Origin: a halophilic archaeon SHRA6
GTDB lineage: Archaea; Halobacteriota; Halobacteria; Halobacteriales; Haloferacaceae
DNA length: 64,000 bases
Assembly: GCA_005239175.1 (NCBI GenBank)
Contig: SOPS01000001.1
Span: forward strand, 682,001 to 746,000
Direction: 5' to 3'
The stretch's first letter is position 1, and each line of letters begins with the position of its first letter. A program made the translations under genes and the position numbers. The notes below the pieces were generated by a model, which did no database searches, was not told the origin of the DNA, and saw only the letters and a program-made list of their open reading frames with translations. Positions 1-64,000 of this stretch are shown piece by piece.

Positions 1-197
1 TTCCGATCGTTGTCGTTACTGAGCAGAACTGCGCGAAGGCACTTGGGCAGTTGCTCCGCGCTCGCTGTGCAGACAGGCCACTGACAGTGATCGATGAGCT
101 CGCTGTTAGCACGGGTTCGTATCTCGATATTGGCGAGCCAATTGCGCACGGGGAGACGGTGCCGGCAGTGGTAAAGACGCTCGTGTTTGGCTCGTGA
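1..197 (+). CDS. eutA: EutA-like ethanolamine ammonia-lyase reactivating factor, C-terminal end (partial)
   Basis: The window opens inside a gene. The last 64 codons in the frame ending at TGA 195-197 contain VVVTEQNCAKALGQ, IDELAVSTGSYLDIGEP and the ending VPAVVKTLVF. From memory this pattern (an IDIG/LDIG-containing strand followed by V-V-KTLxF near the C terminus) is typical of EutA, the chaperone-like ATPase that exchanges inactivated cobalamin in ethanolamine ammonia-lyase. The ATPase domain lies outside the window, so the call rests on the tail only. If correct, eutB/eutC should lie to the left. Confidence 0.6.
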   Translation, partial: PIVVVTEQNCAKALGQLLRARCADRPLTVIDELAVSTGSYLDIGEPIAHGETVPAVVKTLVFGS

Positions 198-554
198 GTA
201 CTCCCCCGACTGCAAGGTGAGGTGAATTCACCAATTCTGACACTCATTCTGTGCCGAAAGAGACGGAACACGGAGAGCAACCAGTCGCGTCTCACACTGC
301 AACAACAGAAAACGTCGCGTAGGAGACGATCGTCGCCACCACCGGCACGATGTTTTGCATCCCAATGACTCGGGCGGTGGTCGCGGGATCGAACATATCT
401 GCGGTCTCGGCGATTCGATCGCTTGAGAGGACGGGACGGCTCATAATCAGGACGGTTCATCATCAGGCCGATTTCCCATCAGGACGGTTCATCATCAGGC
501 CGATTCATCATCGATCCCATGAATGTTTAGGTGGATCCGGCCTGTCGTGCTACC
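198..554. other. Intergenic region upstream of the AI-2E family gene
   Basis: This stretch of about 350 bases has no convincing gene. Short frames across it have no recognisable protein. It holds a pair of 25-base direct repeats in its second half (separate entry) and a TATA-like TGTTTAGG around 524-531, about 27 bases before the ATG at 555, which fits a leaderless promoter for the next gene. Confidence 0.5.
449..505 (+). repeat. 25-bp direct repeat pair
   Basis: Two copies of a sequence starting AGGACGGTTCATCATCAGG and ending CCGATT lie at 449-473 and 481-505, 32 bases from start to start. Both are exact over 25 bases. A shorter related string precedes the first copy (GGACGGCTCAT near 432). 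They sit just upstream of the promoter of the AI-2E family gene. They could be a regulatory site or replication slippage; nothing in the sequence separates these. Confidence 0.6.
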
Positions 555-1679
555 ATGGGTAGCCGTGGGCAGGTCGTCGGTGCCGTGTTGATTGCGGCTG
601 CAGCGCTTTCGATCGTCGCGCTGTGGAACGTATTGGGGACAGTACTGTTTGCGATCACGATCGCGTACGTGCTCACACCGCTTCGAACGAAGTTTCGCGA
701 TCGTGGGGCACCGAGACATGTCGCGAGTGTCGCGACAACGGCCTGTGCGGTGCTCGCGGTCGCGCTGGCGCTGGCGCCGATCGCCTATCTGCTCGTAATT
801 CGCATCGGTGGCGTCGTCACCGCGATAGAAACCCTGCCGGATTCGATTCCCCTCGAATTCGCCGGCTTCACCTACACGGTGTTGCTGTCGGATCTCACCG
901 CGTTTGCGATTGCCCGGGCTCGCCAGGTGGGAACGGCCCTCGCCGCGTCGCTGCCAGTCTTATTGATAAAGTTCGCGCTGTTTGCTCTGTTGCTCTTTGC
1001 GCTGTTGGATAACGAACAAAACATCCAACAGGGCATTCTCGGCAGTGTGCCACCAGAGTACCGCGATATCGTTGAATCGCTCGCAGAAAGTGCCCGCGAG
1101 ACGCTGTCGGCGATTTATATTTTACAGGCGGCAACCGCATTCGGCACGTTTCTCATCGCGTTGCCGATCTTTGTGGCGTTCGGCTACGACGCGGCGATCG
1201 CACTGGCGACGATCGCCGGTATCTTGCAGTTTGTGCCGATTCTCGGGCCGACGGTGTTGCTCGTCGTCCTCGCTGGCGTCGAACTACTCGCTGGGGACAC
1301 GGTTGGCGCCATCGTGATCCTCGTCGGTGGGGGTGTACTCATTGGCTGGCTCCCAGATCTGTTGATTCGCCCGCGGCTGGCGTCGTACACCACTGACATC
1401 CCAGGAAGCCTCTACTTCATCGGCTTCGTTGGCGGGCTGCTCACGGTCGGATCAATCGGTGTCATCGTCGGCCCGCTCGCGGTCGGGTTGTTGGTCGAGT
1501 CGGCGTCGATCGCCGCCCGTGAGTACAACGCCGGCGATCAACGACAGCTCTCAGACGAGTTCGATGATACGCGCCAGACAAGCGATCAGCAGTCCTCAGC
1601 GACCGGTGAGGACGGCCTCGGCGATGAAGGGAGTGAGGAACGCCTCGATGAATCCAGCGATCACGAAGACGATCGCTAA
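555..1679 (+). CDS. AI-2E family transporter-like membrane protein
   Basis: Predicted 374-residue polytopic membrane protein of the AI-2E/PerM family (PF01594). Hydrophobic segments occupy the first 90 residues and the second half; the region with AIALATIAGILQFVPILGP and the following GxxxGWLPDLLIRPRL matches the conserved core of the family. Members include TqsA (AI-2 export), PerM and a Na+(Li+)/H+ antiporter group, so substrate cannot be inferred. The tail of about 50 residues is hydrophilic and acidic (DDTRQ...ESSDHEDDR), as in many haloarchaeal membrane proteins. ATG 555 was chosen over GTG 531 because a TATA-like element fits it. The last 84 bases overlap the convergent SpoIIM-domain gene. 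Confidence 0.8.
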   Translation: MGSRGQVVGAVLIAAAALSIVALWNVLGTVLFAITIAYVLTPLRTKFRDRGAPRHVASVATTACAVLAVALALAPIAYLLVIRIGGVVTAIETLPDSIPLEFAGFTYTVLLSDLTAFAIARARQVGTALAASLPVLLIKFALFALLLFALLDNEQNIQQGILGSVPPEYRDIVESLAESARETLSAIYILQAATAFGTFLIALPIFVAFGYDAAIALATIAGILQFVPILGPTVLLVVLAGVELLAGDTVGAIVILVGGGVLIGWLPDLLIRPRLASYTTDIPGSLYFIGFVGGLLTVGSIGVIVGPLAVGLLVESASIAAREYNAGDQRQLSDEFDDTRQTSDQQSSATGEDGLGDEGSEERLDESSDHEDDR

Positions 1680-3116
1680 CCCCAGAAGAACCCGGTAGAC
1701 GAGTCGGAGTGCTACGGTGAGATCCTCGCGGGGTCGCTTTCCGCGAGCCGCGCCGATCGTCACCGACGCGAGATGAAAGCCCGCGCCGCAGGCGACGAAG
1801 ATCGCCGGCAGTTCAATGATCCCGTGTGGCGCAACGAGCGCGTAGAACACGAGCGGATCGCTGATGCCGTAGATTCCCCCGACGAGCGCGCCATTGAACA
1901 GGAGGCTGACGATCGTTGGAACGCCAACGACGATACCACCGAACGCCGCGCCCGCGGCGACGAGCCAGTTGTTGATGGAAAGCGAAACAAACGTTCCGAC
2001 GGGAAACGTCCCGAAGACTTCGCCGATGTTCTCGGGCCCCTCGAATGGGATCGACGTGCCGGCGGTCAGCGACAGCCCAAAGGCGACCCCACCGGCAAAG
2101 ACAGCGAGCGCGGCGAGGTTGGCGATCGGATGATCGCGGATAAATCCGCCGAGCGATCGGACGCCATCCCCAAACGCGGTGATCACGCGATCGCCCGTGG
2201 GCGGCCGGTCGATCGGCGTCTCGGTCCGGTCTGCGTAGAGTGCAGTTTTGAACGCGTCGGTAAATGGCAACAAAACCAGCGGCCCTGCGAGGCCGGTTAC
2301 CTGTGAGACGCCGAGAAGGCCGAAAATCGCTGAAAGCGTTCCTGAGACGGCGAGGATCGCGATCGCAACGAGCAGGTAGCCGCCAAACGCTACCGGGCGG
2401 TCGAAAATAAGCCCGAGGCCACGGCGAATCCCGCCGAACACCCCGACGTCGTCGACGACGATCGCTTGCCCAGCAAACGCCAGTCCGAGGATTGCGAGGA
2501 GACCGATCGCCACACCGACAAACAGCGAAAGAGCGATCAACAGCAGGCCGATCGGCGACGCGAACACGAGGGTAACGTACACAGACACGACAAGCGGAAC
2601 GATCGCAACCAAGAGCAGTCCAAACCGCACGAACGCCAACGCAACGAACGATTGCCAGCGATCGGCCATCCCGTCGACAGCCGCACGGACCCCGTCACCG
2701 CCGCCGAGCGCCGCGTACACTGCACTCAGGGTCGCCGCCGCGGACACCCCGCGCGCGACGATGCCGACGATCGCACTCGCGAAGACCCCGAGCAGGAACA
2801 ACGCGACCACCGTCGGTGTGAAGACGTCGAGCAGCGCTGCCTCGAGGCCGGGTGGAATCCCCTCGGCCGCGCCAGGGTTCGCCGGGTCGAACGTCCCGGG
2901 ATCGATTGCGTCGGGATCGACAGCCTCGAGTTCGGCTGCCAGTCGTTCGAGCGCGCCGCTTCGAACGAGGAGGTACGCGATCGCGCCGCCAGCCACCAAT
3001 ACAGGGACCTGTGCGGTCAAGAGCAAGCCGGTCGCGAGCAGGTACACGGGGAGGATATCTGTCGGGCGATCGACGAGCAGCCGGCCGCCAGCGCGGAGGA
3101 ACGCAGCGATCGTCAT
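1596..3116 (-). CDS. Stage II sporulation protein M (SpoIIM/DUF95) domain membrane protein
   Basis: Predicted 506-residue membrane protein. The C-terminal third carries the SpoIIM-type domain: a loop with GTFPVGTFVSLSINNWLVA, then FNGALVGG, the signature LVAPHGIIELPAIFVACGAG and a final helix. The HGxxE segment is the most conserved part of this family. The N-terminal 300 residues contain several further membrane helices resembling a duplicated bundle. Archaeal homologues are widespread but their role is unknown; there is no sporulation here. The ATG at 3116 (MTIAAFLRAGG) is preferred to the upstream one at 3137. Its 3' end overlaps the convergent AI-2E family gene by 84 bases. Confidence 0.8.
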   Translation of the reverse strand: MTIAAFLRAGGRLLVDRPTDILPVYLLATGLLLTAQVPVLVAGGAIAYLLVRSGALERLAAELEAVDPDAIDPGTFDPANPGAAEGIPPGLEAALLDVFTPTVVALFLLGVFASAIVGIVARGVSAAATLSAVYAALGGGDGVRAAVDGMADRWQSFVALAFVRFGLLLVAIVPLVVSVYVTLVFASPIGLLLIALSLFVGVAIGLLAILGLAFAGQAIVVDDVGVFGGIRRGLGLIFDRPVAFGGYLLVAIAILAVSGTLSAIFGLLGVSQVTGLAGPLVLLPFTDAFKTALYADRTETPIDRPPTGDRVITAFGDGVRSLGGFIRDHPIANLAALAVFAGGVAFGLSLTAGTSIPFEGPENIGEVFGTFPVGTFVSLSINNWLVAAGAAFGGIVVGVPTIVSLLFNGALVGGIYGISDPLVFYALVAPHGIIELPAIFVACGAGFHLASVTIGAARGKRPREDLTVALRLVYRVLLGLAIVFVIAGFIEAFLTPFIAEAVLTGR

Positions 3117-3156
3117 GGGCGGGCCTACAGCCCCCACGATTGTAGGTGTGTCCGTT

Positions 3157-3825
3157 TTACGACGCGTCTCGCACGTCGATCCGACGCCCGTGAATAAGTA
3201 GTCCGAACCCGACGAGCACGGCCCCCCAGCGGGTCGCGGTCCAGTACCACGGTTCAGTTGGGCTGTTGTGCGAGACTACCGCCGCCTCGTAGTAGCGCCC
3301 ATCGTACTCGACAATACGATTGTTTTCCCAGAGCTCGATCGGCTCGTCGGTCTCACTGTGCCCGGTTTCGATCGATTCGATCACCGTATCGTCAAATTGT
3401 ACGTGCTCTTCGGAGACCACCGCCGGATCCAGGACTGTTTCCTCGTCAACCGATTCGTGCGTATATGTTGCCGTGCCGTTGTCGTGATACGTCGTTACCG
3501 GTCGCAGGTAGCCGTGATCGGCGAGAAGAACCAATCGGCTCTCTTCGACGGTTCCGGTTCGATTCTCGTTGCGATCGTCCGACAGCGTCACTGCCCCTTC
3601 GTTGGCGACCCAGCGTTCGAAGTCACAGCGCCGCGTCTCGGTGGTAGTACAGGAGTCAACGTTCGGGGCTCGGGTCGCATCGATTGACGAGAGGTCGTCG
3701 GCGGTCGTCTCCTGGATCTCGTACTCGTAGGGTTGGGGAGCGATCGGGCCGACGGCGAGGGGCACGACGATGAGCACGGCACCGAGTAGCATCAAACCGA
3801 CTGCGTATCGACGGGTGGAGGGCAT
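3157..3825 (-). CDS. Haloarchaeal membrane-anchored protein of unknown function
   Basis: Predicted 222-residue protein with an N-terminal hydrophobic segment (VGLMLLGAVLIVVPLAVG, residues 9-26) and a second near the C terminus (WGAVLVGFGLLIHG), joined by an acidic region of about 150 residues. This central part has two Cys (DSCTTTETRRC) and probably lies outside the membrane. I do not recognise a domain. The ATG at 3825 is used because the alternative two codons upstream is TTG. The gene diverges from uvrB and lies just upstream of the SpoIIM-domain gene on the same strand. Confidence 0.65.
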   Translation of the reverse strand: MPSTRRYAVGLMLLGAVLIVVPLAVGPIAPQPYEYEIQETTADDLSSIDATRAPNVDSCTTTETRRCDFERWVANEGAVTLSDDRNENRTGTVEESRLVLLADHGYLRPVTTYHDNGTATYTHESVDEETVLDPAVVSEEHVQFDDTVIESIETGHSETDEPIELWENNRIVEYDGRYYEAAVVSHNSPTEPWYWTATRWGAVLVGFGLLIHGRRIDVRDAS

Positions 3826-3944
3826 ACGCAACGATCCACACTGGAGCCGAAAAATAGCTTGTGGTGGCTCGATCCGAAAACAGTCCCGTGAATCCGCGAT
3901 CGCTCGCCGCGGCTGTCAAGTACGTCGACCACCAACAAAATGTA

Positions 3945-6008
3945 ATGAGTCAAAGCGACACTGGGCCACTGTCGCCGGATCAACCCGGCGAGGACCGGCC
4001 CTTCCGGGTGGACGCACCGTTCGAACCCGCCGGCGATCAGCCGGAGGCGATCGCCGAACTCGCCGAGGGGTACGAGAGCGGAATGCGCGAACAGACCCTC
4101 CTCGGTGTCACGGGATCGGGCAAGACAAACACTGTTTCGTGGGTCATCGAGGAGCTGAACACCCCAACGCTCGTGTTGGCGCACAACAAAACGCTCGCCG
4201 CACAGCTGTACGAGGAGTTCAAATCGCTGTTTCCGGACAACGCCGTCGAGTACTTCGTCTCCTACTACGACTACTATCAGCCTGAGGCGTACATCGAACA
4301 GACCGACACCTACATCGACAAGGACATGTCGATCAACGAGGAGATCGACAAGCTCAGACACTCTGCAACGCGATCGCTGCTCACCCGCGATGACGTGATC
4401 GTCGTCGCCTCGGTGTCGGCGATCTACGGGCTCGGCGATCCGACAAACTACGTCGACATGGCGATGCGGCTCGAGGTGGGTCAGTCGATCGGCCGCGACG
4501 AGCTGCTCGCACAGCTGGTCGATCTCAACTACGAGCGAAACGACATCGACTTCCAGCACGGGTCGTTTCGGGTCCGCGGGGACACCGTCGAGATCTTTCC
4601 GATGTACGGCCGCTACGCCGTCCGCGTGGAGTTCTGGGGCGACGAGATCGATCGGCTGATGAAAATTGACACACTGAAAGGCGAGGTCCAATCCACAGAG
4701 CCGGCTGTGCTCGTGCACCCCGCCGAGCACTACTCGATCCCCGAGGAGAAACTCGAACGCGCGATCGAGGAGATCGAGGACCTCATGGAACAGCGGGTGA
4801 ACTACTTCCAGCGACAGGGCGATCTCGTCGCTGCCCAGCGGATCGAAGAGCGAACGACCTTCGACATCGAGATGCTCAAAGAGACGGGCTACTGCTCGGG
4901 AATCGAGAACTACTCGGTGCACATGTCCGATCGCGAATCCGGCGAAGCGCCCTACACACTTCTGGATTACTTCCCCGATGACTTTCTCACCGTCGTCGAC
5001 GAGTCCCACCAGACGCTGCCGCAGATCAAAGGCCAGTTCGCCGGCGACAAATCCCGCAAGGATTCGCTCGTCGAGAACGGCTTCCGGCTGCCGACCGCGT
5101 ACGACAACCGGCCGCTCACGTTTGAGGAGTTCGGCGAGAAGACCGATCGGCTGCTGTACGTCAGTGCGACCCCCGCCGACTACGAGCGCGAGCACTCCGA
5201 GCAGATCGCCGAACAGATCGTTCGGCCCACCCATCTCGTCGATCCAAAGGTCGAGGTCGCCGAGGCGACCGGGCAGGTGGATGATCTCATGGATCGAATC
5301 GACGCACAGATCGAGCAGGGCGATCGCACGCTCGTCACGACACTCACGAAGCGGATGGCCGAAGACCTCACCGAGTACCTCGAAGAGGCCGGCGTGGACG
5401 TGGCGTACATGCACGACGAGACCGATACACTCGAACGTCACGAACTAATCCGGGACCTCCGGTTGGGCAACATCGACGTACTCGTTGGGATCAACCTCCT
5501 CCGAGAGGGACTCGATATCCCGGAGGTTTCGCTCGTTGCGATCTTGGATGCCGATCAGGAGGGCTTCCTCCGCTCTGAGACCACACTGGTCCAGACGATG
5601 GGACGGGCCGCCCGCAACGTTGACGGGACTGTCGTATTATACGCCGATAAGCGAACCGACTCAATGGAGGCCGCGATCGGCGAGACCCAGCGCCGCCGCC
5701 GGATCCAACAGGAGTACAACGCCGAACACGGCTTCGAGCCGATGACGATCGACAAGCCAGTCGGCGAGACGAACCTCCCCGGCGCAAAGACAGATACCAG
5801 CTCGATCTCCGCGAGCGACACGCCCGATGACGCCAACGAGGCGGCCAGACAGGTCGAGCTGCTCGAAGATCGGATGCAGGAGGCCGCGAACAACCTCGAG
5901 TTCGAACTCGCCGCGGATATCCGCGACCGAATCGGTGATCTGCGCCGATCGTTCGATCTCGATACATCCGACGAGGGCGTTGCGCCCGAACGCGGCGCGG
6001 AGTTCTGA
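3945..6008 (+). CDS. uvrB: Excinuclease ABC subunit UvrB
   Basis: Helicase-like damage-verification subunit of UvrABC nucleotide excision repair, 687 residues, a normal length. Walker A is GVTGSGKT at residues 54-61. The UvrB-specific beta-hairpin ([21 protein letters not shown] region) lies near residues 107-127. The DEAD-like box is VVDESH, the helicase motif V/VI region has [16 protein letters not shown] and QTMGRAARN, and the C-terminal UVR domain ([18 protein letters not shown]) contacts UvrC. ATG 3945 (MSQSD) is chosen over GTG 3861, which would add 28 residues unlike the family. uvrC lies 3.7 kb downstream on the same strand; uvrA is not in the window. Confidence 0.97.
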
Positions 6009-6056
6009 TAACCGGGTGCGGTCGTGGCCAGCGCAACGAGGCCAGCAGTAGCAGAA

Positions 6057-7262
6057 TTAGTCGTTTCGTTCGACGATGACTTCCTCGGCGTCAATCTCGT
6101 CAATGTCCTCCATCTCGTCGATCGCATCCGCCTCGCCACCAGCCACGTCGGCAGCATCGACATCTAACTCGTCAAGCAGTTCGTCGATGTTATCCAGTCC
6201 GAGCCACTCTTTCGTCTCCTCGTCGAACGGCAGGCTTTCGAGTGCCTTCGTGTCCGATTTCACATCGCTGCCGGAGAGCTGTTTGCCGTACCGGCCAACG
6301 AGCGAGGTGAGCTCCTGTGGGAGGACGAACGTCGTCGATTCGCCCTGGCCGATCGCCTCGAGCGTTTCCATGCCGCGTTCGATGATCGCCCGCTCGCCCA
6401 TCGAATCGGCAGCCTTCGCGCGCAGGACCGTCGAGATCGCCTCACCCTGGGCTTCGAGGATCTGGCTCTGTTTTTCACCCTGGGCACGGATGATGTTCGA
6501 CTGTTTGTCACCCTCGGCTTTCTCGACCGCGCTGCGGCGTTCACCCTGGGCTTCGAGGATCATCGCACGGCGACGGCGCTCAGCGGAGGTCTGTTGCTCC
6601 ATGGCTCGCTGGACTTCCGGCGAGGGGCTCACCTCACGGACCTCGACCGCTTCGACACGGATACCCCACTCGTCGGTGGGTTCGTCGAGCTCTTTGCGGA
6701 TCTTCGCGTTGATCGCTTCTCGCCGTGAGAGCGTCTCGTCGAGTTCCATGTCGCCGATCACGGCCCGGAGTGTGGTCTGGGCGAGGTTCGAGATCGCAAC
6801 CTCGTAGTTGTCGACCTCTAAGAACGCCTTCTTTGCGTCCATGATGCGGTAGTAGACGACGGCGTCGGCTCGAACAGGCGAGTTGTCGCGGGTGATCGCC
6901 TCCTGGCGCGGTACGTCGATCGTCCGCGTCCGCATGTCGAATCGGTACGTTCGCGAAACAAACGGCGGGACAAAGTTCAATCCCGGTTTGAGGAGTGTCC
7001 GGAACTCGCCGAAGACCGTCAGCGCGCGCTGTTCGTACGCATCAACCATCTCAACCGCACTCGCGACAGTCACGGCCGCAAGAATGATCGCCAACAGCCC
7101 GACCGCGATGAACGGATCGAGCCCGTTGAAGAGCAAGAAGCCGACGATCGCCGCGGCTGCAACCGCGAGAAATCGCCAGACTCCATCAGGGACCCCGCCG
7201 GCAGTCGAAGCGGACACCTGTTTACTTGCTTTGCCGGCTTGGGCGAACAGGCTATCTTCCAT
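6057..7262 (-). CDS. SPFH/Band 7 (stomatin-prohibitin type) membrane protein
   Basis: Predicted 401-residue membrane scaffold protein. Two N-terminal hydrophobic segments (residues about 25-65) precede the SPFH domain, recognisable from EQRALTVFGEFRTLLKPGLNFVPPF, DVPRQEAITRDNSPV and the ending VREVSPSPEVQRAMEQQ. A long Ala/Glu-rich coiled-coil (ILEAQGERRSAVEKAEGDKQ with repeated AQGE units) and an acidic tail follow. Stomatin-like proteins form oligomeric rings in membrane microdomains and often pair with an NfeD protein; no NfeD gene is adjacent. ATG 7262 is preferred to GTG 7277. Confidence 0.9.
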   Translation of the reverse strand: MEDSLFAQAGKASKQVSASTAGGVPDGVWRFLAVAAAAIVGFLLFNGLDPFIAVGLLAIILAAVTVASAVEMVDAYEQRALTVFGEFRTLLKPGLNFVPPFVSRTYRFDMRTRTIDVPRQEAITRDNSPVRADAVVYYRIMDAKKAFLEVDNYEVAISNLAQTTLRAVIGDMELDETLSRREAINAKIRKELDEPTDEWGIRVEAVEVREVSPSPEVQRAMEQQTSAERRRRAMILEAQGERRSAVEKAEGDKQSNIIRAQGEKQSQILEAQGEAISTVLRAKAADSMGERAIIERGMETLEAIGQGESTTFVLPQELTSLVGRYGKQLSGSDVKSDTKALESLPFDEETKEWLGLDNIDELLDELDVDAADVAGGEADAIDEMEDIDEIDAEEVIVERND

Positions 7263-7375
7263 GCTTATACTTACCACGCGACGTACTTACGTCTGTGGTC
7301 GGGGCCTCGACCAACTCGGCGCACGGACTGGTCGCGTCCGGGGCGTTTTTACTCACGAACACCGTAGTATCGGCC

Positions 7376-7906
7376 GTGTTCAGCCTCAACGTCCCCGTCT
7401 CGGGGCGGGTCCGTCGGCTCGCAAACGAACTGTACCCCGAACTCGTTTCGTTCGATCGGATCCGTGATCGACACACCCTCGTCCTCAAGCGCTTCGGCGA
7501 GGACCTCTTCGAACACCCCCACCGGGAGAGTACCCACCACGTGGCGACGCTGAAACGCGAGGTACGCCCGATCGCCGAGACGACAGCACCCTTTTCGGTT
7601 CGACTGACACACATCGATACCTTCGACGTGCCAACCGACGGCTCCGCGCCAGTTGTCTACCTCGCAGTCGAGAGCGAGGGACTCTGGGAGCTCCATTACC
7701 GACTTACTGACGCGTTCGGGGCGGTGCCGCGGCTCGAAGCTGACGAGTACACACCACACGTGACGCTGGCACGTGACGGCGACCAGGCGGTCGCCGATCG
7801 GCTCTGTGAACGCGAAATCGAGCCGATCGAGTGGACCGTCTCACGGCTCGGTATCTACGACGCGCGCTTTCGCGAGTCCGCAGGCGAGATTCCGTTGGGC
7901 GGCTGA
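7376..7906 (+). CDS. 2'-5' RNA ligase family (2H phosphoesterase) protein
   Basis: Predicted 176-residue protein with the two His motifs of the 2H superfamily: HTLVLKRFG near residue 36 and HVTLARDG near residue 129, spaced as in LigT-like enzymes. These act on 2',3'-cyclic phosphates or 2'-5' linkages in RNA; this paralogue's substrate is unknown. The first motif is H-x-L rather than the strict H-x-T, so activity may be altered. The GTG at 7376 (VFSLNVPVSGRV) is the most likely start, because upstream in-frame sequence reads through the divergent SPFH promoter region. A second 2H protein (thpR) lies at 14.6 kb. Confidence 0.75.
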   Translation: MFSLNVPVSGRVRRLANELYPELVSFDRIRDRHTLVLKRFGEDLFEHPHRESTHHVATLKREVRPIAETTAPFSVRLTHIDTFDVPTDGSAPVVYLAVESEGLWELHYRLTDAFGAVPRLEADEYTPHVTLARDGDQAVADRLCEREIEPIEWTVSRLGIYDARFRESAGEIPLGG

Positions 7907-7925
7907 GAGACGCAGTCTCGAGCGC

Positions 7926-9269
7926 TCACCGCTCGTGTAACCGCATCGCCATCGGCTCGCGCGGATGCATCGTCAGCGACCCCCGAAGACCGAACTGCTC
8001 GTCGCCGAGGTACTCCGCCTCGTAGCGCTGGGCGACGGTTCCGAGGATGAGCTTTGCCTCCAAGAGTGAGAACTGCTTGCCGATGCAGTGTCTTGGCCCA
8101 CCACCGAACGGGAAAAAGGAAAACTGCGGGCGCTCCGATCGCCGCTCGGGGGCCCACCGCTCGGGTTCGAACGTTTCGGGATCGTCGTACCACCGCGGCG
8201 ATCGGTGGACAACCCACTGTGGGATCATCAACCCTGCGCCCTCGGGAATACGGTAGCCGCCGAGTTTGACGTCGATTTTTGGCTCGCGGAACAGCGTGTA
8301 CACTGGCGGATATAGCCGCATCGCCTCGTTGAGCACCCAGCCGGTGTATTCGAGCTTTCGAGCGTCAGTGGCCGTGGGCGTCTCGCCACCGAGGACCGAC
8401 TCCAGTTCTTCGTGGAGGCGATCGCGAACTTCTGGGTGTTCCGAGAGCAGGTACCACGTGTACGTCAGCGTGAGTGCGGTCGTGTCGTGACCCGCGAGCA
8501 GCATCGTCATCATCTCGTCGCGGAGGTTCTCACGCGTCTGTTTGCCCTCGTCCATCGCTCGCAGGATGATCGAGAGGAGATCCATCGGCATGTCCCCGTC
8601 GCTCCCGCGGTAGCCTGATTGTCGTCGCTCTTCGACGAGTTCGTCGATCAGCGCTTCGAGCGTCTCGATCGCCGCGTCGAACTGCCGGTTCTCGGCAGTG
8701 GGTGCCCATTTGGGGATCAGAAACCGCGTCGGATCGGGTTCGAAGCGCGCGCCGAGCGGTTCGAGTTTCTCCTGGACCGTCCGAACCCGCTCGTCGGTGA
8801 TATCAGTCCCGAACATCGCGTTGACGATGATTCGGACGGTGACGCGGGCCATCTCCAGTTGAATGTCAATCCGATCGCCGTCGTGCCACCCCTCGAGCAT
8901 TTCCTCGGTGTGGCTCACCATCATGTCGTCGAGTCCCGTGATACGGCTCATTCGGAATGCGGGGTTTGCGATGTTGCGCTGTCGCTGCCACGTCTCGCCC
9001 TCGCTCAAGAGCAGGCCGTCCCCGAGGAGATCGTTGATCGCATCGTCGCCGAGGTCGAGTTTTTGATACTTTGGGGCATCCGACACTAACACGCGCTCGA
9101 TGTCGCGGGGGTTCGTGAGCATGTAGGTGTCGATCGGCCCGAGGTCGAACCGGACGACGTCACCGTAGGCGTCCGCACACGCCTGCATAAACGAGAAGGG
9201 ATCGTTCGCGTACTGTCGGCTGTTGCCGAACAGCGGGACACCCTTTGGTCCCGGCGGTCTGATACTCAT
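7926..9269 (-). CDS. Cytochrome P450
   Basis: Predicted soluble 447-residue cytochrome P450 monooxygenase. The heme-binding loop is FFPFGGGPRHCIGKQFSLLE, with the proximal thiolate Cys in RHCIG. The I-helix oxygen-activation motif is LAGHDTTALT and the K-helix ExxR motif is NEAMRLYPP. The N terminus has the Pro-rich IRPPGPKGVPLFG hinge but no membrane anchor, as in bacterial-type P450s. Redox partners are not encoded nearby and the substrate cannot be inferred. On this strand a TATA-like CTTTTTATC lies about 25 bases upstream of the ATG, consistent with leaderless expression. Confidence 0.95.
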   Translation of the reverse strand: MSIRPPGPKGVPLFGNSRQYANDPFSFMQACADAYGDVVRFDLGPIDTYMLTNPRDIERVLVSDAPKYQKLDLGDDAINDLLGDGLLLSEGETWQRQRNIANPAFRMSRITGLDDMMVSHTEEMLEGWHDGDRIDIQLEMARVTVRIIVNAMFGTDITDERVRTVQEKLEPLGARFEPDPTRFLIPKWAPTAENRQFDAAIETLEALIDELVEERRQSGYRGSDGDMPMDLLSIILRAMDEGKQTRENLRDEMMTMLLAGHDTTALTLTYTWYLLSEHPEVRDRLHEELESVLGGETPTATDARKLEYTGWVLNEAMRLYPPVYTLFREPKIDVKLGGYRIPEGAGLMIPQWVVHRSPRWYDDPETFEPERWAPERRSERPQFSFFPFGGGPRHCIGKQFSLLEAKLILGTVAQRYEAEYLGDEQFGLRGSLTMHPREPMAMRLHER

Positions 9270-9346
9270 ATCACTGGTAGGTGATCGCCGATAAAAAGGG
9301 TTCTGTCGGGGCTCACAGTCCGATTCAGGACAATGGCCGCCGTCGC

Positions 9347-9604
9347 TTACACCGGGTCGTCAGGGTCGTGTTCGTCGGCCATCCGCGTCGCCTCCGCGGC
9401 AAAGCGTTCTCGATCGCCATCGTCGGCCGGATCGAGCTCGTCTTGGTCAGCGTCGATCGCCGCCGTCACCGGGCGACCACGCCGCCGAAGTGTTTCGATG
9501 GCAAACTGTTTGCGCCGGACGTATTCGCCGTCGGTGGTCGCGTACACGAGCGTGACCAGGTCGCGGGAGTCGACCGATCGATCGACCAACCACAGGTGAA
9601 CCAT
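9347..9604 (-). CDS. Small conserved haloarchaeal protein of unknown function
   Basis: Predicted 85-residue acidic protein beginning MVHLWLVDRSVDSRDLVTLVYA and ending in EATRMADEHDPDDPV. The compact N-terminal beta-like part and charged C-terminal part resemble small haloarchaeal conserved proteins, but I do not recognise a domain. An alternative GTG at 9661 adds VTSAHRERHAQTVGHATAS and may be the real start, since that extension also looks protein-like. It is divergent from uvrC, only 90 bases away. Confidence 0.55.
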   Translation of the reverse strand: MVHLWLVDRSVDSRDLVTLVYATTDGEYVRRKQFAIETLRRRGRPVTAAIDADQDELDPADDGDRERFAAEATRMADEHDPDDPV

Positions 9605-9693
9605 ACTCGCAGTTGCGTGGCCGACGGTTTGTGCGTGTCGCTCTCGGTGAGCGCTCGTCACGTTGAAACGTCTCGCGGACCGACCATATTCCG

Positions 9694-11427
9694 ATGGATA
9701 CCGCGGCGGTTCGAACCCGTGCATCGGCGCTTCCCTCCGAGCCGGGCGTCTATCAGTTCCACGACGGCGAGACGATGCTGTACGTCGGGAAGGCGGTCGA
9801 TCTCCGATCGCGGGTGCGATCGTACGCCGATCCGCGCAGCGATCGCATCCGCCAGATGGTTCGCCGCGCCGATCGGATTGAGTTCGCGGTCACCGACACC
9901 GAAACACAGGCGTTGTTGCTTGAGGCGAACCTGATCAAGCGAAACCAGCCGCGGTACAACGTCCGGCTGAAAGACGACAAGTCGTATCCACTCGTGCAAC
10001 TCACCGATCACCCGGTGCCGCGGATCGAAATCACCCGCGATCCGAACGACGCCGCGACGGTGTTCGGCCCGTTTACCGACAAAGGTCGCGTCGAGACAGT
10101 GGTCAAGGCGATCCGCGAAACCTACGGGCTCCGTGGCTGTTCGGATCACAAGTATGAGGGACGAGATCGGCCCTGTCTCGACTACGAAATGGGGCTGTGC
10201 TCGGCGCCGTGCACCGGCGAGATCACAGAAGCAACCTACCGGGAGGATGTCGAATCCGCGGTTCGGTTCTTTGAGGGGGAAACCGGCGTCCTCGCCGACC
10301 CGATCCGGCGAGCGATGGAGGCCGCCGCGGCTGAGCAGGAGTTCGAACGAGCGGCCAACCTCCGGGATCGCCTCGAAACAATCGAAGACTTTCACGGCGG
10401 CGGTGACCGTGCGATCGCGGCGCAGGACGACGAGCAGGAGGTCGACGTTCTCGGCGCAGCGGTCACGGGCGATCGAGCAATCGTCGCTCGCCTCCACAGC
10501 GAGCGCGGCCAGCTTGTCGATCGGTCCCGACACGTCCTCGCAGCGCCCGAAGGCGCCGATCGGGTTGCGGCAGTGCTTTCAGCGTTTATTCCACAGTACT
10601 ACGCGGATCGATCGCTCCCAAACGCAATTTTACTCTCAGAGGAGCCCACCGACCCGGACGTACGGACGTGGCTCGAAGCCGAGGGCGTTGCCGTTCGAGT
10701 TCCCGGTGCCGGTCGAGAGGCAACGCTCGTCGATCTCGCGCTCAAGAATGCTCGCAATGGACCCGACCGGGGTGACCCCCTTGGCGCACTCGCCGAGGCG
10801 CTCGGGATCGATCGCCCGACGCGGATCGAAGGATTCGACGTCAGCCACGCACAGGGGACCGCCGCCGTCGGCAGCAACGTCTGTTTCGTTGACGCCAGCG
10901 CAGAAAAGTCGGCGTACCGACGAAAGAAACTCGACGATCAAAACGACGACTACGCCAACATGTACGACCTGATCCGCTGGCGAGCCGAACGGGCGGTCAG
11001 CGGTGAGGACGATCGGCCGAATCCCGATCTGCTCCTCATCGACGGCGGGCAGGGGCAACTCGGCGCAGCGCTGGATGCGATCGAAGCCGTCGGGTGGCAT
11101 GTCCCCGCGATCGCGCTGGCGAAAGACGAAGAACTCGTCATCACGCCCGATCGCGTCTACGATTGGCCGAGCGATGCGCCGCATCTACACGTCCTCCAGC
11201 GCGTCCGCGACGAGGCACACCGCTTTGCCGTCCAGTACCACCAGACGCTTCGAGACGACGTGAGCACGGTACTCGATTCGGTTCCGGGCGTCGGGCCCCA
11301 GACGCGATCGCGGTTGCTGCGGCGGTTCGGAAGCGTCGAGAACGTCCGATCGGCGTCGAAAGCAGATCTGTGTGACGTTCCCGGAATTGGGGAAAAGACC
11401 GCAGCAGAAATCAAGCGACTACTCTGA
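9694..11427 (+). CDS. uvrC: Excinuclease ABC subunit UvrC
   Basis: Dual-incision nuclease of UvrABC repair, 577 residues. The N-terminal GIY-YIG domain (3' incision) has [20 protein letters not shown] around residues 18-37. A Cys cluster follows ([20 protein letters not shown]), which in several UvrC proteins is reported to hold an Fe-S cluster. A UVR domain that binds UvrB lies near residue 210, the RNase H-like 5'-incision domain has [15 protein letters not shown] and [10 protein letters not shown], and two helix-hairpin-helix motifs close the protein ([25 protein letters not shown]). The ATG start matches the family N terminus. Its partner uvrB is upstream on the same strand. Confidence 0.97.
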
Positions 11428-11456
11428 GATCGAGTACGCGTAGCACAGCCGACTGC

Positions 11457-12734
11457 TCAGGCGAACAGCTGTCTGGCAGCGTCGACCGCTTCGACGAGCC
11501 GATCGATCTCTTCTGTCGTGTTGTAGATGTAAAACGATGCGCGAGCCGATGCGGCGACGCCGAGTTTGTCGTGCAGCGGCTGCGTGCAGTGATCGCCCGC
11601 CCGAATTGCCACCGCGTAGTCGTTAAGAATACTCGACAGATCGTGGGCGTGGACGCCCTCGAGGTTGAACGCGACGAGGCCGCCGCGATCGTCTCCCGGC
11701 GGCCCGTAGATCTCGACGTCGCCGTGGGCGGTCAGCTCATCGTAGGCGTACTCGGCCAGCAGCTCTTCGTGTCGTTGGACGTTCTCCATCCCGATGTCGT
11801 CGAGGTAGTCGATCGCCGCGTGGAGCGCGATTCCCTGCTCGATAACGGGCGTTCCCGCCTCGAACTTCCACGGCAGGTCTTCCCAGGTGGACTCTTCGTA
11901 GGTGACCGTTCGGATCATTTCGCCGCCGTAGAGATACGGGCTCATCGATTCGAGGATCGACTCTTTGCCATACAGGACGCCGATTCCCGTTGGGCCGAGC
12001 ATCTTGTGTCCCGAGAAGGCGTAGAAGTCCGCGTCGATCGCCGCGACGTCGACCGGCCGCGTCGGAACCGCCTGCGCGCCGTCAATGAAGGCGTACGCGT
12101 CGTGTTCGTGTGCGAGGTCACAGAGGTCACTCACTGGATTGATTGTTCCCAGCGTGTTCGAGACGTGGACTGCCGAGACCATTTTCGTCGAGTCGTCGAT
12201 CAACTCGGCGGCGTGGTCCATATCCAACCGTCCCTCCTCGTCGATTCGGATGAATCGAAGCTCCGCGCCGGTCTTTTTGCAGATCTGTTGCCAGGTCACG
12301 AGCGCGGCGTGGTGTTCCATCTCTGTCGTGACGACGCTGTCTCCAGGGCCGAGTTCTTCGAGCCCCCACGCGTACGCGACGAGGTTCATCGACTCGGTGG
12401 TATTTTTCGTAAAGACGATCTCCTCGCGGCCGGCCGCGTTGATGAACTCGGCGACTCGATCGTGTGCCTCTTCGTACGCCACGGAGGCCTCCTGGCTTAG
12501 CTGGTGAATGCCGCGGTGGACGTTGGAGTTGTAGCCGTAGTAGTAGTCGACGATCGCGTCGACCACCTGTCGGGGCGTCTGGCTTGTCGCGCCGTTGTCG
12601 AGGTAGACGAGTGGCTCTGTGTCTCCGTCGGATTCGCCGGCAACCGTCACGTCGCCGCCAACATGGCGATCGAGGATCGGGAAATCCTCGCGGATCGACG
12701 CCACGTCGATCGGATACGTTCGCTGGGTACTCAT
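11457..12734 (-). CDS. sufS: SufS-type cysteine desulfurase
   Basis: PLP-dependent group II cysteine desulfurase, 425 residues, that supplies persulfide sulfur for Fe-S cluster assembly with SufBCD. The PLP lysine lies in AFSGHKMLGPTGIGVLYG. The catalytic cysteine lies in IRAGDHCTQPLHDKLGV, the SufS position. Other landmarks are TTEMEHHAALVTWQ and the substrate-binding ASARASFYIYNTTEE. The sufBCD genes are not within this window. The ATG start gives MSTQRTYPIDVASIREDFPIL, the usual N terminus. It converges on uvrC. Confidence 0.93.
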   Translation of the reverse strand: MSTQRTYPIDVASIREDFPILDRHVGGDVTVAGESDGDTEPLVYLDNGATSQTPRQVVDAIVDYYYGYNSNVHRGIHQLSQEASVAYEEAHDRVAEFINAAGREEIVFTKNTTESMNLVAYAWGLEELGPGDSVVTTEMEHHAALVTWQQICKKTGAELRFIRIDEEGRLDMDHAAELIDDSTKMVSAVHVSNTLGTINPVSDLCDLAHEHDAYAFIDGAQAVPTRPVDVAAIDADFYAFSGHKMLGPTGIGVLYGKESILESMSPYLYGGEMIRTVTYEESTWEDLPWKFEAGTPVIEQGIALHAAIDYLDDIGMENVQRHEELLAEYAYDELTAHGDVEIYGPPGDDRGGLVAFNLEGVHAHDLSSILNDYAVAIRAGDHCTQPLHDKLGVAASARASFYIYNTTEEIDRLVEAVDAARQLFA

Positions 12735-12876
12735 TGACCCACGATAGGGATTGGAAGGCTAACATCCCTTCGGTCTCGCACGTCCAACGGAACGAAATTC
12801 GGTTACTCGACGGCTAAGCACGCGGGTAGCGCACGTTGCTGTTTGGGCGAATCCTCCGGCGACGCGGCCACTGCAG

Positions 12877-13176
12877 TCACAGCCAGAGTAACTGTGCGTG
12901 CAGCGTGTCCTCGACTTCGAGGACGCGGTTTTCGTCAACGAGGCCCGCATCGATCGCCATGGTCACCGCCGTCTCGCCGACGATGTTTGCAACGCTGGCT
13001 CGTCGCAGGCCGTCGATCGCTGCGGCTTCGTCGACCTCTTCGGCCTCGGGGCCGCCGTAGAACGACTCTGTCACCTCCAGAGTGACCGGTCCCTCCGCGT
13101 ACGTCTCGCCGAGGCAGTCGCGATCGCACAGTGACACCAACAACCCCTTCGGCGTCTCTCGTTCACGGAGGAGCAT
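12877..13176 (-). CDS. DUF424 family protein
   Basis: Predicted 99-residue protein matching the archaeal DUF424 family: MLLRERETPKGLLVSLCDRDCLGETY, then VTLEVTESFYGG, a central AIDGLRRASVANIVGE segment and a C-terminal GLVDENRVLEVEDTLHAQ. The family is near-universal in euryarchaea and has been loosely tied to translation by gene context, but no activity is established to my knowledge. The internal ATG at 13176 is used; the track upstream (MYEQWVQVVT) looks non-homologous. Confidence 0.8.
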   Translation of the reverse strand: MLLRERETPKGLLVSLCDRDCLGETYAEGPVTLEVTESFYGGPEAEEVDEAAAIDGLRRASVANIVGETAVTMAIDAGLVDENRVLEVEDTLHAQLLWL

Positions 13177-13265
13177 AGTGACGACCTGTACCCACTGCTC
13201 ATACATCCATCTGTCGACTATCCGCCCGGGTAACCACTTTCAGCGTGGGCGTCGATCATCTACGT

Positions 13266-13766
13266 ATGGAGTTCGAGACTGTTCAGGGTGACATCGCCGC
13301 ACAGTCCGCCGATGCGCTCGTGAACGCTGCCGGCACCAGCCTCCGCATGGGCAGCGGGGTCGCCGGCGCGTTGCGTCGCGAGGCAAACGGCCCCATCAAC
13401 GAGGCCGCCATGGCCAAAGGACCGATCGACCTCGGCGAGTCCGCCGTCACGGACGCGTTCGATCTCGACGCCGATTACGTCATCCACGCCGCAGCGATGC
13501 CCCACTACGGCGACGGCCGTGCGACTCGAGAGAGCATCCGTACGGCGACAAAAAGCGCGCTGGAGACCGCCGAAGAACTCGGCTGTGAGTCGATCGTGCT
13601 CCCCGTGCTTGGCACCGGCGCTGCGGGGTTCGACTTCGAAACGGGTGCAAAAATCGTCTGTCGGGCGATCGATCGATTCGACGCCGACACCCTCGCTGCG
13701 GTACGGGTGATCGCGTACACGAACGCACAGTACACAACGCTCGAGCGGGTCGCCGAGATCGTTTAA
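13266..13766 (+). CDS. Macro domain (ADP-ribose-binding) protein
   Basis: Predicted single-domain 166-residue macro protein. The signature elements are GDIAAQSADALVNAAGTSLRMGSGVAGALRREA at the start and SIVLPVLGTGAAGFDFETGAKI near the end, which form the ADP-ribose pocket. Macro domains bind or hydrolyse ADP-ribose derivatives such as O-acetyl-ADP-ribose or ADP-ribosylated targets. The HVI/HAAAMPHYGDG middle region is typical of archaeal homologues of AF1521/YmdB type. ATG 13266 is chosen over GTG 13245. Confidence 0.92.
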   Translation: MEFETVQGDIAAQSADALVNAAGTSLRMGSGVAGALRREANGPINEAAMAKGPIDLGESAVTDAFDLDADYVIHAAAMPHYGDGRATRESIRTATKSALETAEELGCESIVLPVLGTGAAGFDFETGAKIVCRAIDRFDADTLAAVRVIAYTNAQYTTLERVAEIV

Positions 13767-13775
13767 ACAGGGCGG

Positions 13776-14528
13776 TTACTGACCACTTCGATGCTGCTCG
13801 ATCAGTTCGTCTTCGGCCTCCGCACGGAGTTCGTCGGCCTGTTCCTGGACTGTTTCGGCCTCCTCGTAGTTACCGAGCTCCTCGAGCGCGAGTGCCTTTT
13901 CTTCTAACACTTCGGCGCTTCGCATTCCCAGCCGGATCGCGTTGTCGAAGGCGTCGACTGCATCCTCATAGAGGCCGCGCTCGGAGAGGAAGAAGCCACG
14001 ATTGTACCACGCCTGCGGCGATCGCGGATCGAGTTCGACGGCGCGTTCGGCGTGGTCGAGCGCCTGTTCGGTCTCGCCGAACTCCCACAGCGAGTACGCG
14101 AGATTCGTCTCCGCGTCCGCAGCAAACTCCGAGTCGTCGTCGATTCGCAACGCCTCCTGATAGGCGCCGATCGCCTCGTCGTACTCCTCCAGTTGAGCGT
14201 GGGCAACGCCTTTGTTCACCCACGCCTCTTGGCTCTCGATAGAGTCCTCTTCGGCAAATCGGGCAGCCCGCTCGAAGGTCTCTGTCGCCTCCTCGTAGCG
14301 GTTAATCCCCATGTACGACAGCCCGACGTCGATCAGTGTCTCCACGTCGACACTGTCGGCGTTGATGTTGCGCCGATCGAGGATGTCGGTCAACACCCGC
14401 GAGTCGACCGGATCGACTTTTGTCGGATCAACTTTCAGCTCCGGTGGGTCCAGCGTGAACTCGTCGTAGTCCTCGTCGACGCCTTGGCCCTCCGAAAAGC
14501 GGTGGCGGCGCTCGCGATCATCAGTCAT
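13776..14528 (-). CDS. Tetratricopeptide repeat (TPR) protein
   Basis: Predicted soluble 250-residue protein. After a charged N-terminal segment of about 75 residues come four or more TPR units: GLSYMGINRYEEATETFERA, GVAHAQLEEYDEAIGAYQEA, NLAYSLWEFGETEQALDHAERA, NRGFFLSERGLYEDAVDAFDNA and ALALEELGNYEEAETVQEQA. These helices usually mediate protein-protein contacts, and no enzymatic domain is attached. The ATG at 14528 is preferred to upstream frames, which run into the promoter of the divergent thpR. Confidence 0.85.
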   Translation of the reverse strand: MTDDRERRHRFSEGQGVDEDYDEFTLDPPELKVDPTKVDPVDSRVLTDILDRRNINADSVDVETLIDVGLSYMGINRYEEATETFERAARFAEEDSIESQEAWVNKGVAHAQLEEYDEAIGAYQEALRIDDDSEFAADAETNLAYSLWEFGETEQALDHAERAVELDPRSPQAWYNRGFFLSERGLYEDAVDAFDNAIRLGMRSAEVLEEKALALEELGNYEEAETVQEQADELRAEAEDELIEQHRSGQ

Positions 14529-14589
14529 ACCCCACTCTACCGCCGGAACCCGGGTAAGCGTTACGTCGTTGGGCGCAGAATCCACCGAT

Positions 14590-15159
14590 ATGCGGTGTTT
14601 CGTTGCGATCGACCTTCCTGAGACGCTCACCGACGCGATCGCTGACGCACAGGAGCGCTTTCGCGATGCGGCGGGACTCCGGTTTGTTGATCCCTCGCAG
14701 GCACACATCACGCTGAAATTTCTCGGTGATGTCGATCCGGATCGGACAGCGACCATTATGAACGCGATCGAGACTGCGGTCGCGGATGCGGGCGTGGGCA
14801 AGTTTCAGTGTACGCTCGGCGGATTCGGCGCATTTCCGTCTCCGGAGTACATCACCGTTGTCTGGGCCGGCGTCCACGAGGGAGCTGAGCGGGTGTCAGC
14901 GCTGGCAGAGCCGATCGAACGAGAACTCGTCGCCGTCGGATTCGACCCCGAGCAACACGAATTCACGCCGCACGTCACGCTGGCGCGGATGGATGACGCG
15001 CGCGGCAAAGACCGTGTCCAGCGCGAACTCGCCGCTGACGCCTCGATCGGCGGGTTCGAGGTCAGTGAGGTACGGCTCAAAGAGAGCGTGCTGGGCGAGG
15101 ATGGCCCGACGTATCGAACGATCGATCAGATTCAGCTGCCGGCGGATACAGGCCCCTAA
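14590..15159 (+). CDS. thpR: RNA 2',3'-cyclic phosphodiesterase ThpR (LigT family)
   Basis: Predicted 189-residue 2H phosphoesterase that opens 2',3'-cyclic phosphate ends of RNA, historically called 2'-5' RNA ligase. The N terminus MRCFVAIDLPE and the paired motifs HITLKFLGDV (near residue 44) and HVTLARMDDARGKD (near residue 132) match the canonical family, including strict H-x-T tetrads. ATG 14590 is used rather than GTG 14569. It diverges from the TPR gene. Confidence 0.93.
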   Translation: MRCFVAIDLPETLTDAIADAQERFRDAAGLRFVDPSQAHITLKFLGDVDPDRTATIMNAIETAVADAGVGKFQCTLGGFGAFPSPEYITVVWAGVHEGAERVSALAEPIERELVAVGFDPEQHEFTPHVTLARMDDARGKDRVQRELAADASIGGFEVSEVRLKESVLGEDGPTYRTIDQIQLPADTGP

Positions 15160-15270
15160 TCGGAGATATTGACTGCCAGCCACGGTGAGAGTGAAATCGG
15201 CGGTGACTCGGGGCGAGATCTTTCGTTTCGTCCGATCAGGTCCCCACTTTCACCCTGGCTCCGGGGAACG

Positions 15271-15280
15271 ATTAAGTACT
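15271..15280 (+). promoter_or_regulatory. TATA element of the orc1/cdc6 gene
   Basis: ATTAAGTACT is centred about 27 bases before the ATG at 15302, the spacing expected for a leaderless haloarchaeal transcript, and it supports that start over GTG 15185. Confidence 0.5.
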
Positions 15281-15301
15281 CTGAGGATCGCACTCTTGAC
15301 A

Positions 15302-16429
15302 ATGGCTGATGAGCCCGAGGGTGGGATGCTGTCGTGGGACGAGACCGTGTTCCGCAACGAGCGGGTCTTCGAGATCGATCACCTCCCGGAGACGTTCCGC
15401 CACCGCGAGAGCCAACTCGAGAGCCTGAAGTACGCCCTCCGGCCGGCCGTCCGTGGATCACGCCCGCTGAACACAATGATCCGCGGTCCGCCCGGGACCG
15501 GCAAGACGACCGCTGTCCAGAAGCTCTTCGGGGAACTCTCCGGGCAGACGGACGTCCGGACAGTTCGGGTTAACTGTCAAGTCGATTCGACGCGCTACGC
15601 CGTCTTTTCACGGCTGTTCGAGGCGATCTTCGACTACGAACCACCCTCCTCGGGTATCTCATTTAAAAAGCTCTTTGGGCAAGTCGCCGATCGGCTCGTC
15701 GAAGACGACGAGGTTCTCGTGGTCGCACTCGACGACGTCAACTACCTCTTCTATGAGAACGAGGCCTCTGATGCGCTGTACTCGCTGCTTCGCGCACACG
15801 AGGCGCATCCGGGGGCCCGGATCGGCGTGATTGTCATCTCCTCGGATCTCTCCTTGGAGCTGATGGACGAACTCGACACGCGGGTTCAAAGCGTGTTTCG
15901 TCCAGAGGAGGTGTACTTTCCCGTGTACGACGTCGATGAGATCGTCGATATCCTCCGTGAGCGGGCCACCCGCGGCTTTCACGACGGGGTGCTCGGTGCT
16001 CCCGAACTCGATCGCATTGCCGAGTTGACCGCCGAAAGCGGCGATCTCCGGGTTGGGATCGACCTTATGCGTCGAGCCGGCTTGCACGCCGAGATGCGCG
16101 CGGCCCGGACGATCGCGATCGAAGACATCGACGACGCCTACGACAAGTCCAAACACGTGCACCTCTCCCGGCGGCTCCGTGGGCTTTCGGAATCCGAACG
16201 CGCGCTCGTCAGAGTCGTCGCCGACAATGACGGCAAACTCGCGGGCGAGGTCTTCGACGCATTCCATAGCGAGACAGGGCTTGGATACACCCGCTACTCG
16301 GAGATCATCAACAAACTCGACCAGCTTGGCCTCATCACCGCCGAATACGCAGATGTCGACGGTCGAGGGCGCTCGCGAGAGCTCTCACTGTTGTACGATT
16401 CCCAGGCCGTCCTCGATCGGCTGAAGTGA
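15302..16429 (+). CDS. Orc1/Cdc6 family replication initiation protein
   Basis: Predicted 375-residue AAA+ ATPase of the archaeal Orc1/Cdc6 group, which binds origin repeats and loads MCM. Walker A is IRGPPGTGKTTA near residues 60-71. The Walker B strand reads VLVVALDDVNYLFYE, so the usual D-E-x-D is D-D-V-N. Sensor regions include VIVISSDLSLELMDELDTRVQSVF. The C-terminal winged helix is recognisable (SETGLGYTRYSEIINKLDQLGLI). The D-D-x-N box marks a subgroup distinct from the main Orc1-1 type, as I recall. I see no convincing origin repeats in the flanks. Confidence 0.92.
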   Translation: MADEPEGGMLSWDETVFRNERVFEIDHLPETFRHRESQLESLKYALRPAVRGSRPLNTMIRGPPGTGKTTAVQKLFGELSGQTDVRTVRVNCQVDSTRYAVFSRLFEAIFDYEPPSSGISFKKLFGQVADRLVEDDEVLVVALDDVNYLFYENEASDALYSLLRAHEAHPGARIGVIVISSDLSLELMDELDTRVQSVFRPEEVYFPVYDVDEIVDILRERATRGFHDGVLGAPELDRIAELTAESGDLRVGIDLMRRAGLHAEMRAARTIAIEDIDDAYDKSKHVHLSRRLRGLSESERALVRVVADNDGKLAGEVFDAFHSETGLGYTRYSEIINKLDQLGLITAEYADVDGRGRSRELSLLYDSQAVLDRLK

Positions 16430-16508
16430 CCTGCGACGATGTGGTCGCTGGGACGATCGGACACGCTCCGCACGAAGCCTCTTTTTCCCTCCGCGAGAAT
16501 CGACAGCC

Positions 16509-17207
16509 ATGAAAACCGAAGGCGGAAACGACGACGCAAAGCGCCGGGCCGGTGAGGCCGCTGCCGCCGTGGTCGAAGACGGCATGACGGTCGGGCTCGG
16601 CACGGGCAGCACGGCTGCACACGCCATTCGAGCGATCGGTCGGGCAGTCGACAGCGGGCTCGATATCCGCGGCGTACCGACCTCGTTTGCCGCCCGGGAA
16701 CTCGCCCGCGAGCAGGCAATTCCGCTCGTCCCAGTCGCCGACGTCGAGCGAATCGACCTCTCCATCGATGGCGCCGACCAACTCGTTCCCGCGACCGGCG
16801 CGTGCATCAAAGGCGGTGGGGCCGCCCACGCCCGCGAGAAGATCGTCGCTGCCGCCGCCGATCGGCTCTCGATCGTCGTCGATCCGTCAAAAACGGTCGA
16901 CGTGCTCGAGCGATCGGTTCCGATCGAAGTGCTCCCGGCCGCTCGGACGACAGTTGCGGCGGCGGTGGCCGCTCTCGATGGCGAGGCGACACTCCGGCGA
17001 GCCGCGCACAAAGACGGCCCTGTCGTCACCGACAACGGGAATCTCGTTCTCGACTGCTCGTTTGGTTCGATCGACAATCCTGCCGCCCTGGCTACAGAGC
17101 TTGCTTCGCTCCCGGGCGTGCTCGAACACGGGCTGTTCGTTGGCCTCACAGACATGGCGTACGTGGGCACCGCTACGGGAGTCGATCGGATTGAAATCGA
17201 CCGGTGA
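16509..17207 (+). CDS. rpiA: Ribose-5-phosphate isomerase A
   Basis: Interconverts ribose 5-phosphate and ribulose 5-phosphate, which is needed for nucleotide synthesis. The 232 residues include VGLGTGSTAAHAI (phosphate loop), the acidic catalytic segment SIDGADQLVPATGACIKGGGAAHAREKIVA and the second-half DNGNLVLDCSFG motif, all typical of RpiA. The ATG start gives MKTEGGNDDAKRRAGEAAA as in relatives. The gene stands alone between orc1/cdc6 and the DUF1931 gene. Confidence 0.95.
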   Translation: MKTEGGNDDAKRRAGEAAAAVVEDGMTVGLGTGSTAAHAIRAIGRAVDSGLDIRGVPTSFAARELAREQAIPLVPVADVERIDLSIDGADQLVPATGACIKGGGAAHAREKIVAAAADRLSIVVDPSKTVDVLERSVPIEVLPAARTTVAAAVAALDGEATLRRAAHKDGPVVTDNGNLVLDCSFGSIDNPAALATELASLPGVLEHGLFVGLTDMAYVGTATGVDRIEIDR

Positions 17208-17246
17208 ACGGAGGCCGCTCACCGGTCAAAAAGGGGTAAAACCGCC

Positions 17247-17414
17247 TTACAGGTCGCGCGGCTGGACGGTCTTTCGGTCGTTCTCTTCCGCGCGTCGGGC
17301 GGCGTCTTCGAGCAGCTCCGCAACTTCCTCATCGAGCGCGTCGTAGAAGTCCGAAGCGACGTTTTTGTCGGCCAGCGCTTCCTTGACGGCTGCTTTGACG
17401 ATAAGATCTGCCAT
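17247..17414 (-). CDS. Small DUF1931 (histone-fold-like) protein
   Basis: A 55-residue protein, MADLIVKAAVKEALADKNVA followed by DFYDALDEEVAELLEDAARR and AEENDRKTVQPRDL. It has the length and pattern of the short DUF1931 proteins common in haloarchaea, which resemble half of an archaeal histone fold: the helix AELLEDAARRAEENDRKTVQPRDL ends like a histone alpha2-L2 segment. Role unknown; DNA binding is inferred from fold only. A TATA element sits 28 bases upstream of the ATG, indicating a leaderless transcript. Confidence 0.88.
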   Translation of the reverse strand: MADLIVKAAVKEALADKNVASDFYDALDEEVAELLEDAARRAEENDRKTVQPRDL

Positions 17415-17438
17415 GCAGTCGGTCGTACCGAGTCCGGC

Positions 17439-17446
17439 TTAATAAG
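17439..17446 (-). promoter_or_regulatory. TATA box of the DUF1931 gene
   Basis: On the minus strand CTTATTAA is centred about 28 bases before the ATG at 17414. This spacing predicts transcription starting at or next to the start codon. Confidence 0.6.
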
Positions 17447-17589
17447 GATTCCCATACTGTTCTGCCGAAACTACCGAATACCGTCGTTTCGAGGGCTCTA
17501 CACCGGTACGTTTAAATACGCGAATCTTCGCCGAGCGCGCGCCGACATCGATCGACAGCCTCGACCCCCTTGATCGCCTCCCATTTGCT

Positions 17590-18378
17590 ATGCGAGAGAT
17601 CTTACGCGCGGTTGCTGAGGGCGAGCGCAGCGTTGCCGAAGCGGAGGCCGAGCTCCGCGGGTACGCAACCACGGAGTCCGGTCGGTTTGACGCAGCCCGT
17701 GAACGTCGCCGCGGGATCTGTGAGGCGATCCTTGCGGACGGCAAATCCGAAGCACAGCTCATCGAACTCACCACGACGGCACTCGAGACCACCGGGCGAG
17801 CGATCCTCACCCGTCTCGAACCCAACGTGGCCGCGGCGCTGAAGACACAGCTCACGGCAGCGACGATCGACCACGATCCGCAGGCCAGAACGCTCGTTGT
17901 GCGTGCAGATGGGGTCGAGCAGCCGTCGATCGACGCAACGGTCGCTGTCGTCACTGGCGGCACCGCAGATCTCCCGGTAGCGGGGGAGGCAGCGGCGATC
18001 GCCCGCGAGAGTGGGCCAACGGTCGAGCTCATCTGTGATGTGGGTGTCGCAAACCTGACGCGGGTTGTCGATCAACTCGACAGACTTCGCCGCGCGGACG
18101 TGCTCGTCGTCGCGGCCGGCCGTGAGGGCGCGCTGGCGACGGTCGTCGCAGGATTGGTCGATGCGCCGGTGATTGGGTTGCCCGTGAGTGTCGGCTACGG
18201 CGCAGGCGGGGACGGCGAGGCGGCGTTCTACGGGATGGTACAGTCCTGTACGGCACTTTCAGTCGTCAATATCGACGCGGGCTACACGGCGGGGGCGCAG
18301 GCCGGACTCATCGCGCGAGCGATCGCCGAGGCGCGATCGAGCGGCACCGAATCGTCGAGTCCAAATTCCGACAAATGA
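17590..18378 (+). CDS. larB: LarB-like nickel-pincer cofactor biosynthesis protein
   Basis: Predicted 262-residue protein matching LarB, which carboxylates and hydrolyses nicotinic acid adenine dinucleotide in the first step of the nickel-pincer cofactor of lactate racemase. The N-terminal RRRGICEAILADGKSE and the PurE-like C-terminal part with AVVTGGTADLPVAGEAA, CDVGVANLTRVVDQL, VVAAGREGALATVVAGLVD and VSVGYGAGGDGEAA are the family landmarks. larC and larE, its usual partners, are not nearby. A TATA-like TTTAAATAC near 17511 lies 75 bases upstream, so a short leader or an earlier start is possible. Confidence 0.88.
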   Translation: MREILRAVAEGERSVAEAEAELRGYATTESGRFDAARERRRGICEAILADGKSEAQLIELTTTALETTGRAILTRLEPNVAAALKTQLTAATIDHDPQARTLVVRADGVEQPSIDATVAVVTGGTADLPVAGEAAAIARESGPTVELICDVGVANLTRVVDQLDRLRRADVLVVAAGREGALATVVAGLVDAPVIGLPVSVGYGAGGDGEAAFYGMVQSCTALSVVNIDAGYTAGAQAGLIARAIAEARSSGTESSSPNSDK

Positions 18379-18442
18379 AGAGTATTTGAGCCTGTATCTC
18401 CAATATAACAGTGCCGGCAGCGGTTGAGTGCCGGTCCAACAG

Positions 18443-18598
18443 ATGCCACGTTGTGACCACTGCGGGGGACACGTCTCGGATCGCTTCGCTCGCGTATTCG
18501 CCGACGAGCACGGCCAGCTAAACGCCTGTCCGGCCTGTTCGGCGAACGCAGGGATCGCCGAAGTGTCTCGTGACCGCTCCCGCATACAAAACCAATAA
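18443..18598 (+). CDS. Small zinc-finger protein (DUF7563-like)
   Basis: A 51-residue protein with two Cys pairs, MPRCDHCGGHVSDRFARVFA then DEHGQLNACPACSANAGIAE. The CxxC spacing with about 24 residues between pairs is a one-zinc ribbon. It strongly resembles a small haloarchaeal family usually ending in SANAGIAE plus a basic tail. Function unknown. A TATA-like ATATAAC lies about 40 bases upstream, so a very short leader is likely. Confidence 0.85.
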   Translation: MPRCDHCGGHVSDRFARVFADEHGQLNACPACSANAGIAEVSRDRSRIQNQ

Positions 18599-18694
18599 CT
18601 GGGCCGCGGATCCAACCGCTCCACAAGAGTGTCCCCGATCGCCGGTAGCGAGACGGGGGCTGGGTGTGGGCCACGCGGTTCCAACGACCCGAAT

Positions 18695-18703
18695 TTTTTA
18701 TTA
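18695..18703 (+). promoter_or_regulatory. TATA element of the GIY-YIG gene
   Basis: TTTTTATTA is centred about 25 bases before GTG 18724, which supports that GTG as the start of a leaderless message. Confidence 0.5.
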
Positions 18704-18723
18704 CACCGCACGAATCAGCGGCT

Positions 18724-19005
18724 GTGAAATCGCACTACGTCTACGTCCTCGAATGCGACGACGGCACGTACTACACCGGATACACCACTGATCCCGATCG
18801 GCGCCTCGCCGAACACAACGCCGGTACCGGCGCAAAGTACACCCGCGGTCGAACGCCTGTCTCGCTCGTTCACCTCGAGTCATATGCCGACCAATCGGCC
18901 GCAATGGCCCGCGAATACGAGATCAAACAGCTCCGGCGATCGGACAAGGCGGCGCTCATCGAATCGTCCCCGGACCCTGAGCCAGCGCGATCGACCGACA
19001 GCTGA
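18724..19005 (+). CDS. GIY-YIG nuclease superfamily protein (UPF0213/YhbQ type)
   Basis: Predicted 93-residue stand-alone GIY-YIG domain. The first motif is HYVYVLECDDGTYYTGYTTD, the conserved Arg follows in DRRLAEHNAG, then GAKYTRGRTPVSLVH and the Glu-bearing AAMAREYEIKQL. This is the YhbQ-like minimal form. E. coli members show nuclease activity on DNA, but the biological role in archaea is unknown. The GTG start is favoured by a well-placed TATA element. It converges on the FMN reductase gene, whose stop is adjacent. Confidence 0.9.
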   Translation: MKSHYVYVLECDDGTYYTGYTTDPDRRLAEHNAGTGAKYTRGRTPVSLVHLESYADQSAAMAREYEIKQLRRSDKAALIESSPDPEPARSTDS

Positions 19006-19542
19006 TTACTCACGGTCGTGCAGTCGTTCGGCCGTCCAGACGACCTGACGGGCGACGCGTTCGAGTCGTTCTCTCGTGTCGGCGTCGACGATGCGATCGC
19101 CTTCGACCTTCCTAGACGCCTTTCTGAGCCCAACCTGTTCTGGGACTGTCCACCCATGTACTCCCCGAACAGTACTCCGCATGTGTTCGAGGGCCGGGCC
19201 GTAGGAGCCGCCACCGGCGGTCGCAACCAGCCCAACCGCCGTGTTTTCGTACTCGGATTTGCCACAGTAGTCGTGGAAGTTTCGGAACGTCGAGGAGTAT
19301 GAGCCGTGATACACCGGCGACCCGAGAATCATGCCGTGGGCCGATCGAACTCGTGCACACAGCGCGGCTGACTCGCCTTGCTCGTCGCGATCGGGATGGT
19401 ACAGCGGGAGATCAACAGTTCCCAGATCAAGGAGGTCCGGTTCCGCTCCGGCATCGGCAGCGGCGTCGAGTGCGTGGGCGATCGCTGCCCGGGTGGTGCT
19501 TTCGGCCCGTCGACTCCCACAAACGCCGACGATTCGTGTCAT
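19006..19542 (-). CDS. NAD(P)H-dependent FMN reductase family protein
   Basis: Predicted 178-residue flavodoxin-like oxidoreductase. The N-terminal MTRIVGVCGSRRAESTTRAA is the phosphate-binding loop. ILGSPVYHGSYSSTFRNFHDYC is the conserved flavin-binding segment, followed by VGLVATAGGGSYGPALEHMR. Such enzymes reduce FMN or quinone- and azo-type substrates; the in vivo substrate is not apparent. ATG 19542 is used because upstream codons lack family resemblance. Confidence 0.9.
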   Translation of the reverse strand: MTRIVGVCGSRRAESTTRAAIAHALDAAADAGAEPDLLDLGTVDLPLYHPDRDEQGESAALCARVRSAHGMILGSPVYHGSYSSTFRNFHDYCGKSEYENTAVGLVATAGGGSYGPALEHMRSTVRGVHGWTVPEQVGLRKASRKVEGDRIVDADTRERLERVARQVVWTAERLHDRE

Positions 19543-19646
19543 GCCCAGAGTCCGTTCTCCGTGCGAAAAAACACACCGGCATCCGAACGGAATCACGCGA
19601 TCGAGCATCATCCCATTTTATTCCGGATCGTCTCATGAGATGTCGT

Positions 19647-21068
19647 ATGGACAAAATTGCGTTTGGGACGGACGGCTGGCGGGCGACTCTCGACACCTTC
19701 ACCGACGATCGGCTCCGGATGGTTGGACAGGCGGTTGCAACCCACCTCACCGAAGCCGGCGACGACAGGGCGGTGTTCGTCGGCTACGACGCACGAGATA
19801 CCTCAGAGGGATTCGCAGAAAGCCTCGCGGAAGTGCTTTCTGGCAACGGCTTTGACGTGTTTCTCCCCGAGCGAGACTGCCCGACGCCGACTGCGGCGTA
19901 TGCGATCGTCGATCGTGACCTCGCTGGCGCGCTCATGGTCACTGCCTCGCACAATCCCCCGGAGTACAACGGCGTGAAATTCATCCCTGACGACGGCGCA
20001 CCTGCCCTGCCAGAAGTCACCGAATCGATCGAGGCGAACCTCGCCGAACCCGATCTGCTGCCCGAAGCCGAACGCGGGAGCGTCACTCGCGTCGATCCAG
20101 TCGAACCGCACGCCGACCACGCCCACGAACTCGTTGCAGAACACTTCGGCGAGGTCGACCTGTCGGGGTTGACCGTCGTCTACGACGCGATCCACGGCAG
20201 CGGCCGCGGCGTCACCGACGCACTCCTCGAATCCGCGGGCGCGACCGTCATCAGTCGTCGCAGTGAGCGTGATCCGACGTTCGGCGGCGGCTCGCCCGAA
20301 CCGAGCGCAGAGAACCTCGCCGAGTTGGTCGACGCGGTCGAGGAACACGATGCCGACCTCGGTGTCGCAAACGACGGCGATGCCGATCGGATCGCGATCT
20401 GTACCCCCGAGGCGGGCTATCTCGACGAGAACCTGTTTTTCGCTGTCCTCTACGACGCGCTGCTCGATGGCGAGGCAACAACCGAACAGGGGACCAACGG
20501 GGCAGTCCGGACCGTCTCGACGACGTTCCTGCTCGATCGGATCGCGGAGGCTCACGGCGAGTCGATCGTCGAGGTACCCGTCGGCTTCAAATGGGTTGCC
20601 CAAGGGATGGACGACGACGGCGTCATCGTCGGCGGCGAAGAGTCAGGTGGGTTCTCCGTTCGTGGCCATCTCCGCGAAAAAGACGGTGTGTTGATGGCGC
20701 TGTTTGCGGGTGCGATCGCTGCGGCCGAGCCGTTCGACGATCGGCTCGATCGACTTGCCGAGGAGTACGGTGAGATCCACGCCGACAAGATCAGTGTCGA
20801 CTGTCCCGACAACGCGAAGGGTGCGGTGTTGGACGCACTCGAGGCAGCACTGCCCGAAACGGTTGCCGGCAAGGAAATCGACTCGATCGTCACAAAAGAC
20901 GGCTTCAAGCTCCTGCTCGAAGACGGGTCGTGGCTGCTCGTTCGGCCAAGCGGGACCGAACCAAAGCTTCGGATCTACGCGGAGGCGTCGAGTCCCGAGC
21001 GTCTCGCCGCGGTACTTGAAGCCGGCGAGGCAATCGTCCGTCCGGTTGTCGACGCCGAACTCGACTGA
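19647..21068 (+). CDS. Phosphoglucomutase/phosphomannomutase family protein
   Basis: Predicted 473-residue alpha-D-phosphohexomutase. The four family sites are visible: catalytic Ser in TASHNPPEYNG (near residue 100), metal-binding loop GVANDGDADRIAI (near residue 240), sugar-binding GGEESGGF (near residue 330) and phosphate-binding RPSGTEPKLRIY near the C terminus. Choice between glucose-, mannose- and glucosamine-phosphate substrates cannot be made from sequence alone. The ATG at 19647 starts MDKIAFGTDGWRA, the standard N terminus. Confidence 0.93.
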   Translation: MDKIAFGTDGWRATLDTFTDDRLRMVGQAVATHLTEAGDDRAVFVGYDARDTSEGFAESLAEVLSGNGFDVFLPERDCPTPTAAYAIVDRDLAGALMVTASHNPPEYNGVKFIPDDGAPALPEVTESIEANLAEPDLLPEAERGSVTRVDPVEPHADHAHELVAEHFGEVDLSGLTVVYDAIHGSGRGVTDALLESAGATVISRRSERDPTFGGGSPEPSAENLAELVDAVEEHDADLGVANDGDADRIAICTPEAGYLDENLFFAVLYDALLDGEATTEQGTNGAVRTVSTTFLLDRIAEAHGESIVEVPVGFKWVAQGMDDDGVIVGGEESGGFSVRGHLREKDGVLMALFAGAIAAAEPFDDRLDRLAEEYGEIHADKISVDCPDNAKGAVLDALEAALPETVAGKEIDSIVTKDGFKLLLEDGSWLLVRPSGTEPKLRIYAEASSPERLAAVLEAGEAIVRPVVDAELD

Positions 21069-21180
21069 TCAGGCTCGAACATCGAGTGCCGATACCACAC
21101 GATCGGCGGCGGCCGAACGCGGTCCCGAAAGCGGCCGAATCGGGTGTATTTTTAGGGGGTGATTACGTAGCGAATGGTAT

Positions 21181-21924
21181 ATGTTCAAGGCCATCGTGAG
21201 CGCGTCGACGCTCCGGGACGCGCTCGACTCTGTGAGCGTGCTGGTCGACGAGTGCAAGATCCGGTTGAACGAAGAAGACCTCTCGATTCGAGCCGTTGAC
21301 CCGGCCAACGTTGGCATGGTCGATCTCACGCTCGACGCCGCGGCGTTCGAGTCCTACGAGGCCGACGGCGGCGTTATCGGCGTCAATCTCGGCCGACTCG
21401 AGGACATCGCCGGAATGGCGAACAGCGGCGACCTCGTCCACCTCGAACTCGACGAGGAGACGCGGAAGCTCCACATCGAAATGGAGGGGTTGTCCTACAC
21501 GCTTGCACTCATCGATCCCGATTCGATCCGACAGGAACCGGATATTCCCGAACTCGATCTGCCAGCATCGATCGTCGTCGAGGGCGCACAGCTCGATCGC
21601 GGGATCAAAGCTGCGGACATGGTGTCCGATCACATCGCGCTCCGCGTCGACGAGGCCGAAGAGGCGTTCTACATCGAAGCCCAGGGTGACACCGACGACG
21701 TCGATCTCAAGCTCGAACGCGACGATCTGATCGACCTCACCGCCGGGCCCGCAAACTCGCTGTTCTCGCTGGATTACCTCAAAGATATGAACAAGGCGAT
21801 TCCAAAGGACACCGAGGTGACGATCGACCTCGGCGAGGAGTTCCCCGTCAAACTGCACTACGAGTTCGCCGAGGGTCTCGGTCACGTGACCTACATGCTC
21901 GCGCCGCGGATCCAGAGCGACTGA
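21181..21924 (+). CDS. pcn: DNA polymerase sliding clamp (PCNA)
   Basis: Homotrimeric ring clamp for replication and repair, 247 residues. [25 protein letters not shown] at the start, the central [20 protein letters not shown] after the interdomain linker and the C-terminal [20 protein letters not shown] are archaeal PCNA landmarks. The typical haloarchaeal acidity is present. A TATA-like TATTTTTAG at 21147-21155 lies about 30 bases upstream of the ATG. Confidence 0.97.
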
Positions 21925-21944
21925 GCTGCTGATAACTTTTTGAC

Positions 21945-23606
21945 TTAGGCTTCGCCCATCGGTATCCGCTCGCCACGTGTATCGCCGCGAACCCAGACGT
22001 ACTCGCACTCGCCGAGATCGAACCGAATTGTGCCATCTGCGATCGCGTACGATCCCGGACCAACAATCTTCGTCGCAGCGTCAGCAGGAACCTCGAACGG
22101 AACAGTAACTTCTCGTTGGTCGGTGGCGGCATTGTGCGCAGCAATAAGTACCGTGTTGCGAGCGTCCATACGGTGAACAAACACCTCTTTCGGGGGGACG
22201 TCGAGGATCGAGTACGATCCTGAACCAATTTCAGGACACATCGTTCGGGCGTCAATCAAGGCCTTGATCCGGTTGAGCAACGATCCCGGATCGGCGAGTT
22301 GCTCGGCAACGTTGAGCTGCTCGTAGCTGTACTCACCCTCGTCGATGACGGGATTGTAACACGCTTCTGGCGCTGCGGTCGAGAAGCCGCCGTTGTCGTT
22401 GGCAGACCACTGCATTGGCGTCCGGACCGACTCGCGTTCCGGCAACGAGAGATCTGCACCCATCCCGATCTCGTCGCCCGATAACAACACGGGCGTCCCA
22501 CGGAGAGAGAACATGAGGCTGTGTGCGAGCGCGATCCGATCGTGATCACCGGCGTAGAGATCCGCGAGCCGAAGGCGGTGTCCGCGATCGAAGATCCACG
22601 AGTCTCCCTCGTCGTCGCCGAAGAACTGCCGTGCGTGTTCGAACGCCTCACCCGGCAGTTTCAGGAGGTTGAACTCGTCGTGGTTCCGCAGGAAGTTCGC
22701 CCACTGGCCGATCGCTCCGAGGTCCGGAAGCTGCTCATTCGCGCGGTACATGGGCCACATGTCCTTGACGGCGATCGCGTACGCCATATGCTGGTTCGTC
22801 ACGAAGTCGAACAGCATATCGAAACCGTCGCCGTCGGCGAAGTACTCCCGGAGGACCTCGGGCTGATCGTCGGCCTCCGCCAGCAGGATGGCGTCCTCGC
22901 GTTCGTCACGGACGACCGATTTCATCTCCTCGAATAGACCCATCCCGATGTCGGGCGTCACTGCGTTGTGGCCTTTTGGGTGCAACATGGGGTGGGCCGC
23001 GTCGATCCGGAAGCCGTCAACACCGATCTGCAGCCAGAATCGAAGCACGTCGTAGATTTCCTCGCGCACCGCCGGATTCGCGGTGTTGAGGTCGGGCTGG
23101 TGGTGATAGAACTGGTGGTAGTACCACTTGCCCGCTACGTCGTCGTGTGTCCAGACACCGTCCTCGCGATCGGGGAAGATGTTCGGGTGTGAGAACGCCT
23201 CCTCGGGGTGTTCGGTCCACAAATAGTAGTCGTGATACGGCGAGTGTGGGTCCGATCGCGCCCGCTGGAACCACGGATGCTCCGACGAGGTGTGGTTGAA
23301 CACCATGTCGGTGAGGATTCGAATCCCCCGATCGTGGGCCCGATCAACGAGTTCTCGAACGTCACCGAGCGTTCCGAGGCGATCGTCGACGCCGTAGTAG
23401 TCGGCAACGTCGTAGCCGTTGTCTCGCAGCGGGCTCGGAAAGAACGGGCGAATCCACAGACAGTCAACACCCAATGAGTCGAGGTAGCCAAGCCGATCGA
23501 TCAGTCCCTGAAAATCCCCCCAGCCATCGCCGTCGCTGTCGTTAAACGTCTTCACGTCGAGCGAATAGATCACCGCATCCCGAAACCACGCGGTCGCAGT
23601 CGTCAT
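21945..23606 (-). CDS. GH13 alpha-amylase family protein, trehalose synthase (TreS)-like
   Basis: Predicted 553-residue glycoside hydrolase of family 13. The N-terminal WFRDAVIYSLDVKTFNDSDGDG, DNGYDVADYYGVDDRLGTL and DMVFNHTSSEHPWFQ closely follow trehalose synthase (maltose-trehalose isomerase). Catalytic residues are visible: nucleophile Asp in DGFRIDAAH, acid/base Glu in ILLAEAD and transition-state Asp in RNHDE. A C-terminal beta domain completes it. Trehalose is a compatible solute in some haloarchaea, so an osmotic role is plausible; a maltogenic or glucosidase activity is the alternative. ATG 23606 is favoured by a TATA element 27-28 bases upstream. Confidence 0.85.
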   Translation of the reverse strand: MTTATAWFRDAVIYSLDVKTFNDSDGDGWGDFQGLIDRLGYLDSLGVDCLWIRPFFPSPLRDNGYDVADYYGVDDRLGTLGDVRELVDRAHDRGIRILTDMVFNHTSSEHPWFQRARSDPHSPYHDYYLWTEHPEEAFSHPNIFPDREDGVWTHDDVAGKWYYHQFYHHQPDLNTANPAVREEIYDVLRFWLQIGVDGFRIDAAHPMLHPKGHNAVTPDIGMGLFEEMKSVVRDEREDAILLAEADDQPEVLREYFADGDGFDMLFDFVTNQHMAYAIAVKDMWPMYRANEQLPDLGAIGQWANFLRNHDEFNLLKLPGEAFEHARQFFGDDEGDSWIFDRGHRLRLADLYAGDHDRIALAHSLMFSLRGTPVLLSGDEIGMGADLSLPERESVRTPMQWSANDNGGFSTAAPEACYNPVIDEGEYSYEQLNVAEQLADPGSLLNRIKALIDARTMCPEIGSGSYSILDVPPKEVFVHRMDARNTVLIAAHNAATDQREVTVPFEVPADAATKIVGPGSYAIADGTIRFDLGECEYVWVRGDTRGERIPMGEA

Positions 23607-23628
23607 TGCAACGACGGTCATCGGAGAG

Positions 23629-23638
23629 TTACTTAACC
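23629..23638 (-). promoter_or_regulatory. TATA element of the GH13 gene
   Basis: On the minus strand GGTTAAGTAA is centred about 27 bases before ATG 23606, consistent with a leaderless transcript and with that start over those further upstream. Confidence 0.5.
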
Positions 23639-23715
23639 GCTGGGTATCACGTCGATCAGCGCGATCGCGGTCAAGGCAGGCAGGACGATCGGACTCGTTG
23701 GCCGCGAGTGTACAA

Positions 23716-23735
23716 GGCCCTACCGGATTTGAACC
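23716..23735 (-). repeat. Left attachment-site repeat (tRNA 3' fragment)
   Basis: GGCCCTACCGGATTTGAACC is identical over 20 bases to the part of the intact tRNA(CAT) gene at 31833-31852. It encodes the 3' half of the T-arm plus most of the acceptor strand, read on the minus strand. No D-arm or anticodon arm is attached, so this is a fragment left by integration. Confidence 0.85.
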
Positions 23736-23783
23736 TCGCCGAGACATTCCTGCTCGCTTCGCTGCGCGGGCTGTGACTCGTCT

Positions 23784-23850
23784 GGTTCAAATCCGTCTGC
23801 CATTCCCACGGCTCACTGTCGTTCGCCGGGGAATGGGCCCTACCGGAACC
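23784..23850. repeat. Hairpin made of two opposed tRNA 3'-end copies
   Basis: GGTTCAAATCCG at 23784-23795 followed by CCATTCCC is opposed by GGGAATGGGCCCTACCGG and AACC at 23829-23850. The second arm is the tRNA(CAT) 3' end, including the full GGGCCC acceptor, with five bases of the T-loop deleted. The loop contains GCTCACTGTCGTTCGCC. The arms carry mismatches but preserve the T-arm sequence in both orientations. Confidence 0.65.
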
Positions 23851-23884
23851 GCTCTGCGGAGGTTGCGCCCAGCTGGGTAACTCT

Positions 23885-23896
23885 CACGAATTCGTG
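23885..23896. repeat. Perfect 12-bp palindrome beside the integrase
   Basis: CACGAATTCGTG is a perfect palindrome 22 bases beyond the integrase stop codon, between the gene and the left attachment repeat. It could be a recombinase or accessory-protein binding site, or part of a terminator; position is the only evidence. Confidence 0.4.
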
Positions 23897-23917
23897 TTGA
23901 TTCAATGCAAGCGTTCA

Positions 23918-24955
23918 TCATAGGTCTGGAAGGTAATCGCGGCGCTGTTCGGCTTTCTCGCGTGCGCTGCGCCGGTCGTAATGCTCATCGAGGATTCCCT
24001 CGCTCGCGTTCAAGCGGTCCGACACGACTCGACGAGGGACTTCCTCACGTCGGTACGCAGTTACTCGACCGCTTCGTACGTCATGCGGTGATCGCGAAGA
24101 CGGACACTTACTCGCGTGAACCGCCTGTGTTGCCTCGCACGTCTCTATATCTCGGTCGTGTGGACAACCCGCACCACGCCAACAGGGACGAGTTACCCGA
24201 TACAGGGTATCTCGAAGCGTCGACACGGAAGCACGGCCGTACGAAGTCGTAATGAGGGGATTTCTCCCGTGTTCGTCGGTCGTGTCCTCTCTCGGACCGT
24301 CGATGTAGTCCTCGAGGATACGAGCGACCCGCGGACTGATCGCATTCCACCGTTCGCCCCGCTCTTTGTTTTTCAGCGGCGTACCCGTCTCTGGGCGATG
24401 GCGGAATTTGATACCGGGATGGTCAGCGCTGAGATCCAGGTCGACGAGATCGAGCGAGCGCAGCCCGCCGGCACGCGCGCCCGTGTGCCACATCAAAAGG
24501 AGCGTTACGTGGTTGCGGCTGGCGTACTGATAGCGGTTCAGGAAGGTGAGGATCTCCCCGACGCGCTCGGGTTCGAGGGTCGTATTGCTGACGTTCTCAC
24601 CACCACTGACGCTCGGAAGCGGTACGTCGTTTCGCAGGCCCTCAGGAACTGCTTCGATCTCCTCGGCGAATCGAAGGAACGCGCGCAGTGTAGCCAGCTG
24701 TCCACGGAGGGTGACCGTCGCGATCTCGTCGCGACCTTCGCCGTTACCCTCACGTCGCCAAACACGATACTGGTACAGGTCCCGACCTGAAAGGTCGTTC
24801 AGGTTTTCGAGGCCGAATTCATCGCACCACTGGCAAAACGCTTCTAATCGGTACCGCTGCGCATCGAGCGTATGCTCGCTTAGCTCATCACTACGAGCGT
24901 CGAGGTACATTCGAACCCCTTCGACAGGCCCGAGGGGTTCGAGGTCGCTACTCAT
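23918..24955 (-). CDS. Tyrosine recombinase (integrase)
   Basis: Predicted 345-residue site-specific recombinase. An N-terminal SAM-like domain (DARSDELSEHTLDAQRYRLE, residues 19-38) precedes the catalytic domain. Its active-site residues are visible: Arg in HTGARAGGLRSLDL (residues 157-170), His-x-x-Arg in SPHDVR (residues 289-294) and the nucleophile Tyr in LDEHYDRRS (Tyr 326). A Cys cluster (C258, C264, C273, C284) lies just before the HxxR motif and may bind zinc. The gene is next to the left tRNA repeat, so it is the enzyme expected to have inserted the element. It overlaps the upstream Cys-pair gene by 8 bases. Confidence 0.93.
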   Translation of the reverse strand: MSSDLEPLGPVEGVRMYLDARSDELSEHTLDAQRYRLEAFCQWCDEFGLENLNDLSGRDLYQYRVWRREGNGEGRDEIATVTLRGQLATLRAFLRFAEEIEAVPEGLRNDVPLPSVSGGENVSNTTLEPERVGEILTFLNRYQYASRNHVTLLLMWHTGARAGGLRSLDLVDLDLSADHPGIKFRHRPETGTPLKNKERGERWNAISPRVARILEDYIDGPREDTTDEHGRNPLITTSYGRASVSTLRDTLYRVTRPCWRGAGCPHDRDIETCEATQAVHASKCPSSRSPHDVRSGRVTAYRREEVPRRVVSDRLNASEGILDEHYDRRSAREKAEQRRDYLPDL

Positions 24956-25133
24956 ACGAACCTCCGTCGCCGGTCGACAGAAGTCCTGCGCACCGCCTAC
25001 AGGTGGGTTTCTCTCGGGATGCGTCGAACCCGTCGGGATGGCTTCCGCAGTAGAAGCACGTACCGCTGGAATTATTCGCCGCTGTTACGTCAGATCGTCT
25101 GGGGCTCCTAGGCCCCGTTTTGGTTCCGTGCAT
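24948..25133 (-). CDS. Small Cys-pair (zinc-ribbon-like) protein upstream of the integrase
   Basis: Predicted 61-residue protein with GTCFYCGSHPDGFDASREKP followed by TCRRCAGLLS, that is two CxxC pairs 17 residues apart. It overlaps the integrase start by 8 bases, so the two are probably co-translated. Small zinc proteins fused to or preceding integrases are common in haloarchaeal elements and may act as excision or regulatory factors, which is inference. The ATG at 25133 (MHGTKTG) or 25154 could be the start. Confidence 0.6.
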   Translation of the reverse strand: MHGTKTGPRSPRRSDVTAANNSSGTCFYCGSHPDGFDASREKPTCRRCAGLLSTGDGGSYE

Positions 25134-25278
25134 GGATATCACGGGAACCACCACGGGCCGCGCTGCAACGCGGCCTTCTTCACGAACCGACCAGAGTCAT
25201 CAGTATCCTACAGGGCAGCTCCGCAGATCGAATGACTACCCCTACTTATTTAAATATTATCACTAAAAGGTGATCACG

Positions 25279-25339
25279 AAAAATGGTATCCGCGAGATAA
25301 AAACACGAATCAAGATGAGAACCACAGGATACCATTTTT
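25279..25339. repeat. 13-bp inverted repeat upstream of the winged-helix gene
   Basis: AAAAATGGTATCC at 25279-25291 and its exact complement GGATACCATTTTT at 25327-25339 are separated by 35 bases. The right arm ends 25 bases before the ATG of the winged-helix gene, where the promoter should be. A dimeric regulator binding both arms, possibly autoregulating, fits. The region just left (TTATTTAAATATTATC) is very AT-rich and may hold the opposite promoter. Confidence 0.55.
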
Positions 25340-25364
25340 TAGGTAGAGTTGAGTATACGTGCGT

Positions 25365-25694
25365 ATGAGTGATCACTCTATGTCTGGGGACAATATCATT
25401 GTATACGATCCAGAAGAAAGAGAACTAACTCGACATCACAAATCTTTGGTCGAAAATTCACTTGAATATGATTGGACAACTGAATTAGATATTCATATTT
25501 TGGAAATACTGCTGTTTTCAAATTTAGTCTTGACACCCGCAATAATTGCATATAATATTAATAAATCTCGTGAAGGCGTATCTCGACGACTGAATAGTCT
25601 ACAGGCTGGCGGTCTGGTAAATAAAAAAGATCGAGGGAAATATCAGATATCGGATGAAGGGATCAATTATATTATATCTAAACGGCTCTGTTGA
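25365..25694 (+). CDS. Winged-helix transcriptional regulator of the element
   Basis: Predicted 109-residue protein. Residues about 40-105 form a winged helix: DIHILEILLFSNLVLTPAII, then the recognition part NKSREGVSRRLNSLQAGGLV and the wing NKKDRGKYQISDEGINYI. This arrangement matches haloarchaeal phage PhiH1-repressor-like and MarR-like regulators. Base composition is AT-rich, unlike the flanking chromosome. ATG 25365 is preferred to GTG 25359. A 13-bp inverted repeat directly upstream is a natural operator, which makes it the likely switch of the element. Confidence 0.75.
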   Translation: MSDHSMSGDNIIVYDPEERELTRHHKSLVENSLEYDWTTELDIHILEILLFSNLVLTPAIIAYNINKSREGVSRRLNSLQAGGLVNKKDRGKYQISDEGINYIISKRLC

Positions 25695-25818
25695 GATCTT
25701 CAGCAAGTGATACATTTCGACCTGGTTCCGACAGTACAGGGAATTCATGAATCGTTCAGTACAGCGTAGACAGGTACCACATACTATGATGTGAGTTGCT
25801 ATCAATATCTAGTCGAAA

Positions 25819-26094
25819 ATGCCAGACGACGAATCTGAGATCAATATAAAAAGCCGAGAGGAGATACTGGCTGAAGCTGAGAGAGAAGCCGATCACAAGG
25901 GTAGTGGAACTCATTTAGCGGTGGTGAACAACGCTCTTATGAGAACCCAAATTCACCAACAGCAGCGACTTGAATTGGAAATTAAGGCACTTAGGCAAAG
26001 TATAGAGACGTTCACATTCTGGTCAAGGGCACTTACAGTCGTTCTAATAGTTCTTGGAATCCTCTCGTTACTTGCCCAAATTAATATACCCTAA
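25819..26094 (+). CDS. Small tail-anchored membrane protein next to the KAP NTPase
   Basis: Predicted 91-residue protein. The first 65 residues are charged and probably helical (SREEILAEAEREADHKGSG, then RTQIHQQQRLELEIKALRQS, which could form a coiled coil). One hydrophobic helix near the C terminus (ALTVVLIVLGILSLLAQI, residues about 70-88) would anchor it in the membrane with the N terminus inside. I recognise no family. Its composition matches the KAP gene 200 bases downstream on the same strand, which has its own TATA element. Confidence 0.65.
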   Translation: MPDDESEINIKSREEILAEAEREADHKGSGTHLAVVNNALMRTQIHQQQRLELEIKALRQSIETFTFWSRALTVVLIVLGILSLLAQINIP

Positions 26095-26268
26095 ATAAGG
26101 AACTGGCAAAGATATTTATATAATTGAATACGCATCCCTCACCTAACGGCTGTTTCAGACAATAATATCTGTGAAGAAGAGGGTTTCAACAGAGCCATCT
26201 AAACAGAACTCTGAAGTGACTGTTTAAAATATGGAATGAATAGTTATCGAAATATCTCCCAAAACTAC

Positions 26269-26278
26269 TATATAATAA
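26269..26278 (+). promoter_or_regulatory. TATA box of the KAP NTPase gene
   Basis: TATATAATAA-like sequence centred about 25 bases before ATG 26297. It indicates that the KAP gene has its own leaderless promoter rather than depending on read-through. A second AT-rich candidate (TTTATATAATTG near 26115) lies further upstream. Confidence 0.5.
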
Positions 26279-26296
26279 CACAATTACTACATAATA

Positions 26297-28477
26297 ATGT
26301 CTACCAAACGTTCTGATCTCGGGGATTCATCACCTGAAAATCAGGTCGAATTTGGACAAAAAGAGGTTGCAGAATTTCTTTTGAAAGAAATTGATAGTGA
26401 TCCTAATATCCAAATCGCAATTAACGGTCCATGGGGTAGTGGTAAAACAACAATTCTAGATAAAGCATATAGTGAACTTCAACAGGATTCCTCAACTATC
26501 GCTGTGTGGTATGAACCATGGAGATACAGCCCGGATCAAACAACACTCCGTCGAACATTTCTAAGAACAGTTTACGAGAACACCTCAAGAGAAATAGAGG
26601 AAGTAGAACCAATTACAAATGACGAATTTCACTTTGATCAAATAAGTGAACAAACGAGAAGTATATCTGATTTCATCACCAAACTATACAAGAATTTAAC
26701 AAATCAATTCAAGTTTATTATACCTATTCTAACAATTATTGGGCTATTATTGTTGATTCCATTGGCATTTAATTTATTTGACATGGGAATAATCGGTGCA
26801 GTATTCTCTCTTCTTGCACAATTAGCTGCTTTTACAATAATAGTAAGCTTAGGATTTTATTTGAGAAATGATCTTGTATCAATCTTATCTGAAGATCTCA
26901 CATATGACGTGAGAGAACCAAAAATCAGCGAAATCGACCTGTTTGAAGACAAATATGAACAATTAATAACAAAGCTAGGAAAATCAAACAAAAATTTAGT
27001 TGTATTCATTGATGATCTAGATCGGTGTAATAAAAAAGAGATGCGTGAAGTGATTACAGCTCTTTCGACGTATCTCGATCCGGATAGTGATCAGACACCA
27101 GTATCATTTGTTACGGCAATAGATGGTCCTAAAATAGTTGACTCGTTTGATGATACAAGTGAAGATGATGCACAACTTAAGCCTAATATTTTAAATAAAA
27201 CCTTTCAAATCGTTATTCCAGTACCATCCTTATCCAGATCAAATGTATCAAAATTAATTCAGATAACTGCCGAGGATTTGGGTCATCAAATGAAAAAAGA
27301 AGATATAACTAATATTACTAGAATTGCTGTATCCCACGCTGACTCCAATCTACGGATTATCCGATCCGCATTATCTGATCTTGTCTGGATGAAAGATCTT
27401 GGTGAATCGTATATGACGAATAAAGAATTTAGTGATTCAGAATCATTCAGAAAAATTATGAATGATGATTATGTTTTATTTCGAATATCACTAATAAAAC
27501 TCCTAAGCAGAAATGAGGATCTTCGATCATTTGTTACTGACGCATCAATGTGGGTGAATAAAGACAATAGACGTGGTCATATCCTGTGGGATCTTTTTAA
27601 TATTTCTCCAGCATTTGAACCATCTGGAATAGACCCTCGTCCACTGTTAGCTCTAAATAATCCAAATCGTTACCCGTCAAATATTCATGACTTTCGTGAA
27701 ATAAATAACAAAATATCTGGTGGCAGGAACCCAAGCGATGCGATGCCACTTATTGAAAAATATGGTCCCGCAGCTCAAGTTGATATTGCATATAGGTTCT
27801 TAGACACCAACATCGACGATGAAGATCGAGATGTTAAATCTGCATACATAAGCACTATAATTGGGATTGCATACAATTCTATTGATGCGATAGATGAGAG
27901 GAACTCAGACCTGTTTGACGATTGTTTCGAGCTTGTCAAAAAGGATCAGAAGATTGTTTCTAATATTGATACTAAAGACTACTCAAAATGGGTGACAGTA
28001 GGACATAAAGTCGGTAAAGTTGATCAACTATTTGAAAAGTCATCACCGTTTATGAAACGAAATAAGACTCAGTTCCTTAGAGAAATATCGAATTCAATAT
28101 CGGATTTCGATATGCATGTGATTGAGTTACTACTTGACGCAGAAATTAAGCAGTCTGAAAGTGGCGATGGGATTTCTTCTGCAACAAGGGTATCCAGAAT
28201 TTTTGAACAAGACAAAACAACCAACGCAGAAAATGCGCCGGACTACCTCCTAAGTTTGCTTCGTCATTGGCCATTTGATGACAAACCATCTGGACCACCG
28301 GATAAAGTACTACATAGTGATGTACTCAGTAGATTAGAATCTGATGCGTATTTCGATGAAGCGGAGAAGGTTTTTCTCAGCGTAGGAAGCCATGGTGATG
28401 TATCGAGTGACTATCGTGATACACTATTGGACAAAGGGTGGCCAAGACCTACAGGTTTTGAACAAGATGAGGAATAA
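26297..28477 (+). CDS. KAP family P-loop NTPase with membrane insertion
   Basis: Predicted 726-residue STAND-related NTPase of the KAP group. Walker A is INGPWGSGKTTI (residues 42-53). The family signature AVWYEPWRYSPD follows at residues 70-80. Two membrane helices are inserted at about 139-190, between Walker A and Walker B, as is typical of KAP proteins. Walker B is LVVFIDDLDRC (234-244). The C-terminal 350 residues are helical and not recognised. Bacterial KAP proteins include the F-plasmid phage-exclusion protein PifA, so a defence role is possible but unproven. Codon use is AT-rich and contrasts with the backbone, indicating transfer. It has a leaderless promoter of its own. Confidence 0.88.
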   Translation: MSTKRSDLGDSSPENQVEFGQKEVAEFLLKEIDSDPNIQIAINGPWGSGKTTILDKAYSELQQDSSTIAVWYEPWRYSPDQTTLRRTFLRTVYENTSREIEEVEPITNDEFHFDQISEQTRSISDFITKLYKNLTNQFKFIIPILTIIGLLLLIPLAFNLFDMGIIGAVFSLLAQLAAFTIIVSLGFYLRNDLVSILSEDLTYDVREPKISEIDLFEDKYEQLITKLGKSNKNLVVFIDDLDRCNKKEMREVITALSTYLDPDSDQTPVSFVTAIDGPKIVDSFDDTSEDDAQLKPNILNKTFQIVIPVPSLSRSNVSKLIQITAEDLGHQMKKEDITNITRIAVSHADSNLRIIRSALSDLVWMKDLGESYMTNKEFSDSESFRKIMNDDYVLFRISLIKLLSRNEDLRSFVTDASMWVNKDNRRGHILWDLFNISPAFEPSGIDPRPLLALNNPNRYPSNIHDFREINNKISGGRNPSDAMPLIEKYGPAAQVDIAYRFLDTNIDDEDRDVKSAYISTIIGIAYNSIDAIDERNSDLFDDCFELVKKDQKIVSNIDTKDYSKWVTVGHKVGKVDQLFEKSSPFMKRNKTQFLREISNSISDFDMHVIELLLDAEIKQSESGDGISSATRVSRIFEQDKTTNAENAPDYLLSLLRHWPFDDKPSGPPDKVLHSDVLSRLESDAYFDEAEKVFLSVGSHGDVSSDYRDTLLDKGWPRPTGFEQDEE

Positions 28478-28542
28478 TTTATGCGCAGTATGTGCATATA
28501 TTTAGTACACAACTCTTGTCAGAGTCAAAAATTTGAATAGAA

Positions 28543-30477
28543 TTATTCATTCCACATTTGAACAATTGGCGGCGGGCGATCACCAATTTTCACAGGTTCC
28601 TCAGATGTTGGTGAATCAACGACGTAATCCTCAACAAGTCCGACATCACTCGATACAGCATTCTCCAGCGGCATATCCCAATACGCGTAACAACCAAGAT
28701 AGTCAATATAAGCATAAAATTCAGCAGAAGGCGGTAAGCTTGATTCAACCTCAGGAGTAACCAGCCCATCAAGCACGTCGTCGACAGCTTCCTGAAAATC
28801 GTCGATATCGTCCCACTGCCGTCGAGCGAGATCGTCAAGTACCGGGCCTTCCGCAGCTGCCGCTATGGAATCAATTGAAAACTCACGAACCGCTTGCCGT
28901 ACATCTACATCTCGAGCGTGTTCAGGCCGTTCTATGCCCCTCTCAATATCCTTCGAGATCGACCAGAAGCGCCGACCAGTCGCCCAGTATATCCCAAGTT
29001 TCCACGTCGCAGCCTTGTCTGCGTACGATCCGTCACGAGCATCGTCGAAAGACTCAGAGGCGGCCGCTCGAAGTGATCCGAACGTAGCAGAGAGATACTT
29101 ACCAAGGTACGCACCAGCTGTCCTATTCCGCATCTGTGTGTCTTCCTGGTCATCGTCGTCGTAGAAGTCGATCAATTCGTGCGAGCGGGCGTTGTCCTCG
29201 ACCCACTCCTCGCCGTGATCGTGGTCGCCGTAGCGGTACCAGTCGACGAAACCCCTCGAAACCGGAACGTCGTACTCCTCGCCGTCGCTGTCGACAACTT
29301 TCTTGGTACCGAAATCACCCACGTCATCGAGATCGTCACGGAACACCAACGGATACAGGTCGACGATTTGACCCTGCCCGTAGTCCTTCCACTTCTTTGA
29401 TAGCTCGCCCTTGTCGATCAGGAACGGCATTCCATCACTCTCGCGTGTCGGCACGTCGAAAAAGAGCACGTGAAGGTGTGCGTAGCCCTTCTCAGTGAAT
29501 TCTAGAGCCTTGAGGTACGGAGGCCGTTCACGCGGCCGGCCCGTTACATGATCGTCGAGAGACGGTGACCAGCTGGCAACGCTCTCCTTTCGCGTATCGG
29601 CTTTAGTTGACGGGTCAGTATCAAAATACGACAGCAGTCGGTTAAAGTTCGGATTGATATTCTCAATACCCTCGTACAGCGACCGTGGATTCGGTCGAGT
29701 TGGATCGTCGTAGGTGCCCGGGTCTGTAGTAAGCGTGACCAGAACCGCGTTTTCGTAGTGCTCGTAAGCGTATTCGAGGGATTGGTTGAATCGAGCCCAA
29801 GTCTTGTTGATGCGTCCTTGACTGTTGAATCGAGTTTTGTACTCCTTTGTCATCCGACGAGTTGTCTGCCCCCCTCGTCGGCCGCAGAAGTGGACGTCGA
29901 ATAAGAGCTGGTAGTTTTCTATCCGTTTGAGATACCGATGTAAAGAGTCCTCAAGTAAATCCTGTCCCCACGAATCGACGCTGTGAGCCCTCTGGAGGTA
30001 GTTTTTACAGAATTCACGATCATAGACCAGTTCCTCATTTGCACCGGCTGTTTGAGCAATGCCTTCTGATATCAAGTCTAGTAGCCGAATTGTCGGGGTG
30101 ACCATCGTCGATCCTGCCGTCTGGCGTTTTTCGATAAGTGCAGGAACATGCTCAGCGAGATCGTCGACGAACCGATAGACAAACTGGTAATCACGGTCGG
30201 AACCATCGAAACGCTCGCATTGACCGACCGGCTGGCCTTTGATGCACTCAGAAACAAGGGTTTTCAGCATTATTCCCTCAGGAGCCGTAGAAATACGCTT
30301 TACCAGCCGTACACGTTCGTTGTCGCGCCCGCGTAGTTCGAGATCATCTTTTGGATCAGCCGAACTGTATCCGTACGCGAGAAGATCCAGATCTTCCAAG
30401 TACTGCACTAAGGTGGGAGTTTTACATCTCTCTGGCCGCAGTTGAGAGCCCCATACGTCCTGTAGCGCAGTCGACAT
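28543..30477 (-). CDS. HUH endonuclease, rolling-circle replication initiator of the element
   Basis: Predicted 644-residue Rep-type protein. Motif 1 is VLVTLTTDPGTY (residues 245-256). The metal-binding HUH motif is YAHLHVLFFDVP, with His 334 and His 336. The nickase motif is AGAYLGKYLSAT, with Tyr 457, Lys 460 and Tyr 461. This order and spacing match haloarchaeal rolling-circle initiators from small plasmids and pleolipoviruses. The N-terminal 240 residues are unrecognised. It would nick its origin and stay covalently attached to the 5' end during replication or transfer after excision. GC content is close to the backbone, unlike the neighbouring KAP gene. It probably shares an operon with the two upstream genes. 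Confidence 0.82.
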   Translation of the reverse strand: MSTALQDVWGSQLRPERCKTPTLVQYLEDLDLLAYGYSSADPKDDLELRGRDNERVRLVKRISTAPEGIMLKTLVSECIKGQPVGQCERFDGSDRDYQFVYRFVDDLAEHVPALIEKRQTAGSTMVTPTIRLLDLISEGIAQTAGANEELVYDREFCKNYLQRAHSVDSWGQDLLEDSLHRYLKRIENYQLLFDVHFCGRRGGQTTRRMTKEYKTRFNSQGRINKTWARFNQSLEYAYEHYENAVLVTLTTDPGTYDDPTRPNPRSLYEGIENINPNFNRLLSYFDTDPSTKADTRKESVASWSPSLDDHVTGRPRERPPYLKALEFTEKGYAHLHVLFFDVPTRESDGMPFLIDKGELSKKWKDYGQGQIVDLYPLVFRDDLDDVGDFGTKKVVDSDGEEYDVPVSRGFVDWYRYGDHDHGEEWVEDNARSHELIDFYDDDDQEDTQMRNRTAGAYLGKYLSATFGSLRAAASESFDDARDGSYADKAATWKLGIYWATGRRFWSISKDIERGIERPEHARDVDVRQAVREFSIDSIAAAAEGPVLDDLARRQWDDIDDFQEAVDDVLDGLVTPEVESSLPPSAEFYAYIDYLGCYAYWDMPLENAVSSDVGLVEDYVVDSPTSEEPVKIGDRPPPIVQMWNE

Positions 30478-30495
30478 CGGGTTTGACCGGCGTAA

Positions 30496-31317
30496 TCACT
30501 CGTTTGGTGCTCTATTGGCAGACAGCGACGCAGATCGCCCCGCACCGCCTCTCGTTGGGGCCGTCCCTTCGGTCGGCCCCTGCGACCGAGCTTCCGGGTC
30601 AGCCCCCCATGTCAGGGGGGCTGCTGCCGGCTCTCGGTCTTGCGGTGGTTTCTTTGGACTGTCGTCGAGCCAGTCGTCCACCATAGGTCGACGGGGTGGG
30701 GTGGTGGGTAGGTGGCTGGTATTTTGGTGACGAAGCAGTTGGGCGATGACACTGATTCGATGCGGTGGGCGGGTAGCGTGACGACGAACGAATTCGTACT
30801 CCTCGAGCGGATCGAAGTCGATGCGCTTCGCGGGTTTGAGCCCAACACCGGAATTAAGCCGATCCTCGTGGTCTTCGAGCGCAGGAAGGCGGAAACACGG
30901 CCAGCACGATCTGGCTTTCGCGGGTTTCGAATCCGCATCGTTGATGCACCGATCCTGACAGTGACGACATTTGTAAGAAATCTGGTCTGAGCTTTCTGTA
31001 TTCGGAACAGAGAGCTCAGAGATCGGACTTGCCTCACGCTGTGCAAAGCTTCGCACGCTGAACAGGGAACGAGCGATACCTGTTGTCGGATTGCTTCTAT
31101 CCCATTTCGTCTCCTCGTGTCGATACATCCGGCGGTGATGAACAACGTCGACACGTCCATCTCCGAATACGTACACGTAGAGGTGCTGATCGTCTGGATT
31201 AGTGTGACACCTCGGCGATGATGTATCGACATCAAGAACCTCAGAATAATCACTATCCTGACTCATATCGTCGGAAGGACCAGAATCAACGGAGTTCCCG
31301 TCAAGAGAGGAACTCAT
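30496..31317 (-). CDS. Element protein with a Cys-rich (zinc-binding) centre, unknown function
   Basis: Predicted 273-residue protein. The N-terminal 50 residues are Ser/Asp-rich and probably disordered. The centre has YKCRHCQDRCINDAD and then RSCWPCFRLP, a four-to-five Cys cluster that could hold one zinc ion. The C-terminal 60 residues are Pro/Arg-rich and low complexity. No domain is recognised. Its start overlaps the end of the upstream gene by four bases and its stop lies 18 bases before the Rep gene, so it belongs to the replication operon. Confidence 0.6.
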   Translation of the reverse strand: MSSSLDGNSVDSGPSDDMSQDSDYSEVLDVDTSSPRCHTNPDDQHLYVYVFGDGRVDVVHHRRMYRHEETKWDRSNPTTGIARSLFSVRSFAQREASPISELSVPNTESSDQISYKCRHCQDRCINDADSKPAKARSCWPCFRLPALEDHEDRLNSGVGLKPAKRIDFDPLEEYEFVRRHATRPPHRISVIAQLLRHQNTSHLPTTPPRRPMVDDWLDDSPKKPPQDREPAAAPLTWGADPEARSQGPTEGTAPTRGGAGRSASLSANRAPNE

Positions 31318-31730
31318 GGCTCACCCCTGAACAGTTCAATCCCAACGTGTCGATCGTATATTTCGACCACGTCGCCCGCTTTGACACCGAGAGGCTCTAG
31401 AGCCGGTTTGAAAAGCTGCGATTGAAGCAGACCCTCACTTACCCTGTGGACCTTGTACCGGGCGAGTACGGTCGCTGCTGTGTGATACTGGCCGGGAACA
31501 ACGAAGACGGAACTGCCGAGATCAAGGATCTTGATCGGATCACCGTGGGTAACCTCGATATGATCGAACGGGTTGCCGCGAATCGTGACTGAGAGATTCC
31601 CGTACGGCCGTAGCTTGGAAACGGTATACTCGCCGAGGTAACTCACAGGGACCACCTCGACGGGCTCGATCCGAATTGGAAATCCGCAAGCAGTGAGAGG
31701 TCTGCGACCGGCGATCGGTCGACATACCAC
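31314..31730 (-). CDS. Element protein with AbrB-like strand pattern, unknown function
   Basis: Predicted 138-residue protein from GTG 31730, though the true start may be further in. The middle (TVSKLRPYGNLSVTIRGNPF, then HIEVTHGDPIKIL) and the end (LEPLGVKAGDVVEIYDRHVG) both echo the G-x-I-x-P ... G-D pattern of AbrB/SpoVT swapped-hairpin DNA-binding domains, so a transcription or copy-control role is conceivable. The resemblance is weak and I do not assert the family. It is the first gene of the probable operon with the Cys-rich protein and Rep, and lies behind a palindrome. Confidence 0.5.
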   Translation of the reverse strand: MVCRPIAGRRPLTACGFPIRIEPVEVVPVSYLGEYTVSKLRPYGNLSVTIRGNPFDHIEVTHGDPIKILDLGSSVFVVPGQYHTAATVLARYKVHRVSEGLLQSQLFKPALEPLGVKAGDVVEIYDRHVGIELFRGEP

Positions 31731-31761
31731 TCACGAGGGGTTAGCTCGATTCCCTGAAATG

Positions 31762-31792
31762 CCCGAATATTCGGGATAGGGACGTTAATACA
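31762..31792 (-). promoter_or_regulatory. Promoter with palindromic operator for the replication operon
   Basis: A perfect 14-bp palindrome CCCGAATATTCGGG (31762-31775) lies 25 bases centre-to-centre downstream of a minus-strand TATA-like TGTATTAACG (31783-31792). The predicted transcription start therefore falls in or beside the palindrome. A regulator bound there would block the operon of the AbrB-like, Cys-rich and Rep genes. Confidence 0.55.
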
Positions 31793-31830
31793 GCTGTTCA
31801 GTATCGAATTAAAATCGTGAGATGAACCGA

Positions 31831-31937
31831 TGGGCCCTACCGGATTTGAACCGGTGATCACCCGGTGTCTCATTCCACCGATCGCGTGCCGGCGGAACTA
31901 TGAGCCGGGGGCTTTAACCAGACTAAGCTAAAGGCCC
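31831..31937 (-). tRNA. tRNA with anticodon CAT (probably elongator Met), containing a 32-nt intron
   Basis: The minus strand folds as a complete cloverleaf. The acceptor is GGGCCTT with AGGGCCC plus discriminator A; the D-arm is GCTT/AAGC, the anticodon stem CCCGG/CCGGG and the T-stem ACCGG/CCGGT with loop TTCAAAT. After CTCATA the sequence is interrupted by 32 bases (31867-31898) that form their own seven-pair helix, TTCCGCC with GGTGGAA, as expected for an archaeal bulge-helix-bulge intron after position 37. Removing it leaves 75 bases. Anticodon CAT means Met or a modified Ile2; an intron in the elongator Met gene is usual in haloarchaea. The 3' exon contains the attachment core of the integrative element. 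Confidence 0.88.
31833..31852 (-). repeat. Right attachment-site repeat inside the tRNA(CAT) gene
   Basis: This 20-base sequence equals the copy at 23716-23735. It lies wholly in the 3' exon (T-arm and acceptor), so integration keeps this tRNA functional. Confidence 0.85.
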
Positions 31938-32024
31938 GTTGTCCCCACATTTTTGATGCCGCCTATTGAGCCTATCGGGAGCCGATGACGGCAACGCGTT
32001 CGCTCAGTGATCAGATCACAGAGA

Positions 32025-32097
32025 CGCCGTCGCCAGGACTCGAACCTGGGACCACCTCGTTAACAGCGAGGTGCTCTACCAACTGAGCTACGACGGC
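32025..32097 (-). tRNA. tRNA-Asn (anticodon GTT)
   Basis: The minus strand gives acceptor GCCGTCG/CGACGGC with discriminator G, D-arm GCTC...GAGC, anticodon stem CCTCG/CGAGG with loop CTGTTAA, and T-arm CCAGG TTCGAGT CCTGG. Length is 73 bases without encoded CCA. Just past its 3' end is a small palindrome, GTGATC-T-GATCAC, which may serve as a terminator or processing signal. Confidence 0.95.
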
Positions 32098-32120
32098 TCG
32101 CAGTCGTTCGTTTCGCCGTG

Positions 32121-32130
32121 GTATAATTAG
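32121..32130 (-). promoter_or_regulatory. TATA box of tRNA-Asn
   Basis: On the minus strand CTAATTATAC is centred about 28 bases upstream of the mature 5' end, so transcription probably starts very close to the tRNA. Confidence 0.55.
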
Positions 32131-32191
32131 GGCTTTCGTTTTCGCCTTACGGAAGCGACACGCTTTCACACGCGCCACAGAAATCGAGAGT

Positions 32192-33544
32192 ATGGACTCC
32201 CTCGATCGCGTCCACGAGACCGTTCTCGATCGCGTCTCACCGGATGCCGACGAACGCGATCGCCTCGATCGCGTCGCCGCCGAGTTGACGCACGCGGCCG
32301 TCCGGGCAATTTCGGCGTTGCCCGTCGATGCGGACATCACCCGCGTCGGGAGCACTGCCCGAGGGACATGGCTCGCTGGCGATCGGGATATCGATCTCTT
32401 CGTTCGATTCCCGCCGGAACTCGATCGTGACGACCTCGAAAGCTACGGCCTACAGATCGGCCATACGGTGTTGCCCGACGGGCACGAGGAGTACGCCGAG
32501 CACCCGTACGTCACCGGAACGTACGAGGGGTTCGACATCGATCTCGTCCCGTGTTATGCCGTCGAAGACGCGTCTGGATTGGTTTCGGCGGTCGATCGAA
32601 CCCCGTTTCACAACGAGTACCTCTCTGCCCGGCTGACCGACGAGCTCCGGGAGGCAGTCCGGGTCTGCAAGCGGTTTTTCAAGGGAATCGGCGTCTACGG
32701 GAGCGATCTCAAAACCCAGGGGTTCTCGGGCTATTTGACCGAGTTGCTCGTCGTCGAACACGGTGGCTTTGCGCCGCTCATCGACGCAGCCGCGGAGTGG
32801 CGACCGCCAGTCGTCTACGACCCCGAATCCCACGGGACGAGTCACTTCGACGACCCGCTCGTCGTCATCGACCCCACGGATTCCGATCGCAACGTTGCCG
32901 CGGTTGTCTCCGCGGAGAACGTCGCACGGCTCCAACACTACGCCCGAGAACTCCGCGCGGATCCGCAGCTCGAACTGTTCTTTCCACCCCCGGTCGAGCC
33001 GCTTTCACCCGCCGAACTCGACGCGCATCTGCGTCGCCGCGAAACAGCGGTCCTGGCGATCGTCTTCGAGACACCAGACATCGTCGAGGATCAACTGTAT
33101 CCACAGCTGCGCAAATCACGCCGCGGGCTCGTCTCAGAGCTCGATCGCCGCGGCTTCGGCGTCTGTCGATCGACGACCGTTGCAGACGCCCAAGCGGTCA
33201 TCCTCGTTGAACTCGAAACTGACACACTTCCTGCAATCGAACGCCACGAGGGACCGCCGGTCCACGTAAAGCCCCACGCCCAGGGATTCACCACTGCGTA
33301 CGAGTCAAACGACAACGTCTACGGGCCGTTCCTCGATGGCGATCACTACGTCGTCGAACGGCCTCGTGAGTTCACCGACGCCCATGCGTTCCTCCAGAGC
33401 GATCAGATCTTCGAGGTCGGGCTGGGGACGCACATCGAGTCTGCGCTTGAATCCGGATACGACATCCGCTCGGGCGATGAGCTTACCACACTCTGTGAGC
33501 CGTTCGGTCGAGCGCTTCGGGAGTACTTCGAACCGACGCCCTGA
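32192..33544 (+). CDS. cca: CCA-adding enzyme (archaeal class I tRNA nucleotidyltransferase)
   Basis: Adds the 3'-CCA end that none of the tRNA genes in this window encodes. The 450 residues include the nucleotidyltransferase motif VGSTARGTWLAGDRDIDLFVRF, with the catalytic carboxylates in DID, the third carboxylate in GFDIDLVPCY, and the archaeal FKGIGVYGSDLKTQGFSGYLTELL segment. A C-terminal region with IESALESGYDIRSGDEL completes the usual length. It lies directly next to two tRNA genes, divergent from tRNA-Asn. Confidence 0.96.
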   Translation: MDSLDRVHETVLDRVSPDADERDRLDRVAAELTHAAVRAISALPVDADITRVGSTARGTWLAGDRDIDLFVRFPPELDRDDLESYGLQIGHTVLPDGHEEYAEHPYVTGTYEGFDIDLVPCYAVEDASGLVSAVDRTPFHNEYLSARLTDELREAVRVCKRFFKGIGVYGSDLKTQGFSGYLTELLVVEHGGFAPLIDAAAEWRPPVVYDPESHGTSHFDDPLVVIDPTDSDRNVAAVVSAENVARLQHYARELRADPQLELFFPPPVEPLSPAELDAHLRRRETAVLAIVFETPDIVEDQLYPQLRKSRRGLVSELDRRGFGVCRSTTVADAQAVILVELETDTLPAIERHEGPPVHVKPHAQGFTTAYESNDNVYGPFLDGDHYVVERPREFTDAHAFLQSDQIFEVGLGTHIESALESGYDIRSGDELTTLCEPFGRALREYFEPTP

Positions 33545-33578
33545 TCGTGGCACCCGTCGGTCACTAACAGCTTGGTCG

Positions 33579-34583
33579 CTACAGATCGAGAGCCGTGCGT
33601 AGCTCCGAGACGATCGCCTTGGTCTTGTCAGTGGGATCATCCTCACACGGCATCGGTTCGCGGCCATCGAACGTCTCGTGAACGATCGAAACACCCTCCG
33701 ACAAGGTGTCAAGACCGTACCCACCCTCCAAGACAAACGCCAGTGGCATATCGAGCGACGCCTGCAGCGACTGCATCCGCTCAGTCATGAGTGCGTATCC
33801 CTCTGTCGAGACCCGCATCCGCGAGATTGGGTCATGTTGATGGGCATCGAATCCCGCGCTGATGATGAGCAACTCGGGCTCGAAGGCCTCCAGCGCGGGC
33901 GCGATCGCCTCATCGATGACGTACAAAAAGTCTGCATCATCGGCACCAGCGGCCAGCGGCGCGTTCAGATTCATTCCCTCACCATCTCCGGTTCCGATCT
34001 CGTCGCTGTCACCGGTTCCCGGGTAGAGTCCATCCTCGTGGATCGACGCGTAAAACACGTCGCCGCGGTCATAGAAGATGTCCTGGGTACCGTTGCCGTG
34101 GTGGACGTCCCAATCAAAGATCGCAACCCGATCGACACCGTGGTCGTCGATCGCTGCCTGGGCGGCGACCGCCGCGTTGTTGAAAAAGCAAAATCCCATG
34201 GCATCGTCCTCGACCGCGTGATGTCCCGGCGGTCGACCGACCGAGAACGGCGTTTGACGCCCGTCAGCTCCATTCAGCGCCTCCATCGCGGCCCACTGTG
34301 CCAAGCCCGCGCTCTGTAGCGCCGCTTCCCACGTCTTCTCGACGGCGATCGTATCCGGATCCCAACTGCCGCCGCCGGATGCGCAGAACTCCTCGACTTC
34401 GTCGACGTACTCGGCCTCGTGGACTGCCTTCACCATGCTCGCGTCTGCGCGGTCCGCGTCGTGATAGGAGACGCCGTGACGTTTCTGGAGCCCGCGTTTG
34501 ATCGCGCGGAGCCGATCGGCTGATTCTGGATGGCGCTCACCGGGATCGTGTGCCAGACAGAGGTCGCTGTATCCGAACTGCAT
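33579..34583 (-). CDS. Class II histone deacetylase / AcuC family hydrolase
   Basis: Zinc-dependent deacetylase fold, 334 residues. The His pair and charge relay are in VGRPPGHHAVEDDAMGFCFFNN, the metal ligands in FDWDVHHGNGTQDIF (Asp, His) and SAGFDAHQHDP (Asp), and the catalytic-pocket Tyr region in LEGGYGLDTL. Substrates may be acetylated proteins, acetylpolyamines or other small amides. Its ATG overlaps the stop of the histone gene by one base (TAATG on the coding strand), so the two are translationally coupled, which favours a link with chromatin protein acetylation, although haloarchaeal histones lack obvious acetylated tails. Confidence 0.9.
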   Translation of the reverse strand: MQFGYSDLCLAHDPGERHPESADRLRAIKRGLQKRHGVSYHDADRADASMVKAVHEAEYVDEVEEFCASGGGSWDPDTIAVEKTWEAALQSAGLAQWAAMEALNGADGRQTPFSVGRPPGHHAVEDDAMGFCFFNNAAVAAQAAIDDHGVDRVAIFDWDVHHGNGTQDIFYDRGDVFYASIHEDGLYPGTGDSDEIGTGDGEGMNLNAPLAAGADDADFLYVIDEAIAPALEAFEPELLIISAGFDAHQHDPISRMRVSTEGYALMTERMQSLQASLDMPLAFVLEGGYGLDTLSEGVSIVHETFDGREPMPCEDDPTDKTKAIVSELRTALDL

Positions 34584-35014
34584 TACTCAAAGAGTGAAAA
34601 GTACGTCTCAATGTCTTCGGCCTGTACAGTCCGTCTGTCCGCGTGATGTGCGAGCTTTGTTGCCGCCCGGGCGACGTTGTCCGCGTAGTCTTCGAGGATG
34701 TCTGCGAGGGCAATCCGTGCCTCCATTGACACCCGATACTTATTGTCGATGTCGAGTCGCGCGATCCGATCGACGGGGGCGATCGGCAGTTCGAGTTCGT
34801 CACGGGCAATGACTTGCTCGACGCCAAAATCGCTCGCCATCAGCGTCTTTCGGCCGTCAGCTTCGGCAACCGCAGCGGCTTCACGGGCCAGAGACGCACC
34901 CCGACGTTGAATCCGGCGCGCAAGCTCTTCGGCGGCGCCGGCACTCACCCGAAGCGATCCGGCGTTGCGCCGGATGATCGCGTCAACGGGCGCGAACGGC
35001 AACTCAACGCTCAT
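34583..35014 (-). CDS. Archaeal histone with two fused histone folds
   Basis: Predicted 143-residue end-to-end doublet typical of haloarchaea. Fold 1 starts MSVELPFAPVDAIIRRNAGS and includes RVSAGAAEELARRIQRRG and DGRKTLMASDF; fold 2 starts ELELPIAPVDRIARLD and includes RVSMEARIALADILEDYADN and DRRTVQAEDIETYF. Each repeats the P-[IV]-x-x-x-I-R...R-x-T-[VL]-x-A-x-D/E pattern. The ATG at 35014 has a TATA element 27 bases upstream. It is coupled to the deacetylase gene downstream and follows the RPA gene. Confidence 0.95.
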   Translation of the reverse strand: MSVELPFAPVDAIIRRNAGSLRVSAGAAEELARRIQRRGASLAREAAAVAEADGRKTLMASDFGVEQVIARDELELPIAPVDRIARLDIDNKYRVSMEARIALADILEDYADNVARAATKLAHHADRRTVQAEDIETYFSLFE

Positions 35015-35037
35015 ACGCACATACGAGTTCGATCGGC

Positions 35038-35045
35038 GTATAATC
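35038..35045 (-). promoter_or_regulatory. TATA box of the histone-deacetylase operon
   Basis: GATTATAC on the minus strand is centred about 27 bases before ATG 35014, the leaderless spacing, and it falls between the RPA stop and the histone start. Confidence 0.6.
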
Positions 35046-35070
35046 CTTTCCGTTGCGCCGCCGCAGTTTC

Positions 35071-36525
35071 TCAAAAGACGTCTTCGGCCTCGATTGTCCC
35101 ATCCTCTTCGAGCCCGCGAACCGTTACCTCCTCGCCGAGGCGGACAGACTCGTCGGTATGGACGCTCCATGTCTCGTTGCCGTTCATCAACACGACCGGG
35201 TCGCCAGCCTGAACCACCGTTCCGGTGATTTCGATCGCCTCGGCGGCGACAGCACCGGCATCCTCACGCTCCTCAGTTGCTGGTGTCGACGCGGCATCTG
35301 TCGAGCCGCCAGCCCCGTCGCCGTTTTCGAACGCGTCTAATCCGACGTCGTCGGAGCCACTGGCTTGTGACCCTGACGTCGCTGTTGACTCGCCCGTAGC
35401 TGATTCCGTCTCGAGGACGCTCACGGCCGATCGCCAGCCTGCCGAGGCCTCGAGGTCGTCTTGCCAGCCCTCTTTGATTTCGACGTCGGTGAAGACGACA
35501 CGGTCAGCCAGATCAATATCCGCGTCAGCCTTCTCGCCCCACATCGCAACCCTGATGTCGCCGGTGTCGTCCTTAATTCGGACGTTTCTGACCTGCCCTT
35601 CCGAGCCGTCGTCGCGATCGAACGTCCGCTTGGGATCGGCTTCGATTACGCCCCCAGCGATGTCGACGGTCTGGCCAATTTCGAGGGCAGCGATGTCGGT
35701 CGTTTCAGGGATGTACTCGATCGGCTCTTCGAGGCGCTCGATTGTCCCGCGGGAGCCAAGGTGTAACTCGATATCTCCATCGCGATCGCGGACGTAGCCG
35801 TCGATGACTTCGATCGACTCTCCGCCGTCGAAATCGTCCACGCGATCGGCCTTGTCGTCCCACAGCGTGAGCCGAACGCGGCCGGTCGGGTCACCGAGGG
35901 TCATATTCGCAACTTTTCCTTCGGAGCCATCGTCTCGCGAGAAGGTTCGGACGGTGTCGACATCGAGGATTTTACCCTTCAGAGTCACGTCCGAGGCGCC
36001 AAGCGTGAGGTCTTCGATACGGTAGGTGTCCATTACGGGGACGTCGATCTCGGCGTCTTCATCGGGTTCGACCTTGTCGGCGCTCACCTCGACGCCGTTG
36101 TAGCCGTCTTTCGGTCGTCCGGCGATTCTGAGGACCTGGCCGATCTCCAGTTGCCCTGGCTCGTCGTCGGTGCCGACCGCGGCCACTGCGAGTTGATCCC
36201 ACAGCGAAACTCTGATCCGCCCGGTCTCGTCGGCGACCTCGACGTTCGCGACGCGGCCGTCCTCATCGTCGCCCTCCCGCTCGAACGTCCGTAACTCGCC
36301 GATCGAGACGACCTTGCCCATGAATTTGACGTCGTCCATCCCAGGGGCAATGTCGGCGATACCGTTGACTTGCTCATCTTTCAGTTCGTGAGCGATCAAC
36401 ATTGCAGCGGTTTCTTCGTCGGCGAGCCCCGCCATCTCCTCGACTTTCTGTTCGACTGCGTCGGCGAACTCCTCGAACGACACGTCGGTGTCGAGGTCGT
36501 CGTAGGCGTCCTCTATGGCTCCCAT
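35071..36525 (-). CDS. rpaC: Single-stranded DNA-binding protein, multi-OB-fold RPA (RpaC type)
   Basis: Predicted 484-residue replication protein A. Three clear OB folds repeat the pattern F-x-G-K-V-x-x-x-x-x-x-R-T-F...G-R-[IV]-R-V-[ST]-[LM]-W: MGKVVSIGELRTFE...IRVSLWDQ, LKGKILDVDTVRTFS...VRLTLWDD and GGVIEADPKRTFD...IRVAMWGE. A low-complexity Ser/Gly/Thr linker (residues about 370-425) leads to a fourth, shorter OB-like domain (ITGTVVQAGDPVVLMNGNE). This is the stand-alone haloarchaeal RpaC architecture, important for DNA repair in Haloferax. The order rpaC-histone-deacetylase matches what I recall from Haloferax volcanii. Confidence 0.9.
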   Translation of the reverse strand: MGAIEDAYDDLDTDVSFEEFADAVEQKVEEMAGLADEETAAMLIAHELKDEQVNGIADIAPGMDDVKFMGKVVSIGELRTFEREGDDEDGRVANVEVADETGRIRVSLWDQLAVAAVGTDDEPGQLEIGQVLRIAGRPKDGYNGVEVSADKVEPDEDAEIDVPVMDTYRIEDLTLGASDVTLKGKILDVDTVRTFSRDDGSEGKVANMTLGDPTGRVRLTLWDDKADRVDDFDGGESIEVIDGYVRDRDGDIELHLGSRGTIERLEEPIEYIPETTDIAALEIGQTVDIAGGVIEADPKRTFDRDDGSEGQVRNVRIKDDTGDIRVAMWGEKADADIDLADRVVFTDVEIKEGWQDDLEASAGWRSAVSVLETESATGESTATSGSQASGSDDVGLDAFENGDGAGGSTDAASTPATEEREDAGAVAAEAIEITGTVVQAGDPVVLMNGNETWSVHTDESVRLGEEVTVRGLEEDGTIEAEDVF

Positions 36526-36668
36526 ATTCGTAGCTTGTGGCAGGGCCAGCCTGCGGTTAAACGTTGTCCTTGGCCGGGATGGCCCCGAATTTCTGCGGTC
36601 CCAATCGTCGCTGTGCCTCGCATATTTGCCGGTGTGCCGCGATCACATAAGAACCGCCGGACTGTCCG

Positions 36669-37277
36669 TCAGGGTCTGTCTGCGGTTGCGACAACCGATC
36701 GACCGTTCACATCGTCGTGAGTCACCTGAATCCGCGTTGGGTCACCCGACGACGGGACACGCAGCCGCAGTTCGTACCTGATATTGATCAGCGCCTCCGT
36801 ACAGACCTCGTCGTCGTCGGCATCGACGAACGTTTCGACGACGACATCGAGGGTGCCGTCCGCCGTAGTTTGCGTGAGTGGGACAAGCCGGGCGTCTGCA
36901 CAGCCGTTTCGGCCGACAATGCACCCCTCGATCGCGATCGAATCGTCGTCCCACTCGATCGATGCTGATTCGGGGTTCTGACAGCTGTCGCTCGTTTGGA
37001 ACGATTCCACGGTGATGTCGGGCTCGCTTGAATCGTCTGAATCGTCCGAATCGTCCGAATCGTCCGAATCGTCCGAATCGCCTGGATCGCTTGAATCGTC
37101 TGAATCGTTTGAATCGTCTGTACCGTCTGAGTCGTCCGTATCGTTCCCGGTATCGTCGGAGCCAGAGCCGTCATCATCTGGGCCTCCGGGACCCGACCGT
37201 GTGAGACAGCCCGCCACTGAGCTGATCAGGAGGGCGATCGCAGCGCGTTGGAGGACCGATCGGCGAGGATAGTTCAT
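36669..37277 (-). CDS. Putative lipoprotein with Asp/Ser repeat linker
   Basis: Predicted 202-residue exported protein. The signal NYPRRSVLQRAAIALLISSVAGC has a twin Arg and a lipobox-like SVAGC, so Tat export and lipid anchoring at Cys 23-24 are likely. A DDS/DDSD repeat of about 55 residues forms an extended acidic stalk. The C-terminal domain (SFQTSDSCQNPESASIEWDD onward) has Cys pairs and beta-rich character like other small haloarchaeal lipoproteins with an unknown fold. ATG 37277 is chosen because it begins the signal. Confidence 0.7.
   Translation of the reverse strand: MNYPRRSVLQRAAIALLISSVAGCLTRSGPGGPDDDGSGSDDTGNDTDDSDGTDDSNDSDDSSDPGDSDDSDDSDDSDDSDDSSEPDITVESFQTSDSCQNPESASIEWDDDSIAIEGCIVGRNGCADARLVPLTQTTADGTLDVVVETFVDADDDEVCTEALINIRYELRLRVPSSGDPTRIQVTHDDVNGRSVVATADRP
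37030..37117 (-). repeat. 9-bp tandem repeat encoding DDS units
   Basis: GAATCGTCC and close variants repeat about nine times in frame on the plus strand, giving DDS triplets on the minus strand in the lipoprotein stalk. The near-identical DNA units suggest recent slippage, so length probably varies between strains. Confidence 0.75.
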
Positions 37278-37442
37278 ACGTACCCTGTCGCTTCCTGAGC
37301 ATGAAAAGCTCGCGTACACACAAATGACCGTTTGTCTCATTCGCCGCGACACGGCCCAGATTCTCTAATGAGCGTGTCGATCGAGCGCACACAGTCGTCG
37401 GACCGTAACCGTCTTATGTCGGTGCCGGGTACTCATGACTGA

Positions 37443-37515
37443 GTCCTGGTAGGGTAGTGGACTATCCTCTTGGCTTGCGGAGCCAGGGACCGGAGTTCAA
37501 ATCTCCGTCAGGACG
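37443..37515 (+). tRNA. tRNA-Arg (anticodon GCG)
   Basis: Acceptor GTCCTGG pairs with TCAGGAC, discriminator G. The D-arm is GGGT...ATCC, the anticodon stem TTGGC/GCCAG closes the loop TTGCGGA (anticodon GCG, reading CGC), and the T-arm is CGGAG TTCAAAT CTCCG. The gene has 73 bases and no encoded CCA. Its 3' end is the left half of a long hairpin (next entry). Confidence 0.93.
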
Positions 37516-37584
37516 TTTCTTTCAACACAACGCCGCGAGCGGAGCGAGCGGTACGTGTTGAAAGAAACTCCAGGAGATTTGAGC
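37495..37584. repeat. tRNA-Arg 3'-end hairpin
   Basis: GTTTCTTTCAACAC (37515-37528), immediately after the tRNA, is exactly complemented by GTGTTGAAAGAAAC (37555-37568). Beyond that, GGAGATTTGA (37573-37582) mirrors the tRNA T-arm string TCAAATCTCC (37497-37506). The loop is CGCCGCGAGCGGAGCGAGCG. The total structure spans the T-arm, acceptor and trailer. Confidence 0.8.
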
Positions 37585-37698
37585 AGAGAGCGAACGCAGT
37601 GAGCGATCGACTACTGAGCGATCGAACCGTGATTTTGGACGATCGCCACAACGAGCCCGACCGCCGCTGTTTTCCACGCTGTCGCCCTTCAGACAGCC

Positions 37699-38322
37699 AT
37701 GGACCACGTGCTTCGGGCAGGGATCGCCGTCTACAATGCCGGCGAGTTCCACGCCGCCCACGATGCCTGGGAGGACCGGTGGCTCGAACTTGACTCTGGG
37801 ACTGATGACGAGCGGCTTCTCCACGGGCTCATCCAGTTCACTGCGGCAATTCACCACGCCCGATCGCGAAACTGGAGCGGCTGTGTCGGTCTCTGTTCAA
37901 GCGCGATCGGCTATCTCGAGCCGCTCGGCGAGCAGTATCGCGGCGTTGACGTTGCCCGCGTGCGGTCGATTCTCCGCGCACTTGAGAGGGATCCCGAGCG
38001 GATCGAACGACAACCCCCGCCAAAGCTACGCCACCGAGGCACCGTGGTAACTGTTTCGACGTTGCGAATTCCTGAACTGACGATCGCCGCGGCCACGATC
38101 GCCGGTGAGGGGGAGTACGACCGAACGATCCTCGAAGATGCGGGGACGTATGCGGCCGAAGAGGCCGATCGCGGGCAATCGCGGTTCGCCGGGCTGTTGA
38201 CCGAGTTCATTCGCAACCGCGATCGACGCGCGGTCGTTTACGACCGCCTCAAAAGCCACGTTGAACGCCGGCGCGCGAGGGAGGACGACGTCTCGGGACT
38301 GTTCGACAGCGCAGACGAGTGA
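37699..38322 (+). CDS. DUF309 domain-containing protein
   Basis: Predicted 207-residue protein. The N-terminal half matches DUF309: AGIAVYNAGEFHAAHDAWEDRWLELDSG followed by LLHGLIQFTAAIHHARSRNW, with the paired His and Trp/Glu residues in HAAHDAWEDRW that define the family. The C-terminal 80 residues are charged and less conserved. Bacterial and plant members are of unknown function. Start ATG 37699. Confidence 0.85.
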   Translation: MDHVLRAGIAVYNAGEFHAAHDAWEDRWLELDSGTDDERLLHGLIQFTAAIHHARSRNWSGCVGLCSSAIGYLEPLGEQYRGVDVARVRSILRALERDPERIERQPPPKLRHRGTVVTVSTLRIPELTIAAATIAGEGEYDRTILEDAGTYAAEEADRGQSRFAGLLTEFIRNRDRRAVVYDRLKSHVERRRAREDDVSGLFDSADE

Positions 38323-38355
38323 GGGATCTATCCGTTCGGCACCCATACTGATCGT

Positions 38356-39291
38356 ATGACCTCCACAGACTGGACTGCGACGGACATGCCCGACATGCAC
38401 GATCAGACGGTCATTGTCACCGGCGCGAACAGCGGCCTCGGCTACGAGGCGACCAAGGAGTTTGCTCGAAAGGGCGCGCGTGTGATCCTCGCGTGTCGCA
38501 GCGTCGATCGCGGCAAAGACGCGGTGCGATCGATCCACGAGGAGATCCCGAACGCGTCCCTCGCAGTCGGTAAACTCGATCTCGCGAGCCTCGAGTCGAT
38601 CCGTCGGTTCGCGGACAGGCTTCTCGAGGAAGACACGTCGATCGACGTCCTCTGTAACAACGCGGGAGTGATGGCGATTCCGCGCCGAGAGACCGAAGAT
38701 GGCTTCGAAACCCAGTTTGGGGTCAATCATCTCGGGCACTTTGCGTTGACTGGGTTGCTCCTCGATCGAATCTATGAGACCGACGGTCAGAGCCGGATCG
38801 TCACACACAGTAGCGGTGTCCACGAACGCGGTGCGATCGACTTTGATGACCTCCACAGCGAGCAATCATACGACAAGTGGGACGCGTACGCCCAGAGCAA
38901 GCTCGCGAATGTGCTGTTTGCCTACGAGCTCGATCGCCGCCTGACGCAGGCCGGTGCCGACGCCATCTCCGTGGCCTGTCATCCCGGATACGCCGCGACG
39001 AATCTCCAGCGCCGAGGACCAGAGATGGAGGGATCGCGGCTTAAGACGGCGCTCATGGGCCTCGCAAACGCGCTCTTCGGACAACCGGCCGAACAGGGCG
39101 CGTGGCCGTTGTTGTACGCCGCGACGCATCCAGAACTGTCCGGCGGCGAGTACGTCGGCCCCGGCGGGCTGTTGAACATGCGCGGCGCACCGACGAGACA
39201 GGAGTCAAGCGATCGATCGTACGACGAGGCAGACGCCGATCGGCTCTGGGACGTCTCTACGGAGCTCACTGGCGTCAGCTACGACTTCTGA
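38356..39291 (+). CDS. Short-chain dehydrogenase/reductase (retinol-dehydrogenase-like)
   Basis: Predicted 311-residue classical SDR. The cofactor motif is VTGANSGLGYEATKEFARKG with the following ILACR typical of NADP-preferring members, then NNAGVM, the Ser in IVTHSSGVH and the catalytic YAQSK. Length and the C-terminal GGEYVGPGG segment resemble retinol dehydrogenase/WW-domain oxidoreductase-like enzymes widespread in haloarchaea. The substrate is unknown. It converges on azf. Confidence 0.92.
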   Translation: MTSTDWTATDMPDMHDQTVIVTGANSGLGYEATKEFARKGARVILACRSVDRGKDAVRSIHEEIPNASLAVGKLDLASLESIRRFADRLLEEDTSIDVLCNNAGVMAIPRRETEDGFETQFGVNHLGHFALTGLLLDRIYETDGQSRIVTHSSGVHERGAIDFDDLHSEQSYDKWDAYAQSKLANVLFAYELDRRLTQAGADAISVACHPGYAATNLQRRGPEMEGSRLKTALMGLANALFGQPAEQGAWPLLYAATHPELSGGEYVGPGGLLNMRGAPTRQESSDRSYDEADADRLWDVSTELTGVSYDF

Positions 39292-39310
39292 GCGGTGGCG
39301 GTGATTCGAC

Positions 39311-40096
39311 TCACTGCTCTCTTGGTGTGCCGTCGAGGTGGTACGCCGCGGAGTTATCCTGTGGATCGTACCCGAGTACCTCTCGGGCACGATCGATCGA
39401 GTAGTACTTGCGGTCGTTATCAGAGATTCCGTAGACGATCTCGAAGCCGTAGTCTGCCAAAATACACCGTTCGAACAGGTGTGCACAGTCACGGTGAGAG
39501 AGCCACATTGCCTGCCCGCGCTCGTAGTTCCGCGGCGGATGTTCTTTGGTGAGGTTGCCGATCCGAACCGCAACCGTCGAGAGGCCGTACTCGTCGTAGT
39601 AGTATCGTCCGAGAAACTCTCCTGTCGCCTTCGAGACGCCGTAGAGGTTGCCCGGTCTGGGCAGTTCGGTGCCGTCAAGACGGTACTCATCGGTCTCACG
39701 GTACAGATCCGGTGTTCGTTCCTCAGTCTCGTACGCCCCAACCGCGTGGTTCGACGAGGCGAACGCGACCTTTTCGACACCCGCATTGTGGGCTGCCTCG
39801 TAGATCGCCTGCGTGCCGTCAATGTTGTTTTTCAATACACTCGTCCACGGCGCGGTCTTCCGGGGGTCGCCTGCAAGATGAATCACGACACCCACGCCAG
39901 CCATCGCGTTTTTGATCGCGCGCCGATCGGTGACGTCAGCGACCGTTACCGCCGATCGATCGACTCCGTCGGGCAGTTTCTCGTCGGTCAAGGGCTCGCG
40001 GTCGAGCAATCGCCAGTCGTACGCGTCACCGAGGTGCTGCAAAATGGCCTGTCCGACGCGTCCGCCGGCCCCGGTGAGCAGGACTGGTCGATCCAT
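39311..40096 (-). CDS. azf: NAD-dependent glucose-6-phosphate dehydrogenase Azf
   Basis: Predicted 261-residue extended SDR. It has the NAD site LLTGAGGRVGQAI near the start, VIHLAGDP, catalytic YGVSK in PGNLYGVSKATGEFLGRYY and the ending NDRKYYSIDRAREVLGYDPQ. These closely follow my memory of Azf (archaeal zwischenferment), the 262-residue enzyme of Haloferax volcanii that starts its oxidative pentose phosphate route. Uronate dehydrogenase is the nearest alternative. Proximity to rpaC, histone and deacetylase genes also recalls the Haloferax gene order. ATG 40096 (MDRPVLLTGAGG) is the start. Confidence 0.8.
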   Translation of the reverse strand: MDRPVLLTGAGGRVGQAILQHLGDAYDWRLLDREPLTDEKLPDGVDRSAVTVADVTDRRAIKNAMAGVGVVIHLAGDPRKTAPWTSVLKNNIDGTQAIYEAAHNAGVEKVAFASSNHAVGAYETEERTPDLYRETDEYRLDGTELPRPGNLYGVSKATGEFLGRYYYDEYGLSTVAVRIGNLTKEHPPRNYERGQAMWLSHRDCAHLFERCILADYGFEIVYGISDNDRKYYSIDRAREVLGYDPQDNSAAYHLDGTPREQ

Positions 40097-40216
40097 TCGT
40101 TCGTCTAACCGTCGAGCGAGCGTAAGTAAGACGCGGTTTCCGTCGGTATATGTTGACAAACATGTATTTCTGCCCGGTGTCGATACCAATTAACCGCCTC
40201 AGGCGAAACGTCATGC

Positions 40217-40558
40217 ATGGCAACCGATCGCGAGCAGGCGTGTTTCGAAGCAGGAATCAAGTTTGGATCGCTGTACCACCAGTTTGCGGGCACGCCCGTC
40301 AGCCCCGACAGTACCCGAAGCCTCGAGCGTGCGATGGCCGAATCGATCGAAAACCAGCCGTTCTGTGCGTCGGTCACCGTCGAAATCGACGACGAGGCTG
40401 TCGCGGCAGCGATCGGCCACGAAAACGGCTACACCGAACTGACTGGCTCACTCATGGAGGTCGAGATGCGGATTGAACGCGAGGGAACGACCGTTCGGAC
40501 GCGGATGGAAATGGAGGATGGGTATCCGTTGATGAAACTCGTTGCAGTCGAAGAATAA
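40217..40558 (+). CDS. mptD: Dihydroneopterin aldolase, MptD family
   Basis: Predicted 113-residue protein of the archaeal MptD family (formerly DUF381), which cleaves 7,8-dihydroneopterin to 6-hydroxymethyl-dihydropterin, a precursor of folate or methanopterin. The pattern ACFEAGIKFGSLYHQFAGTPVS, then RAMAESIENQPF and HENGYTELTGSLMEVE matches the family. The small size and conserved Glu/His residues agree with MJ1585-like proteins. Start ATG 40217. Confidence 0.88.
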   Translation: MATDREQACFEAGIKFGSLYHQFAGTPVSPDSTRSLERAMAESIENQPFCASVTVEIDDEAVAAAIGHENGYTELTGSLMEVEMRIEREGTTVRTRMEMEDGYPLMKLVAVEE

Positions 40559-40695
40559 TCACGATGATCGCCGAGGCACCGAACTGAAACTGATCGGTCG
40601 ACCGCGTCCGAAAGGCGGCCTCTCGGCTCGATTGCCTACATTTCACTTTCGCTTTTGGGGTCGGGTTTAAACGGCGAGCGGTCGAATACCCGCGT

Positions 40696-41112
40696 ATGAG
40701 CCAAGCGACGTTCGACGACGACGAGCTGTTCAGCGAGGCTGCCAACGAGATGCGCGACGACGTCGAGGACCACCTCGACGCGGCGAAGGCCGCCCTGCCG
40801 ACGACCGAGGACTTCTGGGACGTCGAAGCCGACAACGTGTTGGGTGCGCTAAACGCGCTAAAGGGATCGCTCGATCTCGGCGACGCCGCCGACGAACTTC
40901 GACAGGCGAAAAAGTGGTACGCGATCGGCGAGCGTGCGGACGCCTTCGAGGATGCAGAGGACCTCGAAGCCGAACTGGAGACCGTCGAGTCGTTGTTCGA
41001 ACAGATCGAAACGACCCGAGAACAGGTCGCCACGCTCGCGGGGACCGTGCCACAGCTCAAGGGCGCATTGGACGAGGCCCACGCCGATGGGGCGGACGCC
41101 GACGACGCGTAA
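40696..41112 (+). CDS. DUF5790 family haloarchaeal protein
   Basis: Predicted 138-residue acidic helical protein, MSQATFDDDELFSEAANEMR through DVEDHLDAAKAALPTTEDFW, with a C-terminal coiled-coil-like stretch (LEAELETVESLFEQIETTRE). It resembles the haloarchaea-specific DUF5790 family as I recall it. Function unknown. The final DEAHADGADADDA tail is low complexity. It converges on the arfB-like gene, 12 bases away. Confidence 0.75.
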   Translation: MSQATFDDDELFSEAANEMRDDVEDHLDAAKAALPTTEDFWDVEADNVLGALNALKGSLDLGDAADELRQAKKWYAIGERADAFEDAEDLEAELETVESLFEQIETTREQVATLAGTVPQLKGALDEAHADGADADDA

Positions 41113-41124
41113 TACTGCGTGCGC

Positions 41125-41874
41125 TCACCCGACCGGATACCGATCGACGTCGCGATTTTCGACCGCAGCTAACAGTTCGACGAGTGCGTCAGCCGCCCTC
41201 CCTAACAGTTCTTCGCCCAGTGCTGGATCACCCTCACTCGGATCGCCGACGACTCCCGAGTCAGTGAACTCACTGGAGTCGTGTGCCAGATTGACGCCAG
41301 CAACCCATTCGCCCCACCGATCGCTTCCGTCCGCAGCCGCCTCCTCGACGCGATCCTCTCGCACCAGTTCCGGATGGGTATGTCGCAACAGTCCCGTCTC
41401 CAGCGGCCCGGCGTGGCCCATCCGCTTCGTGTGCTCGCCGACCGCGTTGAACCACGTGAAGGCGACGGCGTAGGCGTCTTCGTGGCGTGACACCGTGGCT
41501 GCGGTCTCCGCCAGCGCGTCAATGTTGCCGCCGTGGCCGTTGACGATGACGAGCCGATCGATCCCGTGAAACGCCATGCTCGCGGCGGTTTCGCGGACGT
41601 ACGCCCGGAAGGTGTCAGGAGAGACCCAGAGCGTTCCGTCGAAACGGCGGTGTTCCTCGGCGATACCGACCGGAATCGGTGGCGCAACGGCGACCGACTC
41701 ACCCGTCTGTTCGCGGTACTGGTCGGCCGCCGCCTCGGCGACTGACTCGGCGTGCAACAGATCAGTGCCCAGCGGCGCGTGTGGGCCGTGTTGTTCGGTG
41801 CTTCCGACTGGAATCATGCCGAGAGTTGGGTCGGCGTCGCGGACCTCCGTCCACGTCGCCTCTGTCAGCTTCAT
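41125..41874 (-). CDS. arfB: Creatininase family amidohydrolase, ArfB-like
   Basis: Predicted 249-residue metal-dependent amidohydrolase. IPVGSTEQHGPHAPLGTDLL carries the Glu/His/Asp ligands, VIVNGHGGNIDALAE the second His site and AGPLETGLLRHTHPELV the C-terminal Glu. In archaea the characterised member is ArfB, the formamide hydrolase acting on the GTP-derived pyrimidine on the way to riboflavin and F420; that is my preferred function, with creatininase-like hydrolase as alternative. Start ATG 41874, with MKLTEATWTEVRDADP. Confidence 0.75.
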   Translation of the reverse strand: MKLTEATWTEVRDADPTLGMIPVGSTEQHGPHAPLGTDLLHAESVAEAAADQYREQTGESVAVAPPIPVGIAEEHRRFDGTLWVSPDTFRAYVRETAASMAFHGIDRLVIVNGHGGNIDALAETAATVSRHEDAYAVAFTWFNAVGEHTKRMGHAGPLETGLLRHTHPELVREDRVEEAAADGSDRWGEWVAGVNLAHDSSEFTDSGVVGDPSEGDPALGEELLGRAADALVELLAAVENRDVDRYPVG

Positions 41875-41922
41875 ACAGGACGATCGATCGGCGGGCACTT
41901 CAATTTCGCCGCTCGGTGGCGG

Positions 41923-43854
41923 TCAGTCGTCGTCAGCGTCGACTTCGGTGCGTGCCTGCCGGCGGGCGGCCCGTTCGATGAACTCCTGAGGCAGCGAGTC
42001 GATCTCGCCGGCCTGAACGCCCCACAGGTGTGCGTACAATCCGTCGTTGTCGAGCAGCGCGTCGTGGCTGCCGCGCTCGACGATTTGGCCGTCTTCGAGG
42101 ACGACGATCGTGTCGGCGTCTTTGATCGTCGACAGCCGGTGAGCAATAGCGAACGTGGTCCGATTTGCGGTGAGATCGTCGAGGCTGCGTTGGATCAGCA
42201 TCTCCGTCTCGGTATCCACGTCCGAGGTCGCCTCGTCGAGTACGAGGATATCAGGGTCTTTCAGGATTGCTCTGGCGATCGCGACGCGCTGGCGCTGGCC
42301 GCCAGAGAGCTTCACGCCGCGCTCGCCGACCATCGTGTCGTAGCCCTCCGGGAGGTTCGTGATGAACTCGTGGGCTTCGGCGGCCTTGGCTGCCTCGACG
42401 ATCGCGTCCTTGTCGGCGTCGAAGGTGCCGTAGGCGATGTTGTCCTCGACGGTCCCGTAAAACAGGTACGAGTCCTGTCCCACGTAGCCCATGGACTGTC
42501 TGAGACTCGACAGCCGCACGTCGGTCACGTCCTGGCCGTCGATCGCGATCGTCCCCTCGTCGGCGTCGTACAGCCGGAGCAACAGCTTGAGCACGGTCGA
42601 TTTGCCCGCGCCCGTGGGCCCGACGAGCGCGAGCGTGTCGCCGCCGTCGACCCGGAAGGACACGTCTTCGAGGATCTGCTCGCCGTCAGTGTAGCTGAAC
42701 GATACGTCGTCGTACGTGACGGTGCCGTCGCTGATGAAAAGATCGTTGACGTCCGTCTCGGATTCGATTCGCCCCTCTTCGTCCATCAATCCGAAGATCC
42801 GCTCGGCGGAGGCCTCCGCCCGCTGGTACATGTTGATGATCTGGCCGAACTGGGCCATCGGCCAGACGAGCTGTTGGGTCAACAGGATGAACGTCACGAA
42901 CGCACCCTCGTTGAGCGTGCCGGTGAACGGTCCGGGCCCGGTTCCAGTAAACACCCAGTAGCCGCCGACGAGGAAGGTGAGCACGAAGCCGATTCCAGAG
43001 ATGAGTTGCAGGCCGGGGAAGAATTTGATCCGGATCGCGATCGCCCCCCAGTTCGTGTCGAAGTACTTCTGTGAGACGTCGTCGACGCGATCGGATTCGA
43101 AGTTCTCGGTGTTCGAGGACTTGATGACCTGGATCCCACCGAGGTTGTTTTCGAGCCGGGAGTTCACCTTCCCGACGCTCGATCGAACGGCGGCGTACTT
43201 CGGCTGGATTCGCTTGACGAACACGTAGGTGAACACGGCGATGAGCGGGACCGGTGACATCGCGACGAGTGCCAGCTGTGGGTTCAACGAGACGAGGATG
43301 ACGGCGATCCCGAGGACCATCACGCCGAGGCGGAACGAGGAGTTCAGCCCGTCGTTGAGGAATCGTTCGAGCTGGTTGACGTCGTTCGAGAGGATCGACA
43401 TCATTTCGCCGGTTTGTTTGTCCGCGAAGAACTCCATGTCGAGTCGCTGGATCTTGTCGTAGGTGTCGGTTCGAACCTCGTGTTGGATGTTCTGGGCGAA
43501 CGCGTTGAATCCCCAGTTGCGGATCCAGTGGAACGCTGCGCCGACGAGGAACGAGCCAGCGATAATTCCCACGGTCAACATGAACTGTTCGGATTCGGTT
43601 GCCGGCAACCATGCTGCAGGGACCAACGGCAGCGCGAACGGCTCGTTATTGAGGAAGATGCCGTCGATCGCGATGCCGAGCAAAAGCGGTGGCAGAAGGT
43701 CAAGGATCCGGGCGAGGATACTCGCGGAGATTCCCGCAGCGACCGAAAACCAGTGCGGGCGACCATACTCGAACAATAGCCGTTTCATCGGCTTTTCGAC
43801 CGACTCGCGCTGATCCTCGAACGGATCATCCTTCTCCCAGTCGATGCTACTCAT
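41923..43854 (-). CDS. ABC exporter, fused permease and ATP-binding protein
   Basis: Predicted 643-residue type IV ABC half-transporter. Six membrane helices fill residues about 30-340, followed by a nucleotide-binding domain with Walker A LVGPTGAGKSTVL, signature VKLSGGQRQRVAIARAI, Walker B DILVLDEATSDVD and His switch AHRLSTI. Half-transporters dimerise and export lipids, drugs or peptides; no substrate is indicated. ATG 43854 (MSSIDWEKDDPFEDQRES) is chosen over the upstream frame, which crosses the promoter. Confidence 0.93.
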   Translation of the reverse strand: MSSIDWEKDDPFEDQRESVEKPMKRLLFEYGRPHWFSVAAGISASILARILDLLPPLLLGIAIDGIFLNNEPFALPLVPAAWLPATESEQFMLTVGIIAGSFLVGAAFHWIRNWGFNAFAQNIQHEVRTDTYDKIQRLDMEFFADKQTGEMMSILSNDVNQLERFLNDGLNSSFRLGVMVLGIAVILVSLNPQLALVAMSPVPLIAVFTYVFVKRIQPKYAAVRSSVGKVNSRLENNLGGIQVIKSSNTENFESDRVDDVSQKYFDTNWGAIAIRIKFFPGLQLISGIGFVLTFLVGGYWVFTGTGPGPFTGTLNEGAFVTFILLTQQLVWPMAQFGQIINMYQRAEASAERIFGLMDEEGRIESETDVNDLFISDGTVTYDDVSFSYTDGEQILEDVSFRVDGGDTLALVGPTGAGKSTVLKLLLRLYDADEGTIAIDGQDVTDVRLSSLRQSMGYVGQDSYLFYGTVEDNIAYGTFDADKDAIVEAAKAAEAHEFITNLPEGYDTMVGERGVKLSGGQRQRVAIARAILKDPDILVLDEATSDVDTETEMLIQRSLDDLTANRTTFAIAHRLSTIKDADTIVVLEDGQIVERGSHDALLDNDGLYAHLWGVQAGEIDSLPQEFIERAARRQARTEVDADDD

Positions 43855-43955
43855 TATACCCCGTTTAGCGCCTCTCCTGCAAGAGTATTCGCTTCGAATC
43901 GAAATAGAAGCGGACACAATTGCCGTTACGTGATGAGCGAGACGGCCGGTGAGCG

Positions 43956-44453
43956 CTATCGATCGTCACGTCGCTCGTCGAGGTCGATCTGGACGCGATC
44001 GCCCACCGACACATTGTGGGCCTCGGCGAAGCCCTCGTTCACTTCCAACACGTACATTCCCTCGCCACGGTACTCGGTCGACGAGTCGGCGTCGGGCTCT
44101 GTCGGCGCGGAGTGGATCTCGGTGATCTGGCCGTCGGCGTCGATGAAGATGATGTCGAGCGGGAAGTCCATGTCTCGCATGACGTACGTGTGTGAGTCAG
44201 TCTCGTCGTGAACAAACAGCATGCCCTCGTTTTCCTCAAGTGCCGCGGTGTCGCTCAATCCCGTGTAGCGCTTCGCGAAGTCGTCAGCAACTCGGGCGTC
44301 GACTGTTGCGAGGCGATCGCCGGTTTCGCTGTCTTCGATTTCGACGGTCGTCAACTCGTAGTCGCCGCCGGCGATGAACCCGAGGCTGTAGGCGGCGTAG
44401 CCACCGATCGCGGCGATGAGGAGGAATGCGACGATCGTCTGGCGCGCGTTCAC
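43956..44453 (-). CDS. DUF192 family membrane-anchored protein
   Basis: Predicted 165-residue protein with one N-terminal membrane helix (TIVAFLLIAAIGGYAAYSLGF) and an exterior DUF192 domain: RVADDFAKRYTGLSDTAALEENEGMLFV, YVMRDMDFPLDIIFID, then GEGMYVLEVNEGFAEAHNVSVGD. The R-x-x-G-L...GMLF and M-x-x-M-x-F-x-L-D-I-x-F-x-D patterns define the family, whose role is unknown. Start ATG 44453. It lies 100 bases from tRNA-Val, transcribed away from it. Confidence 0.9.
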   Translation of the reverse strand: MNARQTIVAFLLIAAIGGYAAYSLGFIAGGDYELTTVEIEDSETGDRLATVDARVADDFAKRYTGLSDTAALEENEGMLFVHDETDSHTYVMRDMDFPLDIIFIDADGQITEIHSAPTEPDADSSTEYRGEGMYVLEVNEGFAEAHNVSVGDRVQIDLDERRDDR

Positions 44454-44555
44454 GGTCGGTTTGAGGGCCGACGATCGGATAGCGGTTTCGCTGCTGTCGG
44501 TTTCGGCCGGGGAGAAAGAAAGCGTTATTCCTTCGGACGGGGTACGACGGGTACA

Positions 44556-44628
44556 GGGTTCGTGGTCTAGTGGTTATGACGTGTCCCTTACAAGGACGAG
44601 ATCGGCGGTTCGATTCCGCCCGAACCCA
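44556..44628 (+). tRNA. tRNA-Val (anticodon TAC)
   Basis: Acceptor GGGTTCG/CGAACCC with discriminator A, D-arm GTCT...TGAC-like, anticodon stem TGTCC/GGACG region closing loop CTTACAA (anticodon TAC), and T-arm GGCGG TTCGATT CCGCC. The gene has 73 bases and no CCA. A hairpin and tandem copies of its 3' end follow. Confidence 0.93.
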
Positions 44629-44686
44629 CTCACACCGGCGAGCGAAGCGAGCCGTGTGTGAGTTACTGTGAGGGCGGAATCGAGCC
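44607..44686. repeat. tRNA-Val 3'-end hairpin
   Basis: The tRNA T-arm GGTTCGATTCCGCCC (44607-44621) is mirrored by GGGCGGAATCGAGCC (44672-44686, one mismatch). Between them ACTCACAC (44628-44635) pairs with GTGTGAGT (44656-44663). The loop is CGGCGAGCGAAGCGAGCC, itself palindromic (GCGAGC/GCGAGC type). Confidence 0.8.
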
Positions 44687-44710
44687 AGCGAGCAGCTGTG
44701 CTGCGAGTGA

Positions 44711-44824
44711 GGTTCGATTCCGCCCGAACCCACCCACCAGCAACCGAACCGGAGGGTGCAGTCCGATTCCGATCGAACCCACCCACCAGCAAACCAAGTG
44801 GGGAGTGAGGTTCGATTCCGCCCG
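44711..44824 (+). repeat. Three tandem copies of the tRNA-Val 3' end, about 49-bp period
   Basis: GGTTCGATTCCGCCCGAACC plus CA recurs exactly at 44711-44732. A degenerate copy (GTCCGATTCCGATCGAACCC) lies at 44761-44780 and a 16-base copy at 44809-44824. The first two are each followed by CACCCACCAGCAA and a related spacer. They look like relics of repeated integration at this tRNA. The remainder of the gap 44629-44961 shows no gene. Confidence 0.75.
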
Positions 44825-44961
44825 TTGTCACACCAACCAGCGAAGCAAGCTACCTAGTGGTCTCGATCGATCGAGTTTTCCGGTTGATTTCACCGCGAAA
44901 AATATCACCGTGTAATCTCGTCGCGTTCAATGTTTCACCGCAGAAATTCACGAGGAGGTAC

Positions 44962-45444
44962 TCATCTCGACAGCCCACCGGCGGGCAGATTCTCGTAGTA
45001 CTCGTAGGACAGCCCCTCCTCGTCCAGCACCTCAGCGAGAGTATCGGTACCCGCGTCAACGTCGAGGCCGACTCCGTCAATGTGGTCTTGATCGTATGCC
45101 GTCGGCTCTAGCTCGTAGTGCGATCGCAGTCGAACCGATCCATCATCCTGGGTCCAGCCACGAACGTGTGTCTGCCACCAGACGTACTCGTGGTGGTGGA
45201 TCTCACGGCGGTTGTGTTCGACCCGTGCGAGGTTCATGTCCTCGCCCCGCTTGTTGTACGAGAACGCCCAGTTTGGCGCAAAGAACTGTCGACCGAGCGC
45301 AGCCTCCACCTCAGTGAGATTCGCCGACACTACAAACGCCGGTCCGCTGTGCTCGGTAGCGGTAGCGACAGTCCGTCTGATACCTCGATAGATCGTCCGG
45401 AGGCCATCCCAAAGCGCATGCCGGAAGCTGGTCGGGTGGCTCAT
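44962..45444 (-). CDS. Hypothetical protein beside the decayed tRNA-Val attachment sites
   Basis: Predicted 160-residue protein. It has no membrane helix or signal. Features are an aromatic- and His-rich centre (RREIHHHEYVWWQTHVRGWT) and an acidic C-terminal part with two DxD stretches (GLDVDAGTDTLAEVLDEEG). I recognise no domain. The gene faces the tandem tRNA-Val repeats, a context typical of accessory DNA left by mobile elements; no recombinase remains nearby. The reading frame is complete and coding-like (acidic, GC-rich third positions). Confidence 0.55.
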   Translation of the reverse strand: MSHPTSFRHALWDGLRTIYRGIRRTVATATEHSGPAFVVSANLTEVEAALGRQFFAPNWAFSYNKRGEDMNLARVEHNRREIHHHEYVWWQTHVRGWTQDDGSVRLRSHYELEPTAYDQDHIDGVGLDVDAGTDTLAEVLDEEGLSYEYYENLPAGGLSR

Positions 45445-45675
45445 CAGCTCATTTCCCGGGGATCAGCCCACCATCTGTCGAAGCGTCTCTCAGAGTCCCG
45501 ATCCGCGCCACCGTGTGTATCATTACGATAAATAAATTGACGATATACAAGTATGTTACTCAGTCGCACCTGCTTGGGTTATGGTATTTGATTCTTGAGC
45601 GGTTTTTCGATTCTTCGAACAGACAGAACCGATCGAGGCCGTCAGTCCTGCGTTTCGAGCTACTGCGAGGACATC

Positions 45676-45712
45676 TATCAGATCTGATAAACACAACCGC
45701 GCATATATATAA
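45676..45712 (+). promoter_or_regulatory. Promoter with 14-bp palindrome upstream of the transducer gene
   Basis: TATCAGATCTGATA (45676-45689) is a perfect palindrome located 11 bases before the TATA-like CATATATATAAC (45701-45712). That position overlaps or abuts the BRE/upstream activator region. ATG 45743 lies about 36 bases past the TATA centre, giving a short leader. Confidence 0.55.
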
Positions 45713-45742
45713 CCCGCCGACGGACTCACCGATAATTGATTT

Positions 45743-47647
45743 ATGAGTGAACCTGCCACCGCAACTGAGCCATCAATGGGAAAGCTGCGCACGTTTCTCC
45801 GACAGATTCCGGATGGAACACGGATCACTGACGCATCGTTTCAGACGCGCCATCGAGTCATACTGGCAGTCATCGCCCTGCACATCCCGTTTTTGTTCCT
45901 CTTGAGTAGACTCGTCGGGGTTGAACCCGTAACCGGAGCTGAGTTCCCGGTAATCCCGCTCGTCAACGCGATCGCCGGCGTGGGGATCATCGCTGGGCTC
46001 GTCGTAGGAGCTGCGATCCCGGTACTCCCACGGCGGGTTCGATCGACGTTCGCGTCGCTTGGATTCATGACCTGTGCGGCGGTGCTGGCGTACTTTTCGG
46101 GCGGATTCATCGAAGCGCACTTCCTGTACTTCGTTGGCGTTGGCGTCGTTGCACTGTATGAAGACTGGGTGCCGTTTGCCGTCTCGATCGGCTACGTTGC
46201 CGCACAACACAGCATCTTCGGGCTGTTCGGACACTTTGCGGTGTTCAATCACCCCGCGGCAATCGAGAATCCGGCCATCTGGGGGCTCATTCACGCCGTG
46301 TTCGTCTCTGGGTTGGCGATCGCAATCTTGTTCAACTGGCAGTCGCTCGAAGCGACCCACAGCGATCTGGACGATCGCGTCGCAGACATCGAAGCGCTCG
46401 AAGCGAAACAGCGGGAGGTCGCCGCCGCTCGCGAGGAGGCCGAAGCCCAGCGCGAACGGATGAGTGCGCTCAACGAGACACTCCAGACGGAGGCGGCGAT
46501 CATGGCTGACGCCCTATCGGCCGTCGCAAACCGTGACTTGACACAGAGTCCGCCACGCGACAGCGACATCGACGCAATGCAGCAGGTCAGCGGTGCGTAC
46601 ACCGACATGACCCACGATCTCTCGACCGTCATTACCGAGCTTCGTCGGTTTGCCGACAGCGTCGAATCGACCACCGAATCGGCTCGCGGTCGCGCCGAAC
46701 GGCTCGAACACACACAGCGCGAACAGGCCAAAGACGTCCGCGAACTCTCAGAGCGACTCCGCGAACAGGTCGAGGGACTTGAATCCGCGAGCGACGAGAT
46801 GAGTGACCTCTCGGCGGCGATCGAAGAGATTGCCTCCAGCGCTGAAGAGGTCTCCGCAGAGTCCAGCCGTACGGCCGATATCACAGACGAGGGAACAGAA
46901 CGGATCCAGGCAGCGATCGACGTGATGGACGATGTCGACGCTCACGTGAGTGCACTCGTCGAGTTGATCGAGGCGGTCGACACCCGGATGGATTCGGTGT
47001 CGGACGCGGCAGCACTCATCGACGATATTGCCGAACGGACGAACATCCTCGCACTAAATGCAAATATCGAGGCTGCACGCGCGAGCGGATCGGGCGAGGG
47101 CGGCGCCGGCGACGGATTCGCCGTTGTCGCTGACGAGGTAAAGAAGCTCGCTGACCAGACCCAAGATCACTCGGCCACGATCCGTGGCGATGTCGATGGA
47201 ACCCTCGAGGAGGTGACAGGCGTCCGAAACGACATCGACGATCTCCGATCGCTAATCGACGACGGTCGCCGATCGGTCGATGATGCTGGAGAGAGCTTCG
47301 AATCCGTTGCAGAGTCGATGTCAGGGCTCGAAGTATCGATGGAGGAGGTTGCCCGCGCAACCGACGACGGTGCCGCGACTGCCGAAGAAGTGACACACGC
47401 GATCGTTACTGTCGCTGAACAGGCACGTGACATCGCCGACGAGAGCGATGCGGCTGCGGCGTCCTCCGAACAGACCGCCCAGGCGATCGCAGAGATGCGC
47501 GAAGAGCTCACCGCACTCGGTGAAAAAACCGGGACACTACAGACAGAGCTCGATCGATTTGACACCGTAGACGTTGAGACGCCCACCGCGAGAGCTGTCG
47601 AAGCACCGTCGGTTCCGGCTCGCCCCGACGGTGGCTCGACACACTGA
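45743..47647 (+). CDS. Methyl-accepting chemotaxis transducer (Htr-type)
   Basis: Predicted 634-residue signal transducer. The first 200 residues contain about six membrane helices ([39 protein letters not shown] and others) instead of a periplasmic sensor, so it probably senses within the membrane or through a partner. A coiled coil with a P-type/HAMP-like region ([20 protein letters not shown]) leads to the signalling domain with hairpin tip [19 protein letters not shown], which binds CheA/CheW. Glu-Gln pairs in the flanking helices ([14 protein letters not shown]) are possible methylation sites. No che genes are nearby. Start ATG 45743. Confidence 0.9.
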
Positions 47648-47810
47648 AAATCAAACCGCTCTCCCCCGCAACTGTCGGCGGCTCCTTGTGTCCACGACTC
47701 GGGTTTCGATTCGGTCGCCAGCCAGAACCGGTTGTCAGCCAAACCGTTTGGGCTCGGTGATGGAGGCTACAGGAACGACAAACGCCACGGGTTAGCCGAT
47801 CTGTGGTCGG

Positions 47811-48536
47811 CTATTCTTGTTGGTGATCGAATAATAAACCTGCTCCGTCCGTGGCGATCGACGAGACGCGGCACGCATCCCATAGCGTCGCACTGTTGCT
47901 AGTTATCACCGGGATCGCAAGTTCTGACTCGAGGGACTCGACCGCATCGATAGCCCGATAGTTCGTACAGGAGATGAAAATAGCATCGACACGTTCGGCC
48001 GTCTCGGAGAGTGTCACCACCTGGTCGTGTGCGTCGCCGGGTCCGAGCGCACCGATTTCCGTGTTCGCCTCGATCGCGCGGCCGTCCATCGCGACGATCT
48101 CGAAGCCAGCGGCCTCGAGGAAGTCTCGTTCTCGCTCATCGAGGTCAGCGGTGTACGGCGTTGCGACAGCGATTCGTTCGGCTCCGAGGGCGTTGAGAGC
48201 CCGGACGACCGAGCGGGCCGTGGCAACTGCTGGAACACCGGCTGCGGCCGAAAGCGTCTCCTCCAACTCGGCGTCGAACCCGGGGCCGTGGAGAAGGCTC
48301 CCGGTCGTACAGGCGTACGCGACGACGTCGACGTTGGCGTGCCCCAGCAGCTCGGCGGCCCGAGTCGCGTCCGCGCTCATCGAATCGAGCTCGTCGACCG
48401 TGACTGACTCGAGCGGCATTCGCGCCGCGTGAACCGAGACTCCTTCGGGGGTGTATTGGGAAAATTCGACCTCGGCGGTCGTGTTTGATGAGGGGATCAC
48501 CAGGCCAAGTCGACCCCGTGAGTCGTCGTCGATCAT
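47811..48536 (-). CDS. Maleate isomerase / Asp-Glu racemase superfamily enzyme
   Basis: Predicted 241-residue member of the Asp/Glu racemase superfamily, closest to maleate cis-trans isomerase and arylmalonate decarboxylase. The two catalytic cysteines are in VVAYACTTGSLLHG and IFISCTNYRAIDA. The N-terminal RLGLVIPSSNTTAEVEF is the maleate isomerase/AMDase signature with Asn. It is the last gene of a tight operon with HyuB and HyuA (4-base overlap with hyuB), so it may racemise or isomerise a hydantoin-, oxoproline- or amide-derived acid. Hydantoin racemase belongs to the same superfamily. Confidence 0.85.
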   Translation of the reverse strand: MIDDDSRGRLGLVIPSSNTTAEVEFSQYTPEGVSVHAARMPLESVTVDELDSMSADATRAAELLGHANVDVVAYACTTGSLLHGPGFDAELEETLSAAAGVPAVATARSVVRALNALGAERIAVATPYTADLDERERDFLEAAGFEIVAMDGRAIEANTEIGALGPGDAHDQVVTLSETAERVDAIFISCTNYRAIDAVESLESELAIPVITSNSATLWDACRVSSIATDGAGLLFDHQQE

Positions 48537-50152
48537 TGGTCACCTTCGGTTCGCTTTCCGTCTGCGTGGTCTGCCGCCCGCGCCTTTTCGTTACGATCGT
48601 TGGGGTCGCCATGGCCACCGCCGCCGGGCGTTCTGACCGTCACTGTGGTCCCTGCCTCGACGTCGACGGTCGTCTTGGCCGGGACCGGCTCGCCGTCGAT
48701 CAGATTCGCTCCCAGCCCCCCGTTTTTGCCGCCGTCGACGCCTTTCGGCGCGTGGCGACGGCGTTCGGTTAAAAGCGAAATCGTCGCGTCCCGCTCGACG
48801 GTAACGGTTCGCTCGATGCCGAGCCCGCCACGGAACTGGCCGCGACCGCCGCTGTTCGGCCTGAACGCGTAGCGTTCGACCCGCAAGGGGTACTCCGTCT
48901 CGATCGACTCGATGGGCGTGTTGAGCGTGTTCGTCATCCCGACCTGCACGCCGTCAATCCCGTCTTTGTTTGCACGCGCACCGAAGCCACCGCCGATTGT
49001 CTCGTAGTAGGTAAAGGAGCCGTCCCGTGCGCCGATCGTCAGGTTGTTCATCGTGCCCTGACTCTGTGCGGGAACGCGGCCGGGGGCAGCCGCTGCGAGC
49101 GCTGTGAAGACAACGTCGGTGACCCGTTGGCTGGTCTCGACGTTCCCGCCGACGACCGCCGCCGGTGGTTCGGGATTGAGCAACGATCCGTTCGGTGCCT
49201 CGACTGTGACGGGCTCATAACAGCCGTGATTCGGCGGGATCTCAGGATCTGTGACACAGCGGACGACAAAGTAGACTGCGCTCATCGCGACCGCAATGGG
49301 TGCGTTGAGGTTGCCGCTGACCTGGTCGGCCGTTCCGGTGAAGTCGACATCGATCGTGTCGCCGTCGATAGTTACGGTCACGGCGATCTCGATGTCCTCG
49401 TCTGTGAGCCCGTCACCCTCGAGGACGTCCCTCGCCTTGTACGTTCCATCCGGAAGCGCCTCGATCTCGCGGGCGATCCGCTCGCGAGAGTACTCGATCA
49501 AGGCATCGAAACCGTCGATGACGGTCTCGCGCCCGTGTTCGTCGAACAGCGAAGCGAGGCGGACCTCAGCGCGTTCGTTTGCTGCCAGCTGCGCACGGAA
49601 ATCTGCCTTTCGTTCGCTGGGATTTCTCACGTTCGCAAGCACGAGCGAGCGGACGTCTTCGCGCACCTCACCGTTTTCAACGAGGCGAGTCGGTGGAATG
49701 CGAAGCCCTTCCTGATAGATCTCGCGTGCACCGGCGGGCATACTTCCGGGAGTCATCCCGCCGACGTCTGCGTGGTGGGCTCTCGAGACAGCGTACCCGA
49801 CAATCTCACCATCGGGTGCAAGCGGTGAGACCATCGTCACGTCCGGCAAGTGGGTGCCACCGCTGAAGGGATCGTTGAGCACGAAGACATCGCCCGGTTC
49901 AGGATCGTACGCTTTGACAGCGTCGACGGCCTGTGGCATCGCGCCAAGATGCACCGGGATGTGTTCGGCCTGAGCGATCATCCGGCCGGAAGCGTCGAAC
50001 AGCGCGGTCGAGCAGTCTCGCCGTTCTTTGATATTTGGTGAGTACGCCCCACGGATCAGGGTTTGTCCCATCTCTTCGGCGGCGCTTTCGAACTGGTTAC
50101 GCAATACCTCGAGCGTGATCGGATCGATTTGATCGTCGGTTGTGTTCGTCAT
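48533..50152 (-). CDS. hyuB: Hydantoinase B / oxoprolinase beta-type subunit
   Basis: Predicted 539-residue HyuB, the second subunit of ATP-dependent N-methylhydantoinase, 5-oxoprolinase or acetone-carboxylase-like enzymes. The start DDQIDPITLEVLRNQFESAAEEMG, then RRDCSTALFDASGRMIAQAEHIPVHLG, VLNDPFSGGTHLPDVT and GGFGARANKDGIDGV are family landmarks. The end includes RRHAPKGVDGGKNGG and a GGGGHGDP motif. It overlaps hyuA and the isomerase gene by 4 bases each, so the subunits are co-translated. Confidence 0.92.
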   Translation of the reverse strand: MTNTTDDQIDPITLEVLRNQFESAAEEMGQTLIRGAYSPNIKERRDCSTALFDASGRMIAQAEHIPVHLGAMPQAVDAVKAYDPEPGDVFVLNDPFSGGTHLPDVTMVSPLAPDGEIVGYAVSRAHHADVGGMTPGSMPAGAREIYQEGLRIPPTRLVENGEVREDVRSLVLANVRNPSERKADFRAQLAANERAEVRLASLFDEHGRETVIDGFDALIEYSRERIAREIEALPDGTYKARDVLEGDGLTDEDIEIAVTVTIDGDTIDVDFTGTADQVSGNLNAPIAVAMSAVYFVVRCVTDPEIPPNHGCYEPVTVEAPNGSLLNPEPPAAVVGGNVETSQRVTDVVFTALAAAAPGRVPAQSQGTMNNLTIGARDGSFTYYETIGGGFGARANKDGIDGVQVGMTNTLNTPIESIETEYPLRVERYAFRPNSGGRGQFRGGLGIERTVTVERDATISLLTERRRHAPKGVDGGKNGGLGANLIDGEPVPAKTTVDVEAGTTVTVRTPGGGGHGDPNDRNEKARAADHADGKRTEGDQ

Positions 50153-52161
50153 CGGTCGGGTCTCTCCTCCTGGCGCATAACGAGCGTTCCGTCTGCGAGC
50201 ACGTCACCCTCCCAGGAGGGTGGCATGATGGTCGTACTCTCTGGCTGTTCTAACACTGCCGGCCCGGCGATCGTCGTTCCGCTCTCGAGGCGGTTGCGAT
50301 CGTACACCGCTGTTTCTCTGGGACCGACGTCCGGGAAGTGTGCGTTGCGACTGCCGAGTACGGCGTCTCCATTGCCGTCGTGACGGACGACCGGTTCGGC
50401 TCCTTCGACCGTCGCCGTTGTTCGCAGATTGACGACCTCAATCTCCGCTTGCATCGTGTAGCCGTAGGCCCGATCGTGGGCCGCCTGAAATCGCTCTCGA
50501 ATTGCGGACATGTCGAGCGTCTCGTCGACAGGAACAGTCAACTCGAAGCTCTGCCCGGCGTATCGACAGTCGGCCGCACGGGAAACGACCGCCGCATCGC
50601 GGTCTGAAACGTCTGCGAGGACGTCAGAAACGAGATCGTCATACACACGCTCGAGTCGGTCGCGATCGGCCGTGGACAGCTCAACACCCACTGTCCGCAC
50701 GGCGTCGTAGCTCTCGTCGGCCGCCAACAGCCCGAACGCCGAAAGTACACCGCTGGGTCGAGGAACGACAACACGGTCGATATCAAGTGCCTCCGCGAGT
50801 GCTGTCGCGTGCATTGGGCCGGCTCCGCCGAAGGCGACGAGCGCGAACTCGCGTGGGTCGTGCCCGCGCTCGACGGTCACCGATCGGATCGTCCGGGTCA
50901 TCGTCGCGTTGGCGACGCGGTAGACGCCCTGGGCCGCCTCGAGTGCGCCTGCCAGTCCCGCCTCCGCGGCGAGTGCCTCGAGCGCATCGTGGGCGGCTGT
51001 GACGTCGAGCGTCATCTCGCCGCCGAGGGCCGTCTCGGCACCGATGTAGCCGAGTACGACGTTGGCGTCGGTCACTGTCGGATTCGTTCCCCCACGGCCG
51101 TAGCAGGCGGGGCCAGGGTCGGCACCCGCAGATCGAGGGCCGACACGCAACGCACCACCCGTGTCGACCCAGGCGATTGAGCCGCCGCCCGCGCCGACGG
51201 TGTTGACGTCGACCATCGGCGTGCGGATCGGGATGCCCGCGATCTCTGAGTCGGTTGTTCGTTCTGCGTCGCCGTCCCGAACGAGACTAACGTCGCTTGA
51301 GGTCCCGCCCATGTCGAACGTGACGAGTCCCTCGACGTCGGTGTCGTCGACGGTCGCCGCAGCGCCGACCACGCCGGCTGCGGGGCCCGAAAGCGTCGTC
51401 GTCACGGCGTGTTTACGGACTGTTTCGGGATCGGCGATCCCGCCGTTGGCCTGCATAATCTTCGGCGCAGGGATCCCTGATACGTGCGCTTCTTCGACCA
51501 GTCGGCCGACGTAGCTGTCGATCGCCGGGCGAACATAGGCGTCGACGGCTGTCGTCGAAGTACGCTCGTACTCACGGAATTCTGCGAGCACCTCGTGGGA
51601 GGCCGAAACTGGGACGTCGAGTGCTTCTCGAAGGATCTCAGTAACGACTGCCTCGTTCGTGGGGTCTGCGTAGGCGTGCAGCAGAGAGACAGCGACCGCC
51701 TCGACGTCCTGTGCTCTGAGGGTCGCCGCGAGGGAGCGCACTTCTTCGGGATCGACCGGCTGTTCGACGCCGTCGGCCGTGGTTCGCTCTTCGACCTCGA
51801 ACCGTCGTCGTCGCGGAACGAGCGGTTCCGGTTTCTCTACCTCGAGATCGTACAAGTCTGGTCGGTCCTGCCGGCCAATCTCTAAGACGTCTCGAAAGCC
51901 CTCGGTCGTCACGAGTGCGGTCTTCGCGCCACCACGCTCGAGCAGGGCATTGACCGAAACGGTCATCGCGTGGGCGAACTCGTCGAGATCGCTCGGATCG
52001 ATTCCAGCCTCTTGGCAGGCTTTCGCGATCCCCTCTAAGACGCCGACGCTTTGATCGTCGGTCGTTGGTACTTTTGCCGTTACGAGTCGATCGTCTACCG
52101 ACAGCGCTACGTCGGTGAATGTGCCGCCGACGTCGACGCCAATCGCAGTTTCTTTTTCCAT
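50149..52161 (-). CDS. hyuA: Hydantoinase A / oxoprolinase alpha-type subunit
   Basis: Predicted 670-residue ATP-binding HyuA of the ASKHA fold. IGVDVGGTFTDVALSVDD is the N-terminal phosphate loop, LVTFDMGGTSSDVSLVRDG the second, and AFGGAGPMHATALAEALD precedes the C-terminal domain. With HyuB it hydrolyses a cyclic amide (hydantoin or 5-oxoproline) using ATP, or carboxylates a ketone in the related enzymes. Only five bases separate its start from the stop of the transporter gene upstream, so all four genes form one operon. Exact substrate undetermined. Confidence 0.92.
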   Translation of the reverse strand: MEKETAIGVDVGGTFTDVALSVDDRLVTAKVPTTDDQSVGVLEGIAKACQEAGIDPSDLDEFAHAMTVSVNALLERGGAKTALVTTEGFRDVLEIGRQDRPDLYDLEVEKPEPLVPRRRRFEVEERTTADGVEQPVDPEEVRSLAATLRAQDVEAVAVSLLHAYADPTNEAVVTEILREALDVPVSASHEVLAEFREYERTSTTAVDAYVRPAIDSYVGRLVEEAHVSGIPAPKIMQANGGIADPETVRKHAVTTTLSGPAAGVVGAAATVDDTDVEGLVTFDMGGTSSDVSLVRDGDAERTTDSEIAGIPIRTPMVDVNTVGAGGGSIAWVDTGGALRVGPRSAGADPGPACYGRGGTNPTVTDANVVLGYIGAETALGGEMTLDVTAAHDALEALAAEAGLAGALEAAQGVYRVANATMTRTIRSVTVERGHDPREFALVAFGGAGPMHATALAEALDIDRVVVPRPSGVLSAFGLLAADESYDAVRTVGVELSTADRDRLERVYDDLVSDVLADVSDRDAAVVSRAADCRYAGQSFELTVPVDETLDMSAIRERFQAAHDRAYGYTMQAEIEVVNLRTTATVEGAEPVVRHDGNGDAVLGSRNAHFPDVGPRETAVYDRNRLESGTTIAGPAVLEQPESTTIMPPSWEGDVLADGTLVMRQEERPDR

Positions 52162-52166
52162 GCTGA

Positions 52167-53402
52167 TTATCCGATCAATCCGGTCAGGACCTCAATAAAC
52201 GCCGGAAGATTGTCGTTGAGCGTCAACACGCTGATCATGATCGCGACCAGCGTGACGATACCTCCAAGGAAGTTCTGCACGGGAGAGTTCGTGTGCTCAC
52301 CGAGCAACGCCTCGTTGTTCATCGCGTAGATTAGGAAGATCGCGAGAATGGGCAACAGCAGTCCGTTCGCAACTTGTGCGAGGAGAATTACTTCTACTGG
52401 ATTGAAACCCATCCCGGAGAAGACTATGCCAACTCCGAGGATAGTCATCCAGATTGCCCTGAATCGAGTAGATTTGAGGTCCCGCTCCCAGCCGAGTGCA
52501 CCCGCCGTGGCGTACGCCCCGGCGAGCGGTGCGCTCATTGCACTCGTAAAGCCAGCCGCGAACAAGCCGATCGCGAAGAACGTTAGCGCGTATCCACCCA
52601 TGACCGGCTCGAGCTGGTCGGCCATTTCGCCGACATCCGCGATAGTGGTGCCCTCGGGGAACACTGCCGCAGCGGTGATGACAATTGACATGGTAATCAG
52701 CCCGCCGACCGCGACGAGAAGAATCGTGTCGTACTGGACCTCCTTGAGGTCATCCGGATCGCTCCACTTCTCTTGGACCGTACTCGCGTGCAAAAAGAGG
52801 TTGTATCCTACAACCGTCGTGCCGATAAGTCCGGCAATCAGCAACGCCGAACCGTCTGGTATTGTGGGGACGAGTCCGACACTCAGCGCGCCGAAGTCAG
52901 GTCGAACGGCGATTGCGTTCACGACGAATGCAAGCCCCATCACCACCACGAGCCCGATAAAGACCCGCTCGATGAGCTTGTAGTTGGCAGTGAACAGTAA
53001 CGCCCCGGCGACGAGCCCAATAACCGGGCCCCAGACGTTCTCACCAACACCGGTGATCGTCGTGAGTCCCGCTGCACCGCCGGTGATGTTTCCAGTCTGA
53101 AACGCAGCTGTGCCAATACCGATCGCCGTCACCACCAGCCCGACCGCGATCGTGCTCAATACAGGATTGTCGAACTGCTTTCGCAACGCCTCCCCTAGCC
53201 CTTGCTGGGTAATCAACCCTAATCGGGCGCTCATCTCCTGGAGCACCATGGTCGCCAAAATCGAGAAGACGATTGTCCAAAGCAGTACGTAGGCGTATTC
53301 CGCGCCAATGACGCTTGCTGTCGTGACGGTACCGGGTCCGATGAACGCCGCTGCGACTAATGCACCGGGTCCAACCGATTTCAAACGGTCTGTGAGTGAC
53401 AT
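52167..53402 (-). CDS. Divergent Nramp-family transporter lacking the metal-binding motifs
   Basis: Predicted 411-residue membrane protein with 11 helices of the Nramp (LeuT-fold) family. The first helix reads LVAAAFIGPGTVTTASVIGA, so the metal-binding D-P-G-N of true Nramps is G-P-G-T (residues 22-25). Helix 6 reads TTVVGYNLFLHAS, so the usual M-P-H-N is V-G-Y-N (198-201). Both departures argue against manganese or iron transport. It is the first gene of an operon with HyuA, HyuB and a racemase-superfamily enzyme, which suggests uptake of their organic substrate. ATG 53402 (MSLTDRLKSVGPG) is the start. Confidence 0.85.
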   Translation of the reverse strand: MSLTDRLKSVGPGALVAAAFIGPGTVTTASVIGAEYAYVLLWTIVFSILATMVLQEMSARLGLITQQGLGEALRKQFDNPVLSTIAVGLVVTAIGIGTAAFQTGNITGGAAGLTTITGVGENVWGPVIGLVAGALLFTANYKLIERVFIGLVVVMGLAFVVNAIAVRPDFGALSVGLVPTIPDGSALLIAGLIGTTVVGYNLFLHASTVQEKWSDPDDLKEVQYDTILLVAVGGLITMSIVITAAAVFPEGTTIADVGEMADQLEPVMGGYALTFFAIGLFAAGFTSAMSAPLAGAYATAGALGWERDLKSTRFRAIWMTILGVGIVFSGMGFNPVEVILLAQVANGLLLPILAIFLIYAMNNEALLGEHTNSPVQNFLGGIVTLVAIMISVLTLNDNLPAFIEVLTGLIG

Positions 53403-53523
53403 ATTCGTTATCCACTCACAAGCCTCGCTGTGTTTTGTAAAAAGGTTGTTAAGCATTCCTCATACGCAGTGCGGCGGTAGAACACAAGATGTGAATCTGT
53501 ATGAATTGATATGAACTAACGCA

Positions 53524-54078
53524 TCACACCGAATCCGTCGCCGAACGCTCGGTAATGATCGCTTTTGAAACTCCTGGTTCGATCCTGATGTCCGTCGGGA
53601 ACTCAACTGTGCTGCGCTCAATAAACCGCGACATGAACCAGCGAACGGGTTCAGATGGGAACACGACGTGATATACACCGTCATCCTCGTGTCGAACCGC
53701 AAGAAAGCCACAGAACGAGAGCCACTCGAGTACGTCCCCGACGTCGTCGAATCGTTCTGCGTACTCACGGGCGTGATAGTCCGAGACCCGATCGGCGGCC
53801 TCGACGAACGACGGATCGGTCCCATCACGATCGTAGACGTGTTCGAGGAAGGCGTGTAGGAAGTCGACATCTAACAGAATGTGCTCGCCAGACGAGAGCA
53901 TCTGGTAGTACTGTTCTAAGCTATCACTTGGTTGAACACTTGCTGCCTCAAAGTTGGCCGCATAGAACGCCAGTGCCTGGCGGATAACTTCGCTTTGTCC
54001 GTTGCCCGTTTCAGTACTGAGCGTCTCGAGCGACGTCTTCGAATCGTCGTCGAGCGAGACAGTGACGCGTTGTGTCAT
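53524..54078 (-). CDS. Ribbon-helix-helix DNA-binding protein with C-terminal domain
   Basis: Predicted 184-residue regulator. The N terminus MTQRVTVSLDDDSKTSLETL, followed by GQSEVIRQALAFYAANF, is a CopG/Arc-type ribbon-helix-helix. The remaining 130 residues (HILLDVDFLHAFLEHVYDRD onwards, with a FVSRFIERSTVEFP-like end) resemble the ligand or partner domain seen in other haloarchaeal RHH proteins but are unrecognised. ATG 54078 is favoured over 54114 because a TATA element sits about 28 bases upstream. It precedes the Nramp-Hyu operon on the same strand by 120 bases and may regulate it. Confidence 0.8.
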   Translation of the reverse strand: MTQRVTVSLDDDSKTSLETLSTETGNGQSEVIRQALAFYAANFEAASVQPSDSLEQYYQMLSSGEHILLDVDFLHAFLEHVYDRDGTDPSFVEAADRVSDYHAREYAERFDDVGDVLEWLSFCGFLAVRHEDDGVYHVVFPSEPVRWFMSRFIERSTVEFPTDIRIEPGVSKAIITERSATDSV

Positions 54079-54102
54079 ACCCTGCTGGATGTACTCCGGA
54101 CT

Positions 54103-54110
54103 GGTATAGT
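54103..54110 (-). promoter_or_regulatory. TATA element of the RHH regulator gene
   Basis: ACTATACC on the minus strand is centred about 28 bases before ATG 54078, the leaderless spacing. It decides the start in favour of MTQRV. Confidence 0.5.
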
Positions 54111-54405
54111 TCATGCAAATGGACAATTTTTTGACTACATATCCAATCCGGCTACCGATCGTGCTGTGAATACGAACATACAAAGTATAGTATACAGATT
54201 CCTCAACAGTTCGCGCTATCGACGCTTCCAACGCGCTCGATTCTTTTAGACCACTTACGACACGAGTTTTTCGTGCTGTCATTCTGGTGACCGGGGTCCC
54301 CGCCGCGCACGTTGTTCGCTTGTGCGGACTCCGGTCTCGCGTGAGGAAGGAGACGTAGCGTCCGCAAACAGTTGTACGTCAGATATTCATTGTGTCATTT
54401 CAGGT

Positions 54406-55671
54406 CTATATGTGATCCGGCTGCGTGAGGACGTCCTCATCCGCGGGCGATCGCGCGTCAAACTGATCGACAAGTGCATCGATCGCTGCCGGGTCGTCTG
54501 CGGCTGCGAGTGGTTGCTCAGCGGTCCGACACGCAGTCGTCACCCCGAGGCGATCGGCGATTTGATCGGCGACGGCCGCCGCCATCTGGCGGTGCGTGGT
54601 GAGCTTGCCGCCAACGATCGTGAGGAAGTTTTCGACGCCGTCTGCCCGGTGATCGAGCAGGGTGAAATCTCGTGAGATGCCCCTGGCATCGCCAGTTCCT
54701 TCGTCAACGGTGCCTCGATCGTCCTCGTCGAGCGCGTACAGTGGTCTGACGCCCCAGTAGGGCCGGACAGCGCTACGGCCCTTGAGCGCGGGCACCATCG
54801 CGGCGCACTCGTCGAACATCAGCTCGATCTCAGCAGCGTCGGTGGCGTACTCGTCGGGATCGTCGACCGCCACGCTTGTTGTTCCCAGGATTACCTGCTC
54901 GTCGTGTGGGATAATGATGTCGCCGTCGGCTGGCGGTCGACAGCGGTTGAGGACTGGCTCGATCCCTTCGTACGGAACGGCGACCATGACGCCCTTTGTC
55001 GGGCGCATTGGTACCGACACGTCAGCCATCGCTGCGCAGTGTTCGGCCCACGCGCCGGTGGCGTTGACGACAATCTCTGCGCGGATTTCGTCGTCCACGG
55101 ACCCGCCCACCCAAACCGATTGGATTCGTCGGTCTTCGCCGTTAGTCGTTGCCATTGCTTCAACCGGCGCGTGTGTGTGGATCGTCGCCCCGTGTTCGAC
55201 GGCATCTCCGGCCGTCGCTGCGACGAGCCGAGACGGGTATACGACGCCATCCGGGACGGCAAAGGCCCGCTGGACGGTGTCGGAGAGATCAGCCACGCGC
55301 TCTCTGGCCTCTGTGCCAGTCAGTTCAGTCGCCGGAATCCCGAGGTCGCGACACGCATCCAGCTTCGAGTCAAAGTACGCCGAATCATCTTCTGGAAGCT
55401 CAACAAACAGCCCGCCGCTGTCGCGAATGCATTCCCCGGCAATCTCCCGAAGAATCCGGTTTTCCTCGATACACTCTTTGGCACCGTTGGGGTCGGCCTC
55501 TGCGTAGCGCGCACCGCTGTGTAACAGTCCGTGAGACCGGCCGGAGGTTCCGCTTGCGAGTCCGCCGCGATCGACGAGAGTCGCATCGATGCCTCTGAGT
55601 GCAAGGTCCCGAACGATCCCGACGCCGGTCGCGCCGCCGCCAATAACGAGTACGGTTGTGGTTTGGGTCAT
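54406..55671 (-). CDS. FAD-dependent glycerol-3-phosphate dehydrogenase-like protein (GlpA N-terminal part)
   Basis: Predicted 421-residue flavoprotein. VLVIGGGATGVGIVRDLALRG is the FAD-binding start, SGRSHGLLHSGARYAEADP and IIIPHDEQVILGTTSVAVDDP match GlpA/GlpD, and NFLTIVGGKLTTHRQMAAAVAD is the conserved C-terminal flavin contact. Anaerobic-type GlpA of haloarchaea usually runs to about 550 residues with a Cys-rich Fe-S region after this point; here the protein ends at LTQPDHI without it. It may be a short paralogue or a truncated gene. No glpB, glpC or glpK is adjacent. Confidence 0.82.
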   Translation of the reverse strand: MTQTTTVLVIGGGATGVGIVRDLALRGIDATLVDRGGLASGTSGRSHGLLHSGARYAEADPNGAKECIEENRILREIAGECIRDSGGLFVELPEDDSAYFDSKLDACRDLGIPATELTGTEARERVADLSDTVQRAFAVPDGVVYPSRLVAATAGDAVEHGATIHTHAPVEAMATTNGEDRRIQSVWVGGSVDDEIRAEIVVNATGAWAEHCAAMADVSVPMRPTKGVMVAVPYEGIEPVLNRCRPPADGDIIIPHDEQVILGTTSVAVDDPDEYATDAAEIELMFDECAAMVPALKGRSAVRPYWGVRPLYALDEDDRGTVDEGTGDARGISRDFTLLDHRADGVENFLTIVGGKLTTHRQMAAAVADQIADRLGVTTACRTAEQPLAAADDPAAIDALVDQFDARSPADEDVLTQPDHI

Positions 55672-55929
55672 TTGTGTGGTTTGCGCTCGTCAATAGCACC
55701 GTATACGGCGGTCCGAGCGCCCGAGCATATAATTAGGATTTCGTACGCAAAAGGCCGTTGCTGGGCGGTCTTTCAGGAATTATCTCGGGTTTTCCGTGAT
55801 TGTCTGGGTGTACATCGAAACTATCATTACGAACGCTACCGTTAGAGGGACCAACGTGGACACGACGGTGTCGATCCTGACAACTCACTCGGACTCCGAC
55901 GACCTTCCTTCCTACGTCATCACTTTCAC

Positions 55930-57378
55930 ATGAATACGGACCGCACACCGGACGTTTCGAACGTCCTTCTCGTCACGATCGATTCGCTCCGCACAGACGC
56001 GCTTGGCGCCTACGACGACAGCCGCCACACGCCCGTATTAGACTCGATTGCTGATCGTGGAACGGTCTTCGATCGCGCCTTTGCAACCGGCAACTGGACG
56101 CCGTTTTCGTTCCCCACTATCCTTGCGTCTCGACACGTCTTTTCCGATACGAACGACATTGGAATCGCCGAATCGACGCCACTCGCGCGGACACTCTCCG
56201 ATGCCGGAATCGAAGCCGGCGGCTTCAACGCCGCGAACGGCTTTTTGACGTCCCACTGGGGGTATGATGAGGGCTTCGACGAGTTCGAACCCTTCGTCGC
56301 GAGCGTCGGGTCGGGGATCTACAGCCGCTATCTGGCGACCCACCCGACCGTCGAGGCGTGGATTCAGCTTGCGACCTCGCCGGTTCGACGCCTGAGCTCG
56401 TTGGTCCGCGGTGAAACCGACGATCGGCCGTTTCTCGACACCTCACGGATGTTCGACGTTGAACACGCAGCCGCCGAGTTTCTCGAGGAGACTGACGGGC
56501 CGTTCTTTTTGTGGGTCCACTACATGGACGCACACACCCCGTACGTCCCCGCGCCGCGGTACATTCGAGAGGTCTCTTCGAACATTCTCGGGACGCACCG
56601 AATGCTGCACGCGCACACCCGAACCGGGCTTGGGCTCGAAGTCGGCGAACGGACGCTTTCGGACCTTCGGACGCTATATCAGGCGGCCGTGCGACAGATC
56701 GACGCCAGCGTCGGTCGGCTCACCGAAACGCTCTCTGCAGAGGGATTCGACGACGATACCGCGATCATCGTCGCCGGCGATCACGGCGAGGAGTTTCAAG
56801 AACACGGCCATCTCGCACACTACCCAAAGCTGTACGACGAACTGATTCAGGTCCCGTTCATCGTCGACGTCCCAGACGCTGAGCCGCGCAACATTGAGGG
56901 ACAGGTCGGCCTGGACGCGATCCCCCCGACGATCGCCGATCTCCTCTCTGTCGATCGAGCAGACGCGTGGGAAGGCCTGTCGCTCGTTGACAGCGTCTAC
57001 GACGGTGAGGCCCCGCCCGATGAGCCGATCGTTTCGGTGTCGGTTCGTGGCGAGGACGTCACCGCACAGCCGATCCCGCGGGCACTGTCGGACGGAGACC
57101 TGCTCGTGAGTGTTCGCGACCGCGATTGGATCTACATCCAAAACACAGACACTGGTGATGAAGAGCTGTATCACCGGCCGTCGGATCCAACACAGCAAGA
57201 AGATCTCTCGGATGCGGACACTCCCGAGAGCCGCGAAGTCATCGACCGCTTTGAGCCGATTGTGAAAGCGCACGCCGATCGACTCCACGATCGGGCTGCA
57301 CAGGGTGACGAAGAGCCGTCCGCAGCGGCGGTCGATGAGGATCTGGACGCGCGGCTACAAGCGCTTGGATACAAGTAA
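55930..57378 (+). CDS. Sulfatase / alkaline-phosphatase superfamily enzyme
   Basis: Predicted 482-residue cytoplasmic-looking hydrolase or transferase. LLVTIDSLRTDALGAY supplies the first metal Asp, HYMDAHTPYVP the central His/Asp and IIVAGDHGEEFQEHGH the second metal site with the following His. The nucleophile loop is TGNWTPFSFPTILASRH, which lacks the formylglycine C/S-x-P-x-R motif of true sulfatases; Thr or Ser would be the nucleophile, as in phospho-transferring relatives. No signal peptide is seen. It is seven bases from a GtrA-family gene, so a membrane glycolipid or polymer modification role fits. Confidence 0.85.
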   Translation: MNTDRTPDVSNVLLVTIDSLRTDALGAYDDSRHTPVLDSIADRGTVFDRAFATGNWTPFSFPTILASRHVFSDTNDIGIAESTPLARTLSDAGIEAGGFNAANGFLTSHWGYDEGFDEFEPFVASVGSGIYSRYLATHPTVEAWIQLATSPVRRLSSLVRGETDDRPFLDTSRMFDVEHAAAEFLEETDGPFFLWVHYMDAHTPYVPAPRYIREVSSNILGTHRMLHAHTRTGLGLEVGERTLSDLRTLYQAAVRQIDASVGRLTETLSAEGFDDDTAIIVAGDHGEEFQEHGHLAHYPKLYDELIQVPFIVDVPDAEPRNIEGQVGLDAIPPTIADLLSVDRADAWEGLSLVDSVYDGEAPPDEPIVSVSVRGEDVTAQPIPRALSDGDLLVSVRDRDWIYIQNTDTGDEELYHRPSDPTQQEDLSDADTPESREVIDRFEPIVKAHADRLHDRAAQGDEEPSAAAVDEDLDARLQALGYK

Positions 57379-57384
57379 TCATAC

Positions 57385-57807
57385 ATGATCCGGAGCTTCA
57401 TTCGCGAGCTATACGAAGGACCGCTTGCGATCCGACTGCGGCGGTTCCTTATGGTCGGTGTGTTCGCTGCGGGCGTGCAGATGGTTCTCCTCTATTTGTT
57501 TGTCGACATTGCTCACGTCAACTACCTGATCGCGGCGACGATCGCGATCGAGGTGACGATCATTCTCTCGTATGTGCTCAACAACTACTGGACGTTCCAG
57601 GCCTCAAAAAAGACAGAGCGCCTCGAGTACGCGATCGGCCTGATAAAGACAAATCTCGTCCGCGGATCGGCGATTCCGATCCAGCTTGCGATCTTGTACC
57701 TGCTCGTCGATTGGCAGAACTTCCTGTATCTGGCTGCGAACGCGGTCGCGATCTTCGTCAGTGGGCTCTACCGATACGTTCTCGACGCGAGATGGACCTG
57801 GGGGTGA
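57385..57807 (+). CDS. GtrA family membrane protein
   Basis: Predicted 140-residue protein with four membrane helices. RLRRFLMVGVFAAGVQMVLL, then VNYLIAATIAIEVTIILSYVLNNYWTFQ is the GtrA signature, and YRYVLDARWTWG closes it like other members. GtrA-type proteins are proposed to flip polyprenyl-phosphate sugars across the membrane. It starts seven bases after the sulfatase-superfamily gene and is followed 13 bases later by a VTT-domain gene, so the three form an operon. Confidence 0.92.
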   Translation: MIRSFIRELYEGPLAIRLRRFLMVGVFAAGVQMVLLYLFVDIAHVNYLIAATIAIEVTIILSYVLNNYWTFQASKKTERLEYAIGLIKTNLVRGSAIPIQLAILYLLVDWQNFLYLAANAVAIFVSGLYRYVLDARWTWG

Positions 57808-57820
57808 GTCAGCGTCAACA

Positions 57821-58348
57821 GTGAAGACTGCGTTGATGTTCGGCGGTGTGACGGCGTTTGTCGAATCCGCAACCGGCTGGCCCGGGATGATTATCATTTT
57901 TGTCTACTCGTTTCTGATCGCGTTCGTGCTGCCCGGACCGAGTGAGGTCGTGCTCGCGGCCCCGCTTGATCTCGGACTTCCAACGTGGGCGCAGCTATCG
58001 AGTATTATGCTGGTGAGCGCGACCGGCAAGGCCGCCGGGAGTGTGTTTGCATTCCACATCGGCCAGGAGGTCAAACGCGCCGGCCCAGTCACGCGATGGC
58101 TTCGGCAATCGCGCTGGAATATCCTCGAGTGGTCCGAAAAGCGGTCAATTCAACTCGCACGCCGCTACGGCTACGCAGGGTTGGCGATCGCACTGTCAGT
58201 TCCGTTCTTTCCGGACACCATCTCGATCTACGCGTTCGCCGTGCTTGATCGGAACTACGTCCGGTTTGCGATCGCGACGTTTATTGGGAGCCTCGGTCGG
58301 CTACTTGTGACGATCGGGATCGTGGGCGGGGCACTTTCGATCGTGTGA
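57821..58348 (+). CDS. VTT (DedA-like) domain membrane protein
   Basis: Predicted 175-residue polytopic membrane protein. The pattern SFLIAFVLPGPSEVVLAAPL, SATGKAAGSVFAFHIG, then ARRYGYAGLAIALSVPFFPDTI and GSLGRLLVTIGI follows the VTT/DedA superfamily: Pro- and Gly-containing re-entrant loops plus the G-R near the end. DedA-type proteins translocate lipid carriers such as undecaprenyl phosphate or phospholipids. GTG 57821 or ATG 57836 may be the start. It completes an operon with GtrA and the sulfatase-superfamily enzyme. Confidence 0.8.
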   Translation: MKTALMFGGVTAFVESATGWPGMIIIFVYSFLIAFVLPGPSEVVLAAPLDLGLPTWAQLSSIMLVSATGKAAGSVFAFHIGQEVKRAGPVTRWLRQSRWNILEWSEKRSIQLARRYGYAGLAIALSVPFFPDTISIYAFAVLDRNYVRFAIATFIGSLGRLLVTIGIVGGALSIV

Positions 58349-58363
58349 TCGCCGACACTGCAA

Positions 58364-59140
58364 CTACAGATCATCTCCGACCATCACCGGATCGCCGACC
58401 CGAAGCGTGCTGCCGCGATCGGCTTCGGGAATTCGCGCGATGAGCATCAGTGTATAGAAGTGATCGAACGCCTCCCGATCGGCGTGCTCAGGAAACGTCT
58501 CCTCGCGCTTTTGGATAAATCGCTGCCGGAACTCCGGGAGCGGTTCGCCGGTGTCTGGGTCGCGTTCGGGGACGGCACAGCGTGCACATGGTGTCACCCC
58601 CTCGACGGTCACCCCGTCGATCTCAAATGCTGGGGCGCGCTCGCCGACAAAGCGGTCCTCCCAGAACGGCTCAACGCTAGAGATCTCAATGTTCGCCCGG
58701 AGTCGCCGCCGCACGCTCTCGACGGTCAGGTCATCGAACCACGAGGCGACCGTCCGGAGGGTCGCGGTGGTTATGACTGAGGGGCCCATCTGCCGGCGAT
58801 CGACAAACCCGATCGCGTCGTCTCGCCGCAACGAGAGGTCGGTCCCGAAGTAGCCGCTGAACCACTCGCTCGCGGTCTCGCGATCCGCTCGGAGGTCGAA
58901 TTGTCGTGTGTCGCCGTCAGGCGGTCGAACCGTGAGCTCGCCGGTGTCGGTATCGTACGCGGTTTGGAGGCGGTGGAATCGATCGCTGCGCTTTGCGTTG
59001 AACACCTCGTCATTCCCGTCGAAGAGCGCGTACTCGCGGTCGTGTTCGATCGTCCCGCCGTCCAATACTGTCGCCGCCTTGAGGTCGATCGCGTCGAGGC
59101 CTTTCACCGGATATACCCTGAGCCGTTCGAGTTTCGCCAT
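58364..59140 (-). CDS. MOSC domain protein (molybdenum cofactor-binding, mARC-like)
   Basis: Predicted 258-residue protein. The N-terminal beta-barrel begins LERLRVYPVKGLDAIDLKAA and includes DREYALFDGNDEVFNAKRSD. The MOSC domain follows with RRRLRANIEISSVEPFWEDRFVG and the Cys-bearing VTPCARCAVPERDPDTGEPL, where the Cys is the expected Mo ligand. Relatives include mitochondrial amidoxime reductase and YcbX, which reduce N-hydroxylated compounds. The ATG at 59140 (MAKLERLRVYPVKGL) is used. No ferredoxin domain is attached. Confidence 0.9.
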   Translation of the reverse strand: MAKLERLRVYPVKGLDAIDLKAATVLDGGTIEHDREYALFDGNDEVFNAKRSDRFHRLQTAYDTDTGELTVRPPDGDTRQFDLRADRETASEWFSGYFGTDLSLRRDDAIGFVDRRQMGPSVITTATLRTVASWFDDLTVESVRRRLRANIEISSVEPFWEDRFVGERAPAFEIDGVTVEGVTPCARCAVPERDPDTGEPLPEFRQRFIQKREETFPEHADREAFDHFYTLMLIARIPEADRGSTLRVGDPVMVGDDL

Positions 59141-59290
59141 TATATCGTGTTTCGCCTGGTTGCGGTTAGGCGTTTCCGCGGGTGGGTGCGAGCGTCTCGG
59201 AGCGATGTGATGTACTGAACCGATCGGGAATTCTCTTGATTTTGGAACCGCCCAAACAGCTAAGTAGAGGTATGACATACCATAGCATGT

Positions 59291-59470
59291 ATGGCCTCAG
59301 CACCGCGCACTGACGATGAGTTGTTCGATCAGTTCCTCGAAACGAATGGCCACGAGATGTCCGCGCCGCGATGGGATCGATCGTATAACAAAAAACAGTG
59401 CCCAGAGTGTGGGGGCATCCACGACGAGGCAGCGACCCGCTGTACCGTCTGCGGCTGGACGCCAGTATAG
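59291..59470 (+). CDS. Small zinc-finger protein (HVO_0416-like)
   Basis: A 59-residue protein: MASAPRTDDELFDQFLETNG, then HEMSAPRWDRSYNKKQCPEC and GGIHDEAATRCTVCGWTPV. Two CxxC pairs, CPEC and CTVC, make a rubredoxin-like zinc knuckle preceded by a short acidic helix. It closely resembles a small haloarchaeal zinc-finger family I know as HVO_0416. Such microproteins can be regulators; the specific role is unknown. The ATG lies about 27 bases after a weak TATA-like CTAAGTAGAG. Confidence 0.85.
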   Translation: MASAPRTDDELFDQFLETNGHEMSAPRWDRSYNKKQCPECGGIHDEAATRCTVCGWTPV

Positions 59471-59543
59471 ACGCCGACTTCGGTTCTGATTTTCGCCCGT
59501 CGAGTCACGTCGTTTATCACCAAGCAGCGCGTGTACGCGGACA

Positions 59544-61400
59544 ATGAGCACAAACGTGACCGTGACCCGGTTGTTCGGTGGTCCCGGCAGCGGGAAGACG
59601 ACCGCGCTGCTCGATCGGGTCGACGAACTGCTGGCAGAGGATGACGTGACGATCCGCGACATCCTCGTGGTCTCGTACACCCGCGCAGCTGCCGCGGAGA
59701 TCCGCGAACGACTGGCCGAGCGAACCGACACGACGCCCCGGGCGCTGCAGGGCAACGTCTCGACAATGCACGCGAAGGCCTACGAGCTGTTGAACCTCTC
59801 ACGGGGCGACGTCGTGAGCGAGTCCGACAAGGAGGCGTTCTGTGAGGAGTACGGCCTCGAATACGAGGACGAGTACAAAAGCGGCGGCCGCCGAACCGCC
59901 CGATCGACGACGATCGGCAACAAGATCATCGCCACGAGCCAGTGGCTCCAGCGAACCCGCCGCGATGTCGCCGACTGGTACGACGTCCCCTTCCAGTGGA
60001 ATGTCGAGGAGGTCCGGCTTCCGCCTGAAATCGACCCGCGCGCCCAGGAGGGCAACAAGTACACCCCAACGTGGACGTCCGACGACGATCGAATCGAGAT
60101 CCCCGAGGCGATCCGCGCCTGGCGCGCGTACAAAGGCGAACACGGCCTCGTCGGCTTTGCAGATATGCTCGAACGCGTCAAACAGCGATCGCTCCTGCCG
60201 AGCGTCGACTATCTCATCATCGACGAGTTCCAGGATATCACAACCCTGCAGTACGACGTGTACGAGGAGTGGAAACCCCACATGAAGAAGGTCCTCATCG
60301 CCGGAGACGACGACCAGGTCGTCTACGCGTGGCAAGGAGCAGATCCAGATCTGCTGTTGGACACCGAGCGGGACCACGACGAGATTCTTCCGAACTCCTA
60401 CCGGCTGCCATCGAAGATTCTCAACGCCGTCAACAAAGAGATTCGCCACATCGAAAAGCGCCAGGAGAAAGATCTCAGGCCGCGCAAAGAGGGTGGCGTC
60501 GTCGAGGGAATCCAGAATCCATCGATCCTCGAGTTGGTTCGAAACGTCCGTTACACCGTCAACGAGGACGAGGGGAGCATCATGTTGCTCTTCCGGGCGC
60601 GCTATCAGCTGTTTCAGTTCATCGAAGAGTTTGTCGGGGAAGGAATCCCGTTCAAAGCGCTGACCGACCAGCGGATGTGGACCGATCGACTCACTGACTA
60701 CGTCCGAGCGGTCGAAGCCTACGACGCCGACGAGGCGATGACGCTGTTACAGGGCAGGCGGCTCGCAGACATGTTGCAGTCCTCGGCGTTTGGATCGAAC
60801 GATCGCGAGGAGTTCTACGACTTCCTCGAAGAACTCGAAGAGAGCGCTGACGCCGACGATATCTCGACGGTTCCGCTCGGTCCCGAGGAGGTCAAACGCT
60901 TCGCGCCGTTCATGCCAGACCCCACCTCTGCGAGCGACATGGTCCGGAAGGTGACGAGCTTCCAGCGCAAGTCGATCGACGCGTACTTCGCCGGCGACTA
61001 CCACGGCCGTGACCCGAACGCGGTGCGGGTGGGAACGATCCACTCCGCGAAGGGTCGTGAGGCCGATCACGTCTTCGTCGCGACAGACCTGACCGAGAAG
61101 GTCGTCGAGCAGATGGCTGCAACAATAAGCGGGCGCGAGGAGGACGGCGAAGCCGAATTCACGAAACGAACGAGTCCAGTCCCACGGCTCACCGATAACG
61201 AACGACGGGTGTTTTACGTTGGGATGAGCCGGGCACGCGAGCGGTTGGTCCTCATGGAGAACCTGATTAGCGGCGCACCGACGCTCCCGATCAGCGTGTT
61301 GTTGCACAATGAGATCCGCGACGAGCCGCTCGACGAGCTACTCGAGGCGGCACAAGAGCCGATCGACGACCAGCTCGAGCCGGTCGAACCCGAGCCGTGA
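59544..61400 (+). CDS. UvrD/Rep-type superfamily 1 helicase
   Basis: Predicted 618-residue SF1A DNA helicase. Motif I is RLFGGPGSGKTTALLDRV, Ia is VVSYTRAAAAEIRERL, II is YLIIDEFQDITTLQ, III is LIAGDDDQVVYAWQGAD, IV is PNSYRLPSKIL, V is VGTIHSAKGREADHVFVA and VI is RRVFYVGMSRARERLVLM. The acidic C-terminal tail is a haloarchaeal feature. It probably unwinds DNA in repair or replication restart. Its stop overlaps the start of the M24 peptidase gene by 4 bases (GTGA), implying co-translation although the products seem unrelated. Confidence 0.94.
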   Translation: MSTNVTVTRLFGGPGSGKTTALLDRVDELLAEDDVTIRDILVVSYTRAAAAEIRERLAERTDTTPRALQGNVSTMHAKAYELLNLSRGDVVSESDKEAFCEEYGLEYEDEYKSGGRRTARSTTIGNKIIATSQWLQRTRRDVADWYDVPFQWNVEEVRLPPEIDPRAQEGNKYTPTWTSDDDRIEIPEAIRAWRAYKGEHGLVGFADMLERVKQRSLLPSVDYLIIDEFQDITTLQYDVYEEWKPHMKKVLIAGDDDQVVYAWQGADPDLLLDTERDHDEILPNSYRLPSKILNAVNKEIRHIEKRQEKDLRPRKEGGVVEGIQNPSILELVRNVRYTVNEDEGSIMLLFRARYQLFQFIEEFVGEGIPFKALTDQRMWTDRLTDYVRAVEAYDADEAMTLLQGRRLADMLQSSAFGSNDREEFYDFLEELEESADADDISTVPLGPEEVKRFAPFMPDPTSASDMVRKVTSFQRKSIDAYFAGDYHGRDPNAVRVGTIHSAKGREADHVFVATDLTEKVVEQMAATISGREEDGEAEFTKRTSPVPRLTDNERRVFYVGMSRARERLVLMENLISGAPTLPISVLLHNEIRDEPLDELLEAAQEPIDDQLEPVEPEP

Positions 61401-62641
61401 GCGGACAGTCCGACGAGCCTGCAGACGACGTGGTTCCGACGACCCAGCTGTCGTTTTTGCGGGAGGCAATTGATGCCGCCGACGCGAGAGCGTTCGTTCA
61501 CGTGGGCGATCGGTTCGATGACGCGATGCGGTACCTGACGCGGTTTTCGGGGCCCGATCGAGCGTACGCGTTCGTCTACATTCCTGCGGACAGCCAAGAG
61601 CCGGCTGACACCGTCGATCGCGCGGTTCTGTGTGCCCCGCGGCTGTTCTGCGAGCAGGCCGAACGGGAGTTTGTCACCGCCCCCGAGGACATCGACTCAG
61701 TCGATCGATCAATCCGATCAGACGCCGCAGGCGAACCAGCGGGCGTTCGGGCAGTCGACGCGCTCGACGCAGTTGGCGTCACGAGCGGCAGCGTGCTCGT
61801 CCCACAGCACATTCCGCATGATGCGGCCGTGTACCTCCAGCAGGCAGGCTACGAGCTACGATCGACCCACGCGGTCGCCGAACAGCGAGCAGTAAAGACT
61901 GACGCGGAGCTCGATCGGCTACAGATGGTCCAGACTGCGGCAGCCGCTGGAATGGCCCGTGCAGAGCGCGTTCTCGCCGAGGGCGCTGCAACCGACACCG
62001 GGCTTCGCTGGGGCGGCGATCGGCTCACGACCGAGCGGCTCCGCCGAGAGATCAACGCCGAGTTGGCGGCCCACGGGGTCACAGATGCCGGAAACACGGT
62101 AATCGGTGCAGGCGAGAGCGCAGCAGATCTCCATTTCACCGGCGACGTCGCGATCGATCCTGGCGAGACGGTGTTGATCGACATCTCTCCGCGGGGACCA
62201 CAAGGGTACTACGGCGATCTCACACGCACCTTCGTCGTCGACGGCGACGGTGGGTGGGAACGGCGCGCGTACGTCGCAGTCGAATCCGCACTGAATATCG
62301 CCTTTGGGGAGCTAGCTCCTGGAATCAACGCCGCGTCGGTGCATGCGGAGGCTGCCGCCGAGCTTGCCGCCTACGGGTTCCCGGCTGCCGAGGAGGGCGA
62401 GGCGGGGTTCACTCACGGAACTGGTCACGGCGTCGGGGTGGGTCTCCACGAAGCGCCCGGGCTCACCGCCGATACGGAACTGCAACCCGGTCACGTCGTG
62501 ACGATCGAACCCGGGGTGTACGATCCCGATCGTGGCGGCGTCCGTTTAGAAGATCTCGTCGTTATCACCGACGACGGCGCTGAGCGGCTTGCGACGTATC
62601 CGCGGTCGATCGTCCCTGTGGCCGATCGGTTTCTTGACTGA
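61397..62641 (+). CDS. M24 family metallopeptidase (Xaa-Pro aminopeptidase-like)
   Basis: Predicted 414-residue pita-bread-fold peptidase. The creatinase-like N-terminal domain (residues 1-160) is followed by the catalytic domain. Metal ligands are visible as VLIDISPRGPQGYYGDLTRTF (Asp pair), GFTHGTGHGVGVGLHEAPGL (His), VTIEPGVYDPDRGGVRLED (Glu, Glu). These enzymes remove N-terminal residues preceding proline. The GTG start at 61397 lies within the helicase stop region; initiation there would be translationally coupled. Confidence 0.92.
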   Translation: MSGQSDEPADDVVPTTQLSFLREAIDAADARAFVHVGDRFDDAMRYLTRFSGPDRAYAFVYIPADSQEPADTVDRAVLCAPRLFCEQAEREFVTAPEDIDSVDRSIRSDAAGEPAGVRAVDALDAVGVTSGSVLVPQHIPHDAAVYLQQAGYELRSTHAVAEQRAVKTDAELDRLQMVQTAAAAGMARAERVLAEGAATDTGLRWGGDRLTTERLRREINAELAAHGVTDAGNTVIGAGESAADLHFTGDVAIDPGETVLIDISPRGPQGYYGDLTRTFVVDGDGGWERRAYVAVESALNIAFGELAPGINAASVHAEAAAELAAYGFPAAEEGEAGFTHGTGHGVGVGLHEAPGLTADTELQPGHVVTIEPGVYDPDRGGVRLEDLVVITDDGAERLATYPRSIVPVADRFLD

Positions 62642-62703
62642 TCGACACCGGTCATGTTTGCCCGTCGTCGGGTGGGCACACGGCTGCGACCGATCGGCTC
62701 AAT

Positions 62704-62713
62704 GATTTTATCC
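62704..62713 (+). promoter_or_regulatory. TATA element for the 66-residue gene
   Basis: GATTTTATCC is centred about 27 bases before ATG 62735 and supports that start. Confidence 0.5.
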
Positions 62714-62734
62714 CTCGGTGTGGTACCAACCAGT

Positions 62735-62935
62735 ATGGAAGACCTCAGCACTATGGAGATTGGCGACACTGTCGAGGACCCACGCGGGGACGGCCGAACG
62801 TACCGAATCGTCGAAACCGAGACGAGCTCGGTTGGCAAAATCACGGGCGTAATCCTCGAGCCAATCGATGGTGACGGCGACGGCGATCGAATTCGCATTC
62901 CGTCGACGGAGTGGAGCGATATCTGGACCGCGTAA
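62735..62935 (+). CDS. Small haloarchaeal protein of unknown function
   Basis: Predicted 66-residue protein, MEDLSTMEIGDTVEDPRGDG then RTYRIVETETSSVGKITGVI, probably an all-beta barrel-like fold ending in WSDIWTA. The KOW/SH3-like opening (IGDTVEDPRGDGRTYRIVE) is common in small haloarchaeal proteins. I do not recognise a named family. It stands alone behind a well-spaced TATA element and converges on the AtoE gene. Confidence 0.65.
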   Translation: MEDLSTMEIGDTVEDPRGDGRTYRIVETETSSVGKITGVILEPIDGDGDGDRIRIPSTEWSDIWTA

Positions 62936-62967
62936 AAACAGTCTGTTCGGTTGTGCTTGCGACCCGG

Positions 62968-64000
62968 TCAGAACCCGAGGGCCTCGTACGGCAACACGAG
63001 TAACAGCACGGTGAGGAACGGGAACAGCGCAAGCAACATCACGACGGCGTAGCCGAACATCTCGCGGGCTTTGATCCGCGTGATCGCCAGAAGCGGGATC
63101 GCCCAGAACGGATTCAACAGATTGGTGTGGGCGTCTCCAACCGCGTACGCCATTGTCGCCTGTCCGACGGGGACGTTCTGTTCGATCGCCGCATTGAGCA
63201 CGGACGGCCCGAGGACGATCCACTCACCGCCGCCGGAGGGCACAAAGAGATTTACCGCAGCGGCCGCAAGCCACGCGAATACTGGGAACGTCTCTGGCGT
63301 CGACAGATCGATCAGTATCTGTGCGATCTCGCCCGCGAGGCCCGATCCGGCCATAATTCCCTGAATGCCCGCAAAAAACGGAAACAGAAGGATAATCCCT
63401 GCGGCGGCCCCTGCGGCCTCTCCGAACTTCGCACGGTAAGCCGAAGGATTTGTCCAGACCAACAGCCCGGCCATCAGGAAACCGAAGTTGACGACGTTGA
63501 GCGCCAGCGCGCTGCGTCCTTGATCGACGAACAGCCACACGACGTATGCAACCCCCGCCAGCGCAACAAGCCCACCTAACAGCCGGCTGTTGTCGATTAT
63601 CTCCGCAGGGACCGGACGAGTCTCGGTTGCCTCCGCGCCCGGTTCCGGCTCTGGGTCGGTTGCTGGCGGCTCGTCAGGGTCGTCGGCACCCCCGTCGGCG
63701 GCGGCGTCGAACAGTTCGCTTTCAGGGATGTATTCTGTGATCCCGCGGGACCGATCGCCCGATGGCGTAATGAGATACAGGACGATCGCAGCGAAGATGA
63801 TCGAGAGAACAGTCAACGCGATGCCGTAGCCGTGAAGGATCGTTTCACTGGCCGGGACGGGGCCATCAAGCATTGCAAACGCGGTGCCTTCGCCGACGGC
63901 ATTCGCGTCCGTCAAAAGCAGCGGAGCCGATCCAGACAGCCCCCAGTGCCACGTCAGTCCAAGGCCCATGTATCCCGCAACCGCGAGGACTGGGTAATGG
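62968..64000 (-). CDS. atoE: Short-chain fatty acid transporter, AtoE family (N terminus beyond window)
   Basis: The frame stays open to the window edge, so 344 C-terminal residues are seen. The start HYPVLAVAGYMGLGLTWHWG, then LSGSAPLLL, and later VNFGFLMAGLLVWTNPSAYR, FAGIQGIMAGSG, NLFVPSGGGEWIVLGPSVL and MAYAVGDAHTNLLNPFWAIP are landmarks of the AtoE/TIGR00366 family, which imports short-chain fatty acids such as butyrate. The central acidic insert (ESELFDAAADGGADDPDEPP) is haloarchaeal. Family members are about 440-460 residues, so roughly 100-120 residues lie outside. Confidence 0.9.
   Translation of the reverse strand, partial: HYPVLAVAGYMGLGLTWHWGLSGSAPLLLTDANAVGEGTAFAMLDGPVPASETILHGYGIALTVLSIIFAAIVLYLITPSGDRSRGITEYIPESELFDAAADGGADDPDEPPATDPEPEPGAEATETRPVPAEIIDNSRLLGGLVALAGVAYVVWLFVDQGRSALALNVVNFGFLMAGLLVWTNPSAYRAKFGEAAGAAAGIILLFPFFAGIQGIMAGSGLAGEIAQILIDLSTPETFPVFAWLAAAAVNLFVPSGGGEWIVLGPSVLNAAIEQNVPVGQATMAYAVGDAHTNLLNPFWAIPLLAITRIKAREMFGYAVVMLLALFPFLTVLLLVLPYEALGF

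Follow-up and report, generated by a model that had tools for sequence, protein, structure and literature searches.

The window, by which we mean the whole 64-kb stretch of DNA that was analysed, carries downstream of its tRNA-Arg(GCG) gene a two-hairpin tract that includes part of the tRNA's own 3′ end in inverted form. We refer to such a tract as a unit, to the 3′ end of the host tRNA (T-loop to discriminator) as X, and to the inverted T-arm as X′. The parts of the tract at tRNA-Arg (37443-37609) are as follows:

37443-37515, plus strand: tRNA-Arg(GCG), the host gene (ARAGORN, Rfam RF00005)
37495-37515, plus strand: X of tRNA-Arg, the T-arm/acceptor 3′ end from G53 to the discriminator
37515-37568, plus strand: hairpin 1 of the Arg unit, with a 14-bp perfect stem and an apex (GCGAGCGGAGCGAGC) containing tandem G·A pairs and a cGGAg triloop
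37573-37583, plus strand: X′ of the Arg unit, an inverted copy of the T-loop/T-stem, GGAGATTTGAG
37584-37609, plus strand: hairpin 2 module of the Arg unit, type A, CAGAGAGCGAACGCAGTGAGCGATCG

The perfect 14-bp stem of hairpin 1 is GTTTCTTTCAACAC and encloses AACGCC-GCGAGCGGAGCGAGC-GGTAC. An earlier reading of this DNA from its letters alone (the sequence-only reading) had described a 14-bp perfect stem and an inverted T-arm after tRNA-Arg, and both are present, at 37515-37568 and 37573-37583, respectively. What it took for a palindromic loop is instead predicted to be a hairpin of alternating Watson-Crick and tandem G·A pairs with a GNA triloop. We found four exact matches to the Arg loop sequence GCGAGCGRAGCGAGC in the 3.36-Mb genome, all within approximately 100 nt downstream of a tRNA on the same strand, and no match to its reversed control. 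Perfect inverted repeats of at least 12 bp with loops of up to 60 nt are few in the window, and all except one lie at three tRNA-related loci; the inverted-repeat design occurs at tRNAs far above chance. A direct copy of X is absent from the unit at tRNA-Arg and present in that of a congener (G145), and the tRNA-Arg unit is a decayed type I unit (defined below) without its direct copy. Adjoining the locus, at 37000-37180, short tandem repeats of the GAATCGTC type, Asp/Ser-rich, lie within a minus-strand open reading frame (36669-37352).

The sequence-only reading had also seen the same design after tRNA-Val and in a tRNA(CAT) “remnant.” Units were found in both places, the second of them being a displaced unit of tRNA-Met and no remnant:

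44556-44628, plus strand: tRNA-Val(TAC) (ARAGORN, Rfam RF00005)
44607-44628, plus strand: X of tRNA-Val, GGTTCGATTCCGCCCGAACCCA
44629-44662, plus strand: hairpin 1 of the Val unit, apex GCGAGCGAAGCGAGC with a cGAAg triloop
44672-44686, plus strand: X′ of the Val unit, GGGCGGAATCGAGCC
44687-44710, plus strand: hairpin 2 of the Val unit, AGCGAGCAGCTGTGCTGCGAGTGA
44711-44732, plus strand: direct copy of the Val X, identical at 22 of 22 positions
44759-44824, plus strand: two more partial copies of the Val 3′ end (44759-44781 and 44807-44824; the corresponding region of G145 was also examined)
31831-31937, minus strand: intron-containing tRNA-Met, owner of the displaced unit
23834-23846, minus strand: attR-like copy of the tRNA-Met 3′ end, the start of the displaced unit, CCGGTAGGGCCCA
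23803-23833, minus strand: hairpin 1 of the displaced Met unit
23784-23795, minus strand: X′ of the displaced Met unit, CGGATTTGAACC
23739-23783, minus strand: hairpin 2 of the displaced Met unit, type B core, AGACGAGTCACAGCC...GGAATGTCTCGG
23716-23735, minus strand: direct copy of the Met T-arm/acceptor, GGTTCAAATCCGGTAGGGCC
23847-31830, strand not assigned: integrative element separating tRNA-Met from the displaced unit

The tRNA-Val unit is complete, and it shows that the inverted-copy design, although real, had been described incompletely, as a direct copy of the tRNA 3′ end (44711-44732) is also part of it. The Met unit is complete as well and lies ~8 kb from the intact tRNA-Met gene owing to the integrative element, which encodes a tyrosine integrase (23918-24955, minus strand), a KAP-family NTPase (26297-28477, plus strand), and several proteins without a Pfam match. 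We therefore rejected the view of this 8-kb region as a tRNA remnant.

Reading the DNA 3′ of each of the 44 tRNA genes in the Halalkalirubrum-like genome, we found that approximately half bear at least one unit, 75 to 190 bp in size and built in the order X, hairpin 1, X′, hairpin 2, X. Direct copies of the tRNA 3′ end (at least 17 of 20 positions) occur downstream of 20 of the 44 tRNAs and at 7 of 3,000 random 20-mers, and a looser alignment placed copies downstream of 21 of the 44 and upstream of one, a tandem tRNA-Asp (arms and copies at tRNA-Thr and others have decayed and did not always enter the counts). Copies are thus vastly commoner at tRNAs than at random positions; the sequence-only reading had named a frequency no higher than random as a refutation, and it withstands that check. 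In type I units the tRNA is copied from the T-loop onward (20 to 22 nt); in type II units only the acceptor end is copied (13 to 15 nt of T-stem and acceptor), an inverted acceptor is present, and the G·A/GNA structure lies on the antisense strand. Types alternate I-II-I at the tRNA-Arg(GCG) genes of relatives. Direct-repeat lengths differ among units (~5, 9, 13 to 15, and 20 to 22 nt), which is unusual for a single recombinase or transposase, and X′ arms are frequently imperfect.

Each inverted arm nevertheless mirrors the tRNA beside which it stands. At T-stem positions 62 to 65, the test being confined to positions that had not been used for finding the arm, X′ matches its own tRNA at 2.57 of 4 positions, compared with 1.50 ± 0.09 after permutation (maximum of 1.80 in 2,000). 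The inverted arm is locus-specific, and the earlier statement that the mirrored T-arm is in each case the tRNA's own holds. Two arrangements at individual genes may be added. In arrays at tRNA-Leu CAA (L039 and L067), a near-full pseudo-tRNA-Leu carries hairpin modules just 5′ of the T-arm, and the acceptor end is therefore not the sole insertion point. In genome G121, a tRNA-Arg(GCG) gene and its type II array recur unchanged ~400 bp away (L084 and L104), a tandem duplication of the entire tRNA and its array.

Comparison of related genomes revealed turnover of the units. Between two Halalkalirubrum genomes, 15 tRNAs have copies in both, 6 in only the one, 6 in only the other, and 17 in neither. 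At tRNA-Ala(CGC), which gave an empty/filled pair, G145 has a 77-bp type II insert directly after the discriminator that repeats 14 to 15 nt of the tRNA end. At the nuoB/nuoC junction, which is uninterrupted in nine congeners of G035, G035 itself has a 73-bp insert with a flanking 9-bp direct repeat, GTACTCATG, and an inverted TGAGTA inside. These two base-precise empty/filled pairs prove insertion, at one tRNA and at one nuoB/nuoC junction, and neither of the two inserts, the ends of which are known, has a terminal inverted repeat. Units were also found away from tRNAs, in one case at a purS/purQ-like junction and in another, where the copies are imperfect, at the 3′ end of an aspS-like gene (the genes were named from translations of the flanking DNA); at non-tRNA targets the unit design uses copies of the local target. 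We concluded that units insert precisely, commonly just after the discriminator base, leaving a direct copy of the target, and that they expand and contract in tandem; identical units standing in tandem show the expansion.

The three units of the window are not unique to it. A strict 16-mer across X′ and hairpin 2 gave 108 matches in 53 of 145 genomes of the class and none for the reversed control; among 30 sampled loci, 24 lay downstream of tRNAs, 4 were chance matches, and 2 were arrays without a tRNA. Scanning all GTDB contigs with an 18-mer, we found 53 haloarchaeal places downstream of a same-strand tRNA, in Halorubrum, Haloferax, Halogeometricum, Halobellus, Halorientalis, and other named genera, and three further haloarchaeal units with no tRNA in reach. 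The second hairpin 2 core (type B), GACGAGTCRCAGYCC, which contains no tRNA-derived letters, had 90 matches in 62 of the 145 genomes against 12 for the control, and 49 of the 70 loci examined were directly at tRNAs, with 4 more displaced. Units span the class Halobacteria and most tRNA isotypes, often in tandem. Outside Halobacteria we found no genuine unit in ~125 genomes of the phylum, and the sole match there (G247) was rejected as coding sequence. The motif GARCGNAGYGA, considered as a tRNA-specific signature, was only partly upheld, with 96 genomic matches compared with 54 for its reversed control. In public contigs (L411 and L412), the Nextera adaptor sequence AGATGTGTATAAGAGACAG and N lie within hairpins; the hairpins disrupt short-read assemblies in this way, and units are therefore probably undercounted in public assemblies.

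The two hairpins of a unit have separate histories. In a sample drawn mainly from 30 Halorubrum genomes, 40 distinct units at tRNA-Val(TAC) combine 16 hairpin 1 types with 14 hairpin 2 types in 28 combinations, and the common types form six complete four-gamete sets. This shows that hairpins 1 and 2 reshuffle with breakpoints at the T-arm copies, although template switching or plain gene conversion at the repeated arms could also have produced the reshuffling. Among 227 units, hairpin 2 types are common to up to 20 tRNA genes, whereas hairpin 1 types are confined to one or two. Many of these loci had been fetched by hairpin 2 patterns, which introduces ascertainment bias, and we therefore repeated the test on loci fetched by their tRNA alone. 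Similar pairs between different tRNAs then made up 1 of 76 for hairpin 1 and 28 of 101 for hairpin 2 and, in two complete tRNA sets, 1 of 11 and 21 of 31, respectively, so that the contrast persisted in smaller numbers. Thus, hairpin 2 modules spread between tRNA genes and hairpin 1 modules almost never do. The sequence-only reading had excluded the spread of a repeat; the arms do stay local, but the hairpin 2 modules between them do not. Local arms and a travelling hairpin 2 could be reconciled if the universal T-loop core, which forms the inner border of hairpin 2, were where the exchange takes place.

The apex loops are of a kind known from DNA. On the tRNA-sense strand of 159 units, counting loops closed by two Watson-Crick pairs (mostly with a C-G closing pair), we found 118 cGNAg triloops where dinucleotide shuffles gave 4.5 (26-fold), 103 cGNAg triloops flanked by tandem G·A pairs where 0.84 were expected, and 28 GNNA loops other than GNRA where 1.8 were expected, an excess that may partly reflect descent from a few ancestral modules, as the counts take no account of kinship. 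RNA-type tetraloops in the same units are at chance (GNRA, 8 versus 7.3 expected; TTCG, 1 versus 0.9). GNA and GNNA loops on G-C pairs form exceptionally stable DNA mini-hairpins (PMC4686876), and unit loops match the definition given there, GNA or GNNA on at least two G-C pairs. Searched with Rfam 15, units matched tRNA models and no other RNA family. It appears that DNA folding rather than RNA folding of the unit hairpins is conserved.

Several known systems share part of this architecture. Integron cassette arrays have an attI anchor followed by tandem, modular attC cassettes, the attC sites being imperfect palindromes of inverted and direct core that act as folded-strand hairpins. The units likewise are anchored at one site, tandem, and modular, each ending in a palindrome of inverted and direct core; they differ in that the anchor is a tRNA 3′ end, the cassettes are hairpins without genes, and the palindrome arms vary by locus, consisting of the T-loop GTTCRAA and locus-specific sequence with no match to the attC core GTTRRRY. 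Mitochondrial double-hairpin elements and bacterial REP elements are, like the units, adjacent hairpins that are non-coding, dispersed, and mobile, but we know of no tRNA anchoring, locus-specific inverted or direct target arms, or T-arm module exchange among them. At E. coli tyrT (rtT), tandem repeats downstream of the tRNA each contain a copy of its 3′ end, as in the units; to our knowledge, however, this is a single locus with neither an inverted T-arm nor modular hairpins common to several tRNAs. Haloarchaeal PATEs, SMRs (~80 to 110 bp), and MITEs are also short, non-coding, mobile, and palindromic (PMC3119063). PATEs and SMRs are described without target duplication, whereas the units carry direct repeats (9 nt at nuoB/nuoC and 14 to 15 nt at tRNA-Ala), and MITEs and SMRs have the terminal inverted repeats that the two inserts with known ends lack; none of the three is described as anchored at tRNAs or flanked by copies of a local target (PMC3119063). 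Casposons target the 3′ ends of tRNA genes and leave 14- to 15-bp direct repeats resembling the 13 to 15 nt of type II units, but they are large, encode Cas1, have terminal inverted repeats, and contain no internal inverted copy of the target (PMC6977970), and their fixed repeat length differs from the ~5 to 22 nt of the units.

We hold with moderate confidence that the units are a class-wide family of small, mobile, modular DNA-hairpin cassettes, anchored at tRNA 3′ ends and exchanged at T-arm sites, perhaps by an integrase. The arms would form a long hairpin on a presumably single-stranded tRNA-sense strand, with hairpin 2 and its DNA-type GNA/GNNA loops as the cap. If strands were exchanged within the universal T-loop core, hairpin 2 would pass between tRNAs while the T-stem and acceptor, which are locus-specific, stayed behind, and this would be why each copy mirrors its own tRNA. 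More weakly, the exchange may occur in trans by a tyrosine recombinase, an enzyme with T-arms and 3′ ends of tRNAs as its usual targets, acting on folded single strands in the manner of integron attC and attI. Such a recombinase is a candidate because it would fit both the T-arm/3′-end targets and the attC-like geometry; archaeal integrases use tRNA 3′ ends, their commonest att sites, and some use only the acceptor end (PMC8371274). The fuller analogy, in which the units would be gene-less integron-like arrays with tRNAs as anchors, folded T-arm palindromes in the role of attC, and a tyrosine recombinase that inserts and swaps cassettes, the universal T-loop permitting travel among all tRNA genes while each array keeps its own tRNA sequence, is doubtful, and we put it forward as such.

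Possible carriers were sought among plasmids and viruses. Complete units at tRNA-like loci are present on the megaplasmids CP031304 of Natrinema thermotolerans (L380) and NZ_CP031306 of Natronorubrum bangense (L381), one locus being an intron-containing tRNA-like sequence and the other tRNA-Gly(TCC), and unit-bearing megaplasmids are a possible vehicle between species. We found no genuine unit in a phage collection or in two scans of viral contigs with two patterns. Haloarchaeal plasmids also share a conserved intergenic element of 115 to 190 nt (GGACTCAGAAAGGGCGAGGCCG...CGGCCGAGGGCTTTC; 121 PLSDB records; L382 1375-1592, L383, and L385-L389) that has no Rfam match; some copies have a two-hairpin insert at a fixed point between AGCGGC and GGTCGCGG, and others do not. 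We had suspected that the type B core might be related to IS605/TnpB right ends through the plasmid element GAAAGGGCGAG...GAGGGCTTTC, but this was not confirmed: none of five annotated examples has a directly adjacent tnpB. The element itself bears hairpin-pair inserts at one point.

The strongest rival dispenses with a dedicated enzyme. Replication stalled at a highly transcribed tRNA gene might let the nascent 3′ end fold back or switch template and copy the local end, first inverted and then direct, pre-existing hairpins becoming modules that recombination at the arms shuffles. Variable direct-repeat lengths and imperfect arms make this a serious rival, and it would also cover the inverted and direct copying of local X at non-tRNA sites as at tRNAs and the tandem identical units; a yeast study reports fold-back templated inverted insertions of 5 to 34 bp (PMC11724301). 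Template switching alone does not account, however, for specific hairpin 2 modules common to many tRNA genes and genera, for a boundary placed exactly at the discriminator base, or for a motif restricted to Halobacteria, and we regard it as possible but on balance unlikely.

A function in RNA, in which the trailer hairpins would act as terminators, direct 3′ processing, or keep the duplicate T-arm sequestered so that the true tRNA end folds correctly, and in which selection for RNA pairing would maintain the arms, has little probability. Many units do have a T-rich stretch immediately after the tRNA, and in RNA folding of several units X′ pairs with the direct copy, leaving the tRNA's own T-arm free. 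But the apex loops are of the DNA type (cGNAg in 26-fold excess, GNRA and TTCG at chance), the structure of type II units is on the antisense strand, one unit stands at a protein-gene junction (nuoB/nuoC), and half of the tRNAs, as well as many relatives at identical tRNAs, have no unit. The simple terminator or processing role suggested by the sequence-only reading is disfavoured by the loops and by this presence and absence among relatives.

Less probable again are non-autonomous IS200/IS605-like (PATE-like) elements moved by an HUH Y1 transposase, X′ serving as a guide that pairs with the cleavage site X by the hairpin. The X′-hairpin-X geometry does resemble an IS200/IS605 right end, and the hairpins are of the single-stranded-DNA type. 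Near-complete unit-bearing genomes, however, show that a Y1 transposase is not needed: we found no Y1_Tnp match in G121, G123, and G147 (97 to 99% complete), nor in G044, all of which carry units. Haloarchaea do have PATEs, but these are described without target duplication (PMC3119063), whereas the units have a direct target copy, a repeat that can be recast as an element-borne cleavage site. Most improbable is that the units are att duplications left as scars by ordinary viruses or plasmids with an integrase. Archaeal att sites are indeed commonest at tRNA 3′ ends (PMC8371274), and the Met unit adjoins an integrative element, but that element displaced the unit and did not make it, integration leaves no inverted T-arm, the two-hairpin architecture is uniform, and the two patterns found no unit on phage records or viral contigs.

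A search of open-licence PubMed Central, subscription papers lying outside its scope, found no published account of such units, and the mobile hairpin system at haloarchaeal tRNAs is apparently undescribed. The many partial copies of tRNA 3′ ends in haloarchaea call for caution in att-site prediction, tRNA-fragment annotation, and assembly. Empty sites and module swaps are base-precise natural experiments able to identify the enzyme, and the units offer a natural system in which the folding of DNA, not of RNA, is seemingly conserved. They constitute a pervasive, fast-evolving structure beside the core gene set of a whole archaeal class, and they bear on the question of why tRNA genes are hot spots of integration.
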